IMG/VR virus record: IMGVR_UViG_3300045825_000202
Coordinates: 31,793-95,792 of that record
From: a virus
DNA: 64,000 nucleotides
Reading direction: 5' to 3' (one strand)
Below are positions 1 to 64,000 of this stretch, piece after piece. Both the position numbers and the translations under genes were made by a program. Position 1 is the stretch's first letter, and each line of letters starts with the position of its first letter. Under the pieces are notes generated by a model, which saw nothing but the letters and a program-made list of their open reading frames with translations, had not been told where the DNA came from and searched no databases.

Positions 1-3000
1 GAAAGCTACCTATTTGGACGGGTAGTGCCTGGACAGTACCTACAGTTACTAGAAATCCGGTATGGGCATTTGTATACCAGTGTAAAGCAGTAGGTCTAAC
101 TGACTCGCAGTTAGACCTACCCTCCCTTAAAACTCTAGCAGATACCTTAGATGCTAGAGGGGATTACTTTGACGGAAGATTCGATAATTTTGTAAGTTTC
201 TGGGAGGCAATCTCTAAGACCTTATCAATTGTTAGAGCTAAACCCTTTATGCAGGGGGGTATACTACGTGTAATTCGTGATGCACCTCAAGCTATACCTG
301 TTGCTATGTTTAGTACTCGTAATATAGTTAAAGGCTCTGTATCCGTAGACTATATCATGCCTAGCCAGGATACTGCTGACAATATTGATATTAAGTATTT
401 TGACGAAACTGTTTGGTCTCCTCAGACTATTAGTACCTTTATAGCAGGCTCTGCTATGGCAACTAAAGCAAAGGTAGAGTTATTTGGTGTAACTAATAGA
501 AATCAAGCGTATAGAGAAGGTACGTATCAATGTGCTGCTAATAGATATCGTAGGAAGATGATTAAGTTTCAAACTGAAATGGAAGGCTTTATACCTTCAT
601 TCGGAGATTTAATCAATATTCAACATGATATGCCAGGATGGGGGCAAGCAGGAGAAGTAATATCAGTATCAGGTAATACACTTACTTTATCTGAATCGTT
701 AACTTGGGTTACTGGAACTCATTACCTAAGTCTACGTAGAAAAGACGGTAGTGTTAGCGGACCCTACGTAGCAACTGTAGGTACTGATAACACTAAAGTT
801 GTACTAACTGGTACTATTGATTTCACTATTAATACTACTTTAGATAGTGAAAGAACTTTCTACTCCTTTGGTGCAAATACTACGTATACACAACCTGCAT
901 TAGTACTATCAATTAAACCTATTTCAAATACTACAGTTGAAATTACTGCTATTAATGAAGATCCTGCTGTACATACTGCAGACCAAACTACTTCTCCAGT
1001 TGCTTTAGTTACTAGTAGTCTTACTAACTATACTAATGCACCTGAAGTAGCGTCTATAGTCGTAACTCCTGTAATATTTAGTTCTAACCTATCTATTAGT
1101 TGGAGTCCTGCACCTTGGGCGACCTCTTATATTGTACAACAAAGTAATGATAATGGAGTTACTTGGTTTACTATTGATAATACTACAACTACTAATAGTA
1201 TTAGTAGTAATAAGTACTTTTCCACTACACTTATACGTGTAGCAGCTATCAGTATTAGTAGAGGACCCTGGAAAGTATCAGGAGCAATACTTAGTAATGC
1301 TACTCCTGCCCCTATACCAGTTACGGCTATGGCTACAGGTACAGAATTAGCCATTCATATTCAATGGATATTTAATGAATTAAGAACTGATATTAACTAT
1401 ACCGAGATCTGGGTATCTAATAGTAATGATAGAACTTTAGCTACATTACTTGATAAAGTATCTTTTCCAGGACAAGTATACGACTATATTAGGTTAGCTA
1501 GTTCTACCTCAGGGTACTTCTGGATTAGAAGTATGGATAAGTATGGGTCTTACTCTACGTTCTATCCTGCTAGTGCGACAGCGGGTATGTACGCAGTAGC
1601 ATTAGGCTATATTGTAGATACTACTCCACCTCCTACTCCTACTGGTGTAGTTATTACCCCCGGATTTACTAATATAAGTATTAGTACTGATGTTCCTACG
1701 TATATAGTAGGACATGGGCCAGGTAAAACTAGAATTTATGGTGCTGAGTGGACAACTGGAGCCTTACCCGTATTTAGTGGAGCTACTAAACTAGGAGAGT
1801 TTACTGGAAGTAACTATACATATGCTGCAAAAGCCGGTACTACCTACTACTTATGGTTAAAATGGGTTAGTATTGATGGAGCAGAGTCTACTACTGGGTC
1901 AGGCGGTACTAATGGTACTGTTGCCGTAACTGGAATGGATATACCTAAAGTATTATCTAGCCTAAATGGGGCAATTACTGGAACACAGTTAGATAATACA
2001 CTTTCTACTACTATATCTCTTATTAGTGCCCCTTTAACAACAGTAGGTTCCGTTGCGTATCAAGTAGCTGCAGAAGCCGCTATTAGAACAGATAAAGATA
2101 TACTTACTTCTATATATAGAGTTGAAGATACCCAACAAAATGCGTATAACTTACTTAAATCAATTGTAACAACAGATTTAAATAGAGTAAATGCAGCTAA
2201 TGAAGTAGCACTAGCTAGATCAGACCTAACAACTGCTATTGTATCTGGTATATCTGCTGAAGCTACACAGAGAACTACGCTAGCAACTAGACTAGATACT
2301 GCTATTAATACTACAATAGCATCAGTATCTAGTGAAGCTACTGCTAGATCTAACGCAGATATCGCAGAAGCTACTCAGAGAGGAATACTTGCTGCTCAAC
2401 TACTTGGTAGTGATGGTACCGCAACTACATCAGGTGTCATTTATAACGAAGCTACTGTACGCGCAGCAGGAGATAATGCATTATCACAGCAAATTACTCT
2501 ATTATCTGCAGGTGCAGGGGAACAATTTGACTGGCAGTCTATATGGTACTTTGATACTGGAGTAGATGGATGGGCAGGTAATGGTACGCCTACTACTGCT
2601 GCAGGTTGGCTTCGTGCAGCCAACCAGGCATCAGGGGCATACGTAGAGTCTCCTGCTAGTATTGCTACAGCTTCTGCTAAGTATAACCAAATTCGGTTAC
2701 GCCTAAGAAAAACGGGTACTCCTACCTTTGCTGGTTGGGTATACTGGCAGTCTACAACAGATACTACATGGGATGTAGCTAGACGTATTGCTTTAGTAGA
2801 ACCTACGTATGATACTAATAATATTGGATTATGTACAGTATCTCCTACATGGACGGGTACTATTAATAAAATCCGTGTAGATCTATCAAGTGCTCAATCT
2901 GTTAGTAACTACTTTGAGTTAGACTGGGTTGCAGTTGGTAGACCTTCTCCTGGGGCTTCATCTGCACAATTATTAGTTGAACAAACAGCTCGTATTGATG

Positions 3001-4640
3001 CAGATAATATTATAACAATTAGTGTATCAACGCTATCTTCTCAAGTAAATAATATAACTAATGGGTTACCGGCTACTTACGCGTTACTAGCAACGGAACA
3101 AACTACACGAGCTAATGCAGATACTGCAGAAACAAATGCTAGAACTACATTAGCTGCTCGAGTTACTAATGCAGAAGGATCAATAGTAACTAATGCTAGT
3201 GCTATTAGTACTGAGGCTTCTACTAGATCAACAGCAGATTCAACAAATGCTTCTAGTATAAGTACTCTTAGCTCTCAAGTTAATGACGCTAGTACTGGAC
3301 TACCTAAAACTAGATCAGATATTATAGCAGTACAAACTACGTTTAGTAACTCTATTGAAAGTAACGTACGAGATATACGAACTCTAAAGTCTCAAAGTAA
3401 TCAACTAGATGAGGCAGTATTAAGAGCAGTACTAAATGGTGAAGACGCTACTGTTACGTATAAAGGTGAAATAGCTCTAGCTAGTCAAGAGTTAACTACA
3501 TATATTAATACAGGCGTATCTGCAGAAGCTAATGCAAGACTAAGCTTAGCTGCTATAGTTAATAATGCTACAACAGATTTAGCAACTAAGGCTAGTGTAA
3601 CTCAAGTAGCTACTGCTAAAGCAGAGGCTATTGCAGCATCTGCTTCTGTAACTGATACTATATCTGCTCGTTTAAATACGGGAGATTACGCTGCTGTACA
3701 AGTACAGTCTGTTGCTAGTGCTACTTCAGTAACAGGGTTACTAGCACAATATACTGTTAAGTTAGATGTAAATGGTAAAGTATCTGGATATGGGCTAGCG
3801 TCTACTGGACCTACGGGTACTGGGTCTACTTTTGAGGTAAGGGCTGATAAGTTCTCTATAACCGCACCTACTGGGGCAGCTGCAGGGTACTCTCCGTTTA
3901 CCGTACTAGCAGTACCTACCTTAATTGGAGATATTACACTACCCGCTGGAGTTTACGCACAAAATGCATTTATTCAGGATGGTCAAATAACTAAAGCTAA
4001 GATTCAAGATCTAGCTGTAACAACAGCTAAGATTCAAGATCTAGCTGTAACAACAGCTAAAATTGATAATCTAACTATAACAGGTGCTAAGATAGCATTA
4101 GCTACAATTGGAACTGCACAGGTAGGTACTTTAGATGCAAGTGTTATTACTGCTAGAACTATTACTACAGATAGAATTCGAGTAGGTGCTGCTACTGCCT
4201 TACAAACTGCAGGCTCTGGGTTACTTAAAGTATACCCGTTAGCTACAGACTACTATTCAGTTAATACTACTAGTACTGTTACTACTATTACTTCTACAGG
4301 GTCACCTCTATGGTTATTTACGGATATATACATATATGCACTTGCGGGCAATTCTACTACACCATTTTTTAATATTTTAGCTACTGTAGAAGTATCTAAA
4401 GATGGGGGGGCTTACACCTCTACAATAGTTAATTCTAACGTTAATATGGCTTCTGTAAGTATAGCGCCTGCATGTACTGTTGCTGTAAGACTATACCCCC
4501 ACGGTCTATTGACAACACTTGTAGCAGGGTCTACATACGCATTTAGAGTAACTTCTCAAGTATCAATTGGTGCTACTTTTGGGAATAATTCAGAAGTATG
4601 GTTAACCACTACAATTTCCGTCTTGGAGAATAAAGTATGA
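1..4640 (+). CDS. Tail tip attachment protein (lambda J-like), 3' part
   Basis: The reading frame is open from base 3, so the true start lies outside the window; the first internal ATG at 249 is not the start. The family forms the distal tail tip and contacts the receptor. The visible order is a J-like tail domain, fibronectin-III-like beta segments (roughly 330-450 aa after base 249), then long Ala/Thr/Glu-rich helices with recurring 'EATARSNAD'-like phrases typical of central fibre coiled coils. A Trp-rich domain and a beta-rich C-terminus follow. The stop overlaps the next ATG (ATGA), so the downstream gene is probably translationally coupled. Assignment rests on architecture and position. 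Confidence 0.8.
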   Translation, partial: KLPIWTGSAWTVPTVTRNPVWAFVYQCKAVGLTDSQLDLPSLKTLADTLDARGDYFDGRFDNFVSFWEAISKTLSIVRAKPFMQGGILRVIRDAPQAIPVAMFSTRNIVKGSVSVDYIMPSQDTADNIDIKYFDETVWSPQTISTFIAGSAMATKAKVELFGVTNRNQAYREGTYQCAANRYRRKMIKFQTEMEGFIPSFGDLINIQHDMPGWGQAGEVISVSGNTLTLSESLTWVTGTHYLSLRRKDGSVSGPYVATVGTDNTKVVLTGTIDFTINTTLDSERTFYSFGANTTYTQPALVLSIKPISNTTVEITAINEDPAVHTADQTTSPVALVTSSLTNYTNAPEVASIVVTPVIFSSNLSISWSPAPWATSYIVQQSNDNGVTWFTIDNTTTTNSISSNKYFSTTLIRVAAISISRGPWKVSGAILSNATPAPIPVTAMATGTELAIHIQWIFNELRTDINYTEIWVSNSNDRTLATLLDKVSFPGQVYDYIRLASSTSGYFWIRSMDKYGSYSTFYPASATAGMYAVALGYIVDTTPPPTPTGVVITPGFTNISISTDVPTYIVGHGPGKTRIYGAEWTTGALPVFSGATKLGEFTGSNYTYAAKAGTTYYLWLKWVSIDGAESTTGSGGTNGTVAVTGMDIPKVLSSLNGAITGTQLDNTLSTTISLISAPLTTVGSVAYQVAAEAAIRTDKDILTSIYRVEDTQQNAYNLLKSIVTTDLNRVNAANEVALARSDLTTAIVSGISAEATQRTTLATRLDTAINTTIASVSSEATARSNADIAEATQRGILAAQLLGSDGTATTSGVIYNEATVRAAGDNALSQQITLLSAGAGEQFDWQSIWYFDTGVDGWAGNGTPTTAAGWLRAANQASGAYVESPASIATASAKYNQIRLRLRKTGTPTFAGWVYWQSTTDTTWDVARRIALVEPTYDTNNIGLCTVSPTWTGTINKIRVDLSSAQSVSNYFELDWVAVGRPSPGASSAQLLVEQTARIDADNIITISVSTLSSQVNNITNGLPATYALLATEQTTRANADTAETNARTTLAARVTNAEGSIVTNASAISTEASTRSTADSTNASSISTLSSQVNDASTGLPKTRSDIIAVQTTFSNSIESNVRDIRTLKSQSNQLDEAVLRAVLNGEDATVTYKGEIALASQELTTYINTGVSAEANARLSLAAIVNNATTDLATKASVTQVATAKAEAIAASASVTDTISARLNTGDYAAVQVQSVASATSVTGLLAQYTVKLDVNGKVSGYGLASTGPTGTGSTFEVRADKFSITAPTGAAAGYSPFTVLAVPTLIGDITLPAGVYAQNAFIQDGQITKAKIQDLAVTTAKIQDLAVTTAKIDNLTITGAKIALATIGTAQVGTLDASVITARTITTDRIRVGAATALQTAGSGLLKVYPLATDYYSVNTTSTVTTITSTGSPLWLFTDIYIYALAGNSTTPFFNILATVEVSKDGGAYTSTIVNSNVNMASVSIAPACTVAVRLYPHGLLTTLVAGSTYAFRVTSQVSIGATFGNNSEVWLTTTISVLENKV
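3996..4055 (+). repeat. Two perfect 30-bp tandem repeats in tail tip gene
   Basis: Two identical 30-bp units encode KIQDLAVTTA twice, followed by a diverged third copy (KIDNLTITGA). Such repeats can lengthen or shorten a fibre coiled coil by recombination or slippage. Confidence 0.85.
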
Positions 4641-5200
4641 TTTGTTTTATATACTATAATAATGCTACAGGTAGAATTCATAGCTCTTCAGAAAAGCAAA
4701 GTGAACCACCTGCTGGTTGTACAGAATTATATACTAATATAAATATATCAGATGCTAATAAGTACTACGTTACTAATAGTACTCTAGTACTTGTACCTAT
4801 ACAGTCTTCCCCAGTTCATGAGTTTAACTATGTAACTAAACAATGGGAAGACCCTAGAACATTACAGGATATTAAACTTGCTAAATGGAATCAAATAAAA
4901 CAGGCTAGAACTCAAGTAGAATATACTGGATTCATATGGAATAATCTAGTATTTGATTCTGATACAGTAAGTCAAAATAGAATTAGTGGAGCAGTTACGC
5001 TTGCTTCACTAAACCCTAGTTTTTCTATTGGATGGACCCTAGCGGATAATACTACTAGAACCTTAAATCAAGGGGAAATGATCCAAGTAGGTGCTGCCCT
5101 AGCTACTCACGTAACTACTCAGTTTGCAAAAGGTGTAGTATTACGCGCGCAAATAGAAGCAGCAATTACTATAGCAGAAGTAGAAAATATAGTTTGGTAG
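4637..5200 (+). CDS. Tail fibre accessory protein, DUF4376-like
   Basis: 187 aa. The C-terminal two thirds carry a Trp...IK..R...F.W.....D.D..S..RI.GA pattern (about residues 85-125) typical of DUF4376 domains found beside tail fibre genes. The ATG overlaps the stop of the tail tip gene (ATGA). A fibre accessory or short fibre role is inferred from position; no enzymatic motif is visible. Confidence 0.6.
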   Translation: MICFIYYNNATGRIHSSSEKQSEPPAGCTELYTNINISDANKYYVTNSTLVLVPIQSSPVHEFNYVTKQWEDPRTLQDIKLAKWNQIKQARTQVEYTGFIWNNLVFDSDTVSQNRISGAVTLASLNPSFSIGWTLADNTTRTLNQGEMIQVGAALATHVTTQFAKGVVLRAQIEAAITIAEVENIVW

Positions 5201-5224
5201 TAAATAGGCGTACTATATTTACAC

Positions 5225-5253
5225 TTGTAGACCGCTAGCTTAAATGTTATAAT
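5225..5253 (+). promoter_or_regulatory. Sigma70-type promoter
   Basis: TTGTAG, 17-bp spacer, TATAAT. It shares the string CTTAAATGTTATAATA with the promoter at 6865-6893. The expected start point lies inside the left arm of the terminator that follows, see findings. Confidence 0.7.
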
Positions 5254-5282
5254 AACCCAATACAAAATATTGGGTTATTTTT
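5254..5282 (+). terminator. Rho-independent terminator abutting the promoter
   Basis: A 9-bp stem AACCCAATA/TATTGGGTT with a 5-nt loop is followed by ATTTTT. It ends transcripts of the tail tip operon. Confidence 0.7.
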
Positions 5283-5294
5283 AAAAGGATAAAT

Positions 5295-6827
5295 ATGAGT
5301 TTTTATAGAACAGGCACTATTGCCTTAACTAATGGTTCCGCTTCTATTGTAGGTACAGGTACTGACTTTATTGTTGGAGCGAATGTAGGTGAGTGTATAA
5401 GTGCCCCAGACGGTAAATTGTACGAAATTTTATCTATACAGTCTTCAACCGCGCTAACCCTAGGAACTGTATACCTAGGGTCCACCGCTTCAGGACAAGC
5501 ATATAGTATTGTTCCTACACAAAGCTATATTAGAGATCTAGCTTCTCAAGCTGCTGCACTTGTAAATAGTTATAGTAATAGTACTGCTACACAGACCCAT
5601 GCAGCTACTACTAAAGCTACTCCAGTAGATGCAGATGAAATAAGTTTAGTAGATAGTACTGCACCTACAGTACTGCGTAAACTTACATGGGCCAATCTGA
5701 AAGCGACGTTGGCGGCATGGATCAATGGCGGGACGATACCGGGGGCATTTACGACGCTGAGTACAAATAGTGTAGTTACGTCTCTAGGTGCAAACGACTT
5801 AGTAGTTGAATCACGTACTGCAGGTGCAGGGGTATTATTCTTACAAGGTGCTAATACTATTATCCGACAAGGTTCTTCAGGTAGTTATGCACAACAAGCT
5901 ACATTCTCTACTGCAGGTCTAGCAGTTACTGGTGCGCTGAGTGCCACAGGAAAACTTAGTACCTCAGCCGCCGCAACTACTTCTCCAACTGCTACTAAAG
6001 TATCTGACTGGACTAATCCGTTATATATGGGTGCCCTACTAAATAATGGAGATTCAAATATATTTAGTTTTAGTTCAGCCGGAGTTGTTTCCTCATGTAT
6101 AGCAGGATTACGGGAAGCTACGGGCTGGAATACTGCATTAGCTTTTTATACAAATAATCTAATAGGGGGAGCTAACCCAGTAGATTCTATTCAGGAGAAA
6201 ATGAGGCTTGATTCTAGCGGTAACCTTTTGATAGGGCAGCAAAGCCTAGGAAGCGGGGGCTTATCAAATAGTTATTCAGTGGCAATAAGTAGTACCAATG
6301 CCGGAGGGTACATAACCATTAATCATCAGAATGGGGCTGTGTCTGGGTTTATATACTCAAATTTCGGGTACAACGGAGCCGCAATTGGTTCTATTACTCA
6401 AAACGGTACTACAGCAGTTGCCTATAATACTACATCAGACTACCGACTAAAAACCAATATCAGACCAGCCAACGCACTGCGATTCATGGACATTGAGTTC
6501 CATGACTTCGAGTGGACTGATGGCCGCCATGACTGTGGGCCTATTGCTCATGAACTGCAAGCAATCTACCCAGACCTAGTAACAGGCACCAAGGACGGTA
6601 CTGAAGTACGAGAAGTTGAAATTACTGCCGCAGTTCCTGCCGTACTTGATATAGATGGAGTTGAAGTTACTCCTGCTATCCCTGCTATTACGGAAGAGCA
6701 AACTTTCCCAGTATACCAACAAGTTAACTATATGGGTCTAATTGGAAGAATGGGTACTGTGATTCAGCAACAACAGAAACTAATTCAAAGTATGGAGGCC
6801 AGAATATCTGCAATAGAACTAAAGTAA
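5295..6827 (+). CDS. Tail fibre/spike with S74 intramolecular chaperone
   Basis: 510 aa. The N-terminal ~70 residues look like a fibre attachment domain and the middle is beta-rich. The C-terminal ~140 residues match peptidase S74 (endosialidase-type chaperone): a YRLKTNI start, a D..W.DG...GPIAHEL core, and a C-terminal MGLIGRMGTVIQQQQKLI coiled coil. The chaperone drives fibre trimerisation and then cleaves itself off. A G+C-rich patch (5690-5765) and the G+C-richer S74 part suggest mosaic origin. RBS AAAAGGAT precedes the ATG. Confidence 0.85.
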   Translation: MSFYRTGTIALTNGSASIVGTGTDFIVGANVGECISAPDGKLYEILSIQSSTALTLGTVYLGSTASGQAYSIVPTQSYIRDLASQAAALVNSYSNSTATQTHAATTKATPVDADEISLVDSTAPTVLRKLTWANLKATLAAWINGGTIPGAFTTLSTNSVVTSLGANDLVVESRTAGAGVLFLQGANTIIRQGSSGSYAQQATFSTAGLAVTGALSATGKLSTSAAATTSPTATKVSDWTNPLYMGALLNNGDSNIFSFSSAGVVSSCIAGLREATGWNTALAFYTNNLIGGANPVDSIQEKMRLDSSGNLLIGQQSLGSGGLSNSYSVAISSTNAGGYITINHQNGAVSGFIYSNFGYNGAAIGSITQNGTTAVAYNTTSDYRLKTNIRPANALRFMDIEFHDFEWTDGRHDCGPIAHELQAIYPDLVTGTKDGTEVREVEITAAVPAVLDIDGVEVTPAIPAITEEQTFPVYQQVNYMGLIGRMGTVIQQQQKLIQSMEARISAIELK

Positions 6828-6831
6828 TCTA

Positions 6832-6861
6832 AAATAGCGACCCTAGGGTCGCTATTTTTTT
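6832..6861 (+). terminator. Rho-independent terminator after fibre gene
   Basis: The stem AATAGCGACC/GGTCGCTATT is centred on CCTAGG and followed by seven T. It lies just upstream of the next promoter. Confidence 0.85.
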
Positions 6862-6864
6862 GAC

Positions 6865-6893
6865 TTGCAGATCCTGAGCTTAAATGTTATAAT
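6865..6893 (+). promoter_or_regulatory. Sigma70-type promoter
   Basis: TTGCAG, 17-bp spacer, TATAAT, with the same spacer 3' half (CTTAAATGT) as at 5225. It drives the 6933 gene set. Confidence 0.7.
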
Positions 6894-6932
6894 AGTACAA
6901 AATTATAGAGATATCAAAATTTTGGAGAATAA

Positions 6933-7364
6933 ATGATTAATAGGTATTTACTATCATTATCTAGAGCTCTATGGGATAGCGAGCTAATAGCTACAAGAAT
7001 AAGTCTTTTTCTAGCAGAACTACTATGGGCAGTTATGCTTATTTGGCCGGGAGATACTGTTGATGGAGATGATTATGCGTTAATGCATATTATTGCACAA
7101 GAAGGGTTTTGGGCAGTAATATTTACTACTACTGCTATGTTACAATTACTAATAGTACTAACAGATAATCTACATAGTAAGTTTGCACGCTATTTTGCTG
7201 CATGGAATGCATTTTTATGGCTATACGTAAGTTTTAGTATGCTATTTACAGTATACCCATTACCAGCTGCTATTGCAGGTAATATAGCACTAGCATTCGC
7301 AGCGTGTTGGATATGTATTCGACCCTATATTTTAGCAGAAGGGTATAAACATGCCGGATATTAA
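6933..7364 (+). CDS. Multi-pass membrane protein
   Basis: 143 aa with about four hydrophobic segments (roughly residues 22-40, 57-80, 90-108 and 113-130). The family is unrecognised. Its 3' end overlaps the next gene by 14 bp. A lysis or superinfection role is possible but unsupported. Confidence 0.6.
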   Translation: MINRYLLSLSRALWDSELIATRISLFLAELLWAVMLIWPGDTVDGDDYALMHIIAQEGFWAVIFTTTAMLQLLIVLTDNLHSKFARYFAAWNAFLWLYVSFSMLFTVYPLPAAIAGNIALAFAACWICIRPYILAEGYKHAGY

Positions 7365-7683
7365 TGATAATAAACATAGTCTAAGTTTAGCAGAATGTAA
7401 TGCTATTCATAGAAAGTTAGAGATAATTCAAGAAGAATTAGAAGATATAAAGAGAAAAATAGTACAGATTGATACTGCTTTTCTACGTGATGATATAGAA
7501 GGTATCGATTACCCTGGACATAGAAAAGATCACTTAGATAGACGTGCAGCAGATACTATCATATCAGGGTATAAGGTCTCTGCTACCAAAGTAGTTATAT
7601 CTATTGTAACAACATTTTTAGTAGGGTTATTAGCCTCAGGCTTTATAGTTAAATTGACTGCTATATTTACAGGAGCGCCATAA
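7351..7683 (+). CDS. Coiled-coil protein with C-terminal membrane anchor
   Basis: 110 aa. A charged helix (residues 12-45, IIQEELEDIKRKI) resembles a coiled coil; residues 82-105 form one transmembrane segment. It overlaps both neighbours. Function unknown. Confidence 0.6.
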   Translation: MPDINDNKHSLSLAECNAIHRKLEIIQEELEDIKRKIVQIDTAFLRDDIEGIDYPGHRKDHLDRRAADTIISGYKVSATKVVISIVTTFLVGLLASGFIVKLTAIFTGAP

Positions 7684-8267
7684 TGGTACCTACTAAACTT
7701 AATTTTAAGATATACCAAGGCAGTACCTTTAAAGAAGTATTACGCTGGGAATCCTCAGATAAAGGTTACGCTACTATTACAGGTATTACTAGTGCAGCTC
7801 CTGTAATAGTTACTTCGGTAGGGCACGGAATTCCAGTAGGGTGGAGAACTAAAATTACTAATGTAGTAGGTATGAAGGAAATTAACTCTTCTGATACTTA
7901 TTATAATATCTCCGCTACTACAGAGAATAGTATAACTATTAACTCTGTAAATAGTATTGCGTATACTGCGTATACTAGTGGAGGTATACTAGAGTTTAAT
8001 ATACCTAATAGCTTATTAAATCTAACTGCTAAAATGCAGATCAGAAGTAAGATTGATTCAATTGATATTATTAAGGAACTTACTACTGAAAACGGCGGTA
8101 TTGCTATTGATAATACTGCTAAAATAATAACTATAACTATTAGTGCTGCTGATACAGCATTATTGACTATTACTAGCGCAGTATATAGTTTAGAACTTAT
8201 ATCGGGTATAGAAATATATCCATTTATTGAGGGTAGTATAACCGTCAATAAAGAAGTAACAAGATGA
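7683..8267 (+). CDS. Beta-rich structural protein, hypothetical
   Basis: 194 aa beginning KLNFKIYQGSTFKEVLRW, then a beta domain containing GHGIPVGW. Similar proteins occur in fibre/baseplate clusters of tailed phages, so a virion role is inferred. The ATG overlaps the preceding stop (TAATG). Confidence 0.55.
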   Translation: MVPTKLNFKIYQGSTFKEVLRWESSDKGYATITGITSAAPVIVTSVGHGIPVGWRTKITNVVGMKEINSSDTYYNISATTENSITINSVNSIAYTAYTSGGILEFNIPNSLLNLTAKMQIRSKIDSIDIIKELTTENGGIAIDNTAKIITITISAADTALLTITSAVYSLELISGIEIYPFIEGSITVNKEVTR

Positions 8268-8332
8268 TTCTAGTAGGATCATAATTAAGTAGTTATATAC
8301 TACTAGTAACTCATTTTTAAAAGGATCTTATT

Positions 8333-8743
8333 ATGGCATCAAAACTAAATTATTCAATTGCGGCTGAACAAGCCCAATTAGCAGGAACTACTTCTACAGT
8401 AGGTGCTGCAGGACTACTATATCTATACTCTGGTGTACAACCTTCCAGCACAGCAGGCGCTGATGGTACCCTAGTTGCTGGTCCATTTACCCTAGGTACA
8501 CCTTTTGCAGGTGCTTCTACTGCTGCATTACCTTCCGTCCTTAGTCCTACCTTACCTGCTAATGTTAATGCTAGTGCATCGGTACAGCCAACTTGGTATC
8601 GTGTTAAGACCTCGGGTGGTACAGCAGTTTTTGATGGTTCTGCTGGAGTAGCTGGTTGTGATATGACTATTGGATTACCTACTTCAGGTCAACCAGTTGC
8701 AATCACTGCCTGGACTATTACTAGTGGTAACTCAGGTCACTAA
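8333..8743 (+). CDS. Putative minor structural protein
   Basis: 136 aa starting MASKLNYSIA, rich in Ala/Thr/Gly, preceded by RBS AAAAGGAT. It heads a tight set (8333, 8747, 9161, 9520) with 2-4 bp spacing. Probably a virion decoration or fibre module; no catalytic motif seen. Confidence 0.55.
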   Translation: MASKLNYSIAAEQAQLAGTTSTVGAAGLLYLYSGVQPSSTAGADGTLVAGPFTLGTPFAGASTAALPSVLSPTLPANVNASASVQPTWYRVKTSGGTAVFDGSAGVAGCDMTIGLPTSGQPVAITAWTITSGNSGH

Positions 8744-8746
8744 AAT

Positions 8747-9157
8747 ATGTTAACCTTAGCAGAACTTAAGGCTAAAGTACCGACTACGGTACTTAGTACC
8801 GGAGATACCATAGCGATTGCTACTGTTGTTTCTGTAGGTAGAGTTAAGACTATTAGTTATCAGGGTGGAATTGGAACTATTATGCAAGCACTAGGCCCTA
8901 CGCTAGGTGCTGCACTTTTAGACCAATTAGATGCTCTTACTACTACAGTACCTGCAGTTAAATGGGGTATGAAATTAATAAATGCTGGAACCTTCGACTT
9001 TGGGTTACCTAGTTCGCAAGGTATGATTGACCAATTAGTACTAGATCCTACTATGAATGCTGCTTTAAAAGCTGTAGCTACTATACCTGATCCAGTTACT
9101 GAGTATGAGGTGCGTTGTGCACTATATGACCCAATCGATGGTCACTTTTTGGGGTAA
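8747..9157 (+). CDS. Hypothetical protein in structural operon
   Basis: 136 aa, soluble, two likely helices (LDQLDAL and GMIDQLVLDP). Spaced 3 bp after the previous stop. Family not recognised. Confidence 0.5.
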   Translation: MLTLAELKAKVPTTVLSTGDTIAIATVVSVGRVKTISYQGGIGTIMQALGPTLGAALLDQLDALTTTVPAVKWGMKLINAGTFDFGLPSSQGMIDQLVLDPTMNAALKAVATIPDPVTEYEVRCALYDPIDGHFLG

Positions 9158-9160
9158 AAT

Positions 9161-9517
9161 ATGGCATCAACAAAAACAGCAAAGACACTATTAACTAGTC
9201 AATCTTTAGCAGCAGCAACTGCGGTTAGTGTAACTGAGTGGAGTATGGGTACTTGTTATGGAGGTTTAGCATGTGTTAAACTTACTAATGGGGCTGCCGC
9301 TCCTACTACAGTTCCTATAATTAAATTTTATGTAGGAGAAACTACAGGTACTAAACGGATACTTTATCAAATATCAGGCGATACTGTTAATAGTTCAGTA
9401 AATGACTATGTGTGTGAAGTACCTGCTAGTGCTATGTTCTGTAATATTACAGTTACTAATGGTGCTACTAATGCTATTACAGTTGAGGCGTACGGGCAAG
9501 AACTCACTACGATTTAA
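9161..9517 (+). CDS. Small beta-rich structural protein
   Basis: 118 aa, Thr/Val/Ala-rich with alternating hydrophobic pattern. It sits 3 bp after the previous stop and 2 bp before the LamG protein, so it is probably in the same virion module. Confidence 0.5.
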   Translation: MASTKTAKTLLTSQSLAAATAVSVTEWSMGTCYGGLACVKLTNGAAAPTTVPIIKFYVGETTGTKRILYQISGDTVNSSVNDYVCEVPASAMFCNITVTNGATNAITVEAYGQELTTI

Positions 9518-9519
9518 TT

Positions 9520-12036
9520 ATGGCTAAGAGATATTCTCAGCCACAGGGAGGGGCGCAGATTGATTGGAGAAATCCGATCACTCGTGGTCTAGTGCTTGCG
9601 TCAAATCATGATACGGATATTGTAAACATTGCTGGGAGCACTGGTGCGCCGACCCTGATTGGTTCTCCAACAGGCGTGGTTTTCTCCGAAGGAACGGCGG
9701 TAAATTTCGTAGCAACATCTAGCCAAGGTATCGACTACGGAAATTCAGCGACTCTAAACCCCACTAGTTTCACGCTGTTCTCGCTGTTCCAGATCAATTC
9801 GGTTATCAGTACGGTTATAGGTAGCGGAAATGAGTACGTACTTATCTCCCGCGATGATGCATCACTCGGTAGAGCTTACTGCCTGACACTCAATGGTGGC
9901 AATAACTGGGGTATCCGAGCTTTTATCAATGGTGGTGTCGCAGGGGGCGTTATTTTTGAAGGTGTTCAGCCTTCAGTGGGTGTGCCCCACACTGCCGCAT
10001 TTTCATATTCTGGCGGTGTTGAAAATCTCTATAGAGATGGCATCAGATTAACTGGCGCAACTGGGTTGCCTGCCGTTGCCAGCACAACTGGGCCGACTCA
10101 AGTAGGTATCCGATCATATTCCGGATCGAGAAGCCCGATGAATGGGTACATCTCACTGTCGCTGATCTACAACCGCGCTTTATCTGACGCAGAGGTCAAG
10201 TCCCTCTCAAACAATCCCTGGCAAATCTTCACTCCTATATCTTCACCTATATGGGTAACGAGTACGAGTGGGGCTACAGGTGCAAGTATCTCTACAGTAG
10301 ATAGTGCAGATATACAAAATACTACTGCAATAGTACCAGTAATTACCTCTATTACAACAGTAGATAGTGCAGATATAAGTAGTACTTCTTCCTCTTTTGG
10401 TAGTACTACAATAATACCTATTATAAATAGTGCTAATAAGTTTACACAGCCACAAGGTAGGGTTACATTAAATAAGTTACATCCTTTATATAAGTATCTT
10501 ATTTCTGCGTACGTTGGTAATTCTTTAAAAGACTTAGTTAGTGGGCAAAGTCTAGTACTACAATCAGGGGCTAAACTAGCTGCTAGTACTAAAGGTATAG
10601 GTTTAAATGGATCAACAATAACTTCTGGGGCTTATTGTACCCAGAAGTTATTACCTACAAATGAAGCAGCTATTTTCTGGAATGGATTTATACCTCCAAC
10701 ATCTACTGGAGATGCTACTCTAGCAGGTATAACTTATAATAGTACTAATTCAAATCCTTATGTTTGCGTTGAACTTAAGCGTTTTGGTACAAATAAGGTT
10801 ACATTAACTTTTGGGGCAGGAGCCTCTTCCTATTATACGACATCCGCTGGAACTCCTAGTGGAAATATGAGTATTTCTGGGTCTGTTTTATCAGGGTATC
10901 AAACTCTTTACTTAGACGGGATCCCTAGTACTGTTACTAGCACTACGTTCGCTTCTTTAGCTTCGACTGGTACCTCACGTTTCGAGATTAATGATTCTCT
11001 TAATTCTAGGCAGTCTGGTGCTGTATGTAATGTATGTTATATATTTAGTAAAGCAATATCTAGTGAGTGGCATAGTTCACTAAGTAGTAATCCTTGGCAG
11101 TTATTTTCTTCTACAACTACACCCTTAAGTTTACTAGTTAGCTCTCAACCACTAGTTGCTACTATTAGTACTATAGATGCTATAGATATACAGGTTGTAG
11201 TATTAGATAATTGGACTATAGGACAGTTAGTATCTTCAGATACAGTAGATATAACTCAGGTATCCGTATCTGCCGGAAGTATTACTCTAAGTTCTATAAG
11301 TACATTAGATAGTATAGATATTCAGCAAGTTGCTGGGACTAATTGGACTCTATCTCAGGTAGTTGCGTTAGATACTAAAGATCTTACTAATATACAAGGG
11401 GCTATAGGAAGTATTGCTCTTGGTTCCATATCTCAATTAGATACCTCAGACTCTAATATTTCTACCTTAGCAAATTGGACAGTATCTCAAATATTAGGTA
11501 CGGATAGTCAAGATTTAAGTAGTATGTTAACTACTGCTGGAAGTATTACTCTAGGCTCTGTTTATAATATTGATAGTGTAGATATTAGTTCTTCAATATT
11601 AGCTAACTGGACAATAGGTCAAGTTAATACTTCAGATATTAAAGATACTTCATCAGTACTAGGGTATATTATAGGTGCCCTTAGTGTAAGTATCGCTTCA
11701 CTCGATACATCTGACCAGACTATAGTATACTCTGTAGTAACTATAGGTGGATCTATTAGTACTACGGATACATTAGATCTTTCTAGTATTAATACAGCGA
11801 ACTGGACAACTTCGGCTTTAACAAGCATAGATGGTCAAGATAAGGTATTCTTTATAGGTGGTGCACCTATGCAGGATACTCCTATTACAGTTGTAGGTAT
11901 TATAGTAGTTATTAGTAGTAAAGATAATGCTTCTAATATTATTACTGATACTAGAACGGGTAATTTAGTAACGGAGCTAGTAAGTAATGGTACTATAATA
12001 AGTTCTATCAATAGTACTTATTTTATACAAGGATAA
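9520..12036 (+). CDS. LamG/concanavalin-like adhesin with VDSADI-type repeats
   Basis: 838 aa. Two LamG-like domains (about residues 10-240 and 310-540) both start with a SQPQG/TQPQG phrase and end with NPWQIF/NPWQLF. They are followed by about ten degenerate repeats of roughly 40 aa built around '(S/T)xDxxDI'. Such domains bind glycans, so a host-surface adhesion role is inferred. Bases 9535-10235 are clearly G+C-richer than the second copy, indicating recent import of the first domain. Confidence 0.65.
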   Translation: MAKRYSQPQGGAQIDWRNPITRGLVLASNHDTDIVNIAGSTGAPTLIGSPTGVVFSEGTAVNFVATSSQGIDYGNSATLNPTSFTLFSLFQINSVISTVIGSGNEYVLISRDDASLGRAYCLTLNGGNNWGIRAFINGGVAGGVIFEGVQPSVGVPHTAAFSYSGGVENLYRDGIRLTGATGLPAVASTTGPTQVGIRSYSGSRSPMNGYISLSLIYNRALSDAEVKSLSNNPWQIFTPISSPIWVTSTSGATGASISTVDSADIQNTTAIVPVITSITTVDSADISSTSSSFGSTTIIPIINSANKFTQPQGRVTLNKLHPLYKYLISAYVGNSLKDLVSGQSLVLQSGAKLAASTKGIGLNGSTITSGAYCTQKLLPTNEAAIFWNGFIPPTSTGDATLAGITYNSTNSNPYVCVELKRFGTNKVTLTFGAGASSYYTTSAGTPSGNMSISGSVLSGYQTLYLDGIPSTVTSTTFASLASTGTSRFEINDSLNSRQSGAVCNVCYIFSKAISSEWHSSLSSNPWQLFSSTTTPLSLLVSSQPLVATISTIDAIDIQVVVLDNWTIGQLVSSDTVDITQVSVSAGSITLSSISTLDSIDIQQVAGTNWTLSQVVALDTKDLTNIQGAIGSIALGSISQLDTSDSNISTLANWTVSQILGTDSQDLSSMLTTAGSITLGSVYNIDSVDISSSILANWTIGQVNTSDIKDTSSVLGYIIGALSVSIASLDTSDQTIVYSVVTIGGSISTTDTLDLSSINTANWTTSALTSIDGQDKVFFIGGAPMQDTPITVVGIIVVISSKDNASNIITDTRTGNLVTELVSNGTIISSINSTYFIQG

Positions 12037-12038
12037 TA

Positions 12039-12410
12039 ATGGCTTTAATTCTATTAAAATACTGGAAGCAACTATTTCTATTAATAGTTATAGTTGCTTC
12101 ACTATATAGCGGGTACTCCTACGTAAAAGGTACAGGGGTACAAGAGGCTACGATTAAGTACACTGCTGTTATTGCACAATACGAGAAAGATATTACTGAT
12201 AAAGCTAAAACAATTGAAGTAATGTCTAACGTATTAGCAACTCAACAAAAAGCTTCTACTGATCTATTAAATAAGAATATTAACTCTATTTTAGTTAGTA
12301 TTAAAAATAAGCCCTTAGTAGTTATAAAAAATCAAGAATGTACTCCAAGCACTACATTTTCAGATAGCTTTTTACAGATAAATAAACAGGTTAATGAGAA
12401 TATAAAATGA
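12039..12410 (+). CDS. Inner-membrane spanin (i-spanin, Rz-like)
   Basis: 123 aa. An N-terminal transmembrane segment (residues 10-27) is followed by a predicted periplasmic coiled coil (residues 40-90). Next gene is an overlapping lipoprotein, the classical arrangement of two-component spanins that fuse inner and outer membranes at lysis. No sequence signature beyond topology. Confidence 0.65.
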   Translation: MALILLKYWKQLFLLIVIVASLYSGYSYVKGTGVQEATIKYTAVIAQYEKDITDKAKTIEVMSNVLATQQKASTDLLNKNINSILVSIKNKPLVVIKNQECTPSTTFSDSFLQINKQVNENIK

Positions 12411-12676
12411 ATAGACTGTTAGTAACTATCCTATTAATTTTCTCTCTTTCTGGATGTGCATTTTTAAATAAACCAGTATCGATTCCTACAGGTACTCCAG
12501 TTAATATTAACCCTGACTTACTAAAAGAGTGCCCGCTACTAGATGAAGGTTTACAGGTAGCAACATTCGAGGATGTTGTTATAGTTTATAGTAATTTAGC
12601 TAAGACATATGGTTATTGCGCTATGCAGCAAAAGAATAGTGTTAAACTAATTAAAGAATTAGGAAATATAAAATGA
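12407..12676 (+). CDS. Outer-membrane lipoprotein (o-spanin, Rz1-like)
   Basis: 89 aa. Signal peptide with lipobox LSGC (residues 14-17) gives a predicted mature lipoprotein. It overlaps the i-spanin gene by 4 bp (ATGA). Partner role in outer-membrane disruption is inferred from topology and position. Confidence 0.65.
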   Translation: MNRLLVTILLIFSLSGCAFLNKPVSIPTGTPVNINPDLLKECPLLDEGLQVATFEDVVIVYSNLAKTYGYCAMQQKNSVKLIKELGNIK

Positions 12677-13071
12677 GCGATAACTGTCCAACTTGCACTA
12701 TTTACCCTGAGGTAAACTTGGCAAACCATATGATGGCAATTAAACTTGCTAATCTTGGTCCTGCGGACCCTAGGCAGCCTAACACCTTATTCTGGGGGGA
12801 TAAGATGTCACTATGGCATGTACCAGAAGGTATCGCACGCTCTAGACTTTGTATGACCTGCGAAGAATATGATGATACACCTGAAAATACTGAGTGTATT
12901 CGTACAGGCCCGGGAGCCCAGTTGAAACCTTCTCAACTACCTATTACTCCTAAATGGGCAGATATTGATGGTATGCCCGCCGCAGTATGCGATCGCTGGA
13001 ATATTCCTTGTTCTGCTATTCGTACTTGTGATGATTGGGAACCTGAAGTAGAAGATGATATGGAAGATTAA
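12673..13071 (+). CDS. Cys-rich hypothetical protein
   Basis: 132 aa with nine cysteines, including an N-terminal CPTC and a CMTCEEY motif, suggesting metal binding. Acidic C-terminus. It overlaps the o-spanin stop by 4 bp. Function unknown. Confidence 0.55.
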   Translation: MSDNCPTCTIYPEVNLANHMMAIKLANLGPADPRQPNTLFWGDKMSLWHVPEGIARSRLCMTCEEYDDTPENTECIRTGPGAQLKPSQLPITPKWADIDGMPAAVCDRWNIPCSAIRTCDDWEPEVEDDMED

Positions 13072-13082
13072 TAAAGGATAAA

Positions 13083-13529
13083 ATGGCAATATATTTATAC
13101 AAAAGTACAACAGGAAGAACTTTCAACGTTAGTACCTACTCTGTAACTGTGGGGGGTCTGCATACTGATTCATCAATTAAAGCATTAGATGCTTTAATTG
13201 GTATTAGCTTACAAAGATATACTAATAATATACTAGATATTAAAGACGGTACAAGTGCTGCTACACTAACAACAGGTACTAGAACATTATCTATTGCAGA
13301 TGACGATACGCTAATTAAGTGTACTGGTGGGGCAGTTCTTACTATCCCTACAGATGCTGTAGGTGGATTTACCGATAACCATATTATTAGATCCTATCAA
13401 GGTTCTGCTACTGCAGTAACATATGCTGTAGCAGGTACTACCCTTGTAGGGTCTCCTAAAACTGCAGCTCAGTATATAGTACAAACTATTCAACGACTTG
13501 GCCCTAATGCATGGGTATACATATCCTAA
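13083..13529 (+). CDS. Small fibre/decoration protein, paralogue of 16178 and 16405
   Basis: 148 aa. The N-terminus (YLYKSTTGRT..., GISLQRYTNNILD) matches that of the genes at 16178 and 16405. The C-terminal ~90 aa form a beta domain with an ...LTIP... core also seen in the proteins at 19575 and 20055. RBS AAAGGATAAA. Virion role inferred. Confidence 0.55.
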   Translation: MAIYLYKSTTGRTFNVSTYSVTVGGLHTDSSIKALDALIGISLQRYTNNILDIKDGTSAATLTTGTRTLSIADDDTLIKCTGGAVLTIPTDAVGGFTDNHIIRSYQGSATAVTYAVAGTTLVGSPKTAAQYIVQTIQRLGPNAWVYIS

Positions 13530-13534
13530 ACTAG

Positions 13535-13876
13535 ATGTCTAAAGAATACTACTCCTAATGTTTATTTTATGCACTTGATAAATGGCATAAAGAAGGAGGT
13601 TACTTACTTCTAGCTAAGTCTACTCCTTGGGGTATTCCTCATGTACTACATATGGGAGTAAGAAGTAAAATTACTCACTTTGCTCCTCCTAGTGATTTAC
13701 GATATCCCTGGTACTCATTATTTGGGTTTAAGGGCAGTATACTTCACAGAGACTCGGACGTTAGAGAACCAATGAGTAAGATATACATATTTATCGGAAC
13801 TCTAGCATTACTTATATTTGGAGGTGTCTGGGCTATAACTAGATACCTTAAAGAACTAAAGGATAAAATATCATGA
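13535..13876 (+). pseudogene. Nonsense-interrupted gene with C-terminal membrane anchor
   Basis: In one frame: ATG (13535), seven codons, TAA at 13556-13558, then an open stretch to 13876. The stretch after TAA (YALDKWHKEGGYLLLAKS...) looks like normal protein up to the first possible restart, ATG 13652, which would leave 74 aa. So either the gene is broken, the stop is read through, or only the short form is made. The last ~30 residues form a transmembrane segment. It is next to the holin/endolysin genes. Confidence 0.5.
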
Positions 13877-14088
13877 CATTAGTAGAAGATGTAAAACAAA
13901 GCTGGAAATGGTTCTCGATGCAAGCAATGGCATTAGCAGGTACACTTCAGACAGTCTGGTTAACAATCCCAGATGATTTAAAAACACAAGTTCCGCATAA
14001 CCTAGTTAACTATCTTACCTTAGTACTAGTAGTTGCTGGTATGGTAGGTAGAACAGTTAAACAAGGAGCTACAGTACCTGTAGTATAA
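13873..14088 (+). CDS. Putative holin
   Basis: 71 aa. Two hydrophobic segments (about residues 16-33 and 45-62) separated by a short polar turn, and a charged tail. It lies 2 bp upstream of the endolysin gene and downstream of the spanins. Holin function is inferred from size, topology and context. Confidence 0.6.
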   Translation: MTLVEDVKQSWKWFSMQAMALAGTLQTVWLTIPDDLKTQVPHNLVNYLTLVLVVAGMVGRTVKQGATVPVV

Positions 14089-14090
14089 CT

Positions 14091-14597
14091 ATGGATATTA
14101 GTATACTAAGACAATGCACCGGGGCAAGCCTAGTCGATGCGACAAAGTTTGCCACTATTATTGAAACTGTATTTACTGAATTCAATATTAAAAATAAGGC
14201 AATGTTCTTAGCTCAGGTAGGTCATGAATCTGGCGGACTACACTGGCTTAAAGAGATTTGGGGGCCAACACCTACTCAAACTAGATATGAAGGACGTAAA
14301 GATCTTGGTAATACAAGTACGGGTGACGGTAAGAAGTTTATGGGTAGAGGACTTATTCAGACTACAGGTAAAAGCAACTACGCTATAGCAGCACTTGCTT
14401 TAGACCTTGATTTACTAGAGCACCCAGAGTTACTAGAACTACCTATAAATGCTGCCAGAAGTGCAGGATTCTTCTGGCAAAATAATAAACTAGATAGTTT
14501 TAGTGACATTAAGGTAGTTACTAAAAAAATTAATGGTGGATATAATGGTTTAGCAGAGCGTACTGCTTTATACAATAAGGCAGTTACATTATTATAA
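14091..14597 (+). CDS. Endolysin, glycoside hydrolase family 19 type
   Basis: 168 aa. GH19 features: AQVGHESGG (catalytic Glu, about residues 40-48), GRGLIQTTGKSNY (substrate cleft, about 85-97), and KKINGGYNGL near the C-terminus. Expected to cleave the peptidoglycan glycan strand at lysis. No signal peptide, so it needs the holin. Single-domain length is usual for Gram-negative phages. Confidence 0.85.
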   Translation: MDISILRQCTGASLVDATKFATIIETVFTEFNIKNKAMFLAQVGHESGGLHWLKEIWGPTPTQTRYEGRKDLGNTSTGDGKKFMGRGLIQTTGKSNYAIAALALDLDLLEHPELLELPINAARSAGFFWQNNKLDSFSDIKVVTKKINGGYNGLAERTALYNKAVTLL

Positions 14598-14658
14598 TTT
14601 AGGTAGGTCCTAGTAACCTAGTAGTTACTAGATTTATTAACTTAATTAAGGAAACTTA

Positions 14659-15396
14659 ATGGCATCAACCACTGGTAAGAAATCTCGTCGTCAAATGTAT
14701 GCTGATATGGGGCAGTCTGATACCCCACAGGAACGTAGTTATATACAGAAGTTTCCCAAGTTAGAACCAAAGACTTACGCCCAAGAGGACTATATAGAGG
14801 CTATCCAGTCTAAATCTATTGTATTCGCACTCGGAAGTGCTGGGTCTGGTAAAAGTTACGTTGCCACCCACTATGCAGCTGAACAACTATACTATAAGAA
14901 GATTGATAAGATTATCCTTACTCGCCCCGCTGTGGAAGCTTGTGGAGAAGAACTAGGATTTTTACCGGGCGAGTTAGTAGAAGGTAAACTATTACCCTAC
15001 CTAATCCCTTATATGGAGACTCTTAACCAATTACTTGGTAAAAGCTTTGTAGAATATTGTTTAAAAACTGGAACTATAGAACCTGTTCCCTTAGCGTTTA
15101 TGCGTGGTAGAAGTTTTGGTAGTTCTAGCAATGGTTGCTTAATTCTCGCTGATGAAATGCAAAGTGCTACTCCTATGCAGATGAAACTACTACTTACTAG
15201 AATAGGCGAGAATACTAGACTTCTAGTAAATGGGGATATTGACCAACGAGATAAATTAGACGCTACTGGGTTAGAAGATGCTATTGGACGACTTAGTCAC
15301 TTAGATGAAGTAGAGGTAATTAAGTTTACCGATGATGACTGTGTTAGATCGGGTATTACGAAAAAAGTTCTGAAAGCTTATTCAGGTTACCGTTAA
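14659..15396 (+). CDS. phoH: PhoH-like P-loop ATPase
   Basis: 245 aa. Walker A GSAGSGKS (residues 59-66), Walker B LILADEMQ (about 165-172), and the TRPAVEACGEELGFLPG phrase diagnostic of PhoH. The family is common in phages; a role in RNA metabolism or phosphate stress is proposed but unproven. Confidence 0.9.
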   Translation: MASTTGKKSRRQMYADMGQSDTPQERSYIQKFPKLEPKTYAQEDYIEAIQSKSIVFALGSAGSGKSYVATHYAAEQLYYKKIDKIILTRPAVEACGEELGFLPGELVEGKLLPYLIPYMETLNQLLGKSFVEYCLKTGTIEPVPLAFMRGRSFGSSSNGCLILADEMQSATPMQMKLLLTRIGENTRLLVNGDIDQRDKLDATGLEDAIGRLSHLDEVEVIKFTDDDCVRSGITKKVLKAYSGYR

Positions 15397-15401
15397 ATAG
15401 G

Positions 15402-15435
15402 AAAGGCAATATAACTCTTAGGTTATATTGCCTTT
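15402..15435 (+). terminator. Terminator after phoH
   Basis: Stem AAAGGCAATATAA/TTATATTGCCTTT with an 8-nt loop; works in principle in both directions, ending phoH transcripts on the plus strand. Confidence 0.7.
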
Positions 15436-15437
15436 AG

Positions 15438-15566
15438 TTAGGCTATAGTCCAGCCTTTATGTGACTTAGCTTTACCTCTTAATAGTTCACCAAAGTGCCC
15501 CTGATGTAGGTTATGATCTATAGCAAACTGTTTTACATTAGTAATACCAGTATACAGAGTACCTAA
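15438..15566 (-). pseudogene. Remnant of homing-endonuclease DNA-binding tail
   Basis: On the minus strand 42 codons read ...NVKQFAIDHNLHQGHFGELL...KSHKGWTIA then stop. This matches the NUMOD-type helix-turn-helix ending seen at the C-terminus of the GIY-YIG enzyme at 32336 (...GKRRVHLGW). No start codon and a stop directly upstream, so it is a relic of an excised or decayed endonuclease, opposite in strand to its neighbours. Confidence 0.5.
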
Positions 15567-15600
15567 AATTTAGTATTTATATTACAGATAGGACCTTAAA

Positions 15601-16101
15601 ATGAAATACAGCGAACTAAGAGAAACTATACAAACCGGAGACCTACTAGCTTGGTCTGAGGGAGGTAAGTGGAACTCATGGAGAAATATACAACTTAACT
15701 TAGTTCGTATGGGTACTATGAGTGACTATAACCACGTAGGGGTTGCCTACGTAGTATCTGGAAGAGTATTCGTAGTAGAGGCAGTAGTACCTTATGTAAG
15801 AATTTACCCCTTGTCTAAACTACTGCCCTTCTACTATATTAGAACTAACTTTAGAACTACAGATGCTACTGAAGAGAAGCTCCTACAATATATAGGTACC
15901 CCATACTCTAAGTGGGAGGCTATTAAAGCAGCATTTACTAAAGATACTAATAATACTAAAGTTATGCAGTGTGCCAAACTAGTAAACGACCTATTTACCG
16001 AGTTTGATATAGGATATAAGGGTATCAACGATACTCCTGAAGCTGTCGTAAATTATACTTTAGATAATAGTAATAGTCCTATAAACTATATCAAAGAGTA
16101 A
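15601..16101 (+). CDS. Permuted NlpC/P60-like peptidase (YiiX family type)
   Basis: 166 aa. GDLLAWS (residues 13-19), NHVGVAYVV with a His (about 45-53), VVEAV (about 59-63), and QCAKLVNDL with a Cys (about 122-130) follow the order of circularly permuted papain-like amidases/peptidases. Might act on peptidoglycan or lipids; target unknown. Preceded by RBS-like AGGACC. Confidence 0.65.
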   Translation: MKYSELRETIQTGDLLAWSEGGKWNSWRNIQLNLVRMGTMSDYNHVGVAYVVSGRVFVVEAVVPYVRIYPLSKLLPFYYIRTNFRTTDATEEKLLQYIGTPYSKWEAIKAAFTKDTNNTKVMQCAKLVNDLFTEFDIGYKGINDTPEAVVNYTLDNSNSPINYIKE

Positions 16102-16141
16102 CTGTACTACTGGTCTATTTTAGACTACTTAATAATCTAAG

Positions 16142-16167
16142 TAACCTCCAGTAGGGGTTAACTTACT
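16142..16167 (+). promoter_or_regulatory. Hairpin covering the Shine-Dalgarno of the 16178 gene
   Basis: Upstream arm CCTCCAGTA can pair with downstream TTACTGGAGA, burying the GGAG ribosome site 6 nt before ATG 16178. Suggests translation that depends on hairpin opening. Confidence 0.45.
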
Positions 16168-16177
16168 GGAGAATAAA

Positions 16178-16390
16178 ATGGACTATTTATATAAAAGTCT
16201 TGATGGTAGAACTGTTACTATTAGTAACTATATGATTCGTGCTACAGGTACTAGTTTTACTAAAGTTATTGATTTACTAACCCCTGAGGTTGGAGTTACT
16301 ATTAGTCTAGAAACTATTGCTGATGAAGTACCTGCAGTAGAAGCACTACCAGAATTAGCGCCTATAGTTGCTGAAGTACCTGTAGTTTAA
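16178..16390 (+). CDS. Short paralogue of fibre N-terminal module
   Basis: 70 aa: YLYKSLDGRTVTISNY, VGVTISLE, then a Pro/Glu/Val-rich tail. Corresponds to the N-terminal module of the proteins at 13083 and 16405 without the C-terminal domain. RBS GGAG. Virion attachment role inferred. Confidence 0.5.
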   Translation: MDYLYKSLDGRTVTISNYMIRATGTSFTKVIDLLTPEVGVTISLETIADEVPAVEALPELAPIVAEVPVV

Positions 16391-16404
16391 AAGAAGGAAT
16401 ATTT

Positions 16405-18027
16405 ATTGGATATGTTTATAAATCTACTACAGGTCATCCTGTAAATATAGATAACTTTGTTATTACACCTGAACCTGGGCTAGAGTTAAAATATGCTAAT
16501 GACGCTCTTGATGCATATATGGGTATTAATCTAGCTAGATATACAGATGGAGTGCTAGATACTGCTGATAATAGTACACCTATACAAGCTACCCGTAATA
16601 GTTCTGGAACAGTTACGGGAATAACTGCCGCTACTAGAGATGTTGTTGCGGATCTTGGATTAGGTTCTAGTGGGGCTTCTACAGCGACAACGGTTTCTAC
16701 TTTAGTAGCCCTTAGGAAAGCAGGTACTCTAGTCTCTGGAACAATTTATGCTACTGAAAATGGTTGGACGTATAAAGCAACATCGTCAACTCACTTTTTG
16801 GCGCTGAACGGGGCACCATTACTCGCATACGGCCTATATACCGGTATTGGTGATTCAATCATGGCTAACCAGAATATTGGTGGAGTAAGCAATACAATGA
16901 GTATCATTAATTGGTACTCATCACAGATCGATAGTCCTCTAGATATGGTAGCTAATCGTGGAGTTGGTGGATATGCGCTTGCTACTATTAATTCGACTCA
17001 GGTGGCTGCTACAGTTGCAGATGCTTCAGAGATTGTCTGGCTACATGGTGGTGTAAATAATCTACGTTATGGGTATGCTACCGCTACTAGTATTGAACAG
17101 GCAGCTATAGACCTAAAAGTAATTCTTGATGCCCTTTCCCCAGTAAAACAAGCAATCGTAGTGGACTCTGTCACCCCGTGGTTATGGGGTCCGAACGCTA
17201 CTGACGGTTACCGATCTCTGGAGATTCCAGCGCTCAATAACCTAATGAAAGGGCTGTGCGCTAGGTATCCAAATGTAATTTGGAACGACATATACCCTGC
17301 TATTTTGAATACTGCATCAAGTCTGAGTGACCCAGACACAACATGCCTACTTGATTCGCTGATACATCCAAATTCAAAAGGTGCAGCATTGCTAGGATTT
17401 CAGTCAGCTTTAAATCTTGCAGGTAAATTATATATTGTCCCTGCATACTCTATAACTAGCACTGTATCGCTTCCTACTTTTACAGGTACAACTGGAACTG
17501 CAACCCCAGGTACCGGTACAATAACTGGTAGCGCCCCTGATAGTGTAGCTGTAGCTGTATCGTCAGGTCCAGCAGCAGTGACGCTAGCAGCCAAGACATA
17601 TACATCAACACTTACTGGGCTAAATGTAATTGCTACTAATGCTGGAGCTGCCTCGTTTATTGGGATAAGTCTTAATGCAGCAGGTCTTGCTACTGCCCTA
17701 GCCGTATTTGTAGCTGGTGATAAGGTTCGATTTACCGCAACAATTCGTGTTAAGTCTGGAGTACTATTAGCTCGGGTATTTTCATACTTGCTAATCAATG
17801 GCTCAATTGTCATCGCAAACTTTACTGTAGTCCCAGCAATAGAAACTCCGAACCTTATGGCACTAGGATCAAAGTCATGGACGGCAAAAACACGAACACC
17901 TGTTTATACGATTCCGGCAGGTATGACAGCAATTAACCCTACTGTTGGTGTACAAATTGGGGCAAGTACTGGTGCTGTCGATTTTGATCTGATCGACTGG
18001 AAGATTGAAAAATTAATAGCCTTGTAA
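16405..18027 (+). CDS. Fibre-associated SGNH/GDSL hydrolase, apparent AUU start
   Basis: 540 aa if started at ATT 16405, which follows AAGAAGGA by 6 nt; the first ATG is at 16519. Upstream residues YVYKSTTGHPVNIDNF align with the N-termini of the proteins at 13083 and 16178, so the longer form is real sequence. SGNH blocks: GDSI (block I), GGVNN (block III-like), and DSLIHPN (catalytic Asp-x-x-His). Likely esterase/deacetylase acting on host surface glycans. A beta-rich C-terminal domain follows. Bases 16780-17400 are G+C-richer than flanks. Confidence 0.7.
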   Translation: MGYVYKSTTGHPVNIDNFVITPEPGLELKYANDALDAYMGINLARYTDGVLDTADNSTPIQATRNSSGTVTGITAATRDVVADLGLGSSGASTATTVSTLVALRKAGTLVSGTIYATENGWTYKATSSTHFLALNGAPLLAYGLYTGIGDSIMANQNIGGVSNTMSIINWYSSQIDSPLDMVANRGVGGYALATINSTQVAATVADASEIVWLHGGVNNLRYGYATATSIEQAAIDLKVILDALSPVKQAIVVDSVTPWLWGPNATDGYRSLEIPALNNLMKGLCARYPNVIWNDIYPAILNTASSLSDPDTTCLLDSLIHPNSKGAALLGFQSALNLAGKLYIVPAYSITSTVSLPTFTGTTGTATPGTGTITGSAPDSVAVAVSSGPAAVTLAAKTYTSTLTGLNVIATNAGAASFIGISLNAAGLATALAVFVAGDKVRFTATIRVKSGVLLARVFSYLLINGSIVIANFTVVPAIETPNLMALGSKSWTAKTRTPVYTIPAGMTAINPTVGVQIGASTGAVDFDLIDWKIEKLIAL

Positions 18028-18038
18028 ATATAATAAAA

Positions 18039-18072
18039 GCCTACTTAACTCTAAAAGTTAAGTAGGCGTTTT
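18039..18072 (+). terminator. Rho-independent terminator
   Basis: 12-bp stem GCCTACTTAACT/AGTTAAGTAGGC, 5-nt loop, then GTTTTC. Confidence 0.85.
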
Positions 18073-18176
18073 CACGTCCAAATATCCTAACCAAACTATC
18101 TGTCAAGACTTAAATTTTTGATGTTGTATTTTCCATGAACAAAAAACCTACTTCTATTCTTTTCGTCACTAAGCAT

Positions 18177-18220
18177 GTATAATATAACCTGTAGCAAAAA
18201 TAATTCTGCTACAGAAAATA
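18177..18220 (+). promoter_or_regulatory. Promoter -10 and 5' hairpin of the 18230 gene
   Basis: ATGTATAAT -10 element without a clear -35, followed by a start-proximal hairpin CTGTAGCA/TGCTACAG (18190-18215) that could stabilise the mRNA 5' end, then RBS AGGAGAAG. Confidence 0.45.
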
Positions 18221-18229
18221 GGAGAAGTA

Positions 18230-19432
18230 ATGTGGACACTAGATAATAGTGGCGTTACTAACCTTGTAACTATACCAGCAGATGGCATAGTTACTGTTAC
18301 TATGCCACACGGTGTAGACCTATGTGCCTATATTAATAACATGGATGTACCTATACATCATATGCATGTTAAAGCAGGTGATAAGGTTCACTTCGATATA
18401 CGAAATAAAAAGGAAGCTGCTACGGAAGTATCAGTAGGATATGCTGATACTCTCAGCAAGTTAATGATAGCAGGAAAACCTGCTAAAATCAAGGAGAAGA
18501 AAATGACAGAAGCAGTAAATTTATTTGCTAACCCAAACGCTGGAATGGGTTCAGCTATTGGCGGGGGCTTGGGTGCAGGTCTATTGGGCGGAGTATTGGG
18601 CGGAGCCTTACTAGGAGGCAACAAGGGTGGCCTTTTCGGAGGTAATAATGGTGGAGACACTCAATCCGGTATTAATGCTATTAATCTGAATACAGATAGT
18701 AAAATCGCAGCTAGTACTGCACTAAATGAAGCACGTTTTAATGCAGAAGCACAACGTGAACTTCAGGCAGCTATTGAACGCACCGCCGCAGCTACGCAAA
18801 TGGCCTACGCAGTAGGAAACTCGGCGTTAGGTGTGGAAATTGCTAAAGGCCAAGGTGAAACTAATGTTCAAGTAGCTTTGACTACTGGCAACTTAGGTAC
18901 ACAGAATGCTCTAAATGCATCTGCTACTCAAGTTTTAGTACAAAAGAATGCAGGTGATCTGTCTACACAAATTGCACTTGGGCAAGCTCAACTAGGTGTA
19001 CAAGTAGCTACAAATGGTACAGCAACTGCTCTAGCATTTAAGGATGCAGCAATTGATAACCTACGTACTAGTGCACTTCTGCAAACTACTATTGTTAATG
19101 ACGGTGAAAAGACTCGTAGTCTGATTACCTCTCAGTATGAAGCAACCCTGAATCGTCAGTTAGCTACAGCTCAGAATGAAATCATTGAGATGCGTGGCGA
19201 CCGTAGACTACAAGAAGCAACTGGTAATATTACTATTAGTAATGTTAACACTGCTACAGCTGTTGCTCAGCAACAACAGCAACAACAACAGCAACAACAA
19301 ATCGCTACTCTGTTAGCTAATGTTAATGCTTTGTACGCTCAAAATCAACACATCCAACAAGGTGTATTGAATATTGGTAGCGGTACAGTATCTGGCAACT
19401 CACAAACTGCTGCCAATACTAGAGTAGCTTAA
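18230..19432 (+). CDS. Gly-rich, Gln-repeat protein with probable internal start
   Basis: 400 aa. Residues 1-90 form a small beta-rich domain. After an internal AAGGAGA plus ATG (18504) comes MTEAVNLFANP, a Gly-rich hydrophobic loop region (about 100-140), a long Ala/Gln/Thr helical region, and an 11-Gln run encoded by mixed CAA/CAG. The internal start would give a second 308-aa product. Possible membrane-inserted or highly expressed virion protein; family not recognised. Confidence 0.6.
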   Translation: MWTLDNSGVTNLVTIPADGIVTVTMPHGVDLCAYINNMDVPIHHMHVKAGDKVHFDIRNKKEAATEVSVGYADTLSKLMIAGKPAKIKEKKMTEAVNLFANPNAGMGSAIGGGLGAGLLGGVLGGALLGGNKGGLFGGNNGGDTQSGINAINLNTDSKIAASTALNEARFNAEAQRELQAAIERTAAATQMAYAVGNSALGVEIAKGQGETNVQVALTTGNLGTQNALNASATQVLVQKNAGDLSTQIALGQAQLGVQVATNGTATALAFKDAAIDNLRTSALLQTTIVNDGEKTRSLITSQYEATLNRQLATAQNEIIEMRGDRRLQEATGNITISNVNTATAVAQQQQQQQQQQQIATLLANVNALYAQNQHIQQGVLNIGSGTVSGNSQTAANTRVA

Positions 19433-19434
19433 TA

Positions 19435-19575
19435 ATGCTAAGTACGCTCAAAGTAATCTGGGCGTACTTAGGTAAATTAAACTGTTGGGATATATACATT
19501 CAATATGCTACCAAGGATCGTCGGTCTCAAAAGGACCGACGATTTAATGTTGATAGAAGAATTAAAGGTAAGTAA
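19435..19575 (+). CDS. Small basic protein, 46 aa
   Basis: ATG 19435 to TAA 19573-19575, whose last A is the first base of the next ATG. C-terminal half is Arg/Lys-rich. The same DNA holds two hairpins (AAGTACGC/GCGTACTT and CGTCGGTC/GACCGACG), so an RNA role is an alternative. No good RBS. Confidence 0.45.
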   Translation: MLSTLKVIWAYLGKLNCWDIYIQYATKDRRSQKDRRFNVDRRIKGK

Positions 19576-20036
19576 TGTTTCAATCTCAGATACCTTTTAT
19601 AATCCCATCTAATCCATATTTAGGCCCTAGTTTATTACCTAATGTACCCTGCGATGGACTTGATATAAACTTTACAGAGATAACCCAAGTTGGCCCAGCC
19701 GGACCACCGGGACCCGAGGGTCCAATAGGTCCACAGGGCCCGCCCGGTTCTTTAGCCGATGTACCTGTAACTCTAATAAGTACATCTACATATACTCCAA
19801 CTCTTAGTGAGTACTTTATAGGAGTAGTTAGTACTACTCCAACTACTATTACTTTACCAGTAGGAACTATAGGTAAAGTATTTGTAATTAAAGATAGCCT
19901 AGGTACTTCTAGTATTAACCCAATTACTATTAGTACTACTGGTTCAAATATAGACGGTAATACTGGTACTATAATTAATAATAATTGGGCTAGTATTACT
20001 CTAATATACGATGGGTCCGAATGGGGCATTGTATAG
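19575..20036 (+). CDS. Collagen-like fibre protein
   Basis: 153 aa. Residues ~37-57 hold six Gly-X-Y triplets (GPAGPPGPEG...). The C-terminal ~90 aa are a beta domain shared with the next protein (FIGVV, TLPVG, ASITLIYDGSEW). Likely trimeric virion fibre. Confidence 0.7.
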   Translation: MFQSQIPFIIPSNPYLGPSLLPNVPCDGLDINFTEITQVGPAGPPGPEGPIGPQGPPGSLADVPVTLISTSTYTPTLSEYFIGVVSTTPTTITLPVGTIGKVFVIKDSLGTSSINPITISTTGSNIDGNTGTIINNNWASITLIYDGSEWGIV

Positions 20037-20054
20037 TTTTTAAAGGAATTCAAT

Positions 20055-20600
20055 ATGTCATATAATTCACCCCTAGGGTCAAAAACAGCCTTTGGTGTTT
20101 TAGAAGTGGGAACAAATCTTACAGTAACTGCTGGAGTAATAGATATTCCACAAAGTGTAGCAACTACTGCAGATCCTACTTTTGCTACAGTAACTAGTAC
20201 TGGAGCAGTAACCGATACGGGTAATCGGGTCCTTACAGGACTAACTGCTGGTACTAATGTTGCTATTACAGGTACAGCACCTAATCTAACTATTGATGTT
20301 ACTCCAGTTACTACTGTAGCTACTAGACTAGTTGTATTAACAGGTCCAGTACTTAATACAGACTATTATGTAGGTGTAGTTGCTGTAGTCCCAGTTACTT
20401 TAACTTTACCAGTAGGTGTTGCCGGTACTGAGGTTATAATTAAATCTGAAGTAGGTAATGCTGGTAATATTACCGTTGTAGGTAATATTGTAGGAGAAAC
20501 AGTTGAAGGATTTATTAGTCCTTTAGGCTACTCACTACCTTTTGCTAGTAATGCAAGTGTAACTTTAGTATATAGAGGCACTAACTGGAACGCAGTATAA
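20055..20600 (+). CDS. Tail fibre-like beta-rich protein
   Basis: 181 aa. C-terminal half parallels the collagen-like protein (YVGVVAVVPVTLTLPVG..., ASVTLVYRGTNW). N-terminal Thr/Val-rich stalk. RBS AAAGGAAT. Duplicated capping domain of short fibres is inferred. Confidence 0.6.
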   Translation: MSYNSPLGSKTAFGVLEVGTNLTVTAGVIDIPQSVATTADPTFATVTSTGAVTDTGNRVLTGLTAGTNVAITGTAPNLTIDVTPVTTVATRLVVLTGPVLNTDYYVGVVAVVPVTLTLPVGVAGTEVIIKSEVGNAGNITVVGNIVGETVEGFISPLGYSLPFASNASVTLVYRGTNWNAV

Positions 20601-20601
20601 T

Positions 20602-20961
20602 ATGTTAACACAACTCCTTAATATAGTTACTCCAGAAGCACTTGCTTCTGCTGTAAGATCTAATCCTAAAGTAGTACAGGCCTCTTTACGTAAGTTTAGT
20701 ACCTATGTAGCTTTTGGAGACGCACTTAGTAGTAACCAACAAATAGTTGTATCTAATAATTTAGATAAACTAGAATCCTTTTTCAAAGATGATGTAGGTA
20801 AAAGAGCTGCGGTAACTTTTGTAGGGGAATTTTGTACTTTTGTATCTCAACTAGACCCACCTAAAGCTATTAAAGCACCTTTAATTGAAGCAACGGATAG
20901 AGCTGCTTTACGTGCTCAGATTGAGGAAGAAGTTAGAGCAGAGATGCTCTTAAAGAAATAA
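20602..20961 (+). CDS. Hypothetical helical protein, end of late operon
   Basis: 119 aa, mainly helical with charged C-terminus (EEEVRAEMLLKK). Follows the fibre gene by 1 bp. Function unknown. Confidence 0.5.
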   Translation: MLTQLLNIVTPEALASAVRSNPKVVQASLRKFSTYVAFGDALSSNQQIVVSNNLDKLESFFKDDVGKRAAVTFVGEFCTFVSQLDPPKAIKAPLIEATDRAALRAQIEEEVRAEMLLKK

Positions 20962-20994
20962 AAAACCCGCTTAGAGTAATCTAAGCGGGTTTTT
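20961..20994. terminator. Bidirectional terminator between convergent blocks
   Basis: AAAAACCCGCTTAGA/TCTAAGCGGGTTTTT with GTAA loop: U-runs on both strands. Separates late plus-strand genes from minus-strand replication genes. Confidence 0.95.
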
Positions 20995-21000
20995 GCTATG

Positions 21001-23025
21001 CTAACGGATTGGGCAAGATCCAGTGGAACATTCATTACCACTAATTTCAGCGTCACTATTTACACTATCTAGATCAATTTCTAGTAACTGTAAAACATAT
21101 TTATCATACGTTTCTTTAGTAACAATCTGTTGAGGTAGATAGGCATACCCTAGATCTTCAGCGGTCTTAGTATGATCATTTCTAAATAAGAAACTAACTG
21201 CTACATAGTTATCCCAATTATGGAATAACCAGTCTACAATTTCTTCTGTCTCATCAATAGAGTATGAAATAGTACAGCTAACATTCTGATGGCAGTAACT
21301 ACTCATCAGCATCTTATACCTCTCTAGTTGAGTAATAGCAGACTCTAGGTTTAGTTCAACTCCATTTACTTCTGTAAACTCTACTCCATCATATTTAACT
21401 GGTAGTGCAATAATTACAGCACCTGGATCTGTAGGATGAGTTGTTACTTTATAGTTAGCACTACGAAGTATTGGGATTAAAGGATCATGAATACCAAAAC
21501 TAACATTATTAAATAAGTATCTACCTAGTGGAGTATGTACCCCCTCTGTAGAGTCAAAGCACTTACTAATCGTACCTTCCGGTTTTAATGCACTAACATT
21601 CTTCGGCAAAGGTGTACCTAATTCTTTAGCCATAGTATACGTAGCAAAAGTAGCTATACGCTCAATTCTAGTATACTCATACGCTAGCATATCTGGACGC
21701 ATAGCAATACCCATTAAACTTACACCACAAAGATGTAAATGAGCGTTACTTAGATTCCATTTCTCTTGAAGAATACCATCATTGAAATCTACAATAGTCT
21801 GCCTATAATTAGCTCTAGCAACTACCTCAGTTGCACGTAGAAGTCCTTGCATATTAGATTTAAACTTAGATACGTCGATTGTTACAAGGTTACATGTTCC
21901 ACCGTCTGGGAGCAAAATTTCATAACAGGGATTAAGTCCCTTTGCCCATGGAGCTCTTGCAAGCATATGCTGAGCATTAACAAAACCGGGCTCCCCATTA
22001 CCACCTTTATTAAGCATACCAAAAATACTAGTTAGTTCTTCATGCGAGGGCTTATTAAAGAAAAGTAACGAGTTATTGCTTTGATGTCGATGATATTTCC
22101 CATTAGATTTAATGTCTGCCTTTAGATTCACAAACTCTTTCCAGCGAGGATTTTCTCTAGACATTAGTAAAGATTCTGCAGCACGTCTAGTAGATAGCAC
22201 TGTACCTAATAGATTAATGATATCCCCGATATCAATCTCGGTTAATAGTGAATCAGCTTTAGCATTTAGTATATTAAAGATTTCTAGATATGCAGTAGCT
22301 AGTCCAGTATCAGATTGACTTAACCACCCATAGTTACGTAGTCTAGCTCCTGCGCCTCTAATCTGTGTAAAATCTAGTACTAGTGTTTTAGCAGGGTATT
22401 TACATGCTAATAGTTTACCAATAGATTTAGCCCATGCTCTAGCAGAATCCCCTACTTTAATAGTCCATGTATTACTATCTGGGTCCCATGACTCTAAATT
22501 ATTTTCTGGACCCTTATCTGTAGGTGCTCTAGTAGTACGGATAATTCTAATATTAGGGATATGCTCTCTAAAACCTGTTAGGGTACCTACTTCAGGTAGA
22601 CCTGTAACTCCTGCTCCATTTAGTAATCCCCAAAATAGATCTACTATATCGTGTACAGTAGTTACTTTAATAAAAGCACAGTTAAACTGACTTAACTCTA
22701 CACTCTTTCCAATAGGTGTACCACCCAACCACAGAGTTCTTCCCGCTACACAAACCTTACGTTCTAGCATAAGATCTCGTAGTTCCATTAATTCAGTAAC
22801 CTGTTCATTACTTAAAGATACCCACTCTTGCATATCTTCAGTAATATCATGTAGAGGCATTTCTGGAATATTTGAGTGGGTAAGCGCACGTTCCCACAGC
22901 CACTGTTGATGGTTAGTTACACGATTAATTGTATCTTCCCATGTTTCAAAGATAGTACCTTCTTCATTAAGTGGTCTATTATAGGTTCTTCGCGTAATTA
23001 TCTGTGCTCGTGTACTTACCATCAA
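21001..23025 (-). CDS. nrdJ: Class II (B12-dependent) ribonucleoside-triphosphate reductase
   Basis: 674 aa, the size of monomeric class II enzymes. NPCYEILL active-site motif (about residues 366-373), FNCAF cysteine (about 115-119), and a C-terminal CSTGSC redox pair (about 667-672). Reduces ribonucleotides to deoxyribonucleotides using adenosylcobalamin, so replication depends on host cobalamin but not oxygen. No small subunit is needed. The thioredoxin-like donor could be the glutaredoxin at 43814. Confidence 0.85.
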   Translation of the reverse strand: MMVSTRAQIITRRTYNRPLNEEGTIFETWEDTINRVTNHQQWLWERALTHSNIPEMPLHDITEDMQEWVSLSNEQVTELMELRDLMLERKVCVAGRTLWLGGTPIGKSVELSQFNCAFIKVTTVHDIVDLFWGLLNGAGVTGLPEVGTLTGFREHIPNIRIIRTTRAPTDKGPENNLESWDPDSNTWTIKVGDSARAWAKSIGKLLACKYPAKTLVLDFTQIRGAGARLRNYGWLSQSDTGLATAYLEIFNILNAKADSLLTEIDIGDIINLLGTVLSTRRAAESLLMSRENPRWKEFVNLKADIKSNGKYHRHQSNNSLLFFNKPSHEELTSIFGMLNKGGNGEPGFVNAQHMLARAPWAKGLNPCYEILLPDGGTCNLVTIDVSKFKSNMQGLLRATEVVARANYRQTIVDFNDGILQEKWNLSNAHLHLCGVSLMGIAMRPDMLAYEYTRIERIATFATYTMAKELGTPLPKNVSALKPEGTISKCFDSTEGVHTPLGRYLFNNVSFGIHDPLIPILRSANYKVTTHPTDPGAVIIALPVKYDGVEFTEVNGVELNLESAITQLERYKMLMSSYCHQNVSCTISYSIDETEEIVDWLFHNWDNYVAVSFLFRNDHTKTAEDLGYAYLPQQIVTKETYDKYVLQLLEIDLDSVNSDAEISGNECSTGSCPIR

Positions 23026-23192
23026 TTATTTCCCTTTATAACTCTACGCCCAACTGCTGAAATAAAACTACTTCTTAAATGGTCTAATACGTTCTCAATT
23101 GTATGTTTCTCTTCCTGGTCATATGCCATAGGTAGTAATATCCTATCTAAAGTCTTAATTGCCTCAGCAATTTTAGTTTCTGCTTCATTCAT
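23022..23192 (-). CDS. Hypothetical 56-aa protein
   Basis: The best start is ATG 23192, behind TGGAGTATAAA and just after the dUTPase stop. Charged helices. Overlaps the reductase start by 4 bp. Function unknown. Confidence 0.55.
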   Translation of the reverse strand: MNEAETKIAEAIKTLDRILLPMAYDQEEKHTIENVLDHLRSSFISAVGRRVIKGNN

Positions 23193-23193
23193 T

Positions 23194-23631
23194 TTATACT
23201 CCAGTTGAACCAAATCCACCAGTTCCACGCTCCGTATCATTCCATTCTTCTTCAGTACCTTCAAATTCTACAAACTTTGCTAGTATAATAGGGCTGATGA
23301 CTAACTGCGCAATTCTAGTAGAATAAGGATAGATAAAGTAAGGCTCTTCTCCATTATTTTTTAGTAGGACTTTAACGGTGGCAGTGTAGCCTGAATCAAT
23401 AATTCCGGTTCCGTTAGCAATTTGAACTCCAATCTTACCTTGCGAACTCCTATTGAAAACAAAGCCTACGTATCCTACTGGAATTTTAATTGCTACTCCT
23501 GTATCAATCATTTCTTGTTCGCCTGGGTAGATATGAACTTCTGTGTTAGAGAATAGGTCCGCACCTGCATCTGTTTCATGTGCCCTATATGGATTTAACC
23601 CATAGTTATCTAGTTTAGTTACGATATTCAA
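23194..23631 (-). CDS. dut: dUTPase
   Basis: 145 aa with all five trimeric dUTPase motifs: DAGADL, RSSQGKIG, GIIDSGYTATVKV, RIAQLVI and RGTGGFGSTG. Hydrolyses dUTP to dUMP, lowering uracil in DNA and feeding ThyX. Confidence 0.95.
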   Translation of the reverse strand: MNIVTKLDNYGLNPYRAHETDAGADLFSNTEVHIYPGEQEMIDTGVAIKIPVGYVGFVFNRSSQGKIGVQIANGTGIIDSGYTATVKVLLKNNGEEPYFIYPYSTRIAQLVISPIILAKFVEFEGTEEEWNDTERGTGGFGSTGV

Positions 23632-24464
23632 AGATAGTCCTTTAGTTGTTGATCTAGTTTTTTAATATTTTCTTCTCCAATAGCTTCTTCACAGTATGTT
23701 ACTAAGTCCATAAGTTGATAGTTAAGCTGTAGATTATCTACCCCAAATCTATTTAAAGATTCAATGTACTTATACTTGCCCTGTAAGGGCATAGCCGCCA
23801 TGATATCATATACTGATCCGTACTCTTGTACCAATGAGTGCGCGCGTTTAGGACCAATACCTGCTACACCGTTTACATTGTCGCCCGCATCACCCTGCAA
23901 AATTTTAATACTAATATAGTCTTCCGGTTCCCAATCGTAGTGTTCGTGCCAGTTCTCTACTGTAAATTCTTTTCTAGTAACATAGCTAAACTGAGATACT
24001 CTATCTCCAACTAGAAGATTCAGATCCCGATCTGAACTTACGATCCAGATATGGTCTTTACCTAAGCGTTTAACTTTAGAGCAGATGAAAGCAATAGTAT
24101 CATCTGCTTCTACTCCTTGATAGCGAATGATAGGGTAATCTGAGTTTTCTGCTACATATACTAAAGACGCTTCAAAACTCTGGAAGAAAGCTTCAAACTC
24201 CTCTCGTTCTCGATCAGTCTGAGCGTCCTGCTTTTGTTTACGGTTATACTTATACTCAGGATATATACCTTTTCTATAGGAAGAGCCGCCTTTATCTACA
24301 CATACTATAACCTTATCAGCCTTATAGGATCGCTTTAGACTATTAATCATTTCTAGATACTTCTTATAGTAATCTACTGTACCTCTAAAGGAGAAACTCA
24401 TATTAAGCCCGTCTACTAGAAGTAGGTTATTACCTGATTCGGTCATTGATTTAAATGTTTTCAT
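23628..24464 (-). CDS. 5'-3' exonuclease / flap endonuclease (T5 D15-like)
   Basis: 278 aa. LLLVDGLNMSF near the N-terminus, EADDTIAFI and SSDRDLNLL metal-binding acidic clusters, and the helix-hairpin-helix VAGIGPKRAHSLVQEYG. Removes 5' flaps during replication. Overlaps both neighbours by 4 bp. Confidence 0.9.
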   Translation of the reverse strand: MKTFKSMTESGNNLLLVDGLNMSFSFRGTVDYYKKYLEMINSLKRSYKADKVIVCVDKGGSSYRKGIYPEYKYNRKQKQDAQTDREREEFEAFFQSFEASLVYVAENSDYPIIRYQGVEADDTIAFICSKVKRLGKDHIWIVSSDRDLNLLVGDRVSQFSYVTRKEFTVENWHEHYDWEPEDYISIKILQGDAGDNVNGVAGIGPKRAHSLVQEYGSVYDIMAAMPLQGKYKYIESLNRFGVDNLQLNYQLMDLVTYCEEAIGEENIKKLDQQLKDYL

Positions 24465-24907
24465 GTAAATTTAGGATTCTCTTGTTTTATCCATTGCTCA
24501 AGTAGGGATATATAGAAACTATGTTCTCCAATACTAATAAATACATGATCTACAGTATTAGGAATATCCGCATAAGCAGCAAAGATTTTACTTCTATCGA
24601 ATTTAAATAAAAGAAGGGGCTTACGGTTAGTCTGTACCCCTTGTCTTACTGCTTGCTGCCAGAATTGAATTAATTGTGGATTTTTTGAACTTAGGATCTT
24701 TGAATCAAATTGCTCGTCGGTGTAGTTCTTACATTCAATGCAGAATATATTATTGATACCTACTAGATAAATATCGCCCTTTAATTGATGCTTAGGGTCA
24801 AGTGCTCCACTACCAGGTACACGTTCGAATGGTAGTCCTGTCAACTCACGCAACTTATCCCTAATCACGGTCTCACCACGAGCACCTTTCTGATTACTAG
24901 TAACCAT
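24461..24907 (-). CDS. PD-(D/E)XK nuclease, Holliday-junction-resolvase-like
   Basis: 148 aa. KGARGE near the N-terminus, GSGA...KGDIYL and FCIECKN give the E...D...ExK catalytic set. Similar enzymes resolve recombination intermediates; T5-type phages carry related proteins at this place. Confidence 0.75.
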   Translation of the reverse strand: MVTSNQKGARGETVIRDKLRELTGLPFERVPGSGALDPKHQLKGDIYLVGINNIFCIECKNYTDEQFDSKILSSKNPQLIQFWQQAVRQGVQTNRKPLLLFKFDRSKIFAAYADIPNTVDHVFISIGEHSFYISLLEQWIKQENPKFT

Positions 24908-25083
24908 TAAGGGGCTAGTCCAAAGTGAGTAATAAACATTTCTAGTGGTAGTGAGTGCTCTTGCGATTTAAGAACTCTAGTAAATACTACTGTTTTTACA
25001 CCGTCCTGATAGTCTACACTTACTACGTTTACTATATCCTTATGTATAGACTTATTATAGTATAGTTTGTTTACTTCAATCAT
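24907..25083 (-). CDS. Hypothetical 58-aa protein
   Basis: ATG 25083 follows GGAGTAAT from the SbcC-like gene end; TAA overlaps the next ATG (TAATG). Beta-rich. Fills an otherwise empty 175-bp gap in a tightly packed operon. Confidence 0.6.
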   Translation of the reverse strand: MIEVNKLYYNKSIHKDIVNVVSVDYQDGVKTVVFTRVLKSQEHSLPLEMFITHFGLAP

Positions 25084-25084
25084 A

Positions 25085-26881
25085 TTACTCCAATTTGCTA
25101 ATATTATTTTCTTTTAATACTTCTAATTTCTCAATAAGTGGGTGGCTAAACGAATGACTAATTAATAGTACATTTAGTGATTCCTCATTTAAAAGCACTT
25201 CTACTAGCCTTTCCTTACCCTCGCTATCGAGTACCTCAATAGTTTCATCTAAAATAAGTAAATTAGTTCGGCTATTAGAAATTGATTGCATAAGCTTACG
25301 GATAGCAAGTAGCGTAGATATTAAAACTCTTGCGCGCTCGCCAGAAGATAGAGCGGCAATATCAATATCTTTAGAATTATCTGTAATAACCACATTTAGT
25401 TTGTCCGATACTACAACGAAAGATAATTGAAATCTGCCATCAGACATTACTGCTAGATACTCGTTAGTAAGGGCTTCTAGATCTTTAACCATACATTCAA
25501 TTTTTAGTGCAACTAAGCCAGTGTTACTAAATGTCTTGACCAGAATCTGTAAATTACTTAGTTCGGCTACGCGTAGCTTAAGTTCTTCACTAAGTACTAG
25601 ACGCTCGGCAGTCATTTCTACTAGCTGCTCAGATACTACCTTAGCCTTTGAATTATGTTCAGTAATAGTCTTATTTCGTAATCTAGTAGCTGCTATTGCT
25701 GATTCAGAAACTTTTATAGACGCAGTATAAGAAGCAATTTCTTTATCTAGTACGTCTTTATCAAGTAACTCAGAAGGCATACTAGGGTCAATAAGCATGT
25801 GATACTTTTCCCACTCTTGAACCTTTTTATCGTACTCTTGATAAACTTTATTGGCTCGTTCAGCGTCCTTAATATTAGATTCTAGCTTATCTAACTCTGC
25901 CTGTAGTATAGGTTTTTTACTAATAAAATTAGTAACTCTAGTAAACATAACTAAGTTGTCCATATCCTGAGAACAGGTAGGACACTTAATTATCTTAGTT
26001 GAAGGTTTCTTAGATAGAGCTAATCCATCTTTTAGTTCTTGCTGAATACTGCCTACTCGTAGTACCCATTCCTTTAATAGAGGATGGTCAGGTTTAGTAT
26101 AAGGACTATCAATATTAATACTAGCTAATACAGTCTTATAAGTATTATTCTGCGAAATCTTCTTATTAGTAGTACTAATATTAGTTAGTTCTTTATTTAA
26201 TAAAACTACTTGCTCTCGCATTCCTACTGGTTCAGGAATTTCTTCTTCTAGTTCTTTAATAGTCAGGTCTGTTTTAGAGTACTTAGTTAACCAGTTATTA
26301 ATAGTCTCTATCTTAGCAGAAATAGTATCTACCTGTTTAGACATACCACTAGCTAGTTCTTTAAATACATCTAGTGCTTTAGTATACTTACCTAGATTAA
26401 GTAGATCAATTAGAAACTTCTTTCTAGTTGAATCAGTAGCAGTTAAGAACTCAAGTGAAGATACACTGCTTTGGTAGACGATCTGACTGAAAGTCTTATG
26501 GTCAAATCCTAGGATATATTCTATTTGCTTATATGTTCCAGTTGCTGTCTTAAGACTGATGTCTTCTTCATTACGAAATAGCTTAACTGTGCTAGTAGAG
26601 ATAGTTCTAACAGTATTAACAGTAAACGGTACACCATCTTTTTCAAACCTTACTTCAATTGAATAGTTCTTTGACTTAACGTAGCGATTAAGAATATCTG
26701 CTTTCTTAATCTTTTTAGAGTTAGTATTAAATAGGCACTCTTCAATAATAAGTGCAATAGAACTCTTACCATTACCGTTCTTACCTACTAGTTGAGTAAG
26801 AATATTCTCGTCTAATCGTATTTTATTGCTCTCACCATATGAGAAGCAGTTAGACCAGCTAACTTCAGTAAATTTAATCAT
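25085..26881 (-). CDS. SbcC/Rad50-like recombination ATPase (T4 gp46 type)
   Basis: 598 aa. Walker A VGKNGNGKSS near residue 33, coiled-coil arms with a zinc-hook CPTC near the middle, signature SSGERARVLIS and Walker B NLLILDE near the C-terminus. Works with the SbcD-like nuclease to resect DNA ends. Overlaps it by 8 bp. Confidence 0.9.
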   Translation of the reverse strand: MIKFTEVSWSNCFSYGESNKIRLDENILTQLVGKNGNGKSSIALIIEECLFNTNSKKIKKADILNRYVKSKNYSIEVRFEKDGVPFTVNTVRTISTSTVKLFRNEEDISLKTATGTYKQIEYILGFDHKTFSQIVYQSSVSSLEFLTATDSTRKKFLIDLLNLGKYTKALDVFKELASGMSKQVDTISAKIETINNWLTKYSKTDLTIKELEEEIPEPVGMREQVVLLNKELTNISTTNKKISQNNTYKTVLASINIDSPYTKPDHPLLKEWVLRVGSIQQELKDGLALSKKPSTKIIKCPTCSQDMDNLVMFTRVTNFISKKPILQAELDKLESNIKDAERANKVYQEYDKKVQEWEKYHMLIDPSMPSELLDKDVLDKEIASYTASIKVSESAIAATRLRNKTITEHNSKAKVVSEQLVEMTAERLVLSEELKLRVAELSNLQILVKTFSNTGLVALKIECMVKDLEALTNEYLAVMSDGRFQLSFVVVSDKLNVVITDNSKDIDIAALSSGERARVLISTLLAIRKLMQSISNSRTNLLILDETIEVLDSEGKERLVEVLLNEESLNVLLISHSFSHPLIEKLEVLKENNISKLE

Positions 26882-27830
26882 CTATCTTATTCATATTATT
26901 ATTTAGTAGATCAATTGCTGCATCTACAGTTTTCTGATCTAGTTCAAGAACATAAAGTAGGTATTCCTGAACTTCCTCCTGCAAGCTCATATTAGGGTCT
27001 AGTATGAGAGTAGTATCAGTACTTCTAGTAACTAACTTCTTATCTATTAAATCATTATCAGCAATAGTACCTAGTTCTGACATATCGCCTTCTAGTTCAT
27101 ATATTGTATGATCGTAGTCAGTCGCTACCATAGGATCGCCTGCTCTAATAGTTTTTCTGATAAGTTGAGGTACAGTAATTTTTATCCATTCAATATTGTG
27201 ATCCTCAGTATTGAATATAATTACTCCAGTATCTACTTTAGTTCTGTGAAAACTAGTTGTTAATGGCGAACCCGGGTAGTTTAGGTTCCTTTGGGAATTT
27301 TCCCTAGAGTGTAAGTCACCAAGAAGTACTATCTTAAATCGGTCAAATATACTAAGATCAACTTCAGGCTTTACATATGGAGGAATTGCTCCTCTACAAT
27401 GCGTAAACAACACATCAGACTGTAACGAGTCATTACCATTCTTTTCAAAGTCTTTTAAGCAGTTATACGGAATAAAATCTAATCCTTGATACGTATAGTA
27501 GTTATCAATAATTCTTACTAAAGGATTAATAGCGTTAGTGACTTCTTTAAGATGAGTAAGAAACGTAGTACTTTTACCTACTGCACAGTGGTTACCGGGG
27601 ATAATAATAGTTTCTACGGTAGACTTCTTAATAAACTCAAAGTAAAGAGATAACTCCTCCATCGAAGGTAACTTATCGAACAAATCCCCTGCTATTACGT
27701 GTAACGTAACTTTACTCTCTAACTTATGAATTTCTTCAAATAGAATTCGGTATCTATTTATTGCCCAGTCTTTGGGCACGCTCTTTTGAGAGAGTTTCAG
27801 GTGATAATCACAGCTTACTAATATGTTCAT
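26874..27830 (-). CDS. SbcD/Mre11-like nuclease (T4 gp47 type)
   Basis: 318 aa. Metallophosphoesterase motifs in order: SCDYHLK, AGDLFDK, GNHCAV, THCRG and GDLHSRE. Forms an ATP-dependent end-processing nuclease with the SbcC-like protein. Overlaps the upstream HNH gene by 4 bp. Confidence 0.85.
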   Translation of the reverse strand: MNILVSCDYHLKLSQKSVPKDWAINRYRILFEEIHKLESKVTLHVIAGDLFDKLPSMEELSLYFEFIKKSTVETIIIPGNHCAVGKSTTFLTHLKEVTNAINPLVRIIDNYYTYQGLDFIPYNCLKDFEKNGNDSLQSDVLFTHCRGAIPPYVKPEVDLSIFDRFKIVLLGDLHSRENSQRNLNYPGSPLTTSFHRTKVDTGVIIFNTEDHNIEWIKITVPQLIRKTIRAGDPMVATDYDHTIYELEGDMSELGTIADNDLIDKKLVTRSTDTTLILDPNMSLQEEVQEYLLYVLELDQKTVDAAIDLLNNNMNKIDD

Positions 27831-28507
27831 ATATTGTGTTCTACCTTAAACTTCTCATACGCTTCCGATGCTAATTCAGGAGTAGTAAAATAACCTAAAA
27901 AGAATTTCTCTCCTCTATTAGTTATAGAGGATTTCCATCCATCAGGAGTATAACATACTCCTGTATACCCAGAAATATTTCTACTACTAATAGTAGTATT
28001 ACGCTTATTAGTACTTCGATCTACATCCCTAAGATTACTAATACTATTATTGGTAGGATTCCTATCTATATGATCTATAAATTCTGTTGGCCATACCTTA
28101 TATGTGTATAACCATGCTAACCTATGTGCATAATACTGGTGTTTACCTAGAGTAATTACTACATATCCATCATCTTTAGTACATCCTGCAATACTACCAA
28201 TTTTAGCAGTAAACTTTCTATTTTCTTTCCATTTAAATATACCTGTTAAAGAATTATACTCTAGAACATCCACTAATTCTTCATAGGTTATAGTACTAGA
28301 TATTTCAGTATACTGTTTGTACACACCAGTTAAAAATAGAGATTTAAGTAATAGTGTTGTATACTTTATAGTATCAATACGGGTCCGTCTAACTGACATA
28401 TCTACTACGTCGCCTTTAATCCTTTTCCTGTCCGTATACTTCCAAGTAATCTGGTCAGTTTCGGGGTTATAGTCCCATAGTTCTTGTAATCGTTGTTGTG
28501 TTGCCAT
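27827..28507 (-). CDS. HNH homing endonuclease with AP2 domain
   Basis: 226 aa. The HNH core HRLAW...FIDHIDRNPTNNSISNLR (about residues 128-160) is followed by an AP2-type DNA-binding tail (GYTGVCYTPDGWKS...FFLGYFTT). Free-standing selfish gene placed between ssDNA-binding protein and SbcD genes. Confidence 0.9.
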   Translation of the reverse strand: MATQQRLQELWDYNPETDQITWKYTDRKRIKGDVVDMSVRRTRIDTIKYTTLLLKSLFLTGVYKQYTEISSTITYEELVDVLEYNSLTGIFKWKENRKFTAKIGSIAGCTKDDGYVVITLGKHQYYAHRLAWLYTYKVWPTEFIDHIDRNPTNNSISNLRDVDRSTNKRNTTISSRNISGYTGVCYTPDGWKSSITNRGEKFFLGYFTTPELASEAYEKFKVEHNI

Positions 28508-28512
28508 AGTAG

Positions 28513-28547
28513 TATAAATAGCCGCTATAGATTAACTCCATAGCGGC
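28513..28547 (-). terminator. Terminator after ssDNA-binding protein gene
   Basis: Minus-strand stem GCCGCTAT/ATAGCGGC, 11-nt loop, then TATTTAT. Lies between the SSB stop and the HNH start. Confidence 0.7.
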
Positions 28548-28556
28548 TTATTTAGT

Positions 28557-29210
28557 TTAGGTCAAATCACTCACCGCTTCTGCATCAATACCAGTTTCAG
28601 TAGGTACATCATCTTCCTCACTAAGACCCTTCTTTACTTTCTCAAGTAACTTAAGAATCTCATCACTAGTAGGAAGTGGGAACTTTTCATCAATAGTAAG
28701 GGCTGCTGCAACTACTGTGCGTTCAGCTTCAGTAAGAGGACGTTTCTTAAGTTTAAGAACAGATAAGGTATATTCAACATTAAAAGCGGCACTTCCCGTT
28801 TTAACCTTTTTGAATACAATGTCAAAACCTTCATCAGGATCAGTAGGGTCAAGACCTAGATCTTCTGCAGCAGAAAGAATCTGAGCAAATAACTTCTTTT
28901 TCAAGTTAAATACCTTAACCTTACCATCAGTAGGGTCAATACAATTGACTGAGTATGCCCACGAGCATTTTTGCTCAGGGAAGAAGTCTTGAACATGATC
29001 CACTTGATTATTATTAAACTTCTCTTCTTCACGAGAGAAGGATAAACATTCCGCTGGAATCTGTTTACCATTACCTGTAGTTAACCAATATAAATACCTG
29101 GGTAGTAGTCCACCTACCATACGTAGTACATTCTCATTGTCTTTAATCTTGTAAGATTCATGACTATTCTTAATTGCAGAGCCATTTGTTGTTTTAAAGC
29201 TAATCGCCAT
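28557..29210 (-). CDS. Putative ssDNA-binding protein (gp32-like)
   Basis: 217 aa from ATG 29210 (after AGAAAGAAATAAT); an upstream in-frame extension to 29261 lacks an RBS. YKIKDNENVLRMVGG resembles the OB-fold start of T4-type gp32 proteins, and the acidic tail (SEEDDVPTETGIDAEA) is typical of SSBs that recruit partners. Context among replication genes supports it; no definitive motif. Confidence 0.65.
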   Translation of the reverse strand: MAISFKTTNGSAIKNSHESYKIKDNENVLRMVGGLLPRYLYWLTTGNGKQIPAECLSFSREEEKFNNNQVDHVQDFFPEQKCSWAYSVNCIDPTDGKVKVFNLKKKLFAQILSAAEDLGLDPTDPDEGFDIVFKKVKTGSAAFNVEYTLSVLKLKKRPLTEAERTVVAAALTIDEKFPLPTSDEILKLLEKVKKGLSEEDDVPTETGIDAEAVSDLT

Positions 29211-29264
29211 ATTATTTCTTTCTAGTTTGTTTTGGTTTATTTGACTTATATTAAGGTACAATAC

Positions 29265-29663
29265 TTAGTCAGAGTATTGTACTGGTAATTCCTCATACTT
29301 AAATTTAATCTCGGTAGGACTAATAATAAGTAAAGGATTATGACTAATTGCACTATGATTCAAGTCCGGGTAGAACGAAGTTTCTAGTGCTTTATACTTG
29401 TACTGCTTATAGAGTAAGTAATCTCGCATAGCCGCAAGTTTTAGATACTGTAGTTTGTACAGTATATCCGTAGTTTTGTCATCTAAGAAAGGCTTAGGGT
29501 TGACTAAAAACGAGTGGCCGTGTATCGGAACACGCGAAGGAGGAAACTTATCCCTTTTTGAGGGGATAGTCTTTTTATTATAGTGGTGAGTTAGAAGAGT
29601 AAATAGTTTTAAGGTATTACCTGCTGCCTGCTCTTCTAGTAGTTTCTGATTGAAAAATATCAT
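29265..29663 (-). CDS. Hypothetical protein in replication block
   Basis: 132 aa, basic, no recognised motif. Overlaps the downstream end of the HNH gene by 4 bp. Function unknown. Confidence 0.5.
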   Translation of the reverse strand: MIFFNQKLLEEQAAGNTLKLFTLLTHHYNKKTIPSKRDKFPPSRVPIHGHSFLVNPKPFLDDKTTDILYKLQYLKLAAMRDYLLYKQYKYKALETSFYPDLNHSAISHNPLLIISPTEIKFKYEELPVQYSD

Positions 29664-30202
29664 TGGTATAGGCTTTCCTTATATATAAGGGCCTCTTCCC
29701 ACGCTTTATCCTTACCTAACTTCAAATAACTAAATTTTTTCTGGTATTTGATTCCATGTACTACTAAATAGACTGACGCGTACTTATAACCTGTGGCAGT
29801 AGTAAGTTCATTAATACCATTTATACCACTAGTATTAGTTATACGTAACCCAACTCTGGTTTGCATCTTAGTTTTATTTAAATTAGTCATCCTAGAGCAT
29901 AATTCTAGATTAGATATATTATTGTTACTTGGATTAATATCTATATGATTAATTACTAGATGTGAAGCTACTTCATCATCAGCATGTAATGCCCATACTA
30001 TTCTATGTACTAGGTATAAAATAGAATTTATGTGTATTACCCAGTACCCGTCCTTACGCATACATCCAGCTACACCGTCTTTAGGGGCCCTAGAACCTTT
30101 ATATATCTTCCATCTTAAAAAGCTTGGACTAGTATCATCGTAGTAAATAATTTGCTCTAGTATGTTTTTATCTAGTTTAGATGCACTCATTGTATTTGCC
30201 AT
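29660..30202 (-). CDS. HNH homing endonuclease
   Basis: 180 aa. HRIVWAL...VINHIDINPSNNNISNLE is the HNH core (about residues 65-110); basic C-terminal DNA-binding region. Overlaps the next gene by 4 bp, a usual sign of a free-standing mobile endonuclease. Confidence 0.9.
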   Translation of the reverse strand: MANTMSASKLDKNILEQIIYYDDTSPSFLRWKIYKGSRAPKDGVAGCMRKDGYWVIHINSILYLVHRIVWALHADDEVASHLVINHIDINPSNNNISNLELCSRMTNLNKTKMQTRVGLRITNTSGINGINELTTATGYKYASVYLVVHGIKYQKKFSYLKLGKDKAWEEALIYKESLYQ

Positions 30203-30270
30203 TACATACTATCCTCCTGCCTTAATAAAGTATTGATGCTTACTGGGTATAATATCCTTAGTAATCATCA

Positions 30271-30299
30271 ATTATACCATCTTTACACCCTAGGGTCAA
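30271..30299 (-). promoter_or_regulatory. Strong minus-strand promoter
   Basis: TTGACC-17-TATAAT. The -35 overlaps a CCTAGG-centred palindrome also present at 6841 and 63119. Would serve the HNH, 29265 and SSB genes. Confidence 0.75.
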
Positions 30300-30336
30300 G
30301 TGTAAAATTAATGATGTAGTTAGGTCATTGCTTAGG

Positions 30337-31626
30337 CTATTCAACTTCCCACCCCTTTCTCTGGTAGAACCCCATGCGCATCTTATTCTGACGCTTATCA
30401 CTAGGACTACTAAAGTTCATATCAATTACTAAAGGATTTAGTTTATCAGGATGCATACGTTGTACACGACCTATGATCTGCTCTAGTAACGAATCATTTG
30501 CAACTGGAGAAGCTAGAATGGCGCAGCTAAGAATATTTACCGACCATCCTTCTGAGACGATTTGACGGCTTCCAGCCACGCAATCTTTTTCGCCGGACTC
30601 GATTTGCTTTGTGACGGCAAGTCTTTGTTCGAGTGTTGATTCACCAGTAATGAGCAAGCATTTTTCACCAATTAATTCCTTTACGTTCTGTAAAAATTCA
30701 ACTCGGTCAGCAACAATTAGAACCTTATGTCCTACTGATATTTCTTTAGCTGCAATTACTGCAATTAGTTCCTGATAGTCTGGGTCGTATAGTAGAGTAT
30801 TAATCTTATTAGCCCAGGCTTCACCTTCTGGTAAGCTAAAGCCTGTCTTATGGATTCTAATAGTAGGTATCAGTGTATTTTCTTGTGGTGGTTGGTATAG
30901 TTTTAGTCCAAAGAAATCCTTAAATAGAATATGCTTTCCATCTTTACGATTAATTGTACCAGATAAGCCAATCTTATACCTAGCGTACATTCCGTCTAGA
31001 AAAGTAGAAAAGGTAACACAACTGATATGGTGAGACTCGTCTACCACGACTGTACCAAACTCCTTACATATATTGGGTAATTCCTTAATCAAAGTCTGAA
31101 TGTTACCAACTACAATACTATGGTCAATATCAAACTGTCCACTACCAATAATACCGCACTCCATACCATATAACTTCTTTACTTCCTCAACCCACTGATC
31201 ACGTAGCATAGTATTATGACATACTATAAGAGTTTTCTTACCTAATTTCCTAGCAATATGTAATGCTAGGAAGGTTTTACCGAAACCCACCATAGCATTA
31301 ATAAAGCAGTTATCTTCTACATCATTATAGATATCAATCTGACTATCTCTCAAAGGTAGTCGTGGTTCTGGAAATGGGTAGTCCTCAACAATACGCTTAT
31401 CTATGATCTCATACCCTTTAGGAATAAGATCAATTCTACCAATAGGGATAGCAATCGCACCCCTAGGTAGAAGTTTATAGTTTTTAACTATCTCGAACTG
31501 AGAAAAGTGCGTAAGTCCAGGTCGTGGAGGTTTCTTGATTTTATAGGTTAAAGTTTTCTTTAGTGATTCTAGTATTTCAGCTGTAGCGTCTAGGTAAATT
31601 CTATTACTTAGAATTGCTTTAGGCAT
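30337..31626 (-). CDS. SF2 DNA helicase (T5 D10 / UvsW-like)
   Basis: 429 aa. Motif I AMVGFGKTFLAL, motif II VVDESHH, motif III GLSGT, motif V/VI GRVQRMHP. Such helicases remodel forks and recombination intermediates. Confidence 0.85.
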   Translation of the reverse strand: MPKAILSNRIYLDATAEILESLKKTLTYKIKKPPRPGLTHFSQFEIVKNYKLLPRGAIAIPIGRIDLIPKGYEIIDKRIVEDYPFPEPRLPLRDSQIDIYNDVEDNCFINAMVGFGKTFLALHIARKLGKKTLIVCHNTMLRDQWVEEVKKLYGMECGIIGSGQFDIDHSIVVGNIQTLIKELPNICKEFGTVVVDESHHISCVTFSTFLDGMYARYKIGLSGTINRKDGKHILFKDFFGLKLYQPPQENTLIPTIRIHKTGFSLPEGEAWANKINTLLYDPDYQELIAVIAAKEISVGHKVLIVADRVEFLQNVKELIGEKCLLITGESTLEQRLAVTKQIESGEKDCVAGSRQIVSEGWSVNILSCAILASPVANDSLLEQIIGRVQRMHPDKLNPLVIDMNFSSPSDKRQNKMRMGFYQRKGWEVE

Positions 31627-31639
31627 TTATTTCCTTTAT

Positions 31640-31813
31640 TTATTGTTTGCTATATGTTTCTTCTGTTTCTACTGCTTCTTCGTAAGTTAGAGGCTCAAAA
31701 TTACCCTCTAACTCTACGTACCAGCAGGTTGGCCCCATTCGTAGGAACCATTCCTCATTCATCTTTACACGGTTAATACTCTGCTCAACATTAACAAAAT
31801 TTTTGGTATTTAT
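31640..31813 (-). CDS. 57-aa protein with apparent AUA start
   Basis: The frame is open from ATA at 31813, which overlaps the stop of the upstream gene and sits 6 nt after AGGAG. The first ATG (31762) has no RBS. Residues NTKNFVNVEQSINRVKMNE precede an acidic C-terminal half. No family recognised. See findings on non-AUG starts. Confidence 0.5.
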   Translation of the reverse strand: MNTKNFVNVEQSINRVKMNEEWFLRMGPTCWYVELEGNFEPLTYEEAVETEETYSKQ

Positions 31814-32343
31814 ACCATTCTCCTAGTAGTTTCGGGTATGCTTGAGTATAATCCATATAAGACTGTTGCCAGTCCCATATGTAAAATCCCAGCACATTTT
31901 TCTGCTGCTATGGGTGTGTGTAGAACCTTAAATCTATTAGGTATCCCATCAACTTCGATAATTGCTCCTCCCGTTTGTATGGGGATTATCTTAGTTATCT
32001 TGTGGAAGTCTAACTTAACACTTGTTGTTTTCTTATAGTTAAATAACTTACCATTAGAGTCTATAAACCAAGTTTTAGGGTTTGCAATCTTTATTAGATC
32101 CCCTAGGAAGAATAGCGCATTCTTCAACTTGAATAGCGGTACACCGTCCGCTAGTAGACGAAGGCGGCGTTTTGCCAAGGAGTCGCCTTCTATACTTATA
32201 TCGTCTATTAGGCATAATTTACCTTGAGTTATGTCTTCTTTTTCTATCTCGGAGTAGTAATACATTACTCCATCATCTATATTAGGCTTGTCAGGTAGTT
32301 TGTAGATAGGGTAGGATAAACTCTGTAGAGTTAGGCTATCCAT
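31810..32343 (-). CDS. Hypothetical protein
   Basis: 177 aa, mixed alpha/beta, no recognised motif. Overlaps the GIY-YIG gene by 8 bp upstream and the AUA-start gene downstream. Confidence 0.5.
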   Translation of the reverse strand: MDSLTLQSLSYPIYKLPDKPNIDDGVMYYYSEIEKEDITQGKLCLIDDISIEGDSLAKRRLRLLADGVPLFKLKNALFFLGDLIKIANPKTWFIDSNGKLFNYKKTTSVKLDFHKITKIIPIQTGGAIIEVDGIPNRFKVLHTPIAAEKCAGILHMGLATVLYGLYSSIPETTRRMV

Positions 32344-33217
32344 TATACCTAGTCCAGCCTAGATGTACTCTTCTTTTTCCACTTAGTACTTGACTTACGT
32401 GTGAAGGACTTAATTTATACTTATCACATATATCTTTAGCCCATATAACTTCTATAATTTCACCACTTGGTGAAACTAATTTAGGATATATTTTATAGGT
32501 TCTAGTGCCTATTTTTGCCATTACTATACTATAAAGTTCTGGATATTCGTTACCTAAATGCTGGTGTCTATTACCCCAGGCAATGCCTTCTACCACTTTA
32601 ACTGTTACAGATAATTCTTCTGCTATAGTTTCAAAACTATCAGTAGTACTAGCTAGTTTCTCTAGTATACGTAAATATACTAGAGTCTCATACTTACGTA
32701 CCCTTGTACCATTTTTTTCTAGTAGTATAGCATAGGTTATAGGATCTACTTCTTCTAAAAATCGGCAAGAGCTACCACAGGATATATTACGTACTACATT
32801 TAATGTTACAGATAGTGTATCTGCAATAATTTGCATTTTATCGTCAGTGTACGCAAGTTTATTCATTATAGCTATATACTGTTCATTAGTATATAATGAT
32901 GTACTACTATACTGACCATACCCATTACTACTACCACCTAAAGTATTATTGAATCCCTCAATATATGAGTTATACTCAGAAATCCAGTATATTTCTCTGC
33001 TATCTAATTCTGAGAAACTAGAAACTTTTTCTATTAAAGAAAAACTAGGTAAAGTATTAGTTCTAGTGTATTCATTGATTAGAGATTTATTTCTATGATC
33101 TCCTCTGATTATACCTCTACAATGAGCCTTATACCTTTTTTCTACATCTATAGACTGGCCTATATAGTACTGAAAATCATCTGTTTCGAAGTATAAGCAG
33201 TATATACCACAAGTCAT
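32336..33217 (-). CDS. GIY-YIG homing endonuclease with NUMOD tail
   Basis: 293 aa. GIYCLYF...YYIGQS (residues 4-20) then R at the catalytic helix (VEKRYKAH). Middle holds two ANKLA-like helical repeats; the C-terminus (WAKDICDKYKLSPSHVSQVLSGK) is a NUMOD-type HTH for site recognition. Mobile element inside the replication operon. Confidence 0.9.
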   Translation of the reverse strand: MTCGIYCLYFETDDFQYYIGQSIDVEKRYKAHCRGIIRGDHRNKSLINEYTRTNTLPSFSLIEKVSSFSELDSREIYWISEYNSYIEGFNNTLGGSSNGYGQYSSTSLYTNEQYIAIMNKLAYTDDKMQIIADTLSVTLNVVRNISCGSSCRFLEEVDPITYAILLEKNGTRVRKYETLVYLRILEKLASTTDSFETIAEELSVTVKVVEGIAWGNRHQHLGNEYPELYSIVMAKIGTRTYKIYPKLVSPSGEIIEVIWAKDICDKYKLSPSHVSQVLSGKRRVHLGWTRYNG

Positions 33218-33435
33218 GCTAGTAACTCTTTTACGTAGTTATTGTATCGAACTGACTTACCCTTTCCTGGAATAAAGCGCCCTAAAAACTTAGAGCACGA
33301 TGTAGTATCATTATACCCAAAATAGGTGTATAATTCCGGACCTTCTAGTGATAGAAGTGCCTGAATCATTACTTCGCTATTTAACCATACTGGAAAGGTA
33401 CAGCCTTTTTGAATAAGTTTTTCTGTATTAGTCAT
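33214..33435 (-). CDS. Hypothetical 73-aa protein
   Basis: ATG 33435 is preferred (AGAAAGATATTAT upstream). No motif recognised; overlaps the GIY-YIG start by 4 bp. Confidence 0.5.
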   Translation of the reverse strand: MTNTEKLIQKGCTFPVWLNSEVMIQALLSLEGPELYTYFGYNDTTSCSKFLGRFIPGKGKSVRYNNYVKELLA

Positions 33436-33480
33436 ATAATATCTTTCTAATTTCATGAATAATTTCATGGTTTAGATAAT

Positions 33481-33509
33481 ATTATATATCAAAATTATAC
33501 CGATGTCAA
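33481..33509 (-). promoter_or_regulatory. Consensus minus-strand promoter
   Basis: TTGACA-17-TATAAT, a perfect sigma70 match, starting 2 bp after the DNA polymerase stop. Serves 33214 and following genes. Confidence 0.85.
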
Positions 33510-33511
33510 TA

Positions 33512-35794
33512 CTAATTTTTAGTAAGTACCCCATTTTCCATACTATAGTACTTCTCAAATTTAGTAAAGGAGTAGTCTTGACCAATTTCTTGGTCTACTC
33601 CAATAGGAGATCCCGTAATACTACACCCTCTATCTTTTTGAGTATTACGTTTAAGAATTTTACAGTACTCTTCTACATCCTCATCTCTAACTAGTGATAC
33701 AATAGAGTCATGTACTAACATAAATATCTTTGCGTCAAGTTCTTTAACTTTAATTTCATTAGCAGTATCTACTGCTGCTAATAGGTTAATATCGCTACAG
33801 ATTGACTGTACTTCAGCATTAATACCTGATCGTACCTCATGAGCAGCTATTCCCCGATCAGTACTAAATACATTTACTAAACGACGCTTTCTACCAAAGA
33901 AAGAGTATGTGTACCCATTTGTACGAATAAAATCTTCTCTACTCTTTAACCATGACTTTAACTTACTAAATTTAGTAAAATATGCTTTAATATCTTCTTT
34001 AGCTCTATCAAGCCCATAGTATTCCCCTGTAGCCTTACTAACAGTATCTGATACCTTTTGTGGACCCGAACCATACAAAATCCCGAAGCTGATTGCTTTT
34101 GCCGATTGACGACTTGATCCAAACAGCTTTTTTACGTCTTCTACCTCGCAGACTAAATCAAACACCATTTTTGCAATAGTAGAGTGAAAGTCTCCTTTAT
34201 CAATAAAAACCTTTTGAAGATTCTTATCGCCACTTAGTACAGCGGCAAAATACATTTCACCAGTTTGTAAGTCTTGGGATACTATCTTATATCCTTCAGG
34301 GGCAACTATACATCCTTTGATAATTGGATCATCACGAATAATCTGTTGCGCATTAAATCGACCTGAACTAGATAATCTACCACTAGTGGTAAAAATAAGA
34401 TTAAAGTTAGTACGAATTCTACTATCCTTATCTAACTCTGGTAGAATCTTACTAATGTAAGTATTCTTTACTTTGGTTAATTGTCGTACCTTGAGAATAG
34501 CGGCTGGAAGCGGATGCTCTTCGGATAACTGTTCCAATACTTCTGCGTCTGTGGAAATAGCTCCTGTTGCTGTCTTCTTTCCAGTAGGGGGTAGTTTAAG
34601 ATAGTCGAATAGAACTTTTCGTAATTGCTGTACTGAGCCTGGGTTGAAAATAATTTCTGCATCGTTTTGAAAATCCTTAATAGCCTGATACTCATATAAC
34701 TCTACCTTAGCTGCTTCAATTTCTTTGTCTAAGTAGGATTCTGCCATAGCCATTCGCTCTTTTGAAATTGGAATTCCTACCTCTTCCATGTCCATCAAAA
34801 ATAGTGTACCCTCAACCATTAGATTCTTATAAACCCAAAGTAGCTTAGGATTCTTTTGTACTAGCGGCCAGAATTTAAAAAATAATGTAAGGGTTGCGGT
34901 AGGGTCAATTGCAGCATATCTACTAATAATATCGAACGGGATTAAGTCATATGTAAAGTCGTCCTGTAAGATACCGTGCTTTGTACAGTATGCTTTCTTA
35001 AAATCATCTAACTCAGTATCGTAGTCTCCATAATCTGTATACTTAAGCACTAGTGACTTCAGTCCGTGCATTTCATTCTCATCTAGTACATAATGCATTA
35101 GCATTGTATCGTGAACTCTTGTTCTATCGAAACGAAGTTCAGTATGATACTCGATCATTTTAATATCGAACTTCATGTTGTGAAATACAATAGTATACTT
35201 AGTAATAATTGCTCGTAGTATATTCATACATTCATCATCTAAACAATCTGTACTTATGTACGCGCCATGCTTAGGTTTATACGAGAGGGAAATTCCTAGA
35301 ACATATCCATCTCGTGGGTATAATGCGGTAGTTTCCGTATCCATTGCTACGAAACCTTCTGCATTATCGTATACTTCTTGCAGAAAACTAACTGCCTCCG
35401 CAGTATTGATGATACCTAAGTAAGTACCCTCTAGTTTAGGTGATTTTAGTTCACCTTTAATATACTTATGTATCTTTGCTACGGCTGCTTCAAATGCAGG
35501 CTTTGACTCGGGCTTAAAGTGGAGCATCGCCGGATTACTGATACAAATGAATTTATCATCAATTAAATGCCCTGCCATGTTAGTAATACTAGTAACCTTA
35601 GCATATTCTTTAGCTGCTTCACTTCCTACTAGAATAACATAATCGAATTCTGTTGAGTCAAACTCTAAATCTACGTCCCGCTTCAGTAACTTAGTAATAG
35701 GTACTGAGCTCATATGAAACTCTTCGTATTCGAATTCAAAGTACTTTGAATAGTCGTTTCTACTTGGATTCTTATCTATAATAGCTATCTTCAT
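33512..35794 (-). CDS. DNA polymerase I-type (family A) with 3'-5' exonuclease
   Basis: 760 aa. Proofreading domain: MDTETTALYP (Asp152/Glu154), HNMKFDIK, and YAAIDPTATL. Polymerase: SQDLQTGEMY (motif A region), RQSAKAISFGILYGSG (motif B), MLVHDSIVS (motif C). No 5'-3' exonuclease domain; that activity is in the gene at 23628. Main replicative polymerase. Confidence 0.95.
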   Translation of the reverse strand: MKIAIIDKNPSRNDYSKYFEFEYEEFHMSSVPITKLLKRDVDLEFDSTEFDYVILVGSEAAKEYAKVTSITNMAGHLIDDKFICISNPAMLHFKPESKPAFEAAVAKIHKYIKGELKSPKLEGTYLGIINTAEAVSFLQEVYDNAEGFVAMDTETTALYPRDGYVLGISLSYKPKHGAYISTDCLDDECMNILRAIITKYTIVFHNMKFDIKMIEYHTELRFDRTRVHDTMLMHYVLDENEMHGLKSLVLKYTDYGDYDTELDDFKKAYCTKHGILQDDFTYDLIPFDIISRYAAIDPTATLTLFFKFWPLVQKNPKLLWVYKNLMVEGTLFLMDMEEVGIPISKERMAMAESYLDKEIEAAKVELYEYQAIKDFQNDAEIIFNPGSVQQLRKVLFDYLKLPPTGKKTATGAISTDAEVLEQLSEEHPLPAAILKVRQLTKVKNTYISKILPELDKDSRIRTNFNLIFTTSGRLSSSGRFNAQQIIRDDPIIKGCIVAPEGYKIVSQDLQTGEMYFAAVLSGDKNLQKVFIDKGDFHSTIAKMVFDLVCEVEDVKKLFGSSRQSAKAISFGILYGSGPQKVSDTVSKATGEYYGLDRAKEDIKAYFTKFSKLKSWLKSREDFIRTNGYTYSFFGRKRRLVNVFSTDRGIAAHEVRSGINAEVQSICSDINLLAAVDTANEIKVKELDAKIFMLVHDSIVSLVRDEDVEEYCKILKRNTQKDRGCSITGSPIGVDQEIGQDYSFTKFEKYYSMENGVLTKN

Positions 35795-35825
35795 TAATTC
35801 CTTTATTTATTAAGGCTAGGTTAGC

Positions 35826-36680
35826 CTATTGTGTATACGTAATCATTGAATTTACATCATCCTGTACCATATTACCTGGGTCAGTACCCTCTTCCATAGG
35901 TACAATCTCAACTATAAATCCTGCTTCTTCAATTATAGGCGAAAGTTTAGCAGCAGCCTCTCTACCAGCATTGTCTCCATCATACATAATAAATATTTTA
36001 GATACTCCCATAGCCTTAAAAGGTAGTAGTTTCTCTGCTGTATGGTTTGTTAGTCCGTCTACTCCAAAAGTACATACAACGTTCTTTAAGCCTTTATCAT
36101 ATACATTTAAGAGATCGAAAAGGCCTTCAACTAGAACAATGGAGTAATGCTTACCTTCTAACTTAGTAGGGTATAAAGGTATTTGAGCACCAGTAGGATG
36201 AATCTGATATCTAGGGTTTCCATCAGATTTAGTATGTCGACCTACATATGCAGTAACTTTTCCCCTAACATCTTTAATAGGGAATATGATACGATCTTCC
36301 ATACCGTATACTTTATCAGTTTTAAATGCCCCGAACTGCTTCAAAGTTTGTGAACTAATATCCCTATGCGTTCCATTAAAAGGAACAGACCCTTCCAATT
36401 CTTTTAGTCCATTAGTACTAACATTTAAAACACGTAATTTCTCTTTAAGTTTAGCTGTTCTTACAGACGCATTATTAGAAGGTTGTCCGTATAGTGTAAA
36501 TATATTTAGACGGTGACCACAAGAGAAGCAATGTGCAACACCTGTAATCCTGTCAATTCTAAAGCTAGGATTAGTATCGGTATGTGAAGTATTGAAACAA
36601 TTTGTTACAAAGTCTCTGCCAGAAATTCTAAAAGGTACCCCATGCTGCTCTAGAAGTTTCTCTACTGTTTTATCCGTCAT
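35826..36680 (-). CDS. DNA primase with CHC2 zinc finger and Toprim
   Basis: 284 aa from ATG 36680; a GTG six bases upstream is less likely because ATG overlaps the upstream TGA (ATGA). Zinc ligands C28, H33, C51 and C54 (NPSF between). Toprim: IVLVEGLFDLL and IMYDGDNAGREAA. Primes lagging strand with the helicase encoded just upstream. Confidence 0.9.
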   Translation of the reverse strand: MTDKTVEKLLEQHGVPFRISGRDFVTNCFNTSHTDTNPSFRIDRITGVAHCFSCGHRLNIFTLYGQPSNNASVRTAKLKEKLRVLNVSTNGLKELEGSVPFNGTHRDISSQTLKQFGAFKTDKVYGMEDRIIFPIKDVRGKVTAYVGRHTKSDGNPRYQIHPTGAQIPLYPTKLEGKHYSIVLVEGLFDLLNVYDKGLKNVVCTFGVDGLTNHTAEKLLPFKAMGVSKIFIMYDGDNAGREAAAKLSPIIEEAGFIVEIVPMEEGTDPGNMVQDDVNSMITYTQ

Positions 36681-36856
36681 ACCCACTCTAGCCTAACTAG
36701 TCCTTTAAATCTATTCTTAGCTTCAAAGAACTTCCATAAAGCTATAAAGAAACTATCTCCTTCCCAATACATATTAGATGGTCTATTAGACATACCTCGC
36801 CATACTCTAAAAGTAGGGTTTTGTGTCATACTATTATTAAACGTTGTTGCTACCAT
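36677..36856 (-). CDS. Hypothetical 59-aa protein between helicase and primase
   Basis: ATG 36856 after GAAGGATT; stop TGA overlaps the primase ATG. Aromatic and basic (WRGMSNRPSNMYW...FFIALWKFFEAK). Overlaps the helicase end. Its place between two replisome genes suggests a replication accessory; unproven. Confidence 0.6.
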   Translation of the reverse strand: MVATTFNNSMTQNPTFRVWRGMSNRPSNMYWEGDSFFIALWKFFEAKNRFKGLVRLEWV

Positions 36857-38232
36857 AATCCTTCACCCGCAGATTCACCTGTGGCTTCTTTCTTTCCTTT
36901 TTTATGCTTAGTAGAGTCTTTATCGTTCTCTACTTTAGCGGGTTTTTCAATTGATTGTGGGCTAATACGTAACGTATCCCAGTTCATTCCACTAGTAAAC
37001 TTCATCTCTTTTGCACCTCGAATCTTAGTAGTTTCCATACTAATAGCATTATCTTCTTTAGTATGTGCTTCAAGAATAAGTGCAATATCTGGAGCATCTA
37101 AAATACCTTTAGCAAACCTAGTCTGACCATCATCACTAATCTGATAAGGACTCACGATAAGAATATCGTGTTTACGTGCTAATTCTTTTAGTGCCTTTGA
37201 TACTTCAACTTGTGCTTGCCAATCAAACTGATTACCATTAGTAACTACAATCTGATTTAAGTAATCTACTACTGCTACTGTAAAATTATCCCCAAATTGA
37301 GCTTTTACTTTACCTAAGTGTAGATCAAGTTTAGGGATTGTTAAAGCCCTATCGTCTACAATAATCATCTGTCCTTTAGGACGTAATGAGCACTGCTTTA
37401 CTAAGGTCTCTTCAAACTTATATTGATCTCTAGTCTTAACAAATTCATCAACTAAATACTGTGACTCTTCATACATACCCGCACGTGATTTAACTACACT
37501 TAGTAGTTCAGCATCTGTTAGTGTGCCATTCTTTACATTTTGATGGTTAACATTAGCTAAGATACTGATATTACGTTGTAAGGTCTCAATTGCAACCATT
37601 TCAATTGTAAAGTATACACTCGTAAACCCTGCTTCATACTGGTTAGTCTGCATATTACTACAAACAAGGGATTTACCCGCCCCGCGTCTGCCGCCAATAA
37701 GAATTAATTCCTGTCTAGCCGCTCTAATTGTAGCATCAAAGGTATTATTAAGACCTAGATAGATAGTATTTTTGTTGATATCGTCTGGCCTAATAAAGAC
37801 CATAATATCATTCATCGAAAAAACGCCTTCGGTAGTAAGAGTTCTCTTATCCAACTCTAAGACGATATTGGATAAGGATTCTTTTACTTCTGCTGTAGAG
37901 TATAGTGGCAGATTATCAACAAACTTATCTAATAGGCCTATAGTTTCATTTTGAGTGTATAGATCAATTAACGCATCTAATGCTACTTCTGCGTCAATAT
38001 CTTCATTGTCTGCTAGTCTAACAGACGCAATTATTGATGCCGCCGCAGTATCTCTGGATGTTATTTCTAATTCATCGAAAGTAGGTAAAGTACTATACTT
38101 GTCATAGTGCCTACTTAGTAAGGTATATACTGAAGTGTACGTAGCATCTAGGAAACTAAGTCGTAGCTTACTCCATATATTTAAATTAGATTCATTTATT
38201 AGTTTATTAAGTAGGGTTGCACTGATATCTAT
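36850..38232 (-). CDS. DnaB-like replicative helicase, apparent AUA start
   Basis: 460 aa. Walker A GGRRGAGKS (about residues 180-188), Walker B MIIVDDRAL, RecA-like core AVVDYLNQI, and a helical N-terminal primase-interaction domain (residues 1-125). The frame has no ATG, GTG or TTG between the in-frame TAA upstream and TTG 37854, which would delete the N-terminal domain. ATA 38232 lies 7 nt after TAAGGAG. C-terminal tail is Lys/Glu-rich. Confidence 0.8.
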   Translation of the reverse strand: MDISATLLNKLINESNLNIWSKLRLSFLDATYTSVYTLLSRHYDKYSTLPTFDELEITSRDTAAASIIASVRLADNEDIDAEVALDALIDLYTQNETIGLLDKFVDNLPLYSTAEVKESLSNIVLELDKRTLTTEGVFSMNDIMVFIRPDDINKNTIYLGLNNTFDATIRAARQELILIGGRRGAGKSLVCSNMQTNQYEAGFTSVYFTIEMVAIETLQRNISILANVNHQNVKNGTLTDAELLSVVKSRAGMYEESQYLVDEFVKTRDQYKFEETLVKQCSLRPKGQMIIVDDRALTIPKLDLHLGKVKAQFGDNFTVAVVDYLNQIVVTNGNQFDWQAQVEVSKALKELARKHDILIVSPYQISDDGQTRFAKGILDAPDIALILEAHTKEDNAISMETTKIRGAKEMKFTSGMNWDTLRISPQSIEKPAKVENDKDSTKHKKGKKEATGESAGEGLW

Positions 38233-38243
38233 GCTAGTTCTCC

Positions 38244-38543
38244 TTATGCAATTTTAGACTCATTGTCTATAATTACTTGATCTAAAATCTCTCCCAGTTT
38301 ATAAATCGTATCACTACGTAATACTTGTAGTTCTTTTTGGTATGTAAATTTATCATCATACAATAAACTAAGTTGCTTATGTGTTAGCATGGCCTGAAGA
38401 GCAAAGTATATTAGATCATGAGGGTTACTACTATCGGGCATAACTTTAACTTGTGTATGCTTACCGTAGTTTAGGGTCGCTTGCTTTACTATCTCTTCCA
38501 CTGTAAATGCAGTATCGTCATTATATGTTATTGTTACTTGCAT
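38244..38543 (-). CDS. Hypothetical 99-aa protein upstream of helicase
   Basis: Mixed alpha/beta with a helical C-terminus. Its TAA is part of the TAAGGAG ribosome site of the helicase. Function unknown; the position suggests a replication accessory. Confidence 0.55.
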   Translation of the reverse strand: MQVTITYNDDTAFTVEEIVKQATLNYGKHTQVKVMPDSSNPHDLIYFALQAMLTHKQLSLLYDDKFTYQKELQVLRSDTIYKLGEILDQVIIDNESKIA

Positions 38544-38641
38544 TTACTATTCCACCAATCTATTATCCTAGCTTTTTGAAAGTTATACTTATACTTCCAT
38601 TGACGAATAAGTAGGTACTCCCAACTATATTGTTTATTCAT
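38534..38641 (-). CDS. Small 35-aa basic, aromatic protein
   Basis: ATG 38641 to TAA 38536-38534; its end overlaps the next gene start by 10 bp. Trp/Lys/Tyr-rich (WEYLLIRQWKYKYNF). Weak RBS GGATAAG. Confidence 0.4.
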   Translation of the reverse strand: MNKQYSWEYLLIRQWKYKYNFQKARIIDWWNSKCK

Positions 38642-38657
38642 TTGTCTTATCCAATGG

Positions 38658-38691
38658 AAAAAGGCTAGTAGTTACCTTCTAACTACTAGCC
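38658..38691 (-). terminator. Rho-independent terminator (minus)
   Basis: 12-bp stem GGCTAGTAGTTA/TAACTACTAGCC, 5-nt loop, then TTTTT. Confidence 0.9.
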
Positions 38692-38725
38692 TTAATTCTA
38701 TTTTATTATTTTAATTCTTATAGAA

Positions 38726-39469
38726 TTAAGCTGCTTTAGCTTCTGCCTTAGCACGCTTTTGGACCCCATCATAATCTGCAGCTTTAACGCCACGGCGAGT
38801 TAAGAGTGTACGGATTCCTCGCTCAGTCTTGTCCACAGCCTTAGCGATTTCAGCAACCGTCATAGTAGCAATGGCATCACCCAACTCTTCAACTGGATCG
38901 ACTGAATTCTTAGCATGACTTTCCTTTTGTGCAGGGATCTTAGTAATAAGTTCCTTACGCGACAGGCTAAGAGCCTTACCACGAACACTAGCTATTGTCT
39001 TACCTAGGGTCACTGCAATTTCTTCAATGAACTTACCTGCTTGAGCCATCTTGACGAAAACAACTTCTTCATCAGCAGTGTACTTTGTAGCGACTTCCAA
39101 TTTATCAGCAGGACGAACCTTACTGTTAAGTTCAAGAGCTAAAAGCTTACCTTGGATTTGCTTAGCACTGAATTCACCAGGAAATTGTTCAGCAATTTGT
39201 TTGTATGTATATACACCTTCATTAGCAACTACAAACTCTGTAAGAGCCGTAGTTTGTTCTGCTGTAAAAGTAGGTGCCTTAACAGCAGCCATACTCGCAA
39301 CTTCTTTATCAAGTTGACGCAGTTTAGAAGCAATAGAACGAGTAGTTGCACCTAGAGCGGTAGCTGCTGCTTCAACAAGATCAACAGTTACGGGAGATGC
39401 TGTACCTACGACGGCCAATAGTTGTGCTACTGATTCGTCTGTCCATTTTACTTTTTTAGTTTCTGACAT
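38726..39469 (-). CDS. DNA-binding protein with repeated HTH modules
   Basis: 247 aa. Three helix-turn-helix-like segments of the 'TxEQ..L.E.V......YK.IA...g.sakqIqgKL' kind (about residues 12-50, 68-112 and 130-170) plus a fourth near the C-terminus. Resembles regulators of T5-type phages encoded beside the ligase genes (D5-like); that equivalence is my inference. It has its own terminator, so it is probably highly expressed. Confidence 0.6.
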   Translation of the reverse strand: MSETKKVKWTDESVAQLLAVVGTASPVTVDLVEAAATALGATTRSIASKLRQLDKEVASMAAVKAPTFTAEQTTALTEFVVANEGVYTYKQIAEQFPGEFSAKQIQGKLLALELNSKVRPADKLEVATKYTADEEVVFVKMAQAGKFIEEIAVTLGKTIASVRGKALSLSRKELITKIPAQKESHAKNSVDPVEELGDAIATMTVAEIAKAVDKTERGIRTLLTRRGVKAADYDGVQKRAKAEAKAA

Positions 39470-39471
39470 GT

Positions 39472-40221
39472 TTAAATTTCTTTCAAAAGATCGTTTAGAT
39501 CGGTTATTATTGGAATGCCGTATTGTACGGCTTTATCGCGCTTACTAGAACCTTTGCCCTCTTCGTCTACTAGATAATCAGTAGTTTTAGTTACTGAGTC
39601 TACTAGAGTAAATCCTGCGGCTGAAAGCGCACCTTCAGCGTCGGACTTCTTTTTGTAATTGGACAATTTTCCTGTTATACAAACACGTTTAGCATTTGTA
39701 TTAACTTCTTTTATTTTACCCTCAAACTTAAAAGGTAAGAATTCTTTGATATCTTGGTAATCTGTACTAACCCAGTTTAATAAGTTATCAGTTACCTTAG
39801 CACCTAAGCCAGCCTTCTGGCAGGCTTCTTGTGTGATCTGGTTTAGAGCTGTAATTACAGAAGCAAGTTTCTTTCCTGCTGTAATACCAACTAGGGGTAT
39901 ACTCATAGCCGAAAGTACTGTAGCTAGATCTGCTTTCTTAGAACGCTCAATTTCATTAAGTAATTTGTCAGTAAGCTTCTCTCCTATAGCGTCTACTACT
40001 TCACCTCTATCCATACAGTAGATTTCAGTAATATCATTAAGGGCTAGTTTCTCAATAGTCTTTTCGCCTAATCCTTTGATCGAAAGGATTTTAGCAAAAT
40101 GCTCTATCTGTTTACCAATTCTAGCACCACATGAATTATTCTCACAGTACAGCAAATCATTTTTCCACACTAGGATTGACGAGCAGGTGGGGCAGGTAGT
40201 CGGTATGTTAATATCTTGCAT
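39472..40221 (-). CDS. NAD-dependent DNA ligase, C-terminal subunit
   Basis: 249 aa. Four-Cys zinc finger (CPTC, residues 10-13; C26, C31), helix-hairpin-helix region (IKGLGEKTIEKLALND and later), and a C-terminal BRCT domain (CITGKLSNYKKKSDAE...GIPIITD). Pairs with the adenylation subunit at 40301; split ligases are known in T5-type phages. Confidence 0.9.
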   Translation of the reverse strand: MQDINIPTTCPTCSSILVWKNDLLYCENNSCGARIGKQIEHFAKILSIKGLGEKTIEKLALNDITEIYCMDRGEVVDAIGEKLTDKLLNEIERSKKADLATVLSAMSIPLVGITAGKKLASVITALNQITQEACQKAGLGAKVTDNLLNWVSTDYQDIKEFLPFKFEGKIKEVNTNAKRVCITGKLSNYKKKSDAEGALSAAGFTLVDSVTKTTDYLVDEEGKGSSKRDKAVQYGIPIITDLNDLLKEI

Positions 40222-40243
40222 GATTTTGTTTCTTTATGTATCT

Positions 40244-40272
40244 ATTATAGCTCATTAAGTAAGGTAATGCAA
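40244..40272 (-). promoter_or_regulatory. Minus-strand promoter between ligase halves
   Basis: TTGCAT-17-TATAAT. Gives the C-terminal ligase subunit its own transcript. Confidence 0.7.
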
Positions 40273-40300
40273 GTTCATTTTTCTGATGCTTAGGTTGATT

Positions 40301-41245
40301 CTAGTCAACTCTATGAGTCAGTCTAGGAATCACCTCACCACCCATTATAAGTGCTACAGTACATCCAATTTTTAAATCGAGCATTTCTATATACTTTGGA
40401 TTATTCAATGTCGCACGGGATACTAATTTATCACCAATATAGATTGGTTTAAGTATAGCGGTTGGTGTTACCTTGCCGCTGCGGCCTGTGGACCATTCAA
40501 CCCCTAGTAGTTCAGTCTCTACTGCTTCTTGCCGCGTCTTAAGAGCGTATGCTCCCCGAGGCGACTTAGCAGTATAACCTAACCTAGTAAAGGTAGTATT
40601 ATCATTAATACGAAAGACTGTACCATCACATTCAAAGGTACCATCCAAGCAAGGAACAAAGATAGTATTAAACCCTAATAGTTCTAGAACTAGCATATCA
40701 TCTACATATGTATTAGACTGATATGGAAATACCCCGTAAGCAAAGAAACTAATGTCACGTGTACAAAACTCACTAGAATCTTTTAGATTCAGTGCTCCAG
40801 ATGCGTAGTTGCGACTATTTTCAATATGCTTAGGGGCTACAATCTCGCCAGTAACCTGAACTGTTCCGAACTTTTTAATTTCTAAAGGTACTAGGTTTTT
40901 TCTAGCAATAAAGTGTGCAGTAATATCGCGACCTTCAATACCGTCGCCACGAGTAAGAACCTGAGTAAGTTTCCCATCTAGATAAAGGATAGAAATAGCT
41001 GCACCGTCTAGCTTTAGACTTTTAACTAAGGCATACTCTTGTATAGGTTCGTTACTTTCCCCGACGTAGTACTTCGAGAGAGAATACATCGGATATATGT
41101 GTTTACAAACATTTTCGTGTTGTTTGGCTCCGACTGAGGAATAGTTAATAGACTCAGCCAGATGATCAAACTCTTCATCGCTGATAGTAGGGCTTCCGTT
41201 ATAGTATTGAGTACTTTTTCCATCTAGGTATTCTCTAATATTCAT
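40301..41245 (-). CDS. NAD-dependent DNA ligase, adenylation subunit
   Basis: 314 aa from ATG 41245, which overlaps the RNA ligase stop. N-terminal domain Ia YY.G.PTISDEEFD (binds NMN), nucleotidyl Lys in KLDG (about residue 79), GDGIEGRD, and a C-terminal OB-fold (GCTVALIMGGEVIPRL). Lacks zinc finger, HhH and BRCT, which are in the next gene. Confidence 0.92.
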   Translation of the reverse strand: MNIREYLDGKSTQYYNGSPTISDEEFDHLAESINYSSVGAKQHENVCKHIYPMYSLSKYYVGESNEPIQEYALVKSLKLDGAAISILYLDGKLTQVLTRGDGIEGRDITAHFIARKNLVPLEIKKFGTVQVTGEIVAPKHIENSRNYASGALNLKDSSEFCTRDISFFAYGVFPYQSNTYVDDMLVLELLGFNTIFVPCLDGTFECDGTVFRINDNTTFTRLGYTAKSPRGAYALKTRQEAVETELLGVEWSTGRSGKVTPTAILKPIYIGDKLVSRATLNNPKYIEMLDLKIGCTVALIMGGEVIPRLTHRVD

Positions 41246-42222
41246 TGTAAAAACCATTGTTTAATTGCTGTAGCCAGCGGACTACTACACTCTTTACTTG
41301 TAAAACCATTAGCAATCATAGTATCTGATTCTTCTTTATAGATATCAGACATAACCCATTTTAGAAAATCTCCAGTGTATTTTGGTTCACGAGCAGTAAC
41401 ATGTTCCAAACCTTGTTCTAGTCTAGATGTAGTTACTACAGACGCTACAAATTCACGAATACTCTCAATCTTTTCTACATCTACTGGAGCTAACGTCTTT
41501 ACTTTAGATGACGAGTGCTTTTCACCTTTAACTTTAAAGCGAAGCGTATTACTGTTATATACAGTAGTCCAGACAATACCTTCACCTACTAGTGGATGTG
41601 GAAAGTCTTTACCTAGGATCTGTCGTGAAACTGGGCAATCTTGTTCTACTTCAGCGGTTTTAGCGATTAGAGCGGATTGTGCGACCTCGGGTCGGGCAAA
41701 GTCAATATCTAGTGTAAATGTAGGGAAGTCATATATCGTTGGAATAATACCATCACATACGTCGTATACGTCTAGATGGCTAAAGAATACTGTAGACTCA
41801 GCATTTTCACTGACACGAATAGCAAAAACAATAAACTGCTTAGGAATAAAGTTTAACCCTACACCTTTTTGAATATTGCCACCACACCATTCACCAAAGA
41901 TTTGAATAGTATCTCTAATTCCTACTTTATAGTGAAAGCAGATCCTATCAAATACTTGTTGAAATAGACCCGCATTTTGTATTGTCCAAACATGAGAACC
42001 TGCGTTATCTGATTCAAATGTAGTAATACGTTCACGGCTTTGCGTATAAATTTCCCCGCTAGGAGCACGGCAAATTCCATGATTAGTACCATGAAGTTTT
42101 ACTGTTCCAGTAAAGGTAAGAGTAGGTAGCGGTACACCATGATACGAACAATTATACTTAATGTGCTTAATAACACTTCTGAATTGTTCAATTGAAGGAA
42201 ATGCGATATGTTGTTTGTTCAT
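41242..42222 (-). CDS. RNA ligase, T4 Rnl2-like
   Basis: 326 aa. Adenylation motif VKLHGTN (Lys about residue 43), IFGEWCGG (motif III) and RFKVKGE (motif V). Rnl2-type ligases seal 3'-OH/5'-phosphate RNA nicks; tRNA repair is a likely role given the tRNA array. No polynucleotide kinase was seen in the window. Confidence 0.85.
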   Translation of the reverse strand: MNKQHIAFPSIEQFRSVIKHIKYNCSYHGVPLPTLTFTGTVKLHGTNHGICRAPSGEIYTQSRERITTFESDNAGSHVWTIQNAGLFQQVFDRICFHYKVGIRDTIQIFGEWCGGNIQKGVGLNFIPKQFIVFAIRVSENAESTVFFSHLDVYDVCDGIIPTIYDFPTFTLDIDFARPEVAQSALIAKTAEVEQDCPVSRQILGKDFPHPLVGEGIVWTTVYNSNTLRFKVKGEKHSSSKVKTLAPVDVEKIESIREFVASVVTTSRLEQGLEHVTAREPKYTGDFLKWVMSDIYKEESDTMIANGFTSKECSSPLATAIKQWFLQ

Positions 42223-42229
42223 AGTGTAT

Positions 42230-42258
42230 ATTATACTCTAAACTAGAGGCTTTTGCAA
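42230..42258 (-). promoter_or_regulatory. Minus-strand promoter before RNA ligase
   Basis: TTGCAA-17-TATAAT, overlapping the stop of the 42238 gene; drives the RNA ligase and ligase subunit. Confidence 0.7.
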
Positions 42259-42540
42259 GTCTATGATTCTGGTACTGAAATGCGTGCTAAAGGCTTCAAT
42301 AGCTTCTTCCTTAGATACAATTTCTAGAAGGCCATCTAAAAGTGCATAAATATTGTCTATGCCTACTTCCATACTGATACCCTCGCGAGAGGCTTGATAC
42401 GTACCTTCGTAGTCTAGGAAGTACTTTCTAATATGTAGGTAGTTAATTCCGCGAAATTCGTTTACTACTAGTCGTAACTGATACGCTTTAGCTTCGTGAG
42501 TAAATATAACCTTCTCATAAAGTTCAGATTCTTCAGTCAT
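42238..42540 (-). CDS. Hypothetical 100-aa protein
   Basis: Acidic alpha/beta protein, no motif. Overlaps the 41-aa gene upstream by 8 bp. Confidence 0.5.
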   Translation of the reverse strand: MTEESELYEKVIFTHEAKAYQLRLVVNEFRGINYLHIRKYFLDYEGTYQASREGISMEVGIDNIYALLDGLLEIVSKEEAIEAFSTHFSTRIIDLQKPLV

Positions 42541-42658
42541 TTGTATACATCTTATGGTAAAAGTTATTTAATAGACCCAATGCTTTTTCAGAATTACGAT
42601 TATATCGTTCTTGTTTAATTAGAATAAAGTCTAACTCGTCAAGCTCATTAATCACCAT
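42533..42658 (-). CDS. Small 41-aa protein
   Basis: ATG 42658 to TGA 42535-42533; overlaps both neighbours in a tightly packed run. Helical, charged. Function unknown. Confidence 0.45.
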   Translation of the reverse strand: MVINELDELDFILIKQERYNRNSEKALGLLNNFYHKMYTND

Positions 42659-42903
42659 AAATCCTCTGAAAATAGTTCGGGTACTTGGAAGTACCGACGG
42701 CCTACCCTACTCTTTAATGTTCCAGTATTTATAGCTATCTGCATTGCCTCAGTACGACTGTAGAATTTACCATTAATATCTGTAAATCCTTCTTCATATG
42801 GAAAAGTAATAGCATTGAACCTATGTAGTATACTATCGTGCCTATTAGGTTTAGGCATAGAGTATATGTAACCATTACATTTTATAGCTACATGCGTAAT
42901 CAT
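42652..42903 (-). CDS. Hypothetical 83-aa protein
   Basis: Contains SMPKPNRHDSIL, GFTDINGKFYSRTEAMQIA. This phrase order recurs in small early proteins of many tailed phages, but no function is known to me. Coupled to neighbours by 4-7 bp overlaps. Confidence 0.55.
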   Translation of the reverse strand: MITHVAIKCNGYIYSMPKPNRHDSILHRFNAITFPYEEGFTDINGKFYSRTEAMQIAINTGTLKSRVGRRYFQVPELFSEDLW

Positions 42904-43520
42904 ACCCTAACCCCCAGTTTACGTAAATGTTCAAGAGAAGCAAGCTCATATGCTTCCTGGTACGCTGACTGCGACCAGCGCTCTGCTAATAGGTAAATTC
43001 TATAAATCCACCCATACTTTTCAGTTTCCTGTTCGCTATCAATTCTAGCGAGACTATCATATCGTGCGGAATAGACAAGTTCCCCAACTGTGAAGCGATC
43101 ACGCGTAGCTCCATCAGGTATAAGTTCGGGTCTGAAATAGTCGTGGCTAGATTGCCGAATTGGGACAGCATTGTCTTCAAGGACTCTTTTGATGAATCCA
43201 CTTGGTCTAAATGTAGAGTTACTGATTGAGTCAATTGTTGCTCCTTCAAGATATTCTCCAATTATATAAATTGTTTCATCTGGAGTTACAGGTTTACCAC
43301 GAAGCTCAGTACGACGCTTAACTTCATAAACCTGACGTTCTTTATACTTTTCAATAAGAGCAGCAAGTCTTGTAACATTGTAGGAGATACCTAGTACTTG
43401 GCAGCAGTCTTTTTTGCTGCTCGCTTTAGTACCTTCGGCTGGTTCAAGCATAGCAATAACGCGCTCTATATGAGCATCGTCAAGCCGTTCGTTCTCATTT
43501 TTTACGCGTTTAGTTGCCAT
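42900..43520 (-). CDS. Hypothetical protein with HTH-like N-terminus
   Basis: 206 aa. Residues ~30-70 (KKDCCQVLGISYNVTRLAAL) and ~95-125 (IYIIGEYLEGATIDSI) resemble two helix-turn-helix units, suggesting DNA binding. Basic N-terminus. Function unknown. Confidence 0.5.
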   Translation of the reverse strand: MATKRVKNENERLDDAHIERVIAMLEPAEGTKASSKKDCCQVLGISYNVTRLAALIEKYKERQVYEVKRRTELRGKPVTPDETIYIIGEYLEGATIDSISNSTFRPSGFIKRVLEDNAVPIRQSSHDYFRPELIPDGATRDRFTVGELVYSARYDSLARIDSEQETEKYGWIYRIYLLAERWSQSAYQEAYELASLEHLRKLGVRV

Positions 43521-43524
43521 TTAG

Positions 43525-43758
43525 TTAACCCGCATTAAAAGAAGCTAAAATAATACCTGCTTCTGTTCCTAGAACTGCTTCACCAATGTATTCTACTTTA
43601 ACGGCATCAGGAGTACTTGCCCAACTTGTCCACCTACGACCCCATTCACCGTTTGGATTAATAAGTTGTGCTTCTTCCTCAGTTTTTGCAGCAACAACTA
43701 CTGAATCATGTGTATCATACCCGCAATGTTCTACTTGGGTTAATAGCCAAAGTCTCAT
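43525..43758 (-). CDS. Hypothetical 77-aa protein
   Basis: MRLWLLTQVEHCGYDTHDSVVVAAKTEEEA...: a small beta-alpha fold seen in several phage early regions. Role unknown. Confidence 0.5.
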   Translation of the reverse strand: MRLWLLTQVEHCGYDTHDSVVVAAKTEEEAQLINPNGEWGRRWTSWASTPDAVKVEYIGEAVLGTEAGIILASFNAG

Positions 43759-43778
43759 ATTATTTCCTTTAAAGATAT

Positions 43779-43807
43779 ATTATATCCTATAAATAGACGG
43801 AAAACAA
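43779..43807 (-). promoter_or_regulatory. Minus-strand promoter
   Basis: TTGTTT-17-TATAAT upstream of the 43525 gene. Confidence 0.6.
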
Positions 43808-43813
43808 GTCTAT

Positions 43814-44068
43814 TTAATCATATCTAAGAAAGGTTTTCAACTGATCAAATCCACCAATAATAGTATTACCTTCTACAATTAAAGGTACTGACTTAACTTT
43901 AGGAAACTTAGTCTTAAATTGAGTAAGTGGTATGTATGTTTTACCCTCTTCTTGCTTCTGCCCTACATTAAGAGTTACTTCCTGATAGGTATGTCCTTTA
44001 GACTTAATAAGGGACTTTGCCTGTTCGCAAAAAGTGCAACTAGGCTGTGTGTAAACTGTGAATAGCAT
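43814..44068 (-). CDS. Glutaredoxin
   Basis: 84 aa, thioredoxin fold with CTFC redox centre (residues 11-14) and VPLIVEGNTIIGGFDQL (cis-Pro and GSH-binding GG). Probably an electron donor to the class II reductase. Confidence 0.85.
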   Translation of the reverse strand: MLFTVYTQPSCTFCEQAKSLIKSKGHTYQEVTLNVGQKQEEGKTYIPLTQFKTKFPKVKSVPLIVEGNTIIGGFDQLKTFLRYD

Positions 44069-44082
44069 ATGAAATTATTGGG

Positions 44083-44292
44083 TTAGACGCGGGGAGAAAT
44101 TGGGTCGTAGTACTGGGCGTTAGGACCACATGAAGTAGTATCTGTAGATTCACGCATTGCTTTACAACTATACCAAACAATATATCCAAATACTATATTA
44201 GTGGTAGTAGCTGAGGTTGGATGAGAACATTTAGCAACACTAAGTGCAGCAATAGGGGCTCTAAAGTAATTACAGTCTTTACAAAGTTTCAT
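44083..44292 (-). CDS. Small Cys-rich protein (zinc-binding type)
   Basis: 69 aa from ATG 44292 (GGAACAAAA upstream). CKDCNYF near the start, CSHP, and CKAMRE give a likely metal site. Function unknown. Confidence 0.55.
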   Translation of the reverse strand: MKLCKDCNYFRAPIAALSVAKCSHPTSATTTNIVFGYIVWYSCKAMRESTDTTSCGPNAQYYDPISPRV

Positions 44293-44305
44293 TTTTGTTC
44301 CATGC

Positions 44306-44326
44306 AAAAAGGCAGCCTAGGCTGCC
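44306..44326 (-). terminator. Rho-independent terminator (minus)
   Basis: Palindrome GGCAGCCTAGGCTGCC followed by TTTTT, just after the 44332 gene. Confidence 0.9.
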
Positions 44327-44331
44327 TTTGT

Positions 44332-44691
44332 TTAAGAAAATACGCTAACCAGGTAGCTTGCAAGCTTTCCAGTTAATTTCGATAGAATCTCATCGTCGGC
44401 TTCTTTACCCTTAGACTCAATAAGTTCCTTAAGTTCAGCGATCTGAGATTCCTTAGAAACTCGTGGAGCCTTATCACCAGTACCCTTAGCACCCGACTTT
44501 GTAGTCGTAGTTGCTGCGCCTTTCTTGACGTAAACCTTAGCCTGACTAAGTACTTGACGTACTCCATTAGCAGACATTTCAAGATCATCAGCAATTTCTT
44601 TTACCAATTCAACAGAATTCTCTTCTGTAGGTCCGCCCGCCATATACGTATCAATTGCTTGCTTCTTCAATTCTTCGGTCCAAGTTGCCAT
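44332..44691 (-). CDS. Small HTH regulator-like protein
   Basis: 119 aa. N-terminal HTH (VKEIADDLEMSANGVRQVLSQAKVYVKK, shown here only as a region, residues ~28-55), Lys/Thr-rich linker, helical tail. Has its own promoter and terminator, suggesting strong expression. Related in style to the protein at 38726. Confidence 0.55.
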   Translation of the reverse strand: MATWTEELKKQAIDTYMAGGPTEENSVELVKEIADDLEMSANGVRQVLSQAKVYVKKGAATTTTKSGAKGTGDKAPRVSKESQIAELKELIESKGKEADDEILSKLTGKLASYLVSVFS

Positions 44692-44720
44692 TTAATTTCC
44701 TATTTGTTGTTTAAAGATTA

Positions 44721-44749
44721 ATTATACAATATTTTCATTGATAATTCAA
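44721..44749 (-). promoter_or_regulatory. Minus-strand promoter
   Basis: TTGAAT-17-TATAAT for the 44332 gene. Confidence 0.8.
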
Positions 44750-44760
44750 GTATATATTCT

Positions 44761-44836
44761 TGGTGCTCCAGTCCGGTACTGCCCCGACTTCGCCTGCTTA
44801 CAAGACAGGACATCATCTATTAAATGTTTCAAGAGC
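44761..44836 (-). tRNA. tRNA-Thr(TGT), atypical T-loop
   Basis: Acceptor GCTCTTG/CTGGAGC (one mismatch), D-stem ACAT/ATGT, perfect anticodon arm CCTGT-CTTGTAA-GCAGG (anticodon TGT, reads ACA), encoded CCA. The T arm lacks the usual TTCGA loop (GCAGTA instead), so its function is uncertain. Confidence 0.6.
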
Positions 44837-44928
44837 AAAGACTAGGTTTTTATGCAGAACCCTGTCATAAACTGTGTATATGCGTAAACTATCAGTTTAC
44901 CTAAGTAGATCACTATCCACAAACAATA
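44837..44928 (-). other. Non-coding stretch with hairpin
   Basis: Contains a GTAAAC-TGATA-GTTTAC hairpin on the minus strand; no gene seen. Lies between the 44929 gene end and the tRNA. Confidence 0.4.
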
Positions 44929-45201
44929 CTAAACCATCTCCATAATCACTTCAGACATTTTATCTGCATTAAAGCAGCGATAGTGGTTTTCAACATCAAA
45001 GTCAAAGTTAAGTTGGTTAACTTTAGCTAGGTATTCATCACGAAGTTTGCCCAGTGCTTGAACGTACATAACCTGATCTTCAGCGCCAAGTTCAGTAATA
45101 TCTGTACCTTCGTAATTAGTAGAGGGCTTGACTACTGGTGAAAGCACCCGTTCAGATACGGAACCATTAGCCTTAGTATATTTGAATGTAATGATGTTCA
45201 T
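44929..45201 (-). CDS. Hypothetical 90-aa protein
   Basis: Conserved-looking small protein (SERVLSPVVKPSTNYEGTDI...YVQALGKLRDEY), no motif. Own promoter just upstream with GAGAA ribosome site. Confidence 0.6.
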   Translation of the reverse strand: MNIITFKYTKANGSVSERVLSPVVKPSTNYEGTDITELGAEDQVMYVQALGKLRDEYLAKVNQLNFDFDVENHYRCFNADKMSEVIMEMV

Positions 45202-45225
45202 GATATTTTCTCTGTTTAAGCGTTA

Positions 45226-45254
45226 ATTATACAGGGATTTATCAAACTAATCAA
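45226..45254 (-). promoter_or_regulatory. Minus-strand promoter
   Basis: TTGATT-17-TATAAT followed by CGCTTAAACAGAGAA, a variant of the shared leader. Confidence 0.8.
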
Positions 45255-45264
45255 GTCTAAAATT

Positions 45265-45516
45265 TTATTCCTTAGGGTATAGCCCGTTATATAGTGCAAC
45301 ACGGAAACGTTCACCAAAAGAGGGTACAATACAGCTAAGAAATACTAATGGGGCAATAATAGTATTGAGTACTACAAATACTGGGTATAGAATATATAGC
45401 TGTAGAGTAGGTAAGTTCTCAGTTTTACGAAGTGAAATAACTGGTATCACTAACTCATAGATAGAAGTTAGTGATGTAGTTACCGCAAATAGTACGTATA
45501 ATAGAAATACTTCCAT
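45265..45516 (-). CDS. Small membrane protein
   Basis: 83 aa with two or three hydrophobic segments (residues 2-24 and 38-66). Stop/start coupled to the upstream gene. Function unknown. Confidence 0.5.
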   Translation of the reverse strand: MEVFLLYVLFAVTTSLTSIYELVIPVISLRKTENLPTLQLYILYPVFVVLNTIIAPLVFLSCIVPSFGERFRVALYNGLYPKE

Positions 45517-45908
45517 TAACTATGGAAACTATTAATATTAGCACGATTTAAGATAGAAAACATGCTCTTATCACGACCTACTGGCATAACAAAGGTGTTT
45601 TCTTTCCTAGACGTATGCATAACTTCTTGAGCGGTTTTATCGTTTGAACTCATAATCTGACGGTCAAACTTACCACAGAATAACTTAAATAGTTTTGCTG
45701 TATGAATCCAGGTATGTGACCATTCATTAGTCTTTGGAGTCTTACGCCGATAAACCATACTTTTCATAGCCGATTTAATCTGTTCGTTATTTGGCTGTTC
45801 TTTTAGAACGCGCTCAAGTTTACGTTTACGATTAGTTTCCCAGCGTTTTGAACTCTTATATTGTGCAGAGTTATTTTCTGCAGTCTTGCTACGACCCTTG
45901 CTTGCCAT
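45516..45908 (-). CDS. Basic hypothetical protein
   Basis: 130 aa, strongly basic N-terminal half (KRWETNRKRKLERVLKEQ), suggesting nucleic-acid binding. No motif recognised. RBS AAAGGAATATCG. Confidence 0.55.
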   Translation of the reverse strand: MASKGRSKTAENNSAQYKSSKRWETNRKRKLERVLKEQPNNEQIKSAMKSMVYRRKTPKTNEWSHTWIHTAKLFKLFCGKFDRQIMSSNDKTAQEVMHTSRKENTFVMPVGRDKSMFSILNRANINSFHS

Positions 45909-46188
45909 CGATATTCCTTTGAATTAAAAGTGCTTTCCCTAAAATAGAGGGGAAGGTTACTTCTTGCAGTTTAATTAATTTTACCTTAGCTAAGTCTAGT
46001 AATAGTATAACTACTAGACTATTACTTACTGATTTATACCCACACTTTAACATTACCATAGTTAAATCGTCTAGTAGAGCAACGTCTAAAAGAGATTCAG
46101 AGTATGGAATTAGTTCTAGTAATCCAGGTATTGGATTAGAAAGGTTCTGAGCCTTCAATAAGGCGATTGTAGAGGAAGGCATTTGCAC
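45889..46188 (-). CDS. Possible Leu-rich protein, uncertain start
   Basis: 99 codons if started at ATG 46188, overlapping the end of the 46136 gene by 53 bp and the 45516 gene by 20 bp. The non-overlapping part looks protein-like (PGLLELIPYSESLLDVALLDD). No good RBS; start could be further in. May instead be a non-coding spacer. Confidence 0.35.
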   Translation of the reverse strand: MQMPSSTIALLKAQNLSNPIPGLLELIPYSESLLDVALLDDLTMVMLKCGYKSVSNSLVVILLLDLAKVKLIKLQEVTFPSILGKALLIQRNIDGKQGS

Positions 46189-46414
46189 TTTCAGTATTTT
46201 TGTAGAAACTATTAATACGAGATAGCATCTGAATAAGCGTATCTAGTTCAGTTACATCAAATGGAACCATACGTCCAATTGTGTCAGTAAGCCGGACGGT
46301 TTCACCGTCAAATTCTACTTCATAGTTATAGAGGCTCCCTTCAGATGATTCAAATAGATCAAGGTCTCCACTTTCAAGTTGGTCTTCGCTGGCTCGTGCA
46401 ATGTAAAATTTCAT
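46136..46414 (-). CDS. Hypothetical 92-aa protein
   Basis: Acidic N-terminus, FYIARASEDQLESGDLDLFE; no family recognised. Directly downstream of the tRNA(CAT) 3' end. Confidence 0.55.
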   Translation of the reverse strand: MKFYIARASEDQLESGDLDLFESSEGSLYNYEVEFDGETVRLTDTIGRMVPFDVTELDTLIQMLSRINSFYKNTESANAFLYNRLIEGSEPF

Positions 46415-46435
46415 TTATAGTCTTTCTTGGTTAGT

Positions 46436-46512
46436 TGGTGGGTTCAGTTGGATTCTAACCAACGATCAAGGCATTATGAGTACCCTGCTTTAGGACACTA
46501 AGCTATGAACCC
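46436..46512 (-). tRNA. tRNA(CAT), Ile2-like or elongator Met
   Basis: Full cloverleaf: acceptor GGGTTCA/TGAACCC, D-stem GCTT/AAGC, anticodon arm GGGTA-CTCATAA-TGCCT, T arm GTTGG-TTAGAAT-CCAAC, discriminator A, encoded CCA. The G1-C72 pair excludes an initiator. The region after the anticodon resembles bacterial tRNA-Ile2, whose C34 is changed to lysidine to read AUA. Confidence 0.9.
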
Positions 46513-46541
46513 TAATTGGTTACTACTTATTTCCAGATTTA

Positions 46542-46570
46542 ATTATAGCAAATTTAAGAAGCGGATTCAA
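46542..46570 (-). promoter_or_regulatory. Minus-strand promoter for tRNA(CAT)
   Basis: TTGAAT-17-TATAAT, 30 bp upstream of the tRNA and overlapping the end of the 46567 gene. Confidence 0.8.
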
Positions 46571-47115
46571 GTCTGAATTTTTACTAGTGTACTTACTTCT
46601 TCTAGGGATACTGGAGTATAATCTATTAAGCACTCTACGCTAACATTAGTATACCTAGTATCTGGTACTAGGGTATCGCCTAATGTTACTACGTTACTAT
46701 GTAAATGGCCGTGTATGCATCCTTTCCATCTAGATAAACTATTTGGGTGGATAGGAATATGACTAAGAATAAATCCGTTTAGCTGATGGACTGCTCTAAT
46801 ATCCTTAAAATACTTTAGATATTCACTTGCCTTATCTAGATCATGGTTACCTTTGATAAGAATCTTTTCCCCGTTCATTCTACTAAGAATAGGTAAAAAC
46901 TTCTTATTCATGGCAATATCGCCTAAACAGTACCACTTATCTGATGGTTGTACTACACGATTATGTTGCATAATAATATATTCGTTCATATGCGTAACGT
47001 CTTCAAAGACGCGTAAGGAAGTAACCCCGTCACTACGCTTAAAATTAAGGATTGCTGCGTGACCTAAATGTAAGTCACTTGATAGAAATATATTAGACAT
47101 AATAAAAATAGCCAC
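46567..47115 (-). CDS. Metallophosphoesterase
   Basis: 182 aa (ATG 47100 is an equally possible start, giving 177 aa). SSDLHLGH, GDIAMN, KGNHDLD, LSHIPIH and HGHLHSN form the calcineurin-like metal site in order. Substrate unknown; may be a nuclease or cyclic-nucleotide phosphatase. Confidence 0.85.
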   Translation of the reverse strand: MAIFIMSNIFLSSDLHLGHAAILNFKRSDGVTSLRVFEDVTHMNEYIIMQHNRVVQPSDKWYCLGDIAMNKKFLPILSRMNGEKILIKGNHDLDKASEYLKYFKDIRAVHQLNGFILSHIPIHPNSLSRWKGCIHGHLHSNVVTLGDTLVPDTRYTNVSVECLIDYTPVSLEEVSTLVKIQT

Positions 47116-47126
47116 TCAAGGTGGCT
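47104..47126 (-). terminator. Terminator (minus)
   Basis: AGCCAC/GTGGCT stem followed by ATTTTTATT, ending tRNA-region transcripts just before or within the start of the phosphoesterase gene. Confidence 0.6.
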
Positions 47127-47290
47127 TATATAAGTTGTAGGCCGGTGAGGTATCCACAGTATCTCAAGTACTGTTTCCCATTCTCCGTTTACTTTCCTTA
47201 CCTACGTGCTAGCAATATGGCAATGCATTGAGGGACTAGAACTCTAGTAAGTGGATAGACAATCGCAGTAATAACCTCTATACGAACGCA
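47127..47290 (-). other. Non-coding structured spacer
   Basis: No gene. Minus-strand hairpin ACAGTA-CTTGAGA-TACTGT has a 7-nt anticodon-like loop, and GTAGG/CCTAC can close around it, but no T arm or D arm exists. Possibly a decayed tRNA-like RNA. Confidence 0.35.
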
Positions 47291-47359
47291 CTATTGGTTT
47301 AGTACTTATTTATACCTGCTATACGTATTCACAGGTATAAATAAGTACTAAACCAATAG
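47291..47359. repeat. Perfect 28-bp inverted repeat
   Basis: Arms 47291-47318 and 47332-47359 are exact reverse complements with a 13-nt loop. Arm begins CTATTGGTTTAGTACTTATT. A 16-bp palindrome (CCTAGTTG/CAACTAGG) follows at 47361-47376. Likely a strong RNA hairpin or an RNase III site in the tRNA precursor; no coding content. Confidence 0.9.
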
Positions 47360-47533
47360 CCCTAGTTGCAACTAGGTATCTATTTCGACGATGGTGATGT
47401 GGCACCCACAATACATATTCGTCCAGGGGTTTCGATATGTGTTCTTTTAACTAAAGTGTTTTACTGGGATAAACTAAACGGTGATATAACCGCTATGAGA
47501 ATTGAACTCATGTTTATTTAGTTAAAATATGAA

Positions 47534-47636
47534 GCAGGTTGATAGATTCGAACTACCGATTAGGATACTACTAAGTGGACGCCTCACTACTGTAGTTTGC
47601 GAAACTTTTCCTCAGTCGCTCTCGCCTTAAACCTGC
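47534..47636 (-). ncRNA. tRNA-like RNA, 103 nt, non-cloverleaf lower half
   Basis: Perfect 7-bp acceptor GCAGGTT/AACCTGC and canonical T arm GGTAG-TTCGAAT-CTATC. The remaining ~70 nt do not give a standard D or anticodon arm. Instead they offer AGTTT/AAACT and ACTAC...GTAGT with AGTG/CACT inside. Could be a class II tRNA too diverged to read, or a tRNA-like RNA. Confidence 0.55.
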
Positions 47637-47643
47637 GTAATTT

Positions 47644-47720
47644 TGGTGGACCCTAACCGACTTGAACGGTTGACATACGCCACGTAAAGACGTCGCTCTA
47701 ACCAACTGAGCTAAGGGTCT
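47644..47720 (-). tRNA. tRNA-Val(TAC)
   Basis: D-stem GCTC/GAGC, anticodon arm ACGTC-TTTACGT-GGCGT, T arm AACCG-TTCAAGT-CGGTT, acceptor AGACCCT/AGGGTCC with an A1/C72 mismatch, CCA encoded. Reads GUA and others. Confidence 0.92.
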
Positions 47721-47727
47721 ATTTATT

Positions 47728-47801
47728 TGGAGCATCTTATCAGAATCGGACTGATGATACCTACTTGGAAGGAAGGTGTTTTACCATTAAACTAAAGATG
47801 C
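47728..47801 (-). tRNA. tRNA-Gly(TCC)
   Basis: Acceptor GCATCTT/AAGATGC, D-stem GTTT/AAAC, anticodon loop CTTCCAA (TCC) with one stem mismatch, T arm ATCAG-TCCGATT-CTGAT, CCA encoded. Its 5' end is 2 bp from the stop of the broken HNH gene. Confidence 0.92.
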
Positions 47802-47802
47802 A

Positions 47803-48415
47803 TTACTCTACTATATACCTATTACCTTTGCATATATTATCATAAGCAGATAGGTACTGTAAATTACTTATAACATGAAGCCCTGATACTTTTATACCTC
47901 TTAATGGTATAATATGATCTACGTGGTAGCCTTTAGGGCATAAGTTATAAAAATTGGATATAGCTAAGGACTCCGACCATTTAGGGGTTCTTTTTGCTAT
48001 ATGTATCTTATCTTGTGTATTGCGTAAGTTCTTACATACTGCACATTCACTCTCTAATCCATCTACTATACATTTATTATTATGAAATTCTGAGAAAGCT
48101 TTTATAGTCTTACAAGTATTACAGTACTTGTATTGTATTGTAGATAATAAGGTTAATCTCCAAGATGGGTGACTAGAAGTACTGTTAGCGAATGTGCAGC
48201 TCCTATCAGGAAAAATCGGTATTAGTATTTGTTTTATAGACTGTTTTATAGGATTGTCTGTATATTCTAGTTTAGTAGCAGCCTCAGTTATTGAGCTAGT
48301 TGATATTAAAGCTCTTATTAAATCTAGTACTGTATACCCAGACAGTCCTCTAATTTTCTTTTTTTAAGATTTGAGAAGGGCTTAGTCCTAATTTATGACT
48401 TATTAATAATTCCAT
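47803..48415 (-). pseudogene. Frameshifted HNH homing endonuclease
   Basis: ATG 48415 (RBS TAGGAGT) opens MELLISHKLGLSPSQILKK, then hits a stop after an A7 run (about 48364-48370). The +1 frame continues uninterrupted for ~185 codons to TAA 47803. It contains a CNTC...CAVC zinc site, then KGYHVDHIIPLRG and GLHVISNLQYLSAYDN, the HNH core. Total length is one base over a multiple of three. It is broken, or expressed by slippage at the A run. Confidence 0.8.
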
Positions 48416-48442
48416 TATTACTCCTATTATTGTATACGTATA

Positions 48443-48471
48443 ATTATACACTAATAGACTCGAAACTACAA
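48443..48471 (-). promoter_or_regulatory. Minus-strand promoter for HNH gene
   Basis: TTGTAG-17-TATAAT, 28 bp before ATG 48415. Confidence 0.75.
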
Positions 48472-48513
48472 GTACAAAATTCTAGATCTAAAAATACCAA
48501 TCCCGCATTATTC

Positions 48514-48738
48514 TTACCGCCTCATCTGGGCAGTTTCTGTAGCCGCTGCAACTGAAAATACTGGTTGCAAGCAACTTTTGTGGATGATAGCAATACCAAC
48601 CATTTCTATTCCTGTATATTGCATTACTTCTTTCAAAGCTGTAGAACCGCCAGGGGTTGATAGACTAGGAGGTCTAGTAGTAACTCGTGAGGTTCCCATC
48701 TTTGGGTTAACATTACCAATATTAAAGACTTTTTTCAT
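48514..48738 (-). CDS. Hypothetical 74-aa protein
   Basis: MKKVFNIGNVNPKMGTSRVTTRPP..., Ala/Thr-rich C-terminus. Overlaps the 48722 gene by 17 bp in another frame. Function unknown. Confidence 0.5.
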   Translation of the reverse strand: MKKVFNIGNVNPKMGTSRVTTRPPSLSTPGGSTALKEVMQYTGIEMVGIAIIHKSCLQPVFSVAAATETAQMRR

Positions 48739-48892
48739 ATGTATCTAGTACGCTTTTAAAGTGGTCTTCGAACTTCTTACGATTAACTTTAGCCTCTTTA
48801 TCGTCTTTAGAAGATTTCCAGATAAGGAATAATTCTAAAGCCTTAGAGCCTTTAACTAACCTATGTTGCTTATATATGGTTTCTGTTTTCAT
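48722..48892 (-). CDS. 56-aa protein, probably leaderless mRNA
   Basis: ATG 48892 lies 6 nt after TATAAT, so transcription would begin at or next to the start codon, and no RBS exists. Basic helical protein (KGSKALELFLIWKSSKDDKE). Function unknown. Confidence 0.6.
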   Translation of the reverse strand: MKTETIYKQHRLVKGSKALELFLIWKSSKDDKEAKVNRKKFEDHFKSVLDTYEKSL

Positions 48893-48898
48893 AGAATA

Positions 48899-48927
48899 AT
48901 TATAACAAGTTTAAGCGAGATAATCAA
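48899..48927 (-). promoter_or_regulatory. Minus-strand promoter
   Basis: TTGATT-17-TATAAT for the 48722 gene. Confidence 0.8.
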
Positions 48928-48934
48928 GTGCGAA

Positions 48935-49016
48935 TTTAGTGGTGTGACAACGGGTTTCTATCCCTATCTGTCGCTTTCACAGAGCGAAGTGCTAACATTA
49001 CACTATTGTCACCATA
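48935..49016 (-). other. Structured non-coding spacer
   Basis: GGTGACAA near 49010 can pair with TTGTCACACC near 48945 on the minus strand, enclosing a CGCTCTGTGAAAGCG hairpin. Between the 49017 gene end and the next promoter; likely a 3'-end structure. Confidence 0.4.
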
Positions 49017-49304
49017 TCAAAAGGGCACGTCATCCGTCCAACTATCGTCAAATGTATAACTAATAGGTTTATATGATTCTACGGGTTTTTCTGGAGGTTC
49101 CCAGTTCTTATACCCAGCTATCTCTTTAATAGTTTCTAAAACTATATCCTGATATTTTACGATACCCTGCTTATCTAGGAAGATTAGGTATTCATAATGC
49201 TCTTCTATAATGTCGCAAACTCGACAACCCTTTAGCTTGCCAAAGCTCAATATGTCGGTTAGCGCAAGTTTAGGGTCTTTTAGTTGTTTAAAGTTAATTG
49301 CCAT
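49017..49304 (-). CDS. DUF3820-like protein
   Basis: 95 aa: ILSFGKLKGCRVCDIIEEHYEYLIFLDK (region residues 18-46) resembles the short 'FGKYKG..i.d.p..Yl.W' domain found alone or at the end of phage exonucleases. Its start codon lies inside an 18-bp stem, see next entry. Confidence 0.6.
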   Translation of the reverse strand: MAINFKQLKDPKLALTDILSFGKLKGCRVCDIIEEHYEYLIFLDKQGIVKYQDIVLETIKEIAGYKNWEPPEKPVESYKPISYTFDDSWTDDVPF

Positions 49305-49378
49305 ATATAAACGTAGTGCTCTCCAGTAACCCTAGCGAAGTCGCGACTATCTATCCTCTTACTACGTTTATATATGGC
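49300..49378. repeat. 18-bp perfect inverted repeat enclosing a start codon
   Basis: Arms 49300-49317 and 49361-49378 (GCCATATATAAACGTAGT and complement) with a 43-nt interior containing a GTCGCGAC palindrome. On the mRNA the downstream arm holds the AUG of the 49017 gene, so translation would be blocked unless the stem opens. Confidence 0.85.
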
Positions 49379-49674
49379 CTATCCCAAAGGGCTCAAACCT
49401 TCAGTCTCTTCGTTCGTAGCGAAGTGCATTATTCAGTTATGCTAAAGAGAGAAATTGTTTATGTTAGGCTCCCAGTATACCCATGGATTAACCACTATAT
49501 ACCGCCGTGTACTCTTCGGTATAAACAAAACCGGAGCTAGTAGGGATTTAGTCTGATAATCCCAAAAGAGTTGTGCTGATCGCGCTCAGCTTTAGACTAT
49601 ACGCTACCGTATAGTACAGGGGCCTTCACATTGCCCTTACGTCTTTTTATGCTATGAGCATAACGACTATATAA
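49379..49674 (-). ncRNA. Candidate structured RNA region
   Basis: About 300 bp without a credible minus-strand gene. Successive minus-strand hairpins: ACTATACG/CGTATAGT, GCTGA/TCAGC, GGGATT/AATCCC, ACCG/CGGT. Lies between the 27-aa gene and the leader of the 49017 gene. Could be one structured RNA or a set of decayed tRNAs. Confidence 0.35.
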
Positions 49675-49758
49675 TTAGCAACCAGCTGGTTTCTTTGGTT
49701 TCTTACCAGGTGTGGGTGTATCCATTGGCATAGGGGATTTCTTTGGTTTACAGGCCAT
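49675..49758 (-). CDS. 27-aa Lys/Pro-rich peptide
   Basis: ATG 49758 directly after the ClpP-like stop; begins MACKPKKSP and ends KPKKPAGC. Cysteines near both ends and two PKK clusters. No RBS of its own, so coupling to ClpP translation is likely. Confidence 0.45.
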   Translation of the reverse strand: MACKPKKSPMPMDTPTPGKKPKKPAGC

Positions 49759-49760
49759 AA

Positions 49761-50381
49761 TTATTCACTTTCAGGTTTAGGTTTAGTTGCTTCTTCTAAG
49801 TCAGCTTCTTGTTGAAGCAGGACTGTTCGTTGTTCCATTCTGGAAACTAGTTCCTCTACATCCATCCATAAGTCTTTTCCATCTAGAACAGATATAATCT
49901 CTGCTTCTGTTAGAAAGTGCTTATACACTTCACGTAGAAGATTCTCTGACCATTTACGTTCGTACTGCGCTTGTCCATATATTTCATGCCCCTTACCCCC
50001 AACTCCACCGGAGTAGTTATGAACCATGAAACTTGAGAAAGGACTAATCTCAAACCTATCAGCAGATAGGAAGATCATAGTAGCTGCACTCATGCAGTCT
50101 CCTTCGACCGATACGGTAACATGTGCAGCTGTTTCTGCTAGTACACGCATCCATTGAATAGCTGTTGCAAGAACTCCGCCACATGAATTTAGATAAATCT
50201 TTACTTCATCCTCTTCAGTTAGATGACGAATAGTATCAAAGTCTTCCACATAGTCTTCTGGTCCGGTAATAGGTCCTGAAACATAGAACTCATGCATCTT
50301 TGCTAGAATTTTAGGAGGAATCTTACCTGGTTTACCTAGAATAATATTCTCTAGATAATCATCATCACTATTTTTGCTCAT
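49761..50381 (-). CDS. ClpP-like serine protease
   Basis: 206 aa. FYVSGPITG start, IYLNSCGGV oxyanion region, GDCMSAATMIFLSA with the Ser nucleophile (about residue 100), FMVHNYSGG with the His (about 125), then Asp-containing segment. ClpP fold of phage type; role may be head maturation or host protein turnover. Confidence 0.85.
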   Translation of the reverse strand: MSKNSDDDYLENIILGKPGKIPPKILAKMHEFYVSGPITGPEDYVEDFDTIRHLTEEDEVKIYLNSCGGVLATAIQWMRVLAETAAHVTVSVEGDCMSAATMIFLSADRFEISPFSSFMVHNYSGGVGGKGHEIYGQAQYERKWSENLLREVYKHFLTEAEIISVLDGKDLWMDVEELVSRMEQRTVLLQQEADLEEATKPKPESE

Positions 50382-50389
50382 GAAGTCCT

Positions 50390-51157
50390 TTAGTTTTTAA
50401 TACTGCGAAGAATATTGGGACGTATACTACGCATTACTTTACATTGTTCCGGATAAGAATTGTGTACCCAAGTATGTCTATCTCCACATTTAATGTGGCT
50501 TACTAATTTTTCATTAGTATTAGTTATTTCGCCTATACGTTTCATGGATAGGTTGGTTCTATACAGTAAAGAAAATATTCTTAATATTGTTATTTTTGAA
50601 TGCTTAAAAGAATTTCTATGAAATTGCCCTATATTAGAGGAATTAACTCTATTTTGCATTAAGAGGTATTGCTTAGGATAAGAATCTTTTAACCATAAAT
50701 GTGAGAAACCACTTTTTATATGCCCTGCTAAATGTATATTTGTATTAGTAATAGTAATACTAGCTATTACTCCTAGGGCTAACTCCGTTTTATATAAAAG
50801 AGAAAACACTCTTAATACTGTAATTCTTGAGTATTTTGAACTACCATGATTAGTACCTGTACCACTTCCGACTACACCAGGTTCTGCTATATTAAGGCCT
50901 ACTGATGGACTTAAGGCATTAAATTCTTTACACCAACATAGTTCTAATGGTAGTAACCTATCTATACTACATTCCTCTAAAACATAAGAGGTAGGGGTTC
51001 CGTAGTTATTATAAGATTTTTGTAGTTTATAATTATAGTGTGAACCTCTTTTAAGAGAGTTAATATGTTGTCTAAGTCGTTCCTCAATATTCTGTGATTG
51101 ACCTATATACACTAAATCTTGCTCCCACCAATAAAGTGAGTAAATTCCTATTGTCAT
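50390..51157 (-). CDS. GIY-YIG homing endonuclease
   Basis: 255 aa. GIYSLYW...VYIGQS...ERLRQHI is the catalytic module (residues 4-33). Two similar ~60-aa helical repeats (HSKITILRIFSLLY, KYSRITVLRVFSLLY) form the DNA-binding tail. Adjacent to clpP and the tRNA array. Confidence 0.9.
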   Translation of the reverse strand: MTIGIYSLYWWEQDLVYIGQSQNIEERLRQHINSLKRGSHYNYKLQKSYNNYGTPTSYVLEECSIDRLLPLELCWCKEFNALSPSVGLNIAEPGVVGSGTGTNHGSSKYSRITVLRVFSLLYKTELALGVIASITITNTNIHLAGHIKSGFSHLWLKDSYPKQYLLMQNRVNSSNIGQFHRNSFKHSKITILRIFSLLYRTNLSMKRIGEITNTNEKLVSHIKCGDRHTWVHNSYPEQCKVMRSIRPNILRSIKN

Positions 51158-51244
51158 TTTATATTATATTCTCCGTGAAAGAAAAAGACTATCTAGTATT
51201 CACGGTACTAGCAGGGCCGCTAAGCCTTTTCGTCTATAAGTAAA

Positions 51245-51315
51245 AGTAGGTATTAGATTTTAACTAACCTTGTAAGGATTGAAGTCCAGACGCCTAAACA
51301 CTCGGCCAACCTACT
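51245..51315 (-). ncRNA. tRNA-like RNA with 6-nt anticodon loop
   Basis: Perfect acceptor AGTAGGT/ACCTACT, Ser-like D arm GGCCGAGTGTTTAGGC, T arm GTTAG-TTAAAAT-CTAAT. The anticodon region GGA-CTTCAA-TCC forms only 3 bp with a 6-nt loop, so no anticodon can be assigned with confidence. No CCA. Confidence 0.5.
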
Positions 51316-51326
51316 ATAAATTGAAA

Positions 51327-51439
51327 TGGTAATACCTGGAATCGAACCAGGAAACTAACCCCTTCTTCCGGGCCTATCTGTCATCAACACTAGTACAGGA
51401 GCCAGATTATCGGGGTTCCCGTGTAGTTAGTATATTACC
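51327..51439 (-). ncRNA. tRNA-like RNA, 113 nt, expanded lower half
   Basis: Perfect acceptor GGTAATA/TATTACC and canonical T arm CCTGG-TTCGATT-CCAGG. The interior is ~76 nt closed by ACTAAC/GTTAGT and containing CGGG/CCCG and CTGT/ACAG pairings rather than D and anticodon arms. No CCA encoded. Confidence 0.55.
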
Positions 51440-51530
51440 ATAATTAAGTAACCTAGTACGGATATAGGTGTTTCACTTACGTAGGCTAAGTCGGCCGCCT
51501 GCTTACTAACCAGAGTGCACTTAATTATGG
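51438..51530. repeat. 12-bp inverted repeat between tRNAs
   Basis: CCATAATTAAGT (51438-51449) and ACTTAATTATGG (51519-51530) are exact complements and touch the ends of the flanking tRNA-like and tRNA-Ser genes. Probably a spacer hairpin in the precursor. Confidence 0.75.
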
Positions 51531-51619
51531 TGGAAAGCAGAGGAGTCGAACCCCATCCTATTTCTAAGAACCTGGTTTTCAAGGCCAGTCGCAGGACCAA
51601 CCCCGCTGCATTACTTTCC
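51528..51619 (-). tRNA. tRNA-Ser(TGA)
   Basis: Class II. Acceptor GGAAAGT/GCTTTCC, D-stem GCAG/CTGC, anticodon loop CTTGAAA (TGA), long variable arm, TTCGACT T-loop, CCA encoded. Confidence 0.92.
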
Positions 51620-51623
51620 TAAT

Positions 51624-51694
51624 TGGATACGGGAGACGCACTCGAAGCGTCTAGGCGGAATTTATGAGACTTGCCTATACCCTGAATTCCCGCA
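51624..51694 (-). tRNA. tRNA(CAT) with truncated D arm
   Basis: Acceptor TGCGGGA/TCCCGTA, T arm GACGC-TTCGAGT-GCGTC, anticodon loop CTCATAA (CAT), CCA encoded. Only 68 nt without CCA: the D region is about five bases short and the anticodon stem has two mismatches. Second CAT tRNA of the window. Confidence 0.65.
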
Positions 51695-51704
51695 TTTAAC
51701 TATC

Positions 51705-51778
51705 TGGTTGCCCCTACTGGTTACAATCCAATGTCTTTCCTTTATCAGAGGAAGGCTCTACCATTGAGCTAAGGTGCA
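51705..51778 (-). tRNA. tRNA-Ile(GAT)
   Basis: Acceptor TGCACCT/AGGGGCA (one mismatch), D-stem GCTC/GAGC, anticodon arm TTCCT-CTGATAA-AGGAA, T arm ATTGG-ATTGTAA-CCAGT, CCA encoded. Confidence 0.85.
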
Positions 51779-51787
51779 GTATTTAAC

Positions 51788-51880
51788 TGGAAGACGGTCT
51801 GAGGTTCGAACTCAGGAAGCTACTTTAGGTAACTTGGTTCTTTAGCAAAGAACTGCAATCGGCCACTCTGCCAACCGTCC
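51788..51880 (-). tRNA. tRNA-Ser(GCT)
   Basis: Class II. Acceptor GGACGGT/ACCGTCT, anticodon arm GTTCT-TTGCTAA-AGAAC, long variable arm, TTCGAAC T-loop, CCA encoded. Confidence 0.92.
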
Positions 51881-51953
51881 AAAATAATAACTTGAATTAG
51901 TATACCCTAAATATATTAATTCAAGTTCTATTAAGATACTTGAAGCTTCGAGT

Positions 51954-52172
51954 TTGGACAAGGGCTGGCTACCTTTAGAGCTTGAATTAATGCTATGTTA
52001 TTTATGTTCGGACTTACTACCGATTCCTGCTAGAGAAGTCATATTATTTTTGCTGGGGTCTACTGATAAAGTATACTGGACTGACTACCAGTTTAAGCAC
52101 TTACCCATGTTTAGTGCTATCAACACTAGATTACCATACTTTCGAGGCTGGATACTCCTAGCTTATAGTTAG
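51954..52172 (+). CDS. Orphan plus-strand reading frame, doubtful
   Basis: 72 codons from TTG; the frame is open from 51891. Protein-like composition (LPLELELMLCYLCSDLLP...). Opposite strand to every neighbour, no RBS or promoter seen; may be a relic or chance. Confidence 0.25.
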   Translation: MDKGWLPLELELMLCYLCSDLLPIPAREVILFLLGSTDKVYWTDYQFKHLPMFSAINTRLPYFRGWILLAYS

Positions 52173-52242
52173 TAGGTCAGATCATTAACCAATTCTAAAG
52201 TCTAGCGTATGTAAGCATCTACAAACTTGTAAATGCTAATTC

Positions 52243-52545
52243 TTAAATATCTCCATAGTCCCATACACGTGGGCCATGCTTTTCTATAAAATCTGCTAAA
52301 CCTTCTTCTGAGGTAGCAGTTACCTCATACTCAAAGTCCCCTGCTACTGTACCATAGTCTATGTGGTATGCTGTAAAATCATTCACCCACATATAGTAGT
52401 TTTCATGAATAAGGCCAGTAATAGTCCAACCATCTGAATGGGTAAATGAACGTACCCCCGTCTCATGAATATGAGACGGGCCATATACCTCTGTAGTTTC
52501 TAAAGTATGGGCCATTCCATCGTCTGCATATGTTTTGATTATCAT
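52243..52545 (-). CDS. Hypothetical 100-aa protein
   Basis: Beta-rich (HETGVRSFTHSDGWTITGL). RBS AAGGAAACC directly after the 3' arm of a long leader stem. Function unknown. Confidence 0.6.
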   Translation of the reverse strand: MIIKTYADDGMAHTLETTEVYGPSHIHETGVRSFTHSDGWTITGLIHENYYMWVNDFTAYHIDYGTVAGDFEYEVTATSEEGLADFIEKHGPRVWDYGDI

Positions 52546-52557
52546 AGGTTTCCTTAA

Positions 52558-52714
52558 TTAAAGATTAGACTCTGTGCATATTCTAATGGGTTTAACAAGG
52601 TATTACCTTAATACACCGTTCAGCATCAATAGTCCATACGGGTAATTAGTCGGTATGATACTATATCGTAGCTGTTTCATATTACTTCTGCAGAAGCCAG
52701 AGTTTAATCTTTAA
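52558..52714. repeat. Leader inverted repeat (16 of 17 bp)
   Basis: Arms 52558-52574 and 52698-52714 enclose ~123 nt. They sit between the promoter at 52733 and the RBS of the 52243 gene, so the mRNA leader is one closed structured domain, like a riboswitch-sized element. Confidence 0.75.
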
Positions 52715-52732
52715 TGAACTTTCTAAGTAATA

Positions 52733-52761
52733 ATTATATCAAATTTAATTGATAGATTCAA
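52733..52761 (-). promoter_or_regulatory. Minus-strand promoter
   Basis: TTGAAT-17-TATAAT for the structured leader and 52243 gene. Confidence 0.8.
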
Positions 52762-52777
52762 GTTTAAATTCGCTTTG

Positions 52778-52852
52778 CTCCGGCAATTGGAGTTGAACCA
52801 ATTTAATCAGAGAGTAACAGTCTCGCCTATGTCCATACTTAGGTCTACCGGA
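52778..52852 (-). tRNA. tRNA-Asn(GTT)
   Basis: Acceptor TCCGGTA/TGCCGGA, D-stem CCTA/TAGG, anticodon loop CTGTTAC (GTT), T arm ATTGG-TTCAACT-CCAAT, discriminator G. CCA not encoded. Confidence 0.9.
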
Positions 52853-52870
52853 GCAAAGAAAATTTAAGGG

Positions 52871-52942
52871 CAGAGGTGTCAGGATTCAAACCTGAGACGA
52901 CAGAGTCAAAGTCTGTTGTGTTTTCTGCTACACCACACCTCA
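52871..52942 (-). tRNA. tRNA-Gln(TTG)
   Basis: D-stem GTGT/ACAC, anticodon arm ACAGA-CTTTGAC-TCTGT (TTG), T arm TCAGG-TTTGAAT-CCTGA, acceptor TGAGGTG/CACCTCT with position 1-72 unpaired, as is usual for glutamine tRNAs. Confidence 0.92.
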
Positions 52943-52946
52943 GTAA

Positions 52947-53096
52947 TTAATAAGTCTTAGTCGATAGAAACTGTTCGTAAGTTCGTTCTAGATGTTCAAC
53001 TTCTGTAATTGAAGTAGGTTCGTGAGCATTAACCCATTCATCTAGAGATGGTTTCTCTTTAAACCAAGATCGTAAAATATTGAACAATTCTTTCAT
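52947..53096 (-). CDS. 49-aa DUF3563-like peptide
   Basis: ATG 53096, overlapping the upstream TGA. SLDEWVNAHEPTSITEVEHLER resembles the DUF3563 core (SLDEYLA...DLERR). Function unknown. Confidence 0.55.
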   Translation of the reverse strand: MKELFNILRSWFKEKPSLDEWVNAHEPTSITEVEHLERTYEQFLSTKTY

Positions 53097-53263
53097 TTGA
53101 CTTCCATTACTTGTTTAGTAAATTTACTAAAAGCATCTTCATATAGTTGCTTATTAGCTTTAGCTTCTGTACTAAGCGTAGATAAATAGTTGGCAGGGTA
53201 GGCTACCATACTTTTATAAAACTCGGTAAAATAATCTACTAAAAGTAGGTTACTTGCGAGCAC
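53093..53263 (-). CDS. 56-aa helical protein, GTG start
   Basis: GTG 53263 inside the end of the 53250 gene; protein DYFTEFYKSMVAYPANYLST... then amphipathic helices. TGA overlaps the next ATG. Internal ATG 53209 is the alternative start (38 aa). Confidence 0.45.
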   Translation of the reverse strand: MLASNLLLVDYFTEFYKSMVAYPANYLSTLSTEAKANKQLYEDAFSKFTKQVMEVK

Positions 53264-53366
53264 GGTTATACTCAGCGTTTTTCTTCAAACGAGCAGATGC
53301 AGCAGCTTTTTCTGCTTTATCATGATCGCGTTTAGCTTGAGTATCTGAGTCAGGGTTCTTATACAT
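53250..53366 (-). CDS. 38-aa Ala/Lys/Arg-rich peptide
   Basis: ATG 53366 after AAGGAACTAA. Highly basic helix (DKAEKAAASARLKKN). Placed just after a structured leader. Function unknown. Confidence 0.55.
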   Translation of the reverse strand: MYKNPDSDTQAKRDHDKAEKAAASARLKKNAEYNRARK

Positions 53367-53386
53367 TTAGTTCCTTGTTAAAAATC

Positions 53387-53522
53387 ATATTTAAGAATAC
53401 TACTATCTTTCAACCTTACTATATACTTAGATGCTATGCATATATCAAGCGGTATATAGGTTTTAGGAGTCTTACTTCATAGGGCCCTAGGTAGTAAGCC
53501 AGTCCTTAGTATTCTTAAATAT
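53387..53522. repeat. 15-bp perfect inverted repeat, leader domain
   Basis: ATATTTAAGAATACT (53387-53401) and its complement (53508-53522) enclose ~106 nt between tRNA-Lys and the RBS of the 38-aa gene. The same arrangement as at 52558 and 54476. Confidence 0.8.
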
Positions 53523-53525
53523 AGT

Positions 53526-53604
53526 GAACTCATGTGACAGGATTCGAACCTGTATTAGCTCCGAAAAGGGGTGCTTTATTATCCAATTATAAGACTATGA
53601 GTTC
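53526..53604 (-). tRNA. Probable tRNA-Lys(TTT), strongly atypical
   Basis: Canonical T arm ACAGG-TTCGAAT-CCTGT; 8-bp acceptor GAACTCAT/ATGAGTTC but with CAC inserted between T stem and acceptor. Anticodon arm GCACC-CCTTTTC-GGAGC gives TTT in either register, with C instead of U at position 33 and a mid-stem A/A mismatch. D-stem TTAT/ATAA. No CCA. Confidence 0.55.
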
Positions 53605-53653
53605 TTCAGGTCATGACTCCTGAATATGGCTACTTTTAAGCCTACCCACCTAT

Positions 53654-53765
53654 CATATTTAACAGTACTAAAGCCCGCACTAACGACGTTCAACGATACT
53701 AGAATTACTTCTGCGCGAGGGTTTGTTCTCGTGGGTTTCAATAACTAATAATACTGTTAAATATG
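53654..53765. repeat. 14-bp perfect inverted repeat in tRNA region
   Basis: CATATTTAACAGTA (53654-53667) and complement (53752-53765) enclose ~84 nt containing a GCGAGGGTTTGTTCTCG hairpin. No gene inside. Confidence 0.75.
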
Positions 53766-53825
53766 GTATAATATACTCACGGTTTATCAATCCGTTCCAG
53801 ACTACACTGACAAGTATATTATACC
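53765..53825. repeat. 13-bp perfect inverted repeat holding -10-like elements
   Basis: GGTATAATATACT (53765-53777) and complement (53813-53825). Each arm contains TATAAT on one strand, so it could be paired promoters or a 3'-end hairpin of the 53832 gene. Confidence 0.6.
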
Positions 53826-53831
53826 GTAAAC

Positions 53832-54032
53832 TTAATGTACTAGCTTACTACAAGTAATATCGTTCTTGTAAACTAGAGGGTTTCTATCAACCCATTGATC
53901 TCGTCCAAGTACCCAGTTATGCTGAGATAACTGAGGCCAGATATTAGTTTTAGCTTTACGTCCAATAGTAAGAGTTACCTCATGACTAGGGTCTAATGAT
54001 TCTAATAGAGTAATCGCTTCATGGGCTTGCAT
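53832..54032 (-). CDS. 66-aa hypothetical protein
   Basis: ATG 54032 behind AGGATTAAAGATA. MQAHEAITLLESLDPSHEVTLTIG resembles small phage early proteins ('ai..L..lpp..eV.l.i'); function unknown. Confidence 0.55.
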   Translation of the reverse strand: MQAHEAITLLESLDPSHEVTLTIGRKAKTNIWPQLSQHNWVLGRDQWVDRNPLVYKNDITCSKLVH

Positions 54033-54171
54033 TATCTTTAATCCTATATTGTTCTTCAATAAGACGCTTTAATAGCGCTACCTTACGGTAAGCAGACCCA
54101 CTAAGTGGATGCTCGTCTTGTTCGGCAATTGCCTTTTTTAGTGCTTTTTCTAAACCTTTAATATACTTCAT
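54019..54171 (-). CDS. 50-aa helical hypothetical protein
   Basis: ATG 54171 with the shared leader ending CGGAGAATAT. Charged helical. Overlaps the next gene start by 14 bp. Confidence 0.6.
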   Translation of the reverse strand: MKYIKGLEKALKKAIAEQDEHPLSGSAYRKVALLKRLIEEQYRIKDNASP

Positions 54172-54192
54172 ATATTCTCCGTTTAAGCATTA

Positions 54193-54221
54193 ATTATACA
54201 ATGTTTTTATTAGAGATTCAA
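54193..54221 (-). promoter_or_regulatory. Minus-strand promoter with shared leader
   Basis: TTGAAT-17-TATAAT followed by GCTTAAACGGAGAATAT. Confidence 0.85.
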
Positions 54222-54223
54222 GT

Positions 54224-54340
54224 TTAGATTTTTCTAGGTACTTGATACATTTCGTCCGAGTTAGCGGCTTCAACCCACTGACTGAGAAATACTTTAATAG
54301 GAATACCTATATTAGGTATATTTGTAGTAAATAACCACAT
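54224..54340 (-). CDS. 38-aa hypothetical peptide
   Basis: ATG 54340, 1 nt after the preceding stop; MWLFTTNIPNIGIPIKVFLSQWVEAANSD region. Overlaps the next promoter. Function unknown. Confidence 0.45.
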   Translation of the reverse strand: MWLFTTNIPNIGIPIKVFLSQWVEAANSDEMYQVPRKI

Positions 54341-54341
54341 A

Positions 54342-54464
54342 TTAGGCGTAACTATAAAATAGTTCTTTAAACCATTCTAGCATAGACGCTAAACGTTTAC
54401 GCTCCCACGTAGCTATATAGGAACGGTATGCCCTAAGTTTCTTTTCTTTAATAGATTTTTTCAT
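54342..54464 (-). CDS. 40-aa basic peptide
   Basis: ATG 54464 with TAGGAATATA directly after a leader stem; an upstream in-frame extension to 54527 would run through that stem and is less likely. KKSIKEKKLRAYRSY..., basic then amphipathic helix. Confidence 0.55.
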   Translation of the reverse strand: MKKSIKEKKLRAYRSYIATWERKRLASMLEWFKELFYSYA

Positions 54465-54475
54465 TATATTCCTAG

Positions 54476-54589
54476 CGTATATGTCAATGCTCACTTCTCC
54501 CATCACAGGAATATTAACTTGGACCACCTAGTATGTAGACTCAAATAGTACCAAGGATACTAGCTCTTGGTGAAGCATTGACATATACG
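54476..54589. repeat. 15-bp perfect inverted repeat, leader domain
   Basis: CGTATATGTCAATGC (54476-54490) and complement (54575-54589) enclose ~84 nt; the RBS of the 54342 gene follows the 3' arm. A terminator lies just upstream, so the domain starts near a transcript boundary. Confidence 0.8.
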
Positions 54590-54596
54590 TTCTAGC

Positions 54597-54621
54597 AAAA
54601 GAAAAGGGAACCGAAGCTCCC
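54597..54621 (-). terminator. Terminator with UUCG-type loop (minus)
   Basis: GGGAGCTTCGGTTCCC hairpin then TTTTCTTTT. Confidence 0.75.
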
Positions 54622-54797
54622 TGTTCTAAATAGAATAAGGGTATCTTATGTATTTATTGTACTTTGTGTATTATGATTAAGCATAGGAACCCTTATATTA
54701 GTACAGGTTACTTATCCTGTGTCTAGAACTTAATTAGACAGGTTTTACAATCTACGACACGACGGCTTTAATTGCCTAATGTGGTGGCTTTGTTGTT
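54622..54797 (-). other. Non-coding spacer
   Basis: No gene. Short inverted repeats (ATAAGGGT/ACCCTTAT around 54636-54693; ACAGGTT...ATCCTGT near 54702-54720). Follows tRNA-Ala on the minus strand. Confidence 0.35.
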
Positions 54798-54869
54798 TGG
54801 TGGACCTTGTGTGAATCGAACACACCTGAAATCCTGCTTGCAAAGCAGGCGACCACGCCATGCAGTCCC
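54798..54869 (-). tRNA. tRNA-Ala(TGC) with minimal D arm
   Basis: Anticodon arm CCTGC-TTTGCAA-GCAGG and T arm GTGTG-TTCGATT-CACAC are perfect; CCA encoded. Acceptor GGGACTG/AAGGTCC has two mismatches, and the D region is ~6 nt shorter than usual. Confidence 0.75.
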
Positions 54870-54876
54870 AAAGCCC

Positions 54877-54918
54877 ATTAATCTTAGTGTTTACTACTAA
54901 ATAAGCACTAAGATTAAT
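54877..54918. repeat. 13-bp spacer hairpin between tRNA-Ala and tRNA-Pro
   Basis: ATTAATCTTAGTG (54877-54889) and complement (54906-54918). Confidence 0.75.
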
Positions 54919-54991
54919 GGTCAAGGATGGAAGAATCAAACTTCCGCTTTAGCGTCCCAAACGCAATGTGATATCATTTCACTAATCCCTG
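54918..54991 (-). tRNA. tRNA-Pro(TGG)
   Basis: Acceptor CAGGGAT/ATCCTTG, D-stem GTGA/TCAC, anticodon loop TTTGGGA (TGG), T arm GGAAG-TTTGATT-CTTCC, CCA encoded. Confidence 0.92.
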
Positions 54992-55077
54992 ATTAGTCTT
55001 TTATTAACCCAGAGCGACGAATCTGGGGATGTATTGTTGTATGTCAGAGTATCATCTATCTCTGTGTCTAAGTAATA

Positions 55078-55106
55078 ATTATAACACTTTGGAAGTCGCG
55101 AAGCAA
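55078..55106 (-). promoter_or_regulatory. Minus-strand promoter for Pro/Ala tRNAs
   Basis: TTGCTT-17-TATAAT. Confidence 0.75.
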
Positions 55107-55122
55107 GTGTAAATTTTTATTG

Positions 55123-55287
55123 CTATACTTGACTATACAGATACGTAAATACTTCTCTAATATCAACTTCCACAGGTTTCTTATTACCTAATGCTTTATT
55201 AGGACTATTCCACCACTTTTCTGCTAGAAGTCTTGGGCCTAGTAAGTTTGCTAAAATAATGTCACAGTGTTCTTTATAGTTAACCAT
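55123..55287 (-). CDS. 54-aa protein resembling antitoxin toxin-binding domain
   Basis: ATG 55287, 2 nt after the preceding stop. AEKWWNSPNKALGNKKPVEV...VFTYL follows the DUF2384 (MbcA/ParS/Xre C-terminal) pattern of antitoxins that bind RES-type toxins. No DNA-binding domain and no toxin gene adjacent. Could neutralise a host toxin-based defence; inference only. Confidence 0.55.
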   Translation of the reverse strand: MVNYKEHCDIILANLLGPRLLAEKWWNSPNKALGNKKPVEVDIREVFTYLYSQV

Positions 55288-55289
55288 AT

Positions 55290-55520
55290 TTATTTAACTA
55301 AGGTTTGATTACGTAGAGCAGCAACTGCGTGACAAATATTTTCCCATTCATCAAAGCAAATACGTACTTCGTTAACTTTATCATCTGAACCATCTTGTTC
55401 AAATACTAGAAATGCTCCACCACACTCATCTTCTAGTTTAATATGAATAACTTCTCCATATACTGGATTATCAGATACTTGACCTACGCTAATTGCTGTG
55501 ATTGTGTTAAAGTATTTCAT
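55290..55520 (-). CDS. 76-aa hypothetical protein
   Basis: Acidic beta-rich (GEVIHIKLEDECGGAFLVFEQ). Found just downstream of tRNA-Leu(TAA). Function unknown. Confidence 0.6.
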   Translation of the reverse strand: MKYFNTITAISVGQVSDNPVYGEVIHIKLEDECGGAFLVFEQDGSDDKVNEVRICFDEWENICHAVAALRNQTLVK

Positions 55521-55534
55521 GGTTTAGTGTAGGT

Positions 55535-55621
55535 TGGTTCCGGGTATCAGAATCGAACTGATACGTCCTTTCGGACATTTGAGTTTAAATCAAATGCGGC
55601 TGCCAGTTACGCCAACCCGGA
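55535..55621 (-). tRNA. tRNA-Leu(TAA)
   Basis: Class II. Acceptor TCCGGGT/ACCCGGA, anticodon arm TTTGA-TTTAAAC-TCAAA, variable arm TCC-GAAA-GGA, T arm ATCAG-TTCGATT-CTGAT, CCA encoded. Confidence 0.95.
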
Positions 55622-55652
55622 ATTATTAAGTTAATTTTAAGAAAGAACTAAG

Positions 55653-55735
55653 TGCGGGCGACTGGGGTCGAACCAGCACGCCACAAGGACCGGTGCTTCT
55701 AAGGCACCGAAGGCTACCAATTACATCACGCCCGC
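55653..55735 (-). tRNA. tRNA-Leu(TAG)
   Basis: Class II. Acceptor GCGGGCG/CGCCCGC, anticodon arm GGTGC-CTTAGAA-GCACC, T arm GCTGG-TTCGACC-CCAGT. CCA not encoded. Confidence 0.93.
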
Positions 55736-55750
55736 ACTTAGTTCTCTACC

Positions 55751-55854
55751 CATAATTAAGTAATCAATTAAACTTTACTGCGATTAACTAGCGAGTAGCA
55801 GATTATCATTCTACAAATACGGCACAAGTGCTAAAGTTTGATTACTTAATTATG
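55751..55854. repeat. 17-bp perfect inverted repeat between tRNAs
   Basis: CATAATTAAGTAATCAA (55751-55767) and complement (55838-55854), extended by ACTTTA/TAAAGT inside. Shares CATAATTAAGTAA with the element at 51438. No gene within. Confidence 0.8.
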
Positions 55855-55949
55855 ATGTCTAGCTAAATCCACGCTAGACTATCAGTTGTTAAGCACCGCA
55901 GTAGAATAGTCTCTACTATTGGTCTGATCTTAATCTCTTAGTGATATTT
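55855..55949 (-). other. Non-coding spacer
   Basis: Only short stems such as TCTAGC/GCTAGA and AGTAGA/TCTACT; nothing else recognised. Confidence 0.3.
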
Positions 55950-56024
55950 TGGAGTCACATAGCAGAATTGAACTGCTATTATTCGGATGAAAACCGAATG
56001 TTCTAACCATTAAACTAATGTGAC
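55950..56024 (-). tRNA. tRNA-Glu(TTC)
   Basis: Acceptor GTCACAT/ATGTGAC, D-stem GTTT/GAAC, anticodon arm TTCGG-TTTTCAT-CCGAA, T arm AGCAG-TTCAATT-CTGCT, CCA encoded. Confidence 0.95.
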
Positions 56025-56032
56025 AAATTATC

Positions 56033-56124
56033 TGGTAATAGCGATAGGAATCGAACCTATATGAACCAATTATCTGTTGCTTACGGGATATAAATCCGCC
56101 GTTTTACCGTTAAACTACGCTATT
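56033..56124 (-). tRNA. tRNA(TAT), long variable arm
   Basis: Acceptor AATAGCG/CGCTATT, D-stem GTTT/AAAC, T arm ATAGG-TTCGATT-CCTAT, CCA encoded. Anticodon loop TTTATAT gives TAT (reads AUA, Ile) with one stem mismatch. A 22-nt variable region is abnormal for Ile and typical of Leu/Ser/Tyr, so the amino acid is uncertain. Confidence 0.7.
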
Positions 56125-56360
56125 ATATTCTGCCGGTTTCAACCACTCACCCAAGACTCCATAAAAACTATTAGTAAAACGCCAAACGATATGCGATAAA
56201 CTCAGTTATAGAATTAATTTACCGGATTAGGGTTAACTTTGGTAGAATTGCTGTACTACTACTCGTGGTGCCTACACATAGGTAAACTAATGCAAACCAT
56301 AATCTATGGAATATCTAGCCAACAGCAATTAGCCTTGGCACTTTACTAATCTTTCTAAGC
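56125..56360 (-). other. Non-coding stretch with possible tRNA 5'-half
   Basis: Minus strand near 56135-56163 reads GGTGAGTGGTTGAAACC, a Ser-like D arm without the rest of a tRNA. Other short stems (CCAAGGC/GCTTGG-type, CCATAG/TTATGG). No gene found. Confidence 0.35.
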
Positions 56361-56364
56361 AATA

Positions 56365-56393
56365 ATTATATCAAATTTCAAAAGACTTTTCAA
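56365..56393 (-). promoter_or_regulatory. Minus-strand promoter
   Basis: TTGAAA-17-TATAAT, start of the transcript leading to tRNA(TAT) and tRNA-Glu. Confidence 0.8.
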
Positions 56394-56402
56394 GTAAGAA
56401 AA

Positions 56403-56497
56403 ATCAGCGGTCTGCGGTGCGCCCTTTTAATAATGTTTCGACAATTTATATTGCCTTAGGCCTAGGTGGTACGCTTTGCAGGATTATCCGCTGAGTT
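56403..56497 (-). other. Structured spacer closed by CAGCGG/CCGCTG
   Basis: CTCAGCGG near 56497 pairs with CCGCTG near 56404, and CCTGC with GCAGA just inside, enclosing ~60 nt. No gene. Transcribed from the promoter at 56526. Confidence 0.45.
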
Positions 56498-56525
56498 TAA
56501 ACTTATTATTTCTTTTGATACACTA

Positions 56526-56554
56526 ATTATACATCATTTACTTGCTCTGCGCAA
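56526..56554 (-). promoter_or_regulatory. Minus-strand promoter
   Basis: TTGCGC-17-TATAAT. Confidence 0.7.
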
Positions 56555-56556
56555 GT

Positions 56557-56754
56557 CTATTTTTTATTTGCCCTATATACCTTAATAGCATCAGCATCTA
56601 GTGATGCGTATACACGAAATTTGTCCTTACCTTTAGAATCGTATAGATCACTAGCCATTTTAGCTAGTGAATCTTGTTTATCTGGTGTAAGTACTGCTGA
56701 ATAGCGGCTCATAAAGGCATCAACTAAGAACTGTTTTGAATATGCTAAAGCCAT
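56557..56754 (-). CDS. 65-aa hypothetical protein
   Basis: Helical protein (AYSKQFLVDAFMSRYSAVL), shared leader and RBS GGAGAATAT. Function unknown. Confidence 0.65.
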   Translation of the reverse strand: MALAYSKQFLVDAFMSRYSAVLTPDKQDSLAKMASDLYDSKGKDKFRVYASLDADAIKVYRANKK

Positions 56755-56776
56755 TATATTCTCCGTTTAAGCATTA

Positions 56777-56805
56777 ATTATACAGCGTTTTAGCGAGACA
56801 TTCAA
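56777..56805 (-). promoter_or_regulatory. Minus-strand promoter with shared leader
   Basis: TTGAAT-17-TATAAT, then GCTTAAACGGAGAATAT. Confidence 0.9.
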
Positions 56806-56813
56806 GTCTAAAT

Positions 56814-56885
56814 TTACTGTGCTAAACTATCTTTATAATCAAGGAAGTCTTGAAAGTCATCATAATCTTGTTCGTTTGGTAACAT
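56814..56885 (-). CDS. 23-aa acidic peptide
   Basis: ATG 56885 behind GGAGAATTAAT and its own promoter; Asp/Phe/Gln-rich (NEQDYDDFQDFLDYKD). Short, but promoter and RBS are as good as those of neighbours. Confidence 0.5.
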   Translation of the reverse strand: MLPNEQDYDDFQDFLDYKDSLAQ

Positions 56886-56908
56886 ATTAATTCTCCGTTT
56901 AAGCATTA

Positions 56909-56937
56909 ATTATACAATGTTTTAGATGAACAATCAA
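56909..56937 (-). promoter_or_regulatory. Minus-strand promoter with shared leader
   Basis: TTGATT-17-TATAAT, then GCTTAAACGGAGAATTA. Confidence 0.9.
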
Positions 56938-56940
56938 GTC

Positions 56941-57138
56941 TCAATTTTGTTTACTGTAAAGATTAACATGATTACCACATTTAGGGCAGATAACATAATA
57001 TTGTTCAGTAGCAATGTTAGCATAGTTTATATGATTAAACTGCTGAATCTCTGAAGAATAGTACTCTATACTAGAGTCACAGATTCTACAAGAGTTATAC
57101 GCTACTGAACTTCTATCAATGCCCTTAATAATTGGCAT
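56941..57138 (-). CDS. 65-aa zinc-ribbon-like protein
   Basis: CRIC (about residues 17-20) and CPKC (about 51-54) suggest a four-Cys zinc site. Overlaps the 57125 gene by 14 bp. Confidence 0.6.
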   Translation of the reverse strand: MPIIKGIDRSSVAYNSCRICDSSIEYYSSEIQQFNHINYANIATEQYYVICPKCGNHVNLYSKQN

Positions 57139-57436
57139 ACTTAATAAGATTAATCGAGGCCCCTTCAGGAAGGTTCTTGCGCCAATATGCTAGCTGACTA
57201 GCTGTTATGTTAGATAGCCGTTCACTATTTATGTGACAGCAGTAGACTGAGCCTGATTCTTGAGGAAATATGATATAACCATCTTCAATATGTTCCGGTA
57301 AGTTGCCTGAACTAAGTTTCCAAGAATCTCCGCTAAGATATCCACCGAACCATCCAGCTAGAATCTTCCTACATTTTCCGTGTTCAACTGAGTTGATTTC
57401 TAGTATAACCCATGCGTCTGGTGTGTATGTGCTCAT
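57125..57436 (-). CDS. Hypothetical 103-aa protein
   Basis: YTPDAWVILEI...GWFGGYLSGDSWKLSSG: a Trp/Gly-rich beta pattern met in other phage early proteins; function unknown. Coupled by 4 bp to the upstream gene. Confidence 0.6.
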   Translation of the reverse strand: MSTYTPDAWVILEINSVEHGKCRKILAGWFGGYLSGDSWKLSSGNLPEHIEDGYIIFPQESGSVYCCHINSERLSNITASQLAYWRKNLPEGASINLIKYANY

Positions 57437-57615
57437 GATAAGTGTTTATATTGGTTAAAGTATATTGTCTGATCTTCTACATAGAAGGATAGTGCTTCAC
57501 GTAAATTCTTAATCTGTTCGCGAAGATTTTTGATAACTCCCTCATTAAAATGAATACTACCAATTGCTACTTCTAAGTTATGCTTATTTGAGAATAAAGG
57601 TGAATCGTAAATCAT
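57433..57615 (-). CDS. 60-aa coiled-coil protein
   Basis: Central heptad-like helix (GVIKNLREQIKNLREALSFY). Function unknown. Follows tRNA-Arg. Confidence 0.55.
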   Translation of the reverse strand: MIYDSPLFSNKHNLEVAIGSIHFNEGVIKNLREQIKNLREALSFYVEDQTIYFNQYKHLS

Positions 57616-57629
57616 GATATTTAATTAGT

Positions 57630-57704
57630 TGGTCCGGCGTAACAGAATTGAACTGCTATCAAAAGGGTAGAAACCTAATGTCTTATCCATTAGACGAACG
57701 CCAG
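57630..57704 (-). tRNA. tRNA-Arg(TCT)
   Basis: Acceptor CTGGCGT/ACGCCGG, D-stem GTCT/AGAC, anticodon loop TTTCTAC (TCT, reads AGA/AGG) with two weak stem pairs, T arm AGCAG-TTCAATT-CTGTT, CCA encoded. AGA is common in this phage and rare in many hosts. Confidence 0.9.
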
Positions 57705-57710
57705 AAGTAA

Positions 57711-57923
57711 TTAGGGCCTCTTACCTGATGGAAATAGTGAACGCCATACATATCCTAGAGGTTGGAGTTTAGGCTCATTAGCTAGGAATTTTTTCAAACG
57801 ATAGACTGAGATCCCATACGATTCCGATAAATCACTAATATGGGAACCTGTCCTATAAAATTCTAGGATGTCTTCTTCGTCTTGGCAAGAGAAATTAGTA
57901 GTATACTTATACTCTGAATCCAT
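57711..57923 (-). CDS. Small HTH protein
   Basis: 70 aa; residues ~30-52 (SDLSESYGISVYRLKKFLAN) look like a helix-turn-helix. Shared leader (AATACTTAAACGGAGAAT). Possible regulator. Confidence 0.55.
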   Translation of the reverse strand: MDSEYKYTTNFSCQDEEDILEFYRTGSHISDLSESYGISVYRLKKFLANEPKLQPLGYVWRSLFPSGKRP

Positions 57924-57945
57924 TATATTCTCCGTTTAAGTATTA

Positions 57946-57974
57946 ATTATAATGCTTTTCAGGATACAATTCAA
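57946..57974 (-). promoter_or_regulatory. Minus-strand promoter with shared leader
   Basis: TTGAAT-17-TATAAT, then ACTTAAACGGAGAATAT. Confidence 0.9.
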
Positions 57975-57976
57975 CT

Positions 57977-58198
57977 CTAAAATCTTGCATCTTCTAGAAA
58001 GTCACATGCTTTACAGAATACTGTACCATCTTGCTTAGTATATGCACTATTTCTATTTTCCCACATTCCGCAATTATCGCACATTACTACACCTAGTAGA
58101 CTTATATCGGCCCACTCAGGATCTATCCTGAGTTGATTGCATACTGTGGCAAAGTCTTCTCTTGTGTGCAGTAATGCATCGTTCAATTTATTATACAT
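57977..58198 (-). CDS. 73-aa zinc-finger-like protein
   Basis: CDNC (about residues 40-43) and CKAC (about 63-66) form a four-Cys site. Overlaps the DUF3310 gene by 8 bp. Confidence 0.6.
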   Translation of the reverse strand: MYNKLNDALLHTREDFATVCNQLRIDPEWADISLLGVVMCDNCGMWENRNSAYTKQDGTVFCKACDFLEDARF

Positions 58199-58511
58199 TC
58201 TTAGTCTCTAGTTCAATCAGTAACTCAATACAATGTTTAGCTTTTTCTAGGTCAGGAATTCCTGCTTTATCTTTCCATCTAGTAACATACTTAATAACGT
58301 TTCCCTCTAAGAAAGGTATGTTATTAGCATGTATATACTCTACTGGCTGTATCTTTAGTTTCTTATAGTGATCACCACTAACTTGCTTATCAAGTGCGGT
58401 ATTACTAAGTTCTTGAATATCAGAACATCGTTCTCTACTAAAGGCTCTACGGTCTAGAATAGGTACCATACCATCATCTGTACTAATATAAATTGTTTTG
58501 GGATTACTCAT
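58191..58511 (-). CDS. DUF3310 protein (T7 gp1.7 nucleotide-kinase type)
   Basis: 106 aa. SGDHYKKLKIQPVEYI...IPFLEGNVIKYVTRWKDK...DLEKAKHCIELLIE is the full DUF3310 pattern (residues ~42-100). The T7 member phosphorylates dTMP/dGMP; same role is plausible here beside ThyX and dUTPase. Confidence 0.8.
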   Translation of the reverse strand: MSNPKTIYISTDDGMVPILDRRAFSRERCSDIQELSNTALDKQVSGDHYKKLKIQPVEYIHANNIPFLEGNVIKYVTRWKDKAGIPDLEKAKHCIELLIELETKNV

Positions 58512-58514
58512 GAG

Positions 58515-58694
58515 TTAAGGTTTGAGAAGGGAAGGTAATTCACGTTTTAGGCGAATTTGTGAAAGAAGGTTAGGGTGGATGTCTTTTAAAGGATTAGTAT
58601 TTCCCAAACTCTTTTGATACTTAATATAACTTGGAAGTAGTGTATCTAGAACTAGTGTCTCTAGTTCTTTAAGGTAGGTATGGGTAATAGACAT
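58515..58694 (-). CDS. 59-aa hypothetical protein, first gene of minus block
   Basis: ATG 58694 after AGGATACCT; helical (LKELETLVLDTLLPSYIKYQ). Function unknown. Confidence 0.6.
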   Translation of the reverse strand: MSITHTYLKELETLVLDTLLPSYIKYQKSLGNTNPLKDIHPNLLSQIRLKRELPSLLKP

Positions 58695-58718
58695 AGGTAT
58701 CCTAAAAATGATGAAACT

Positions 58719-58747
58719 ATTATACCACTTAAGTACTTAGTTGTCGA
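58719..58747 (-). promoter_or_regulatory. Minus-strand promoter at the divergent junction
   Basis: TCGACA-17-TATAAT. Confidence 0.65.
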
Positions 58748-58794
58748 GTCTAAAATTTTATTGCCTAATATTGCGTTTGGCGCAGCATCTATAA

Positions 58795-58827
58795 ATTTGT
58801 TAGTTATTTACCACATAACTAACAAAT
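58795..58827. repeat. 13-bp inverted repeat between divergent promoters
   Basis: ATTTGTTAGTTAT and its complement around TTACCAC. Lies between the minus promoter (58719) and plus promoter (58844): a candidate operator for a regulator controlling both directions. Confidence 0.75.
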
Positions 58828-58843
58828 ACAAAGAAATTTAGGC

Positions 58844-58872
58844 TTGAAATTTCATATTAAAACGTGTATAAT
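58844..58872 (+). promoter_or_regulatory. Plus-strand promoter for the right-hand block
   Basis: TTGAAA-17-TATAAT, 22 bp before GTG 58895. Confidence 0.85.
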
Positions 58873-58894
58873 AAAGCATTAAGAGAGGAATTAC

Positions 58895-59263
58895 GTGAAT
58901 AATCTAATAAACGAATTAAATGCACCAATCATAGAGTATAATGATAAAGGTGAACAGATTCAGCGAGCACCTACATCATTAATGATTAGAGCATCAAAAG
59001 CACTAAAACAGATGCTAGATATTAATCAGGCTAATAATATTGTGGTACAACAAAATCAGGCACATGTATCACATCTATTTGAACAGCTAAACCTTAAAGA
59101 TATTGAAATTAATCAACTAAAGAAAGAAGTAAATGAAGCTATATACAATGCTAAACAAGAAACTAGCGTGCTGGGAACTCCCGAACAACTTAACATATTC
59201 GGAAGCGATTCAGATAGTAAAGATGGAGGCCAAACCGAAGGGTGCGGTACTGGCACTTGTTGA
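58895..59263 (+). CDS. Hypothetical helical protein, first gene of plus block
   Basis: 122 aa, GTG start after AGAGGAATTAC. N-terminal ~85 aa helical/coiled-coil; the C-terminus is Gly/Asp-rich and ends GCGTGTC. Function unknown. Confidence 0.55.
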   Translation: MNNLINELNAPIIEYNDKGEQIQRAPTSLMIRASKALKQMLDINQANNIVVQQNQAHVSHLFEQLNLKDIEINQLKKEVNEAIYNAKQETSVLGTPEQLNIFGSDSDSKDGGQTEGCGTGTC

Positions 59264-59682
59264 AGCGGTGGATACTAGCGTTGAGCCTATGCTTGCCTAG
59301 GCATTTAGTAGATTTTAGTATACCAAGACTTCCATCATATAAAGAATTAATTTGTATGGCTACTAATGTATATCGCGAAGCGCGGGGTGAGTCAGTTGAT
59401 GGTCAAGTAGCAGTAACTAGAGTAGTTATGAATAGAATGAGTATAAAAGAATATCCTAATACAGCGTGTGGTGTAATTTACGCTAAGAATCAGTTTAGTT
59501 GGACTTCAAAGTATAAAAGTATTGTATATGACCAACAGTCTATTGACTCAGTAATCTTAGCGTATAATAGTAATGAGGAATTTACTGCTACTCACTATCA
59601 TAATACGTCTGTTAAGCCTAGTTGGAGAAAGCAACTTAAACAGGGTGTTACTATTGGTAACCATACTTTCTACGCACCATAA
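59242..59682 (+). CDS. SleB-like cell-wall hydrolase
   Basis: 146 aa. N-terminal hydrophobic segment (residues 5-20). Hydrolase_2 core: MATNVYREARGESVDGQVAV (catalytic Glu), VVMNRM, YPNTACGVIY, NQFSW, then HYHNTSVKPSW. Expected to degrade peptidoglycan. GTG start overlaps the preceding gene by 22 bp. Confidence 0.8.
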   Translation: MRYWHLLKRWILALSLCLPRHLVDFSIPRLPSYKELICMATNVYREARGESVDGQVAVTRVVMNRMSIKEYPNTACGVIYAKNQFSWTSKYKSIVYDQQSIDSVILAYNSNEEFTATHYHNTSVKPSWRKQLKQGVTIGNHTFYAP

Positions 59683-59831
59683 TGTCATATACGTATATTC
59701 TAGAAACAATGAAGCTAACTGATTACTACCAGCATTCTGACGGGTACTGGGTAGAGCAATATGGAAATATTAAATGCATTTTCTTTCAATCTAATATAGG
59801 TTATTGTTGCAACACAATATTAACTAAATGA
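59682..59831 (+). CDS. 49-aa hypothetical protein
   Basis: ATG shares its A with the preceding TAA and its TGA overlaps the next ATG. Aromatic/Cys-containing (GYWVEQYGNIKCIFF). Function unknown. Confidence 0.5.
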   Translation: MSYTYILETMKLTDYYQHSDGYWVEQYGNIKCIFFQSNIGYCCNTILTK

Positions 59832-60052
59832 AAGACTCATGGATTAGAGCTTCAACCGGTATTCTGCCAGAACTAGAACCTATCACTGTAGGGTGGAAAT
59901 CTAGTGAAGCAGTACTAGTACTTACTAGATTTAAGGTACCTGAGATTGGTATTCTTCAAACGTATGATGGTAAAACCACTTGGATAGTGCGAGACTATCT
60001 ATACCCCCTAGACTATGTTATTGAATGGCAACCAATTGTACTACATGAATAA
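59828..60052 (+). CDS. DUF551-like protein
   Basis: 74 aa. SWIRASTGILPELEP...AVLVL...VIEWQPI follows the DUF551 layout ('W....LP....vL....i..W.p'), shared with the gene at 61453. Confidence 0.55.
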   Translation: MKDSWIRASTGILPELEPITVGWKSSEAVLVLTRFKVPEIGILQTYDGKTTWIVRDYLYPLDYVIEWQPIVLHE

Positions 60053-60149
60053 GTTACTAACCTTTATACGTAGTGACGCCTCCTACATTCTGTATGCCCT
60101 TTCCGCGGCTATGGCAGTCGCTTGTACTTATATTATCGCAACTAAATGA
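60045..60149 (+). CDS. 34-aa single-pass membrane peptide
   Basis: Residues 12-31 hydrophobic (ASYILYALSAAMAVACTYII). Overlaps both neighbours (8 bp and 4 bp), supporting expression. Confidence 0.5.
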   Translation: MNKLLTFIRSDASYILYALSAAMAVACTYIIATK

Positions 60150-61027
60150 CAATTTCAGCAACTATCCTTCAAGACTCTATTGCTAATGGGGTACGTATTA
60201 CCACCTTTGAACTTATCTATAATAGATTCATCCATTCCGAACTGATGACACATAGAGTCTTTTCACGTAATGCGGCGTCTAGTAGGGCTATCCCTATTAA
60301 GACAATGAATAATAATATTCAAAGTAACCCTGCTATGCCTATTCATTGGGGTAAGAATCAGGCAGGAATGCAAGCGGGACAAGAACTAGAACAAGATGAC
60401 GCTAATGAGTGTCACTTTATCTGGTTAGAGGCTATGCATTCAGCAGTTAAGTTCTCTAATATTTTAGCAGAATTAGGTCTAGCAAAGCAAGCAGCAAATC
60501 GTATTACTGAGCCATTTAGTCATATGAAAACTATTGTCACTTCAACTGAATGGAGTAATTGGTACGAGTTGAGGGCCCACCCAGACGCTCAACCTGAGAT
60601 TCAAGAACTTGCTAAAGCTATGTGGGTTGAGCATATTGGGTCCGAACCACTTGAGCTAAAAGAGGGTGAATGGCACTTACCTTATATTCACCTAGAACGA
60701 GTAGGTGATAAGCTGACGTATAGCGTGGGTGACGTTCTATACACACTAGATGAAGCTAAACGACTTAGTGTATCTTGTTGTGCCCAAGTTAGTTACCGTA
60801 AGAATGATCTTAGTCTAGAAAAGGCAGATGCTATTTACGATAGGCTTGTTAATATGAAACCATTCCATGCTAGCCCATTCGAGCATCAGGCTAGTCCGCT
60901 AGTATATGATAGAGATAATTGGGATCTATATGATGAATGGCCTATAGGGAGTACTCATATAGATAAGTATGGAAATTTCTGGTCGAATAACTTTAGAGAG
61001 TGGCTACAAAATCGTAGTCTAATGTAA
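60146..61027 (+). CDS. thyX: Flavin-dependent thymidylate synthase
   Basis: 293 aa. ThyX motif region HRVFSRNAASSRA (about residues 36-48), N-terminal FELIYNRFIHSELMTH, and SVSCCAQVSYRK near residue 210. Makes dTMP from dUMP using FADH2 and methylene-THF. Complements dUTPase and the reductase. Confidence 0.85.
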   Translation: MTISATILQDSIANGVRITTFELIYNRFIHSELMTHRVFSRNAASSRAIPIKTMNNNIQSNPAMPIHWGKNQAGMQAGQELEQDDANECHFIWLEAMHSAVKFSNILAELGLAKQAANRITEPFSHMKTIVTSTEWSNWYELRAHPDAQPEIQELAKAMWVEHIGSEPLELKEGEWHLPYIHLERVGDKLTYSVGDVLYTLDEAKRLSVSCCAQVSYRKNDLSLEKADAIYDRLVNMKPFHASPFEHQASPLVYDRDNWDLYDEWPIGSTHIDKYGNFWSNNFREWLQNRSLM

Positions 61028-61033
61028 CCTAGG

Positions 61034-61082
61034 GGCTCGAAGATAAAAGTATTTTTACTTGAATCTTCGAGCCTTTTGTTTT
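61034..61082 (+). terminator. Terminator after thyX, overlapping next promoter
   Basis: 11-bp stem GGCTCGAAGAT/ATCTTCGAGCC followed by TTTTGTTTT. Confidence 0.9.
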
Positions 61083-61087
61083 ATAAT
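61059..61087 (+). promoter_or_regulatory. Plus-strand promoter inside the thyX terminator
   Basis: TTGAAT-17-TATAAT; the -35 starts in the terminator loop and the spacer contains its right arm. Confidence 0.85.
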
Positions 61088-61109
61088 AGACTATTGAAAA
61101 GGAAATAAT

Positions 61110-61451
61110 ATGATCACTTGCACAGCCTTGGCAATAGGGCTACATATTGCTACGTACCACTTTAACCGAGACGCACACTATAACGAAACTAATCCCGGTA
61201 TCTACGCTAACTGCAATAACTATATAGTAGGAACGTACTATAATAGTTACAGTAATAGGTCTAGTTACGTGGCCTATAACTTTAAGCATATAGTAGGTCC
61301 AGTTGACGTTATGGTAGGAGTTGTTAATGGTTATGCTACTGGTAATCAATTAATGATCATTCCTTCTGTTAAGTTTGAGCACTTTCGTGTTAGTCTAATT
61401 CCAGCCGCTGCTAGTAAGGGTGGTGGGATCCATTTTACTTATGAATTTTAA
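61110..61451 (+). CDS. Hypothetical protein, possible beta-barrel
   Basis: 113 aa. Alternating Tyr/Asn/Gly-rich strands (GTYYNSYSNRSSYVAYNFKH), N-terminal hydrophobic start, ending in Phe. Related-looking proteins occur in other phages as putative outer-membrane or periplasmic proteins. Function unknown. Confidence 0.5.
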   Translation: MITCTALAIGLHIATYHFNRDAHYNETNPGIYANCNNYIVGTYYNSYSNRSSYVAYNFKHIVGPVDVMVGVVNGYATGNQLMIIPSVKFEHFRVSLIPAAASKGGGIHFTYEF

Positions 61452-61452
61452 T

Positions 61453-61659
61453 ATGAAGAATAACTGGATTAAAGTAGAAGATAGTCTTCCAGAACTATAT
61501 AAAGTTAGTGATGAATGGAGTACTAGTACAGAAGTATTATGTACTGATGGAGAAAATTTATATATCGCACACTATACTGTACTACTAGGTGAAGAACGGT
61601 GGGATGGTTTTAGTAACTATAAAAATATTACTCATTGGCAATATGTGGAGCTACCATGA
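61453..61659 (+). CDS. DUF551 protein
   Basis: 68 aa from ATG 61453. NNWIKVEDSLPEL...VLCTD...ITHWQYVELP is a good DUF551 match. Second DUF551-like gene in the block. Confidence 0.7.
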   Translation: MKNNWIKVEDSLPELYKVSDEWSTSTEVLCTDGENLYIAHYTVLLGEERWDGFSNYKNITHWQYVELP

Positions 61660-61793
61660 TTAAATCAATTAAAACACTTATAGTTTTAGTAGTCTACGTA
61701 GCTCTAGGGAGTGCTGCTATAGGTTTTACACTTGGTATAGTATTTGGAATTATTAAAGTAACATTTAAGTTGGTAGCTGGAGTATTTCTATGA
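61656..61793 (+). CDS. 45-aa membrane peptide
   Basis: Almost entirely hydrophobic (VLVVYVALGSAAIGFTLGIV). Overlaps both neighbours by 4 bp (ATGA). Function unknown. Confidence 0.5.
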   Translation: MIKSIKTLIVLVVYVALGSAAIGFTLGIVFGIIKVTFKLVAGVFL

Positions 61794-62605
61794 TATTGCG
61801 TCTGTTGAGTGACCTTCATTTTGAAGGGGGGGTACACAAAGAACTTTATAAGACTCAAGGTGAAGATATCTTAGTTATTGCAGGGGATCTTAATGTAGCT
61901 GCTAGTGCAGTTTGGGGTGACCTAAAACGATTTGCTGAAGAACAGCCAAATATTGTGTATACAATGGGTAACCATGAGTTCTATAGGCAGAACTATCATG
62001 ATACCTGTAGAAAGCTAGAAGATTGGTCTAGATATACTAGTATCAAGATTCTAAATCCCGGAGTTACTTACTACTCTCCAATTACTAAAAAGCTGGAAGA
62101 TAAACCTATCCCTAGCGAAACAGAAGAAGATAAGTCTATTGCCTTTATTGGGGCCGCATTGTGGACAAACTTCAGAAACGACCCTATTAGCGCGCTTGCA
62201 GCGGCGAGCGGTATTAATGATTTTAAACTGATTGAGTTCGATAATCGTTACTTTACTCCCGCGGATGCGGCTGATCTATATAGGCAGCACTATGGGTACA
62301 TTAAACATATGTACGAGCAGATTAAACTAAAGAAGGTTATCGTAACTCATTTCCTACCTTGCGTAGAGTCGATTGATCCACAGTATCTAGGTAAAGATGG
62401 AGTTACTAGTACACTTAATGATTATTTTGCTAATGACTTGGGGGAGTGGATTGAGGGGTTAGAAAACGTCCCTTATTTTCTGCACGGCCATACTCACTCT
62501 AACGTAGATGTTACTATTGGTAGTACTCAGGTTATTGCACAACCTTATGGATACGGTACTAATAGGAACTATAAAGAAAGGTTAATTGATGTACGACTTT
62601 CATAA
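61790..62605 (+). CDS. Metallophosphoesterase
   Basis: 271 aa. LSDLHFEGG (residues 6-14), AGDLNVA (about 31-37), MGNHEFYR (about 59-66), VTHFLPC and HGHTHSNVD near the C-terminus. Calcineurin-like fold; substrate unknown. Second such enzyme besides 46567. Confidence 0.88.
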   Translation: MILRLLSDLHFEGGVHKELYKTQGEDILVIAGDLNVAASAVWGDLKRFAEEQPNIVYTMGNHEFYRQNYHDTCRKLEDWSRYTSIKILNPGVTYYSPITKKLEDKPIPSETEEDKSIAFIGAALWTNFRNDPISALAAASGINDFKLIEFDNRYFTPADAADLYRQHYGYIKHMYEQIKLKKVIVTHFLPCVESIDPQYLGKDGVTSTLNDYFANDLGEWIEGLENVPYFLHGHTHSNVDVTIGSTQVIAQPYGYGTNRNYKERLIDVRLS

Positions 62606-62653
62606 GAGTCAGTTACTAAAGAACAGCGTGATGCTGGTAAGCGTAGAAACTAT

Positions 62654-63034
62654 ATGATAATGTATAGTACTCCTTCGCGTTTTAATGACTACTTTTACAG
62701 TTTGTTTACTAAGTCCGACCCTAAGTTGAGCAAACTTATGCCGAAGGCATCAACCCGCGCTAATAAGGCTAATAAGGCTAATAAGGCTAATAAGGCTAAT
62801 AAGGCTAATAAGGCTAATAAGGCTAATAAAGCTAATAAAGCTAATAAAGCTAATAAAGCTAATAAGGCTAATAAAGCTAATAAGGCTAATAAAGTTAATA
62901 AAGCTAATGACGAAGCTGAAAGGTATACTCGCACTAAAGCTAAGCCACGTGGTATGGATTACAATTTAATAATTTATGATGAACTTTTAAATTCTCAGGC
63001 ACTTGCAACTATTTTCAAAGTCCCCTCAACTTAG
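62654..63034 (+). CDS. Ala-Asn-Lys tripeptide repeat protein
   Basis: 126 aa. Residues 36-86 are 15 ANK tripeptides, one VNK and a final AND; then a basic C-terminus. No RBS seen. Lys-rich repeats could bind nucleic acid or membranes. Flanks (DYFYSLFTKSDPK and RTKAKPRGMDYN) show it is a real frame. Confidence 0.6.
   Translation: MIMYSTPSRFNDYFYSLFTKSDPKLSKLMPKASTRANKANKANKANKANKANKANKANKANKANKANKANKANKANKANKVNKANDEAERYTRTKAKPRGMDYNLIIYDELLNSQALATIFKVPST
62759..62911 (+). repeat. 9-bp tandem repeat, 17 units
   Basis: Unit GCTAATAAR (R = A or G). Seven early units are nearly all GCTAATAAG, later ones alternate AAG/AAA: signs of repeated slippage expansion. Confidence 0.95.
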
Positions 63035-63140
63035 GCACCTACGGACGACTAGCTATACTAAAATAATTTAAGGTATACTCGTACAAACAATTTTTTAACA
63101 ATGGAGTAACTACTCTGACCCTAGGGTCAAAATCATACAT
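63035..63140 (+). other. Non-coding stretch with CCTAGG palindrome
   Basis: A GACCCTAGGGTC palindrome (63119-63130) lies just before ATG 63141. A weak -10 (TATACT near 63074) is possible. No gene. Confidence 0.4.
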
Positions 63141-63383
63141 ATGATTTACAAATATGAAATTAAATACGGCCAGAACCTACTCGCTCTGCCCCTAGGGTCA
63201 CGTATTATGGCTACAGGTTGGACTAATAACCAACTAGTAGTTTGGGCGGATACATCTGAAGCTGAGGTTATAGACCAGTATGTTATCTACGCAGTATTCA
63301 CGGGCTATAAAGTACCTAATAACTGTAAGTTTATTGGTACAGTAGTAGCAGATCTAGTCTACCACGTATTTGAGGAAAACTAA
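63141..63383 (+). CDS. DUF7352-like small phage protein
   Basis: 80 aa: YKYEIKYGQNLLALPLGSRI...LVVWADT...YAVFTGYKVP...FIGTV...VYHVFEEN matches a widespread phage family (mP.ga.i......lWa......GTG....yiGT....vwHvFe). Function unknown. Confidence 0.65.
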   Translation: MIYKYEIKYGQNLLALPLGSRIMATGWTNNQLVVWADTSEAEVIDQYVIYAVFTGYKVPNNCKFIGTVVADLVYHVFEEN

Positions 63384-63553
63384 TGAATCTTAAAGATTTA
63401 CAAGGTACTTATCCCTACGCTGAGTTACTTAAAGAACGTAAAACTGATCTAAAAGATATAGTTATTGCTAATCTATCTAATGAGTGTGCAGACTTAAAGA
63501 ATGAGATTGTATATCTTAGAAATCAACTAAAGGATAATAATGGAAAAGGTTAG
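63383..63553 (+). CDS. 56-aa coiled-coil protein
   Basis: ATG shares its A with the preceding TAA (TAATG). C-terminal coiled coil (NECADLKNEIVYLRNQLKD). Overlaps the next gene by 14 bp. Confidence 0.55.
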   Translation: MNLKDLQGTYPYAELLKERKTDLKDIVIANLSNECADLKNEIVYLRNQLKDNNGKG

Positions 63554-63764
63554 TTTTAATAAAGGATTCTGTACTGAGCTACATAATAGTGATCTCCCTA
63601 TTAATGGTGGGCTAGTATCTGCTGATATCTATTCTACATCTAAAGAACCCACTCTCGCGAGTTTGTCGAGTGAGGTTGCGATGCTAAGGGCTGAAGTTAG
63701 AGGCTTGCTAGAAGATTTTGCTCTACTAAGGATTAATGATGCTAATATTGGTTTATGTGTTTGA
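63540..63764 (+). CDS. 74-aa hypothetical protein
   Basis: RBS AAAGGATAAT. C-terminal heptad helix (LASLSSEVAMLRAEVRGLL). Function unknown. Confidence 0.55.
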   Translation: MEKVSFNKGFCTELHNSDLPINGGLVSADIYSTSKEPTLASLSSEVAMLRAEVRGLLEDFALLRINDANIGLCV

Positions 63765-63788
63765 CGAGTTTGCGCGACTGGAGTAACT

Positions 63789-64000
63789 ATGAGTACAATT
63801 GAAGCATTAGAATTAGCAGTAGATACACTAAAAAGTAACTATAGTGAAGAATACGCAGAAGTACTGAACACTCTAAATGACACAATCGAGTTTGAGAAGT
63901 GTAAGCTAGCTAAACTTCCAGTAGAGGGCTCTGTTAGGGCAACCCTAGCAATTGACGCTATGATGAAAGAATATAATTATCCTTGTAATCCTGCTAACGC
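63789..64000 (+). CDS. Hypothetical protein, 5' part
   Basis: ATG 63789 after GGAGTAACT; helical protein (IEALELAVDTLKSNYSEEYAEVL) running off the window end after 70 codons. Confidence 0.55.
   Translation, partial: MSTIEALELAVDTLKSNYSEEYAEVLNTLNDTIEFEKCKLAKLPVEGSVRATLAIDAMMKEYNYPCNPAN

Follow-up and report, generated by a model that had tools for sequence, protein, structure and literature searches.

An apparent AUA start codon in a phage replicative helicase gene, probably left behind by a lost homing endonuclease

Described non-AUG starts and homing endonucleases beside phage genes

The infC gene of Escherichia coli starts with AUU. In Staphylococcus aureus, infC, ccpN and citZ start with AUA and cvfC1 with AUU, the AUN codon being offset by a strong Shine-Dalgarno site (extended in infC and ccpN) and lowering initiation, with AUA reporters reaching about 10–30% of the AUG level in this species (PMC13009471). 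Values of 1% or less of AUG elsewhere, from Hecht 2017 as cited in PMC12864459, count against a working AUA start; the rpoS ATG>ATA variant of E. coli makes protein from ATA at the former ATG, with at most a 5-fold reduction (PMC12864459). The helicase start described here resembles the bacterial genes in combining an AUN codon with a strong Shine-Dalgarno site, and the rpoS variant in having ATA at a former ATG. Nevertheless, the weak starts of bacterial genes have been described as regulators of a cellular gene, whereas here a phage replication gene, several origins and a link to a mobile gene are involved, and the rpoS variant is a single-nucleotide polymorphism from laboratory culture, whereas the present start appears as a fixed and recurrent natural one.

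Free-standing phage homing endonucleases, such as the seg and mob genes of T4 or mobE in Aeh1 nrdA, likewise lie beside replication genes, with a start that overlaps or abuts the stop of the neighbor, and promoters embedded in T4 seg/mob genes re-plumb downstream expression (PMC2988022), as the insert described here also seems to do for its downstream gene. Unlike T4 seg/mob and Aeh1 mobE, this insert captures the start codon of its neighbor and substitutes a Shine-Dalgarno site plus AUA or AUC, a replacement of which no description was found in a limited search of the open-access literature. Both natural AUA starts with a strong Shine-Dalgarno site and homing endonucleases that re-plumb neighboring phage genes are already known, and the helicase start therefore represents no new principle, since S. 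aureus infC and ccpN provide natural AUA starts. The preliminary description of this DNA, which called AUA initiation extremely rare in natural bacterial genes, overlooked both the association with an endonuclease and the documented bacterial AUA starts (PMC13009471).

The helicase start column in the window and its relatives

The window, that is, the whole 64,000-nucleotide stretch analyzed, corresponds to bases 31793–95792 of the 95,792-base IMG/VR virus record IMGVR_UViG_3300045825_000202. Its gene order is near that of T5-like phages (split NAD ligase, D5-like regulator, 99-aa ORF, DnaB-like helicase, primase, family A polymerase), and the helicase matches those of isolate phages at about 36–37%; the start region has no close copy in IMG/VR, and no relative was found in genome_contigs. 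The C-terminal ATPase domain is recognized by Pfam DnaB_C (69.5 bits, cut-off 27; E=3.7e-19), residues 2–448 match phrog_19 (E=3.6e-45), and the translation contains the Walker A motif GGRRGAGKS. The relevant features are collected in Table 1.

Table 1. Features around the helicase start, in window coordinates
Feature	Position	Strand	Remarks
Gene for the DnaB-like replicative helicase, 460 codons from ATA	36850..38232	-	Pfam DnaB_C, phrog_19 and DnaB fold matches
TTG, first canonical in-frame start, codon 127	37852..37854	-	Not the homologous start
ATA, inferred start codon	38230..38232	-	Aligned with ATG/TTG/GTG of relatives
15 nt AGGAGAACTAGCATA replacing the ATG of the nearest relative (L115)	38230..38244	-	Probable remnant of a homing-endonuclease tail
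Shine-Dalgarno site AAGGAG	38240..38245	-	7-nt spacer to ATA; overlaps the stop of the 99-aa ORF
Conserved 99-aa ORF directly upstream of the helicase	38244..38543	-	Ends in TAA (38246-38244), next to the Shine-Dalgarno site
In-frame TAA shutting the helicase frame upstream	38254..38256	-	Frame reading

The minus strand reads TAA (38256-38254) AAT TGC ATA AGG AGA ACT AGC ATA (38232-38230) GAT ATC AGT GCA. Frame reading bears out two earlier observations, namely that no ATG, GTG or TTG occurs in the helicase frame between that TAA and the TTG at 37854, and that the ATA lies 7 nt after an AAGGAG overlapping the upstream stop. By contrast, the statement that this is the normal layout in this phage was wrong, as GGAG at such a distance is found in only 6 of 64 other conserved genes; AAGGAG is also rarer in the window than expected (18 observed vs 33 expected). 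The Shine-Dalgarno duplex has an energy of -9.3 kcal/mol, against a median of -5.2 kcal/mol in canonical-start homologues.

Scans with the helicase, the polymerase and the upstream ORF yielded 156 loci whose helicase alignment begins at residue 1–3. The codon at the ATA column is TTG in 80, ATG in 73, GTG in 2 and ATC in 1, so that the proposed alignment with related phages places a canonical codon there in all 155 canonical-start loci, which were dereplicated to 51 distinct N-termini (TTG in 26). The following codons are alike, ATA-GAT-ATC-AGT-GCA in the window vs ATG-GAT-ATT-TCT-GCA in L115, and an upstream in-frame canonical codon is absent from the relatives, with the single exception of L139. 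Among the 66 conserved ORFs of the record, the helicase is the sole one without a canonical start at the start column of its relatives. The distance from the stop of the 99-aa ORF to the helicase start is -1 to 3 nt in canonical relatives without an insert and 11–12 nt in the window and in L399. A large clade of relatives (80/156), in which the helicase starts with TTG, has weak Shine-Dalgarno sites, and in L116/L041 and L146/L058 the 99-aa ORF is separated from the helicase by a small ORF with CxxC motifs, which marks this junction as an insertion hot spot.

Between the window and L115, pN and pS are 0.193 and 0.713 in codons 2–126 and 0.179 and 0.744 in the rest of the helicase, which indicates purifying selection on the former like that on the remainder of the gene. 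In an AlphaFold2 model, residues 3–131 form a helical domain plus linker (helices 3–107, pLDDT about 60–84 across residues 1–90), and the full-length chain matches two-domain DnaB in Foldseek, with an overall TM of only about 0.4 and a mean pLDDT of 64; the N-terminal domain has no separate Pfam match. Initiation at the TTG at 37854, although this is the first canonical in-frame start, would produce a 334-residue helicase lacking the N-terminal domain, and it is hardly credible in view of the selection on codons 2–126, the relatives that begin 126 codons earlier and the domain and two-domain matches of the model. Because the ATG, TTG or GTG of the relatives falls exactly at the ATA, and codons 2–126 are conserved as protein, the ATA corresponds to the homologous start site; this start column, the conservation and the strong Shine-Dalgarno site strongly support the start proposed in the preliminary description, and the helicase is very likely translated from AUA at 38232. 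Gene finders limited to ATG, GTG and TTG would strip 126 N-terminal residues from it.

Recurrence of AUA and AUC starts and the endonuclease at the site

IMG/VR was scanned for the helicase N-terminus preceded by ATA, ATC or ATT, with a pattern that can be considered sensitive since codons 2–14 fit in 49 of the 51 canonical homologues. Four further genomes were recovered, L316 (= L395), L397 and L399 with ATA and L188 (= L398) with ATC, plus one unrelated match. GGAG lies 6–7 nt upstream in all five non-AUG starts and in 0 of the 51 distinct canonical homologues (Fisher p=2.6e-7). In a 56-row tree, the five non-AUG starts correspond to five changes, at least 4 of them forced by well supported branches. 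Folding of the start regions found the non-AUG sites somewhat more structured (mean -10.7 vs -7.9 kcal/mol, p=0.016), with no consistent hairpin across the five. The motif AAGGAGAACTANNATNGA as such occurs widely in IMG/VR, mostly ahead of ATG (109 of 122 matches among the stored loci); by itself it is weak evidence for that reason, and position and frame carry the argument.

For a single metagenomic contig, in which ATG to ATA needs only one transition, one could imagine an error of sequencing or assembly, or an inactive ATG mutant that happened to be assembled. However, more than one base is changed, 15 nt replacing the ATG; four other assemblies share the layout and have ATA or ATC at this codon; and every other conserved gene of the record keeps its start. 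Random error is also an unlikely source because the non-AUG and canonical classes differ in two linked features. The earlier caveat that an ATG mutation or a sequencing error remained possible is therefore weakened to a very small chance by these four independent genomes. As all four have AUA or AUC at this site, and two of them carry an endonuclease on the old start, the ATA looks like the lasting footprint of a selfish DNA-cutting gene and not a sequencing mistake.

It is comparably improbable that readthrough of a stop codon or frameshifting fuses the helicase to the product of the upstream ORF. In L188, L316, L397 and L399, the helicase frame contains a TAA 15 nt upstream, where readthrough would join the two products, but the upstream TAA of the window is 14 nt away in another frame, with the in-frame TAA at -24, and the only ORF of L397 in that frame is four codons long. 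Furthermore, the homologues with ATG or TTG make separate proteins, and the conserved GGAG at 6–7 nt favors initiation.

In L188, a 230-codon GIY-YIG endonuclease gene starts at the helicase ATG and ends with TAA, followed by AGGAGAACTATT-ATC-GAC; in L316, an endonuclease 64% identical to it occupies the same site and ends with TAA, followed by GGGAGATATACT-ATA-GAC. Both inserts match Pfam PF01541 (GIY-YIG) and begin at the old ATG, and their tail, TAA-GGAG-N7-ATA/ATC, supplies a ribosome site and the non-AUG start. The nearest sister of L188 (ATC, filled) is L193 (ATG, empty site), at near-zero protein distance; the DNA on both sides of the insert is mostly 54–60/60 identical per block, and the insert falls precisely at the boundary of ATG and the GAY codon that follows. 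L316 falls within a clade of TTG starts. Differences cluster in codons 2–8, both between L188 and L193 (4/21 vs 6/276, p=0.003) and between L316 and L156 (8/21 vs 21/276, p=0.0003), as expected if the flank arrived with the element or was altered to evade cleavage; homing is known to involve co-conversion of flanking sequence (PMC2988022).

The other two genomes lack a complete endonuclease. In L397, a 30-codon ORF lies at the equivalent place, followed by TATAAAGGAGAAGTACC-ATA, and resembles the endonuclease N-terminus (MTIDNYKLAFSNGYFYVVCSSNIEK vs MTSGIYALVFTNCDLIYIGQSINIEK), with only 2 and 1 of 5000 shuffles as good; the match is not significant at the DNA level, and the ORF is a probable endonuclease remnant. 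L399 has ATA and a strong Shine-Dalgarno site but lacks an endonuclease remnant. In L095, L137 and L138, the site is occupied by a different GIY-YIG gene, which leaves the helicase ATG in place, has no GGAG, and counts against an endonuclease as the source of the AUA. At other genes, endonucleases of the same family mostly overlap a canonical ATG of the downstream gene. The result is a natural series, from the empty site with ATG or TTG, through endonuclease with AUA or AUC and probable remnant with AUA, to the tail alone with AUA, in which a mobile gene appears to alter the start codon of an essential-type gene; one origin of non-AUG starts thereby becomes open to direct testing.

Probable origin of the AUA in this phage and proposed initiation from it

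The window and L399 have only tail-like sequences of 14–15 nt at the site. The tails to be compared with AGGAGAACTAGCATA of the window are AGGAGAACTATTATC (L188), GGGAGATATACTATA (L316) and AGGAGAAGTACCATA (L397). The window has an 11-nt match to the tail of the L188 endonuclease, and among the loci gathered at that stage it shares AAGGAGAACTA with L188 alone; a single deletion that fused the ATAA at the upstream stop with ATAAGGAG from the tail would yield the window sequence exactly. As the remnant does not extend beyond about 15 nt, the loss of the endonuclease is deduced from this match and the junction. A GIY-YIG homing endonuclease would have inserted directly behind the original ATG of the helicase, adopting it as its own start; its 3′ tail (stop, GGAG, N7, AUA/AUC) would have turned into the new helicase start; and a later deletion would have removed the endonuclease from this phage and left the tail. 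Comparison of these loci makes it fairly probable that the AUA derives from a homing endonuclease, and the explanation as a whole, a working AUA start probably left by a lost endonuclease, is held with reasonable confidence.

Alternatively, the AUA could be a real start that arose by local mutation in a lineage that had no endonuclease, either because a stronger Shine-Dalgarno site let the ATG drift or because selection favored a weak, IF3-sensitive start that held helicase levels down. Weak starts are common in this group, as the 26 TTG homologues indicate, AUN starts are known throttles (PMC13009471), and L399 combines ATA and a strong site without a remnant. Nevertheless, an endonuclease immediately precedes two of the five non-AUG starts and a probable remnant precedes a third, the strong site never accompanies a canonical start in the 51 homologues, and the sequence shared by the window and L188 also argues against it, so that local mutation seems unlikely, though less so than the other alternatives.

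More tentatively, the endonuclease may seize the start codon of its neighbor and return a built-in Shine-Dalgarno site plus AUA or AUC, the homing site being destroyed by the non-AUG codon together with the silent changes clustered in codons 2–8, so that the element could not cut itself and phages that later lost it would keep AUA and stay immune. As for the lack of AUG, one idea is that an AUG-GAY following the tail would partly restore the homing site, and another is that a weaker start balances the stronger Shine-Dalgarno site; the ATG kept without GGAG beside the different GIY-YIG gene fits both.

At the start probably left by the endonuclease, AAGGAG with its 7-nt spacer would place the 30S subunit at AUA, and ribosomes that have just terminated on the 99-aa ORF at the adjoining UAA would probably help, translational coupling being possible with the stop beside the Shine-Dalgarno site. 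The fMet-tRNA would pair with AUA, and likewise with AUC, by the first two bases; IF3 tolerates only Watson-Crick pairs at these positions and, to a lesser degree, weaker pairs at the third (PMC10158994). Low helicase initiation seems acceptable in this group, given that TTG is the start in half of the relatives. The possibility that the phage encodes its own initiator tRNA was rejected, as the sole tRNA-Met (46436–46512) pairs G1 with C72 and lacks three consecutive G-C pairs in its anticodon stem, and the record contains no initiator tRNA.

Some further features of the window concern AUA codons and endonucleases. A tRNA-Ile with anticodon TAT (56033–56124, minus strand; 92 nt, with an unusually long variable arm) would decode AUA codons during elongation. 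About 34 residues encoded at 15444–15545 on the minus strand resemble the C-terminus of the endonucleases and are probably a fragment. The end of a GIY-YIG endonuclease gene at 32336–33238 (minus strand) overlaps the start of the next gene (31810–32343), where the window has GGA at the column at which many relatives start with TTG, and this insert may also have moved a start codon.
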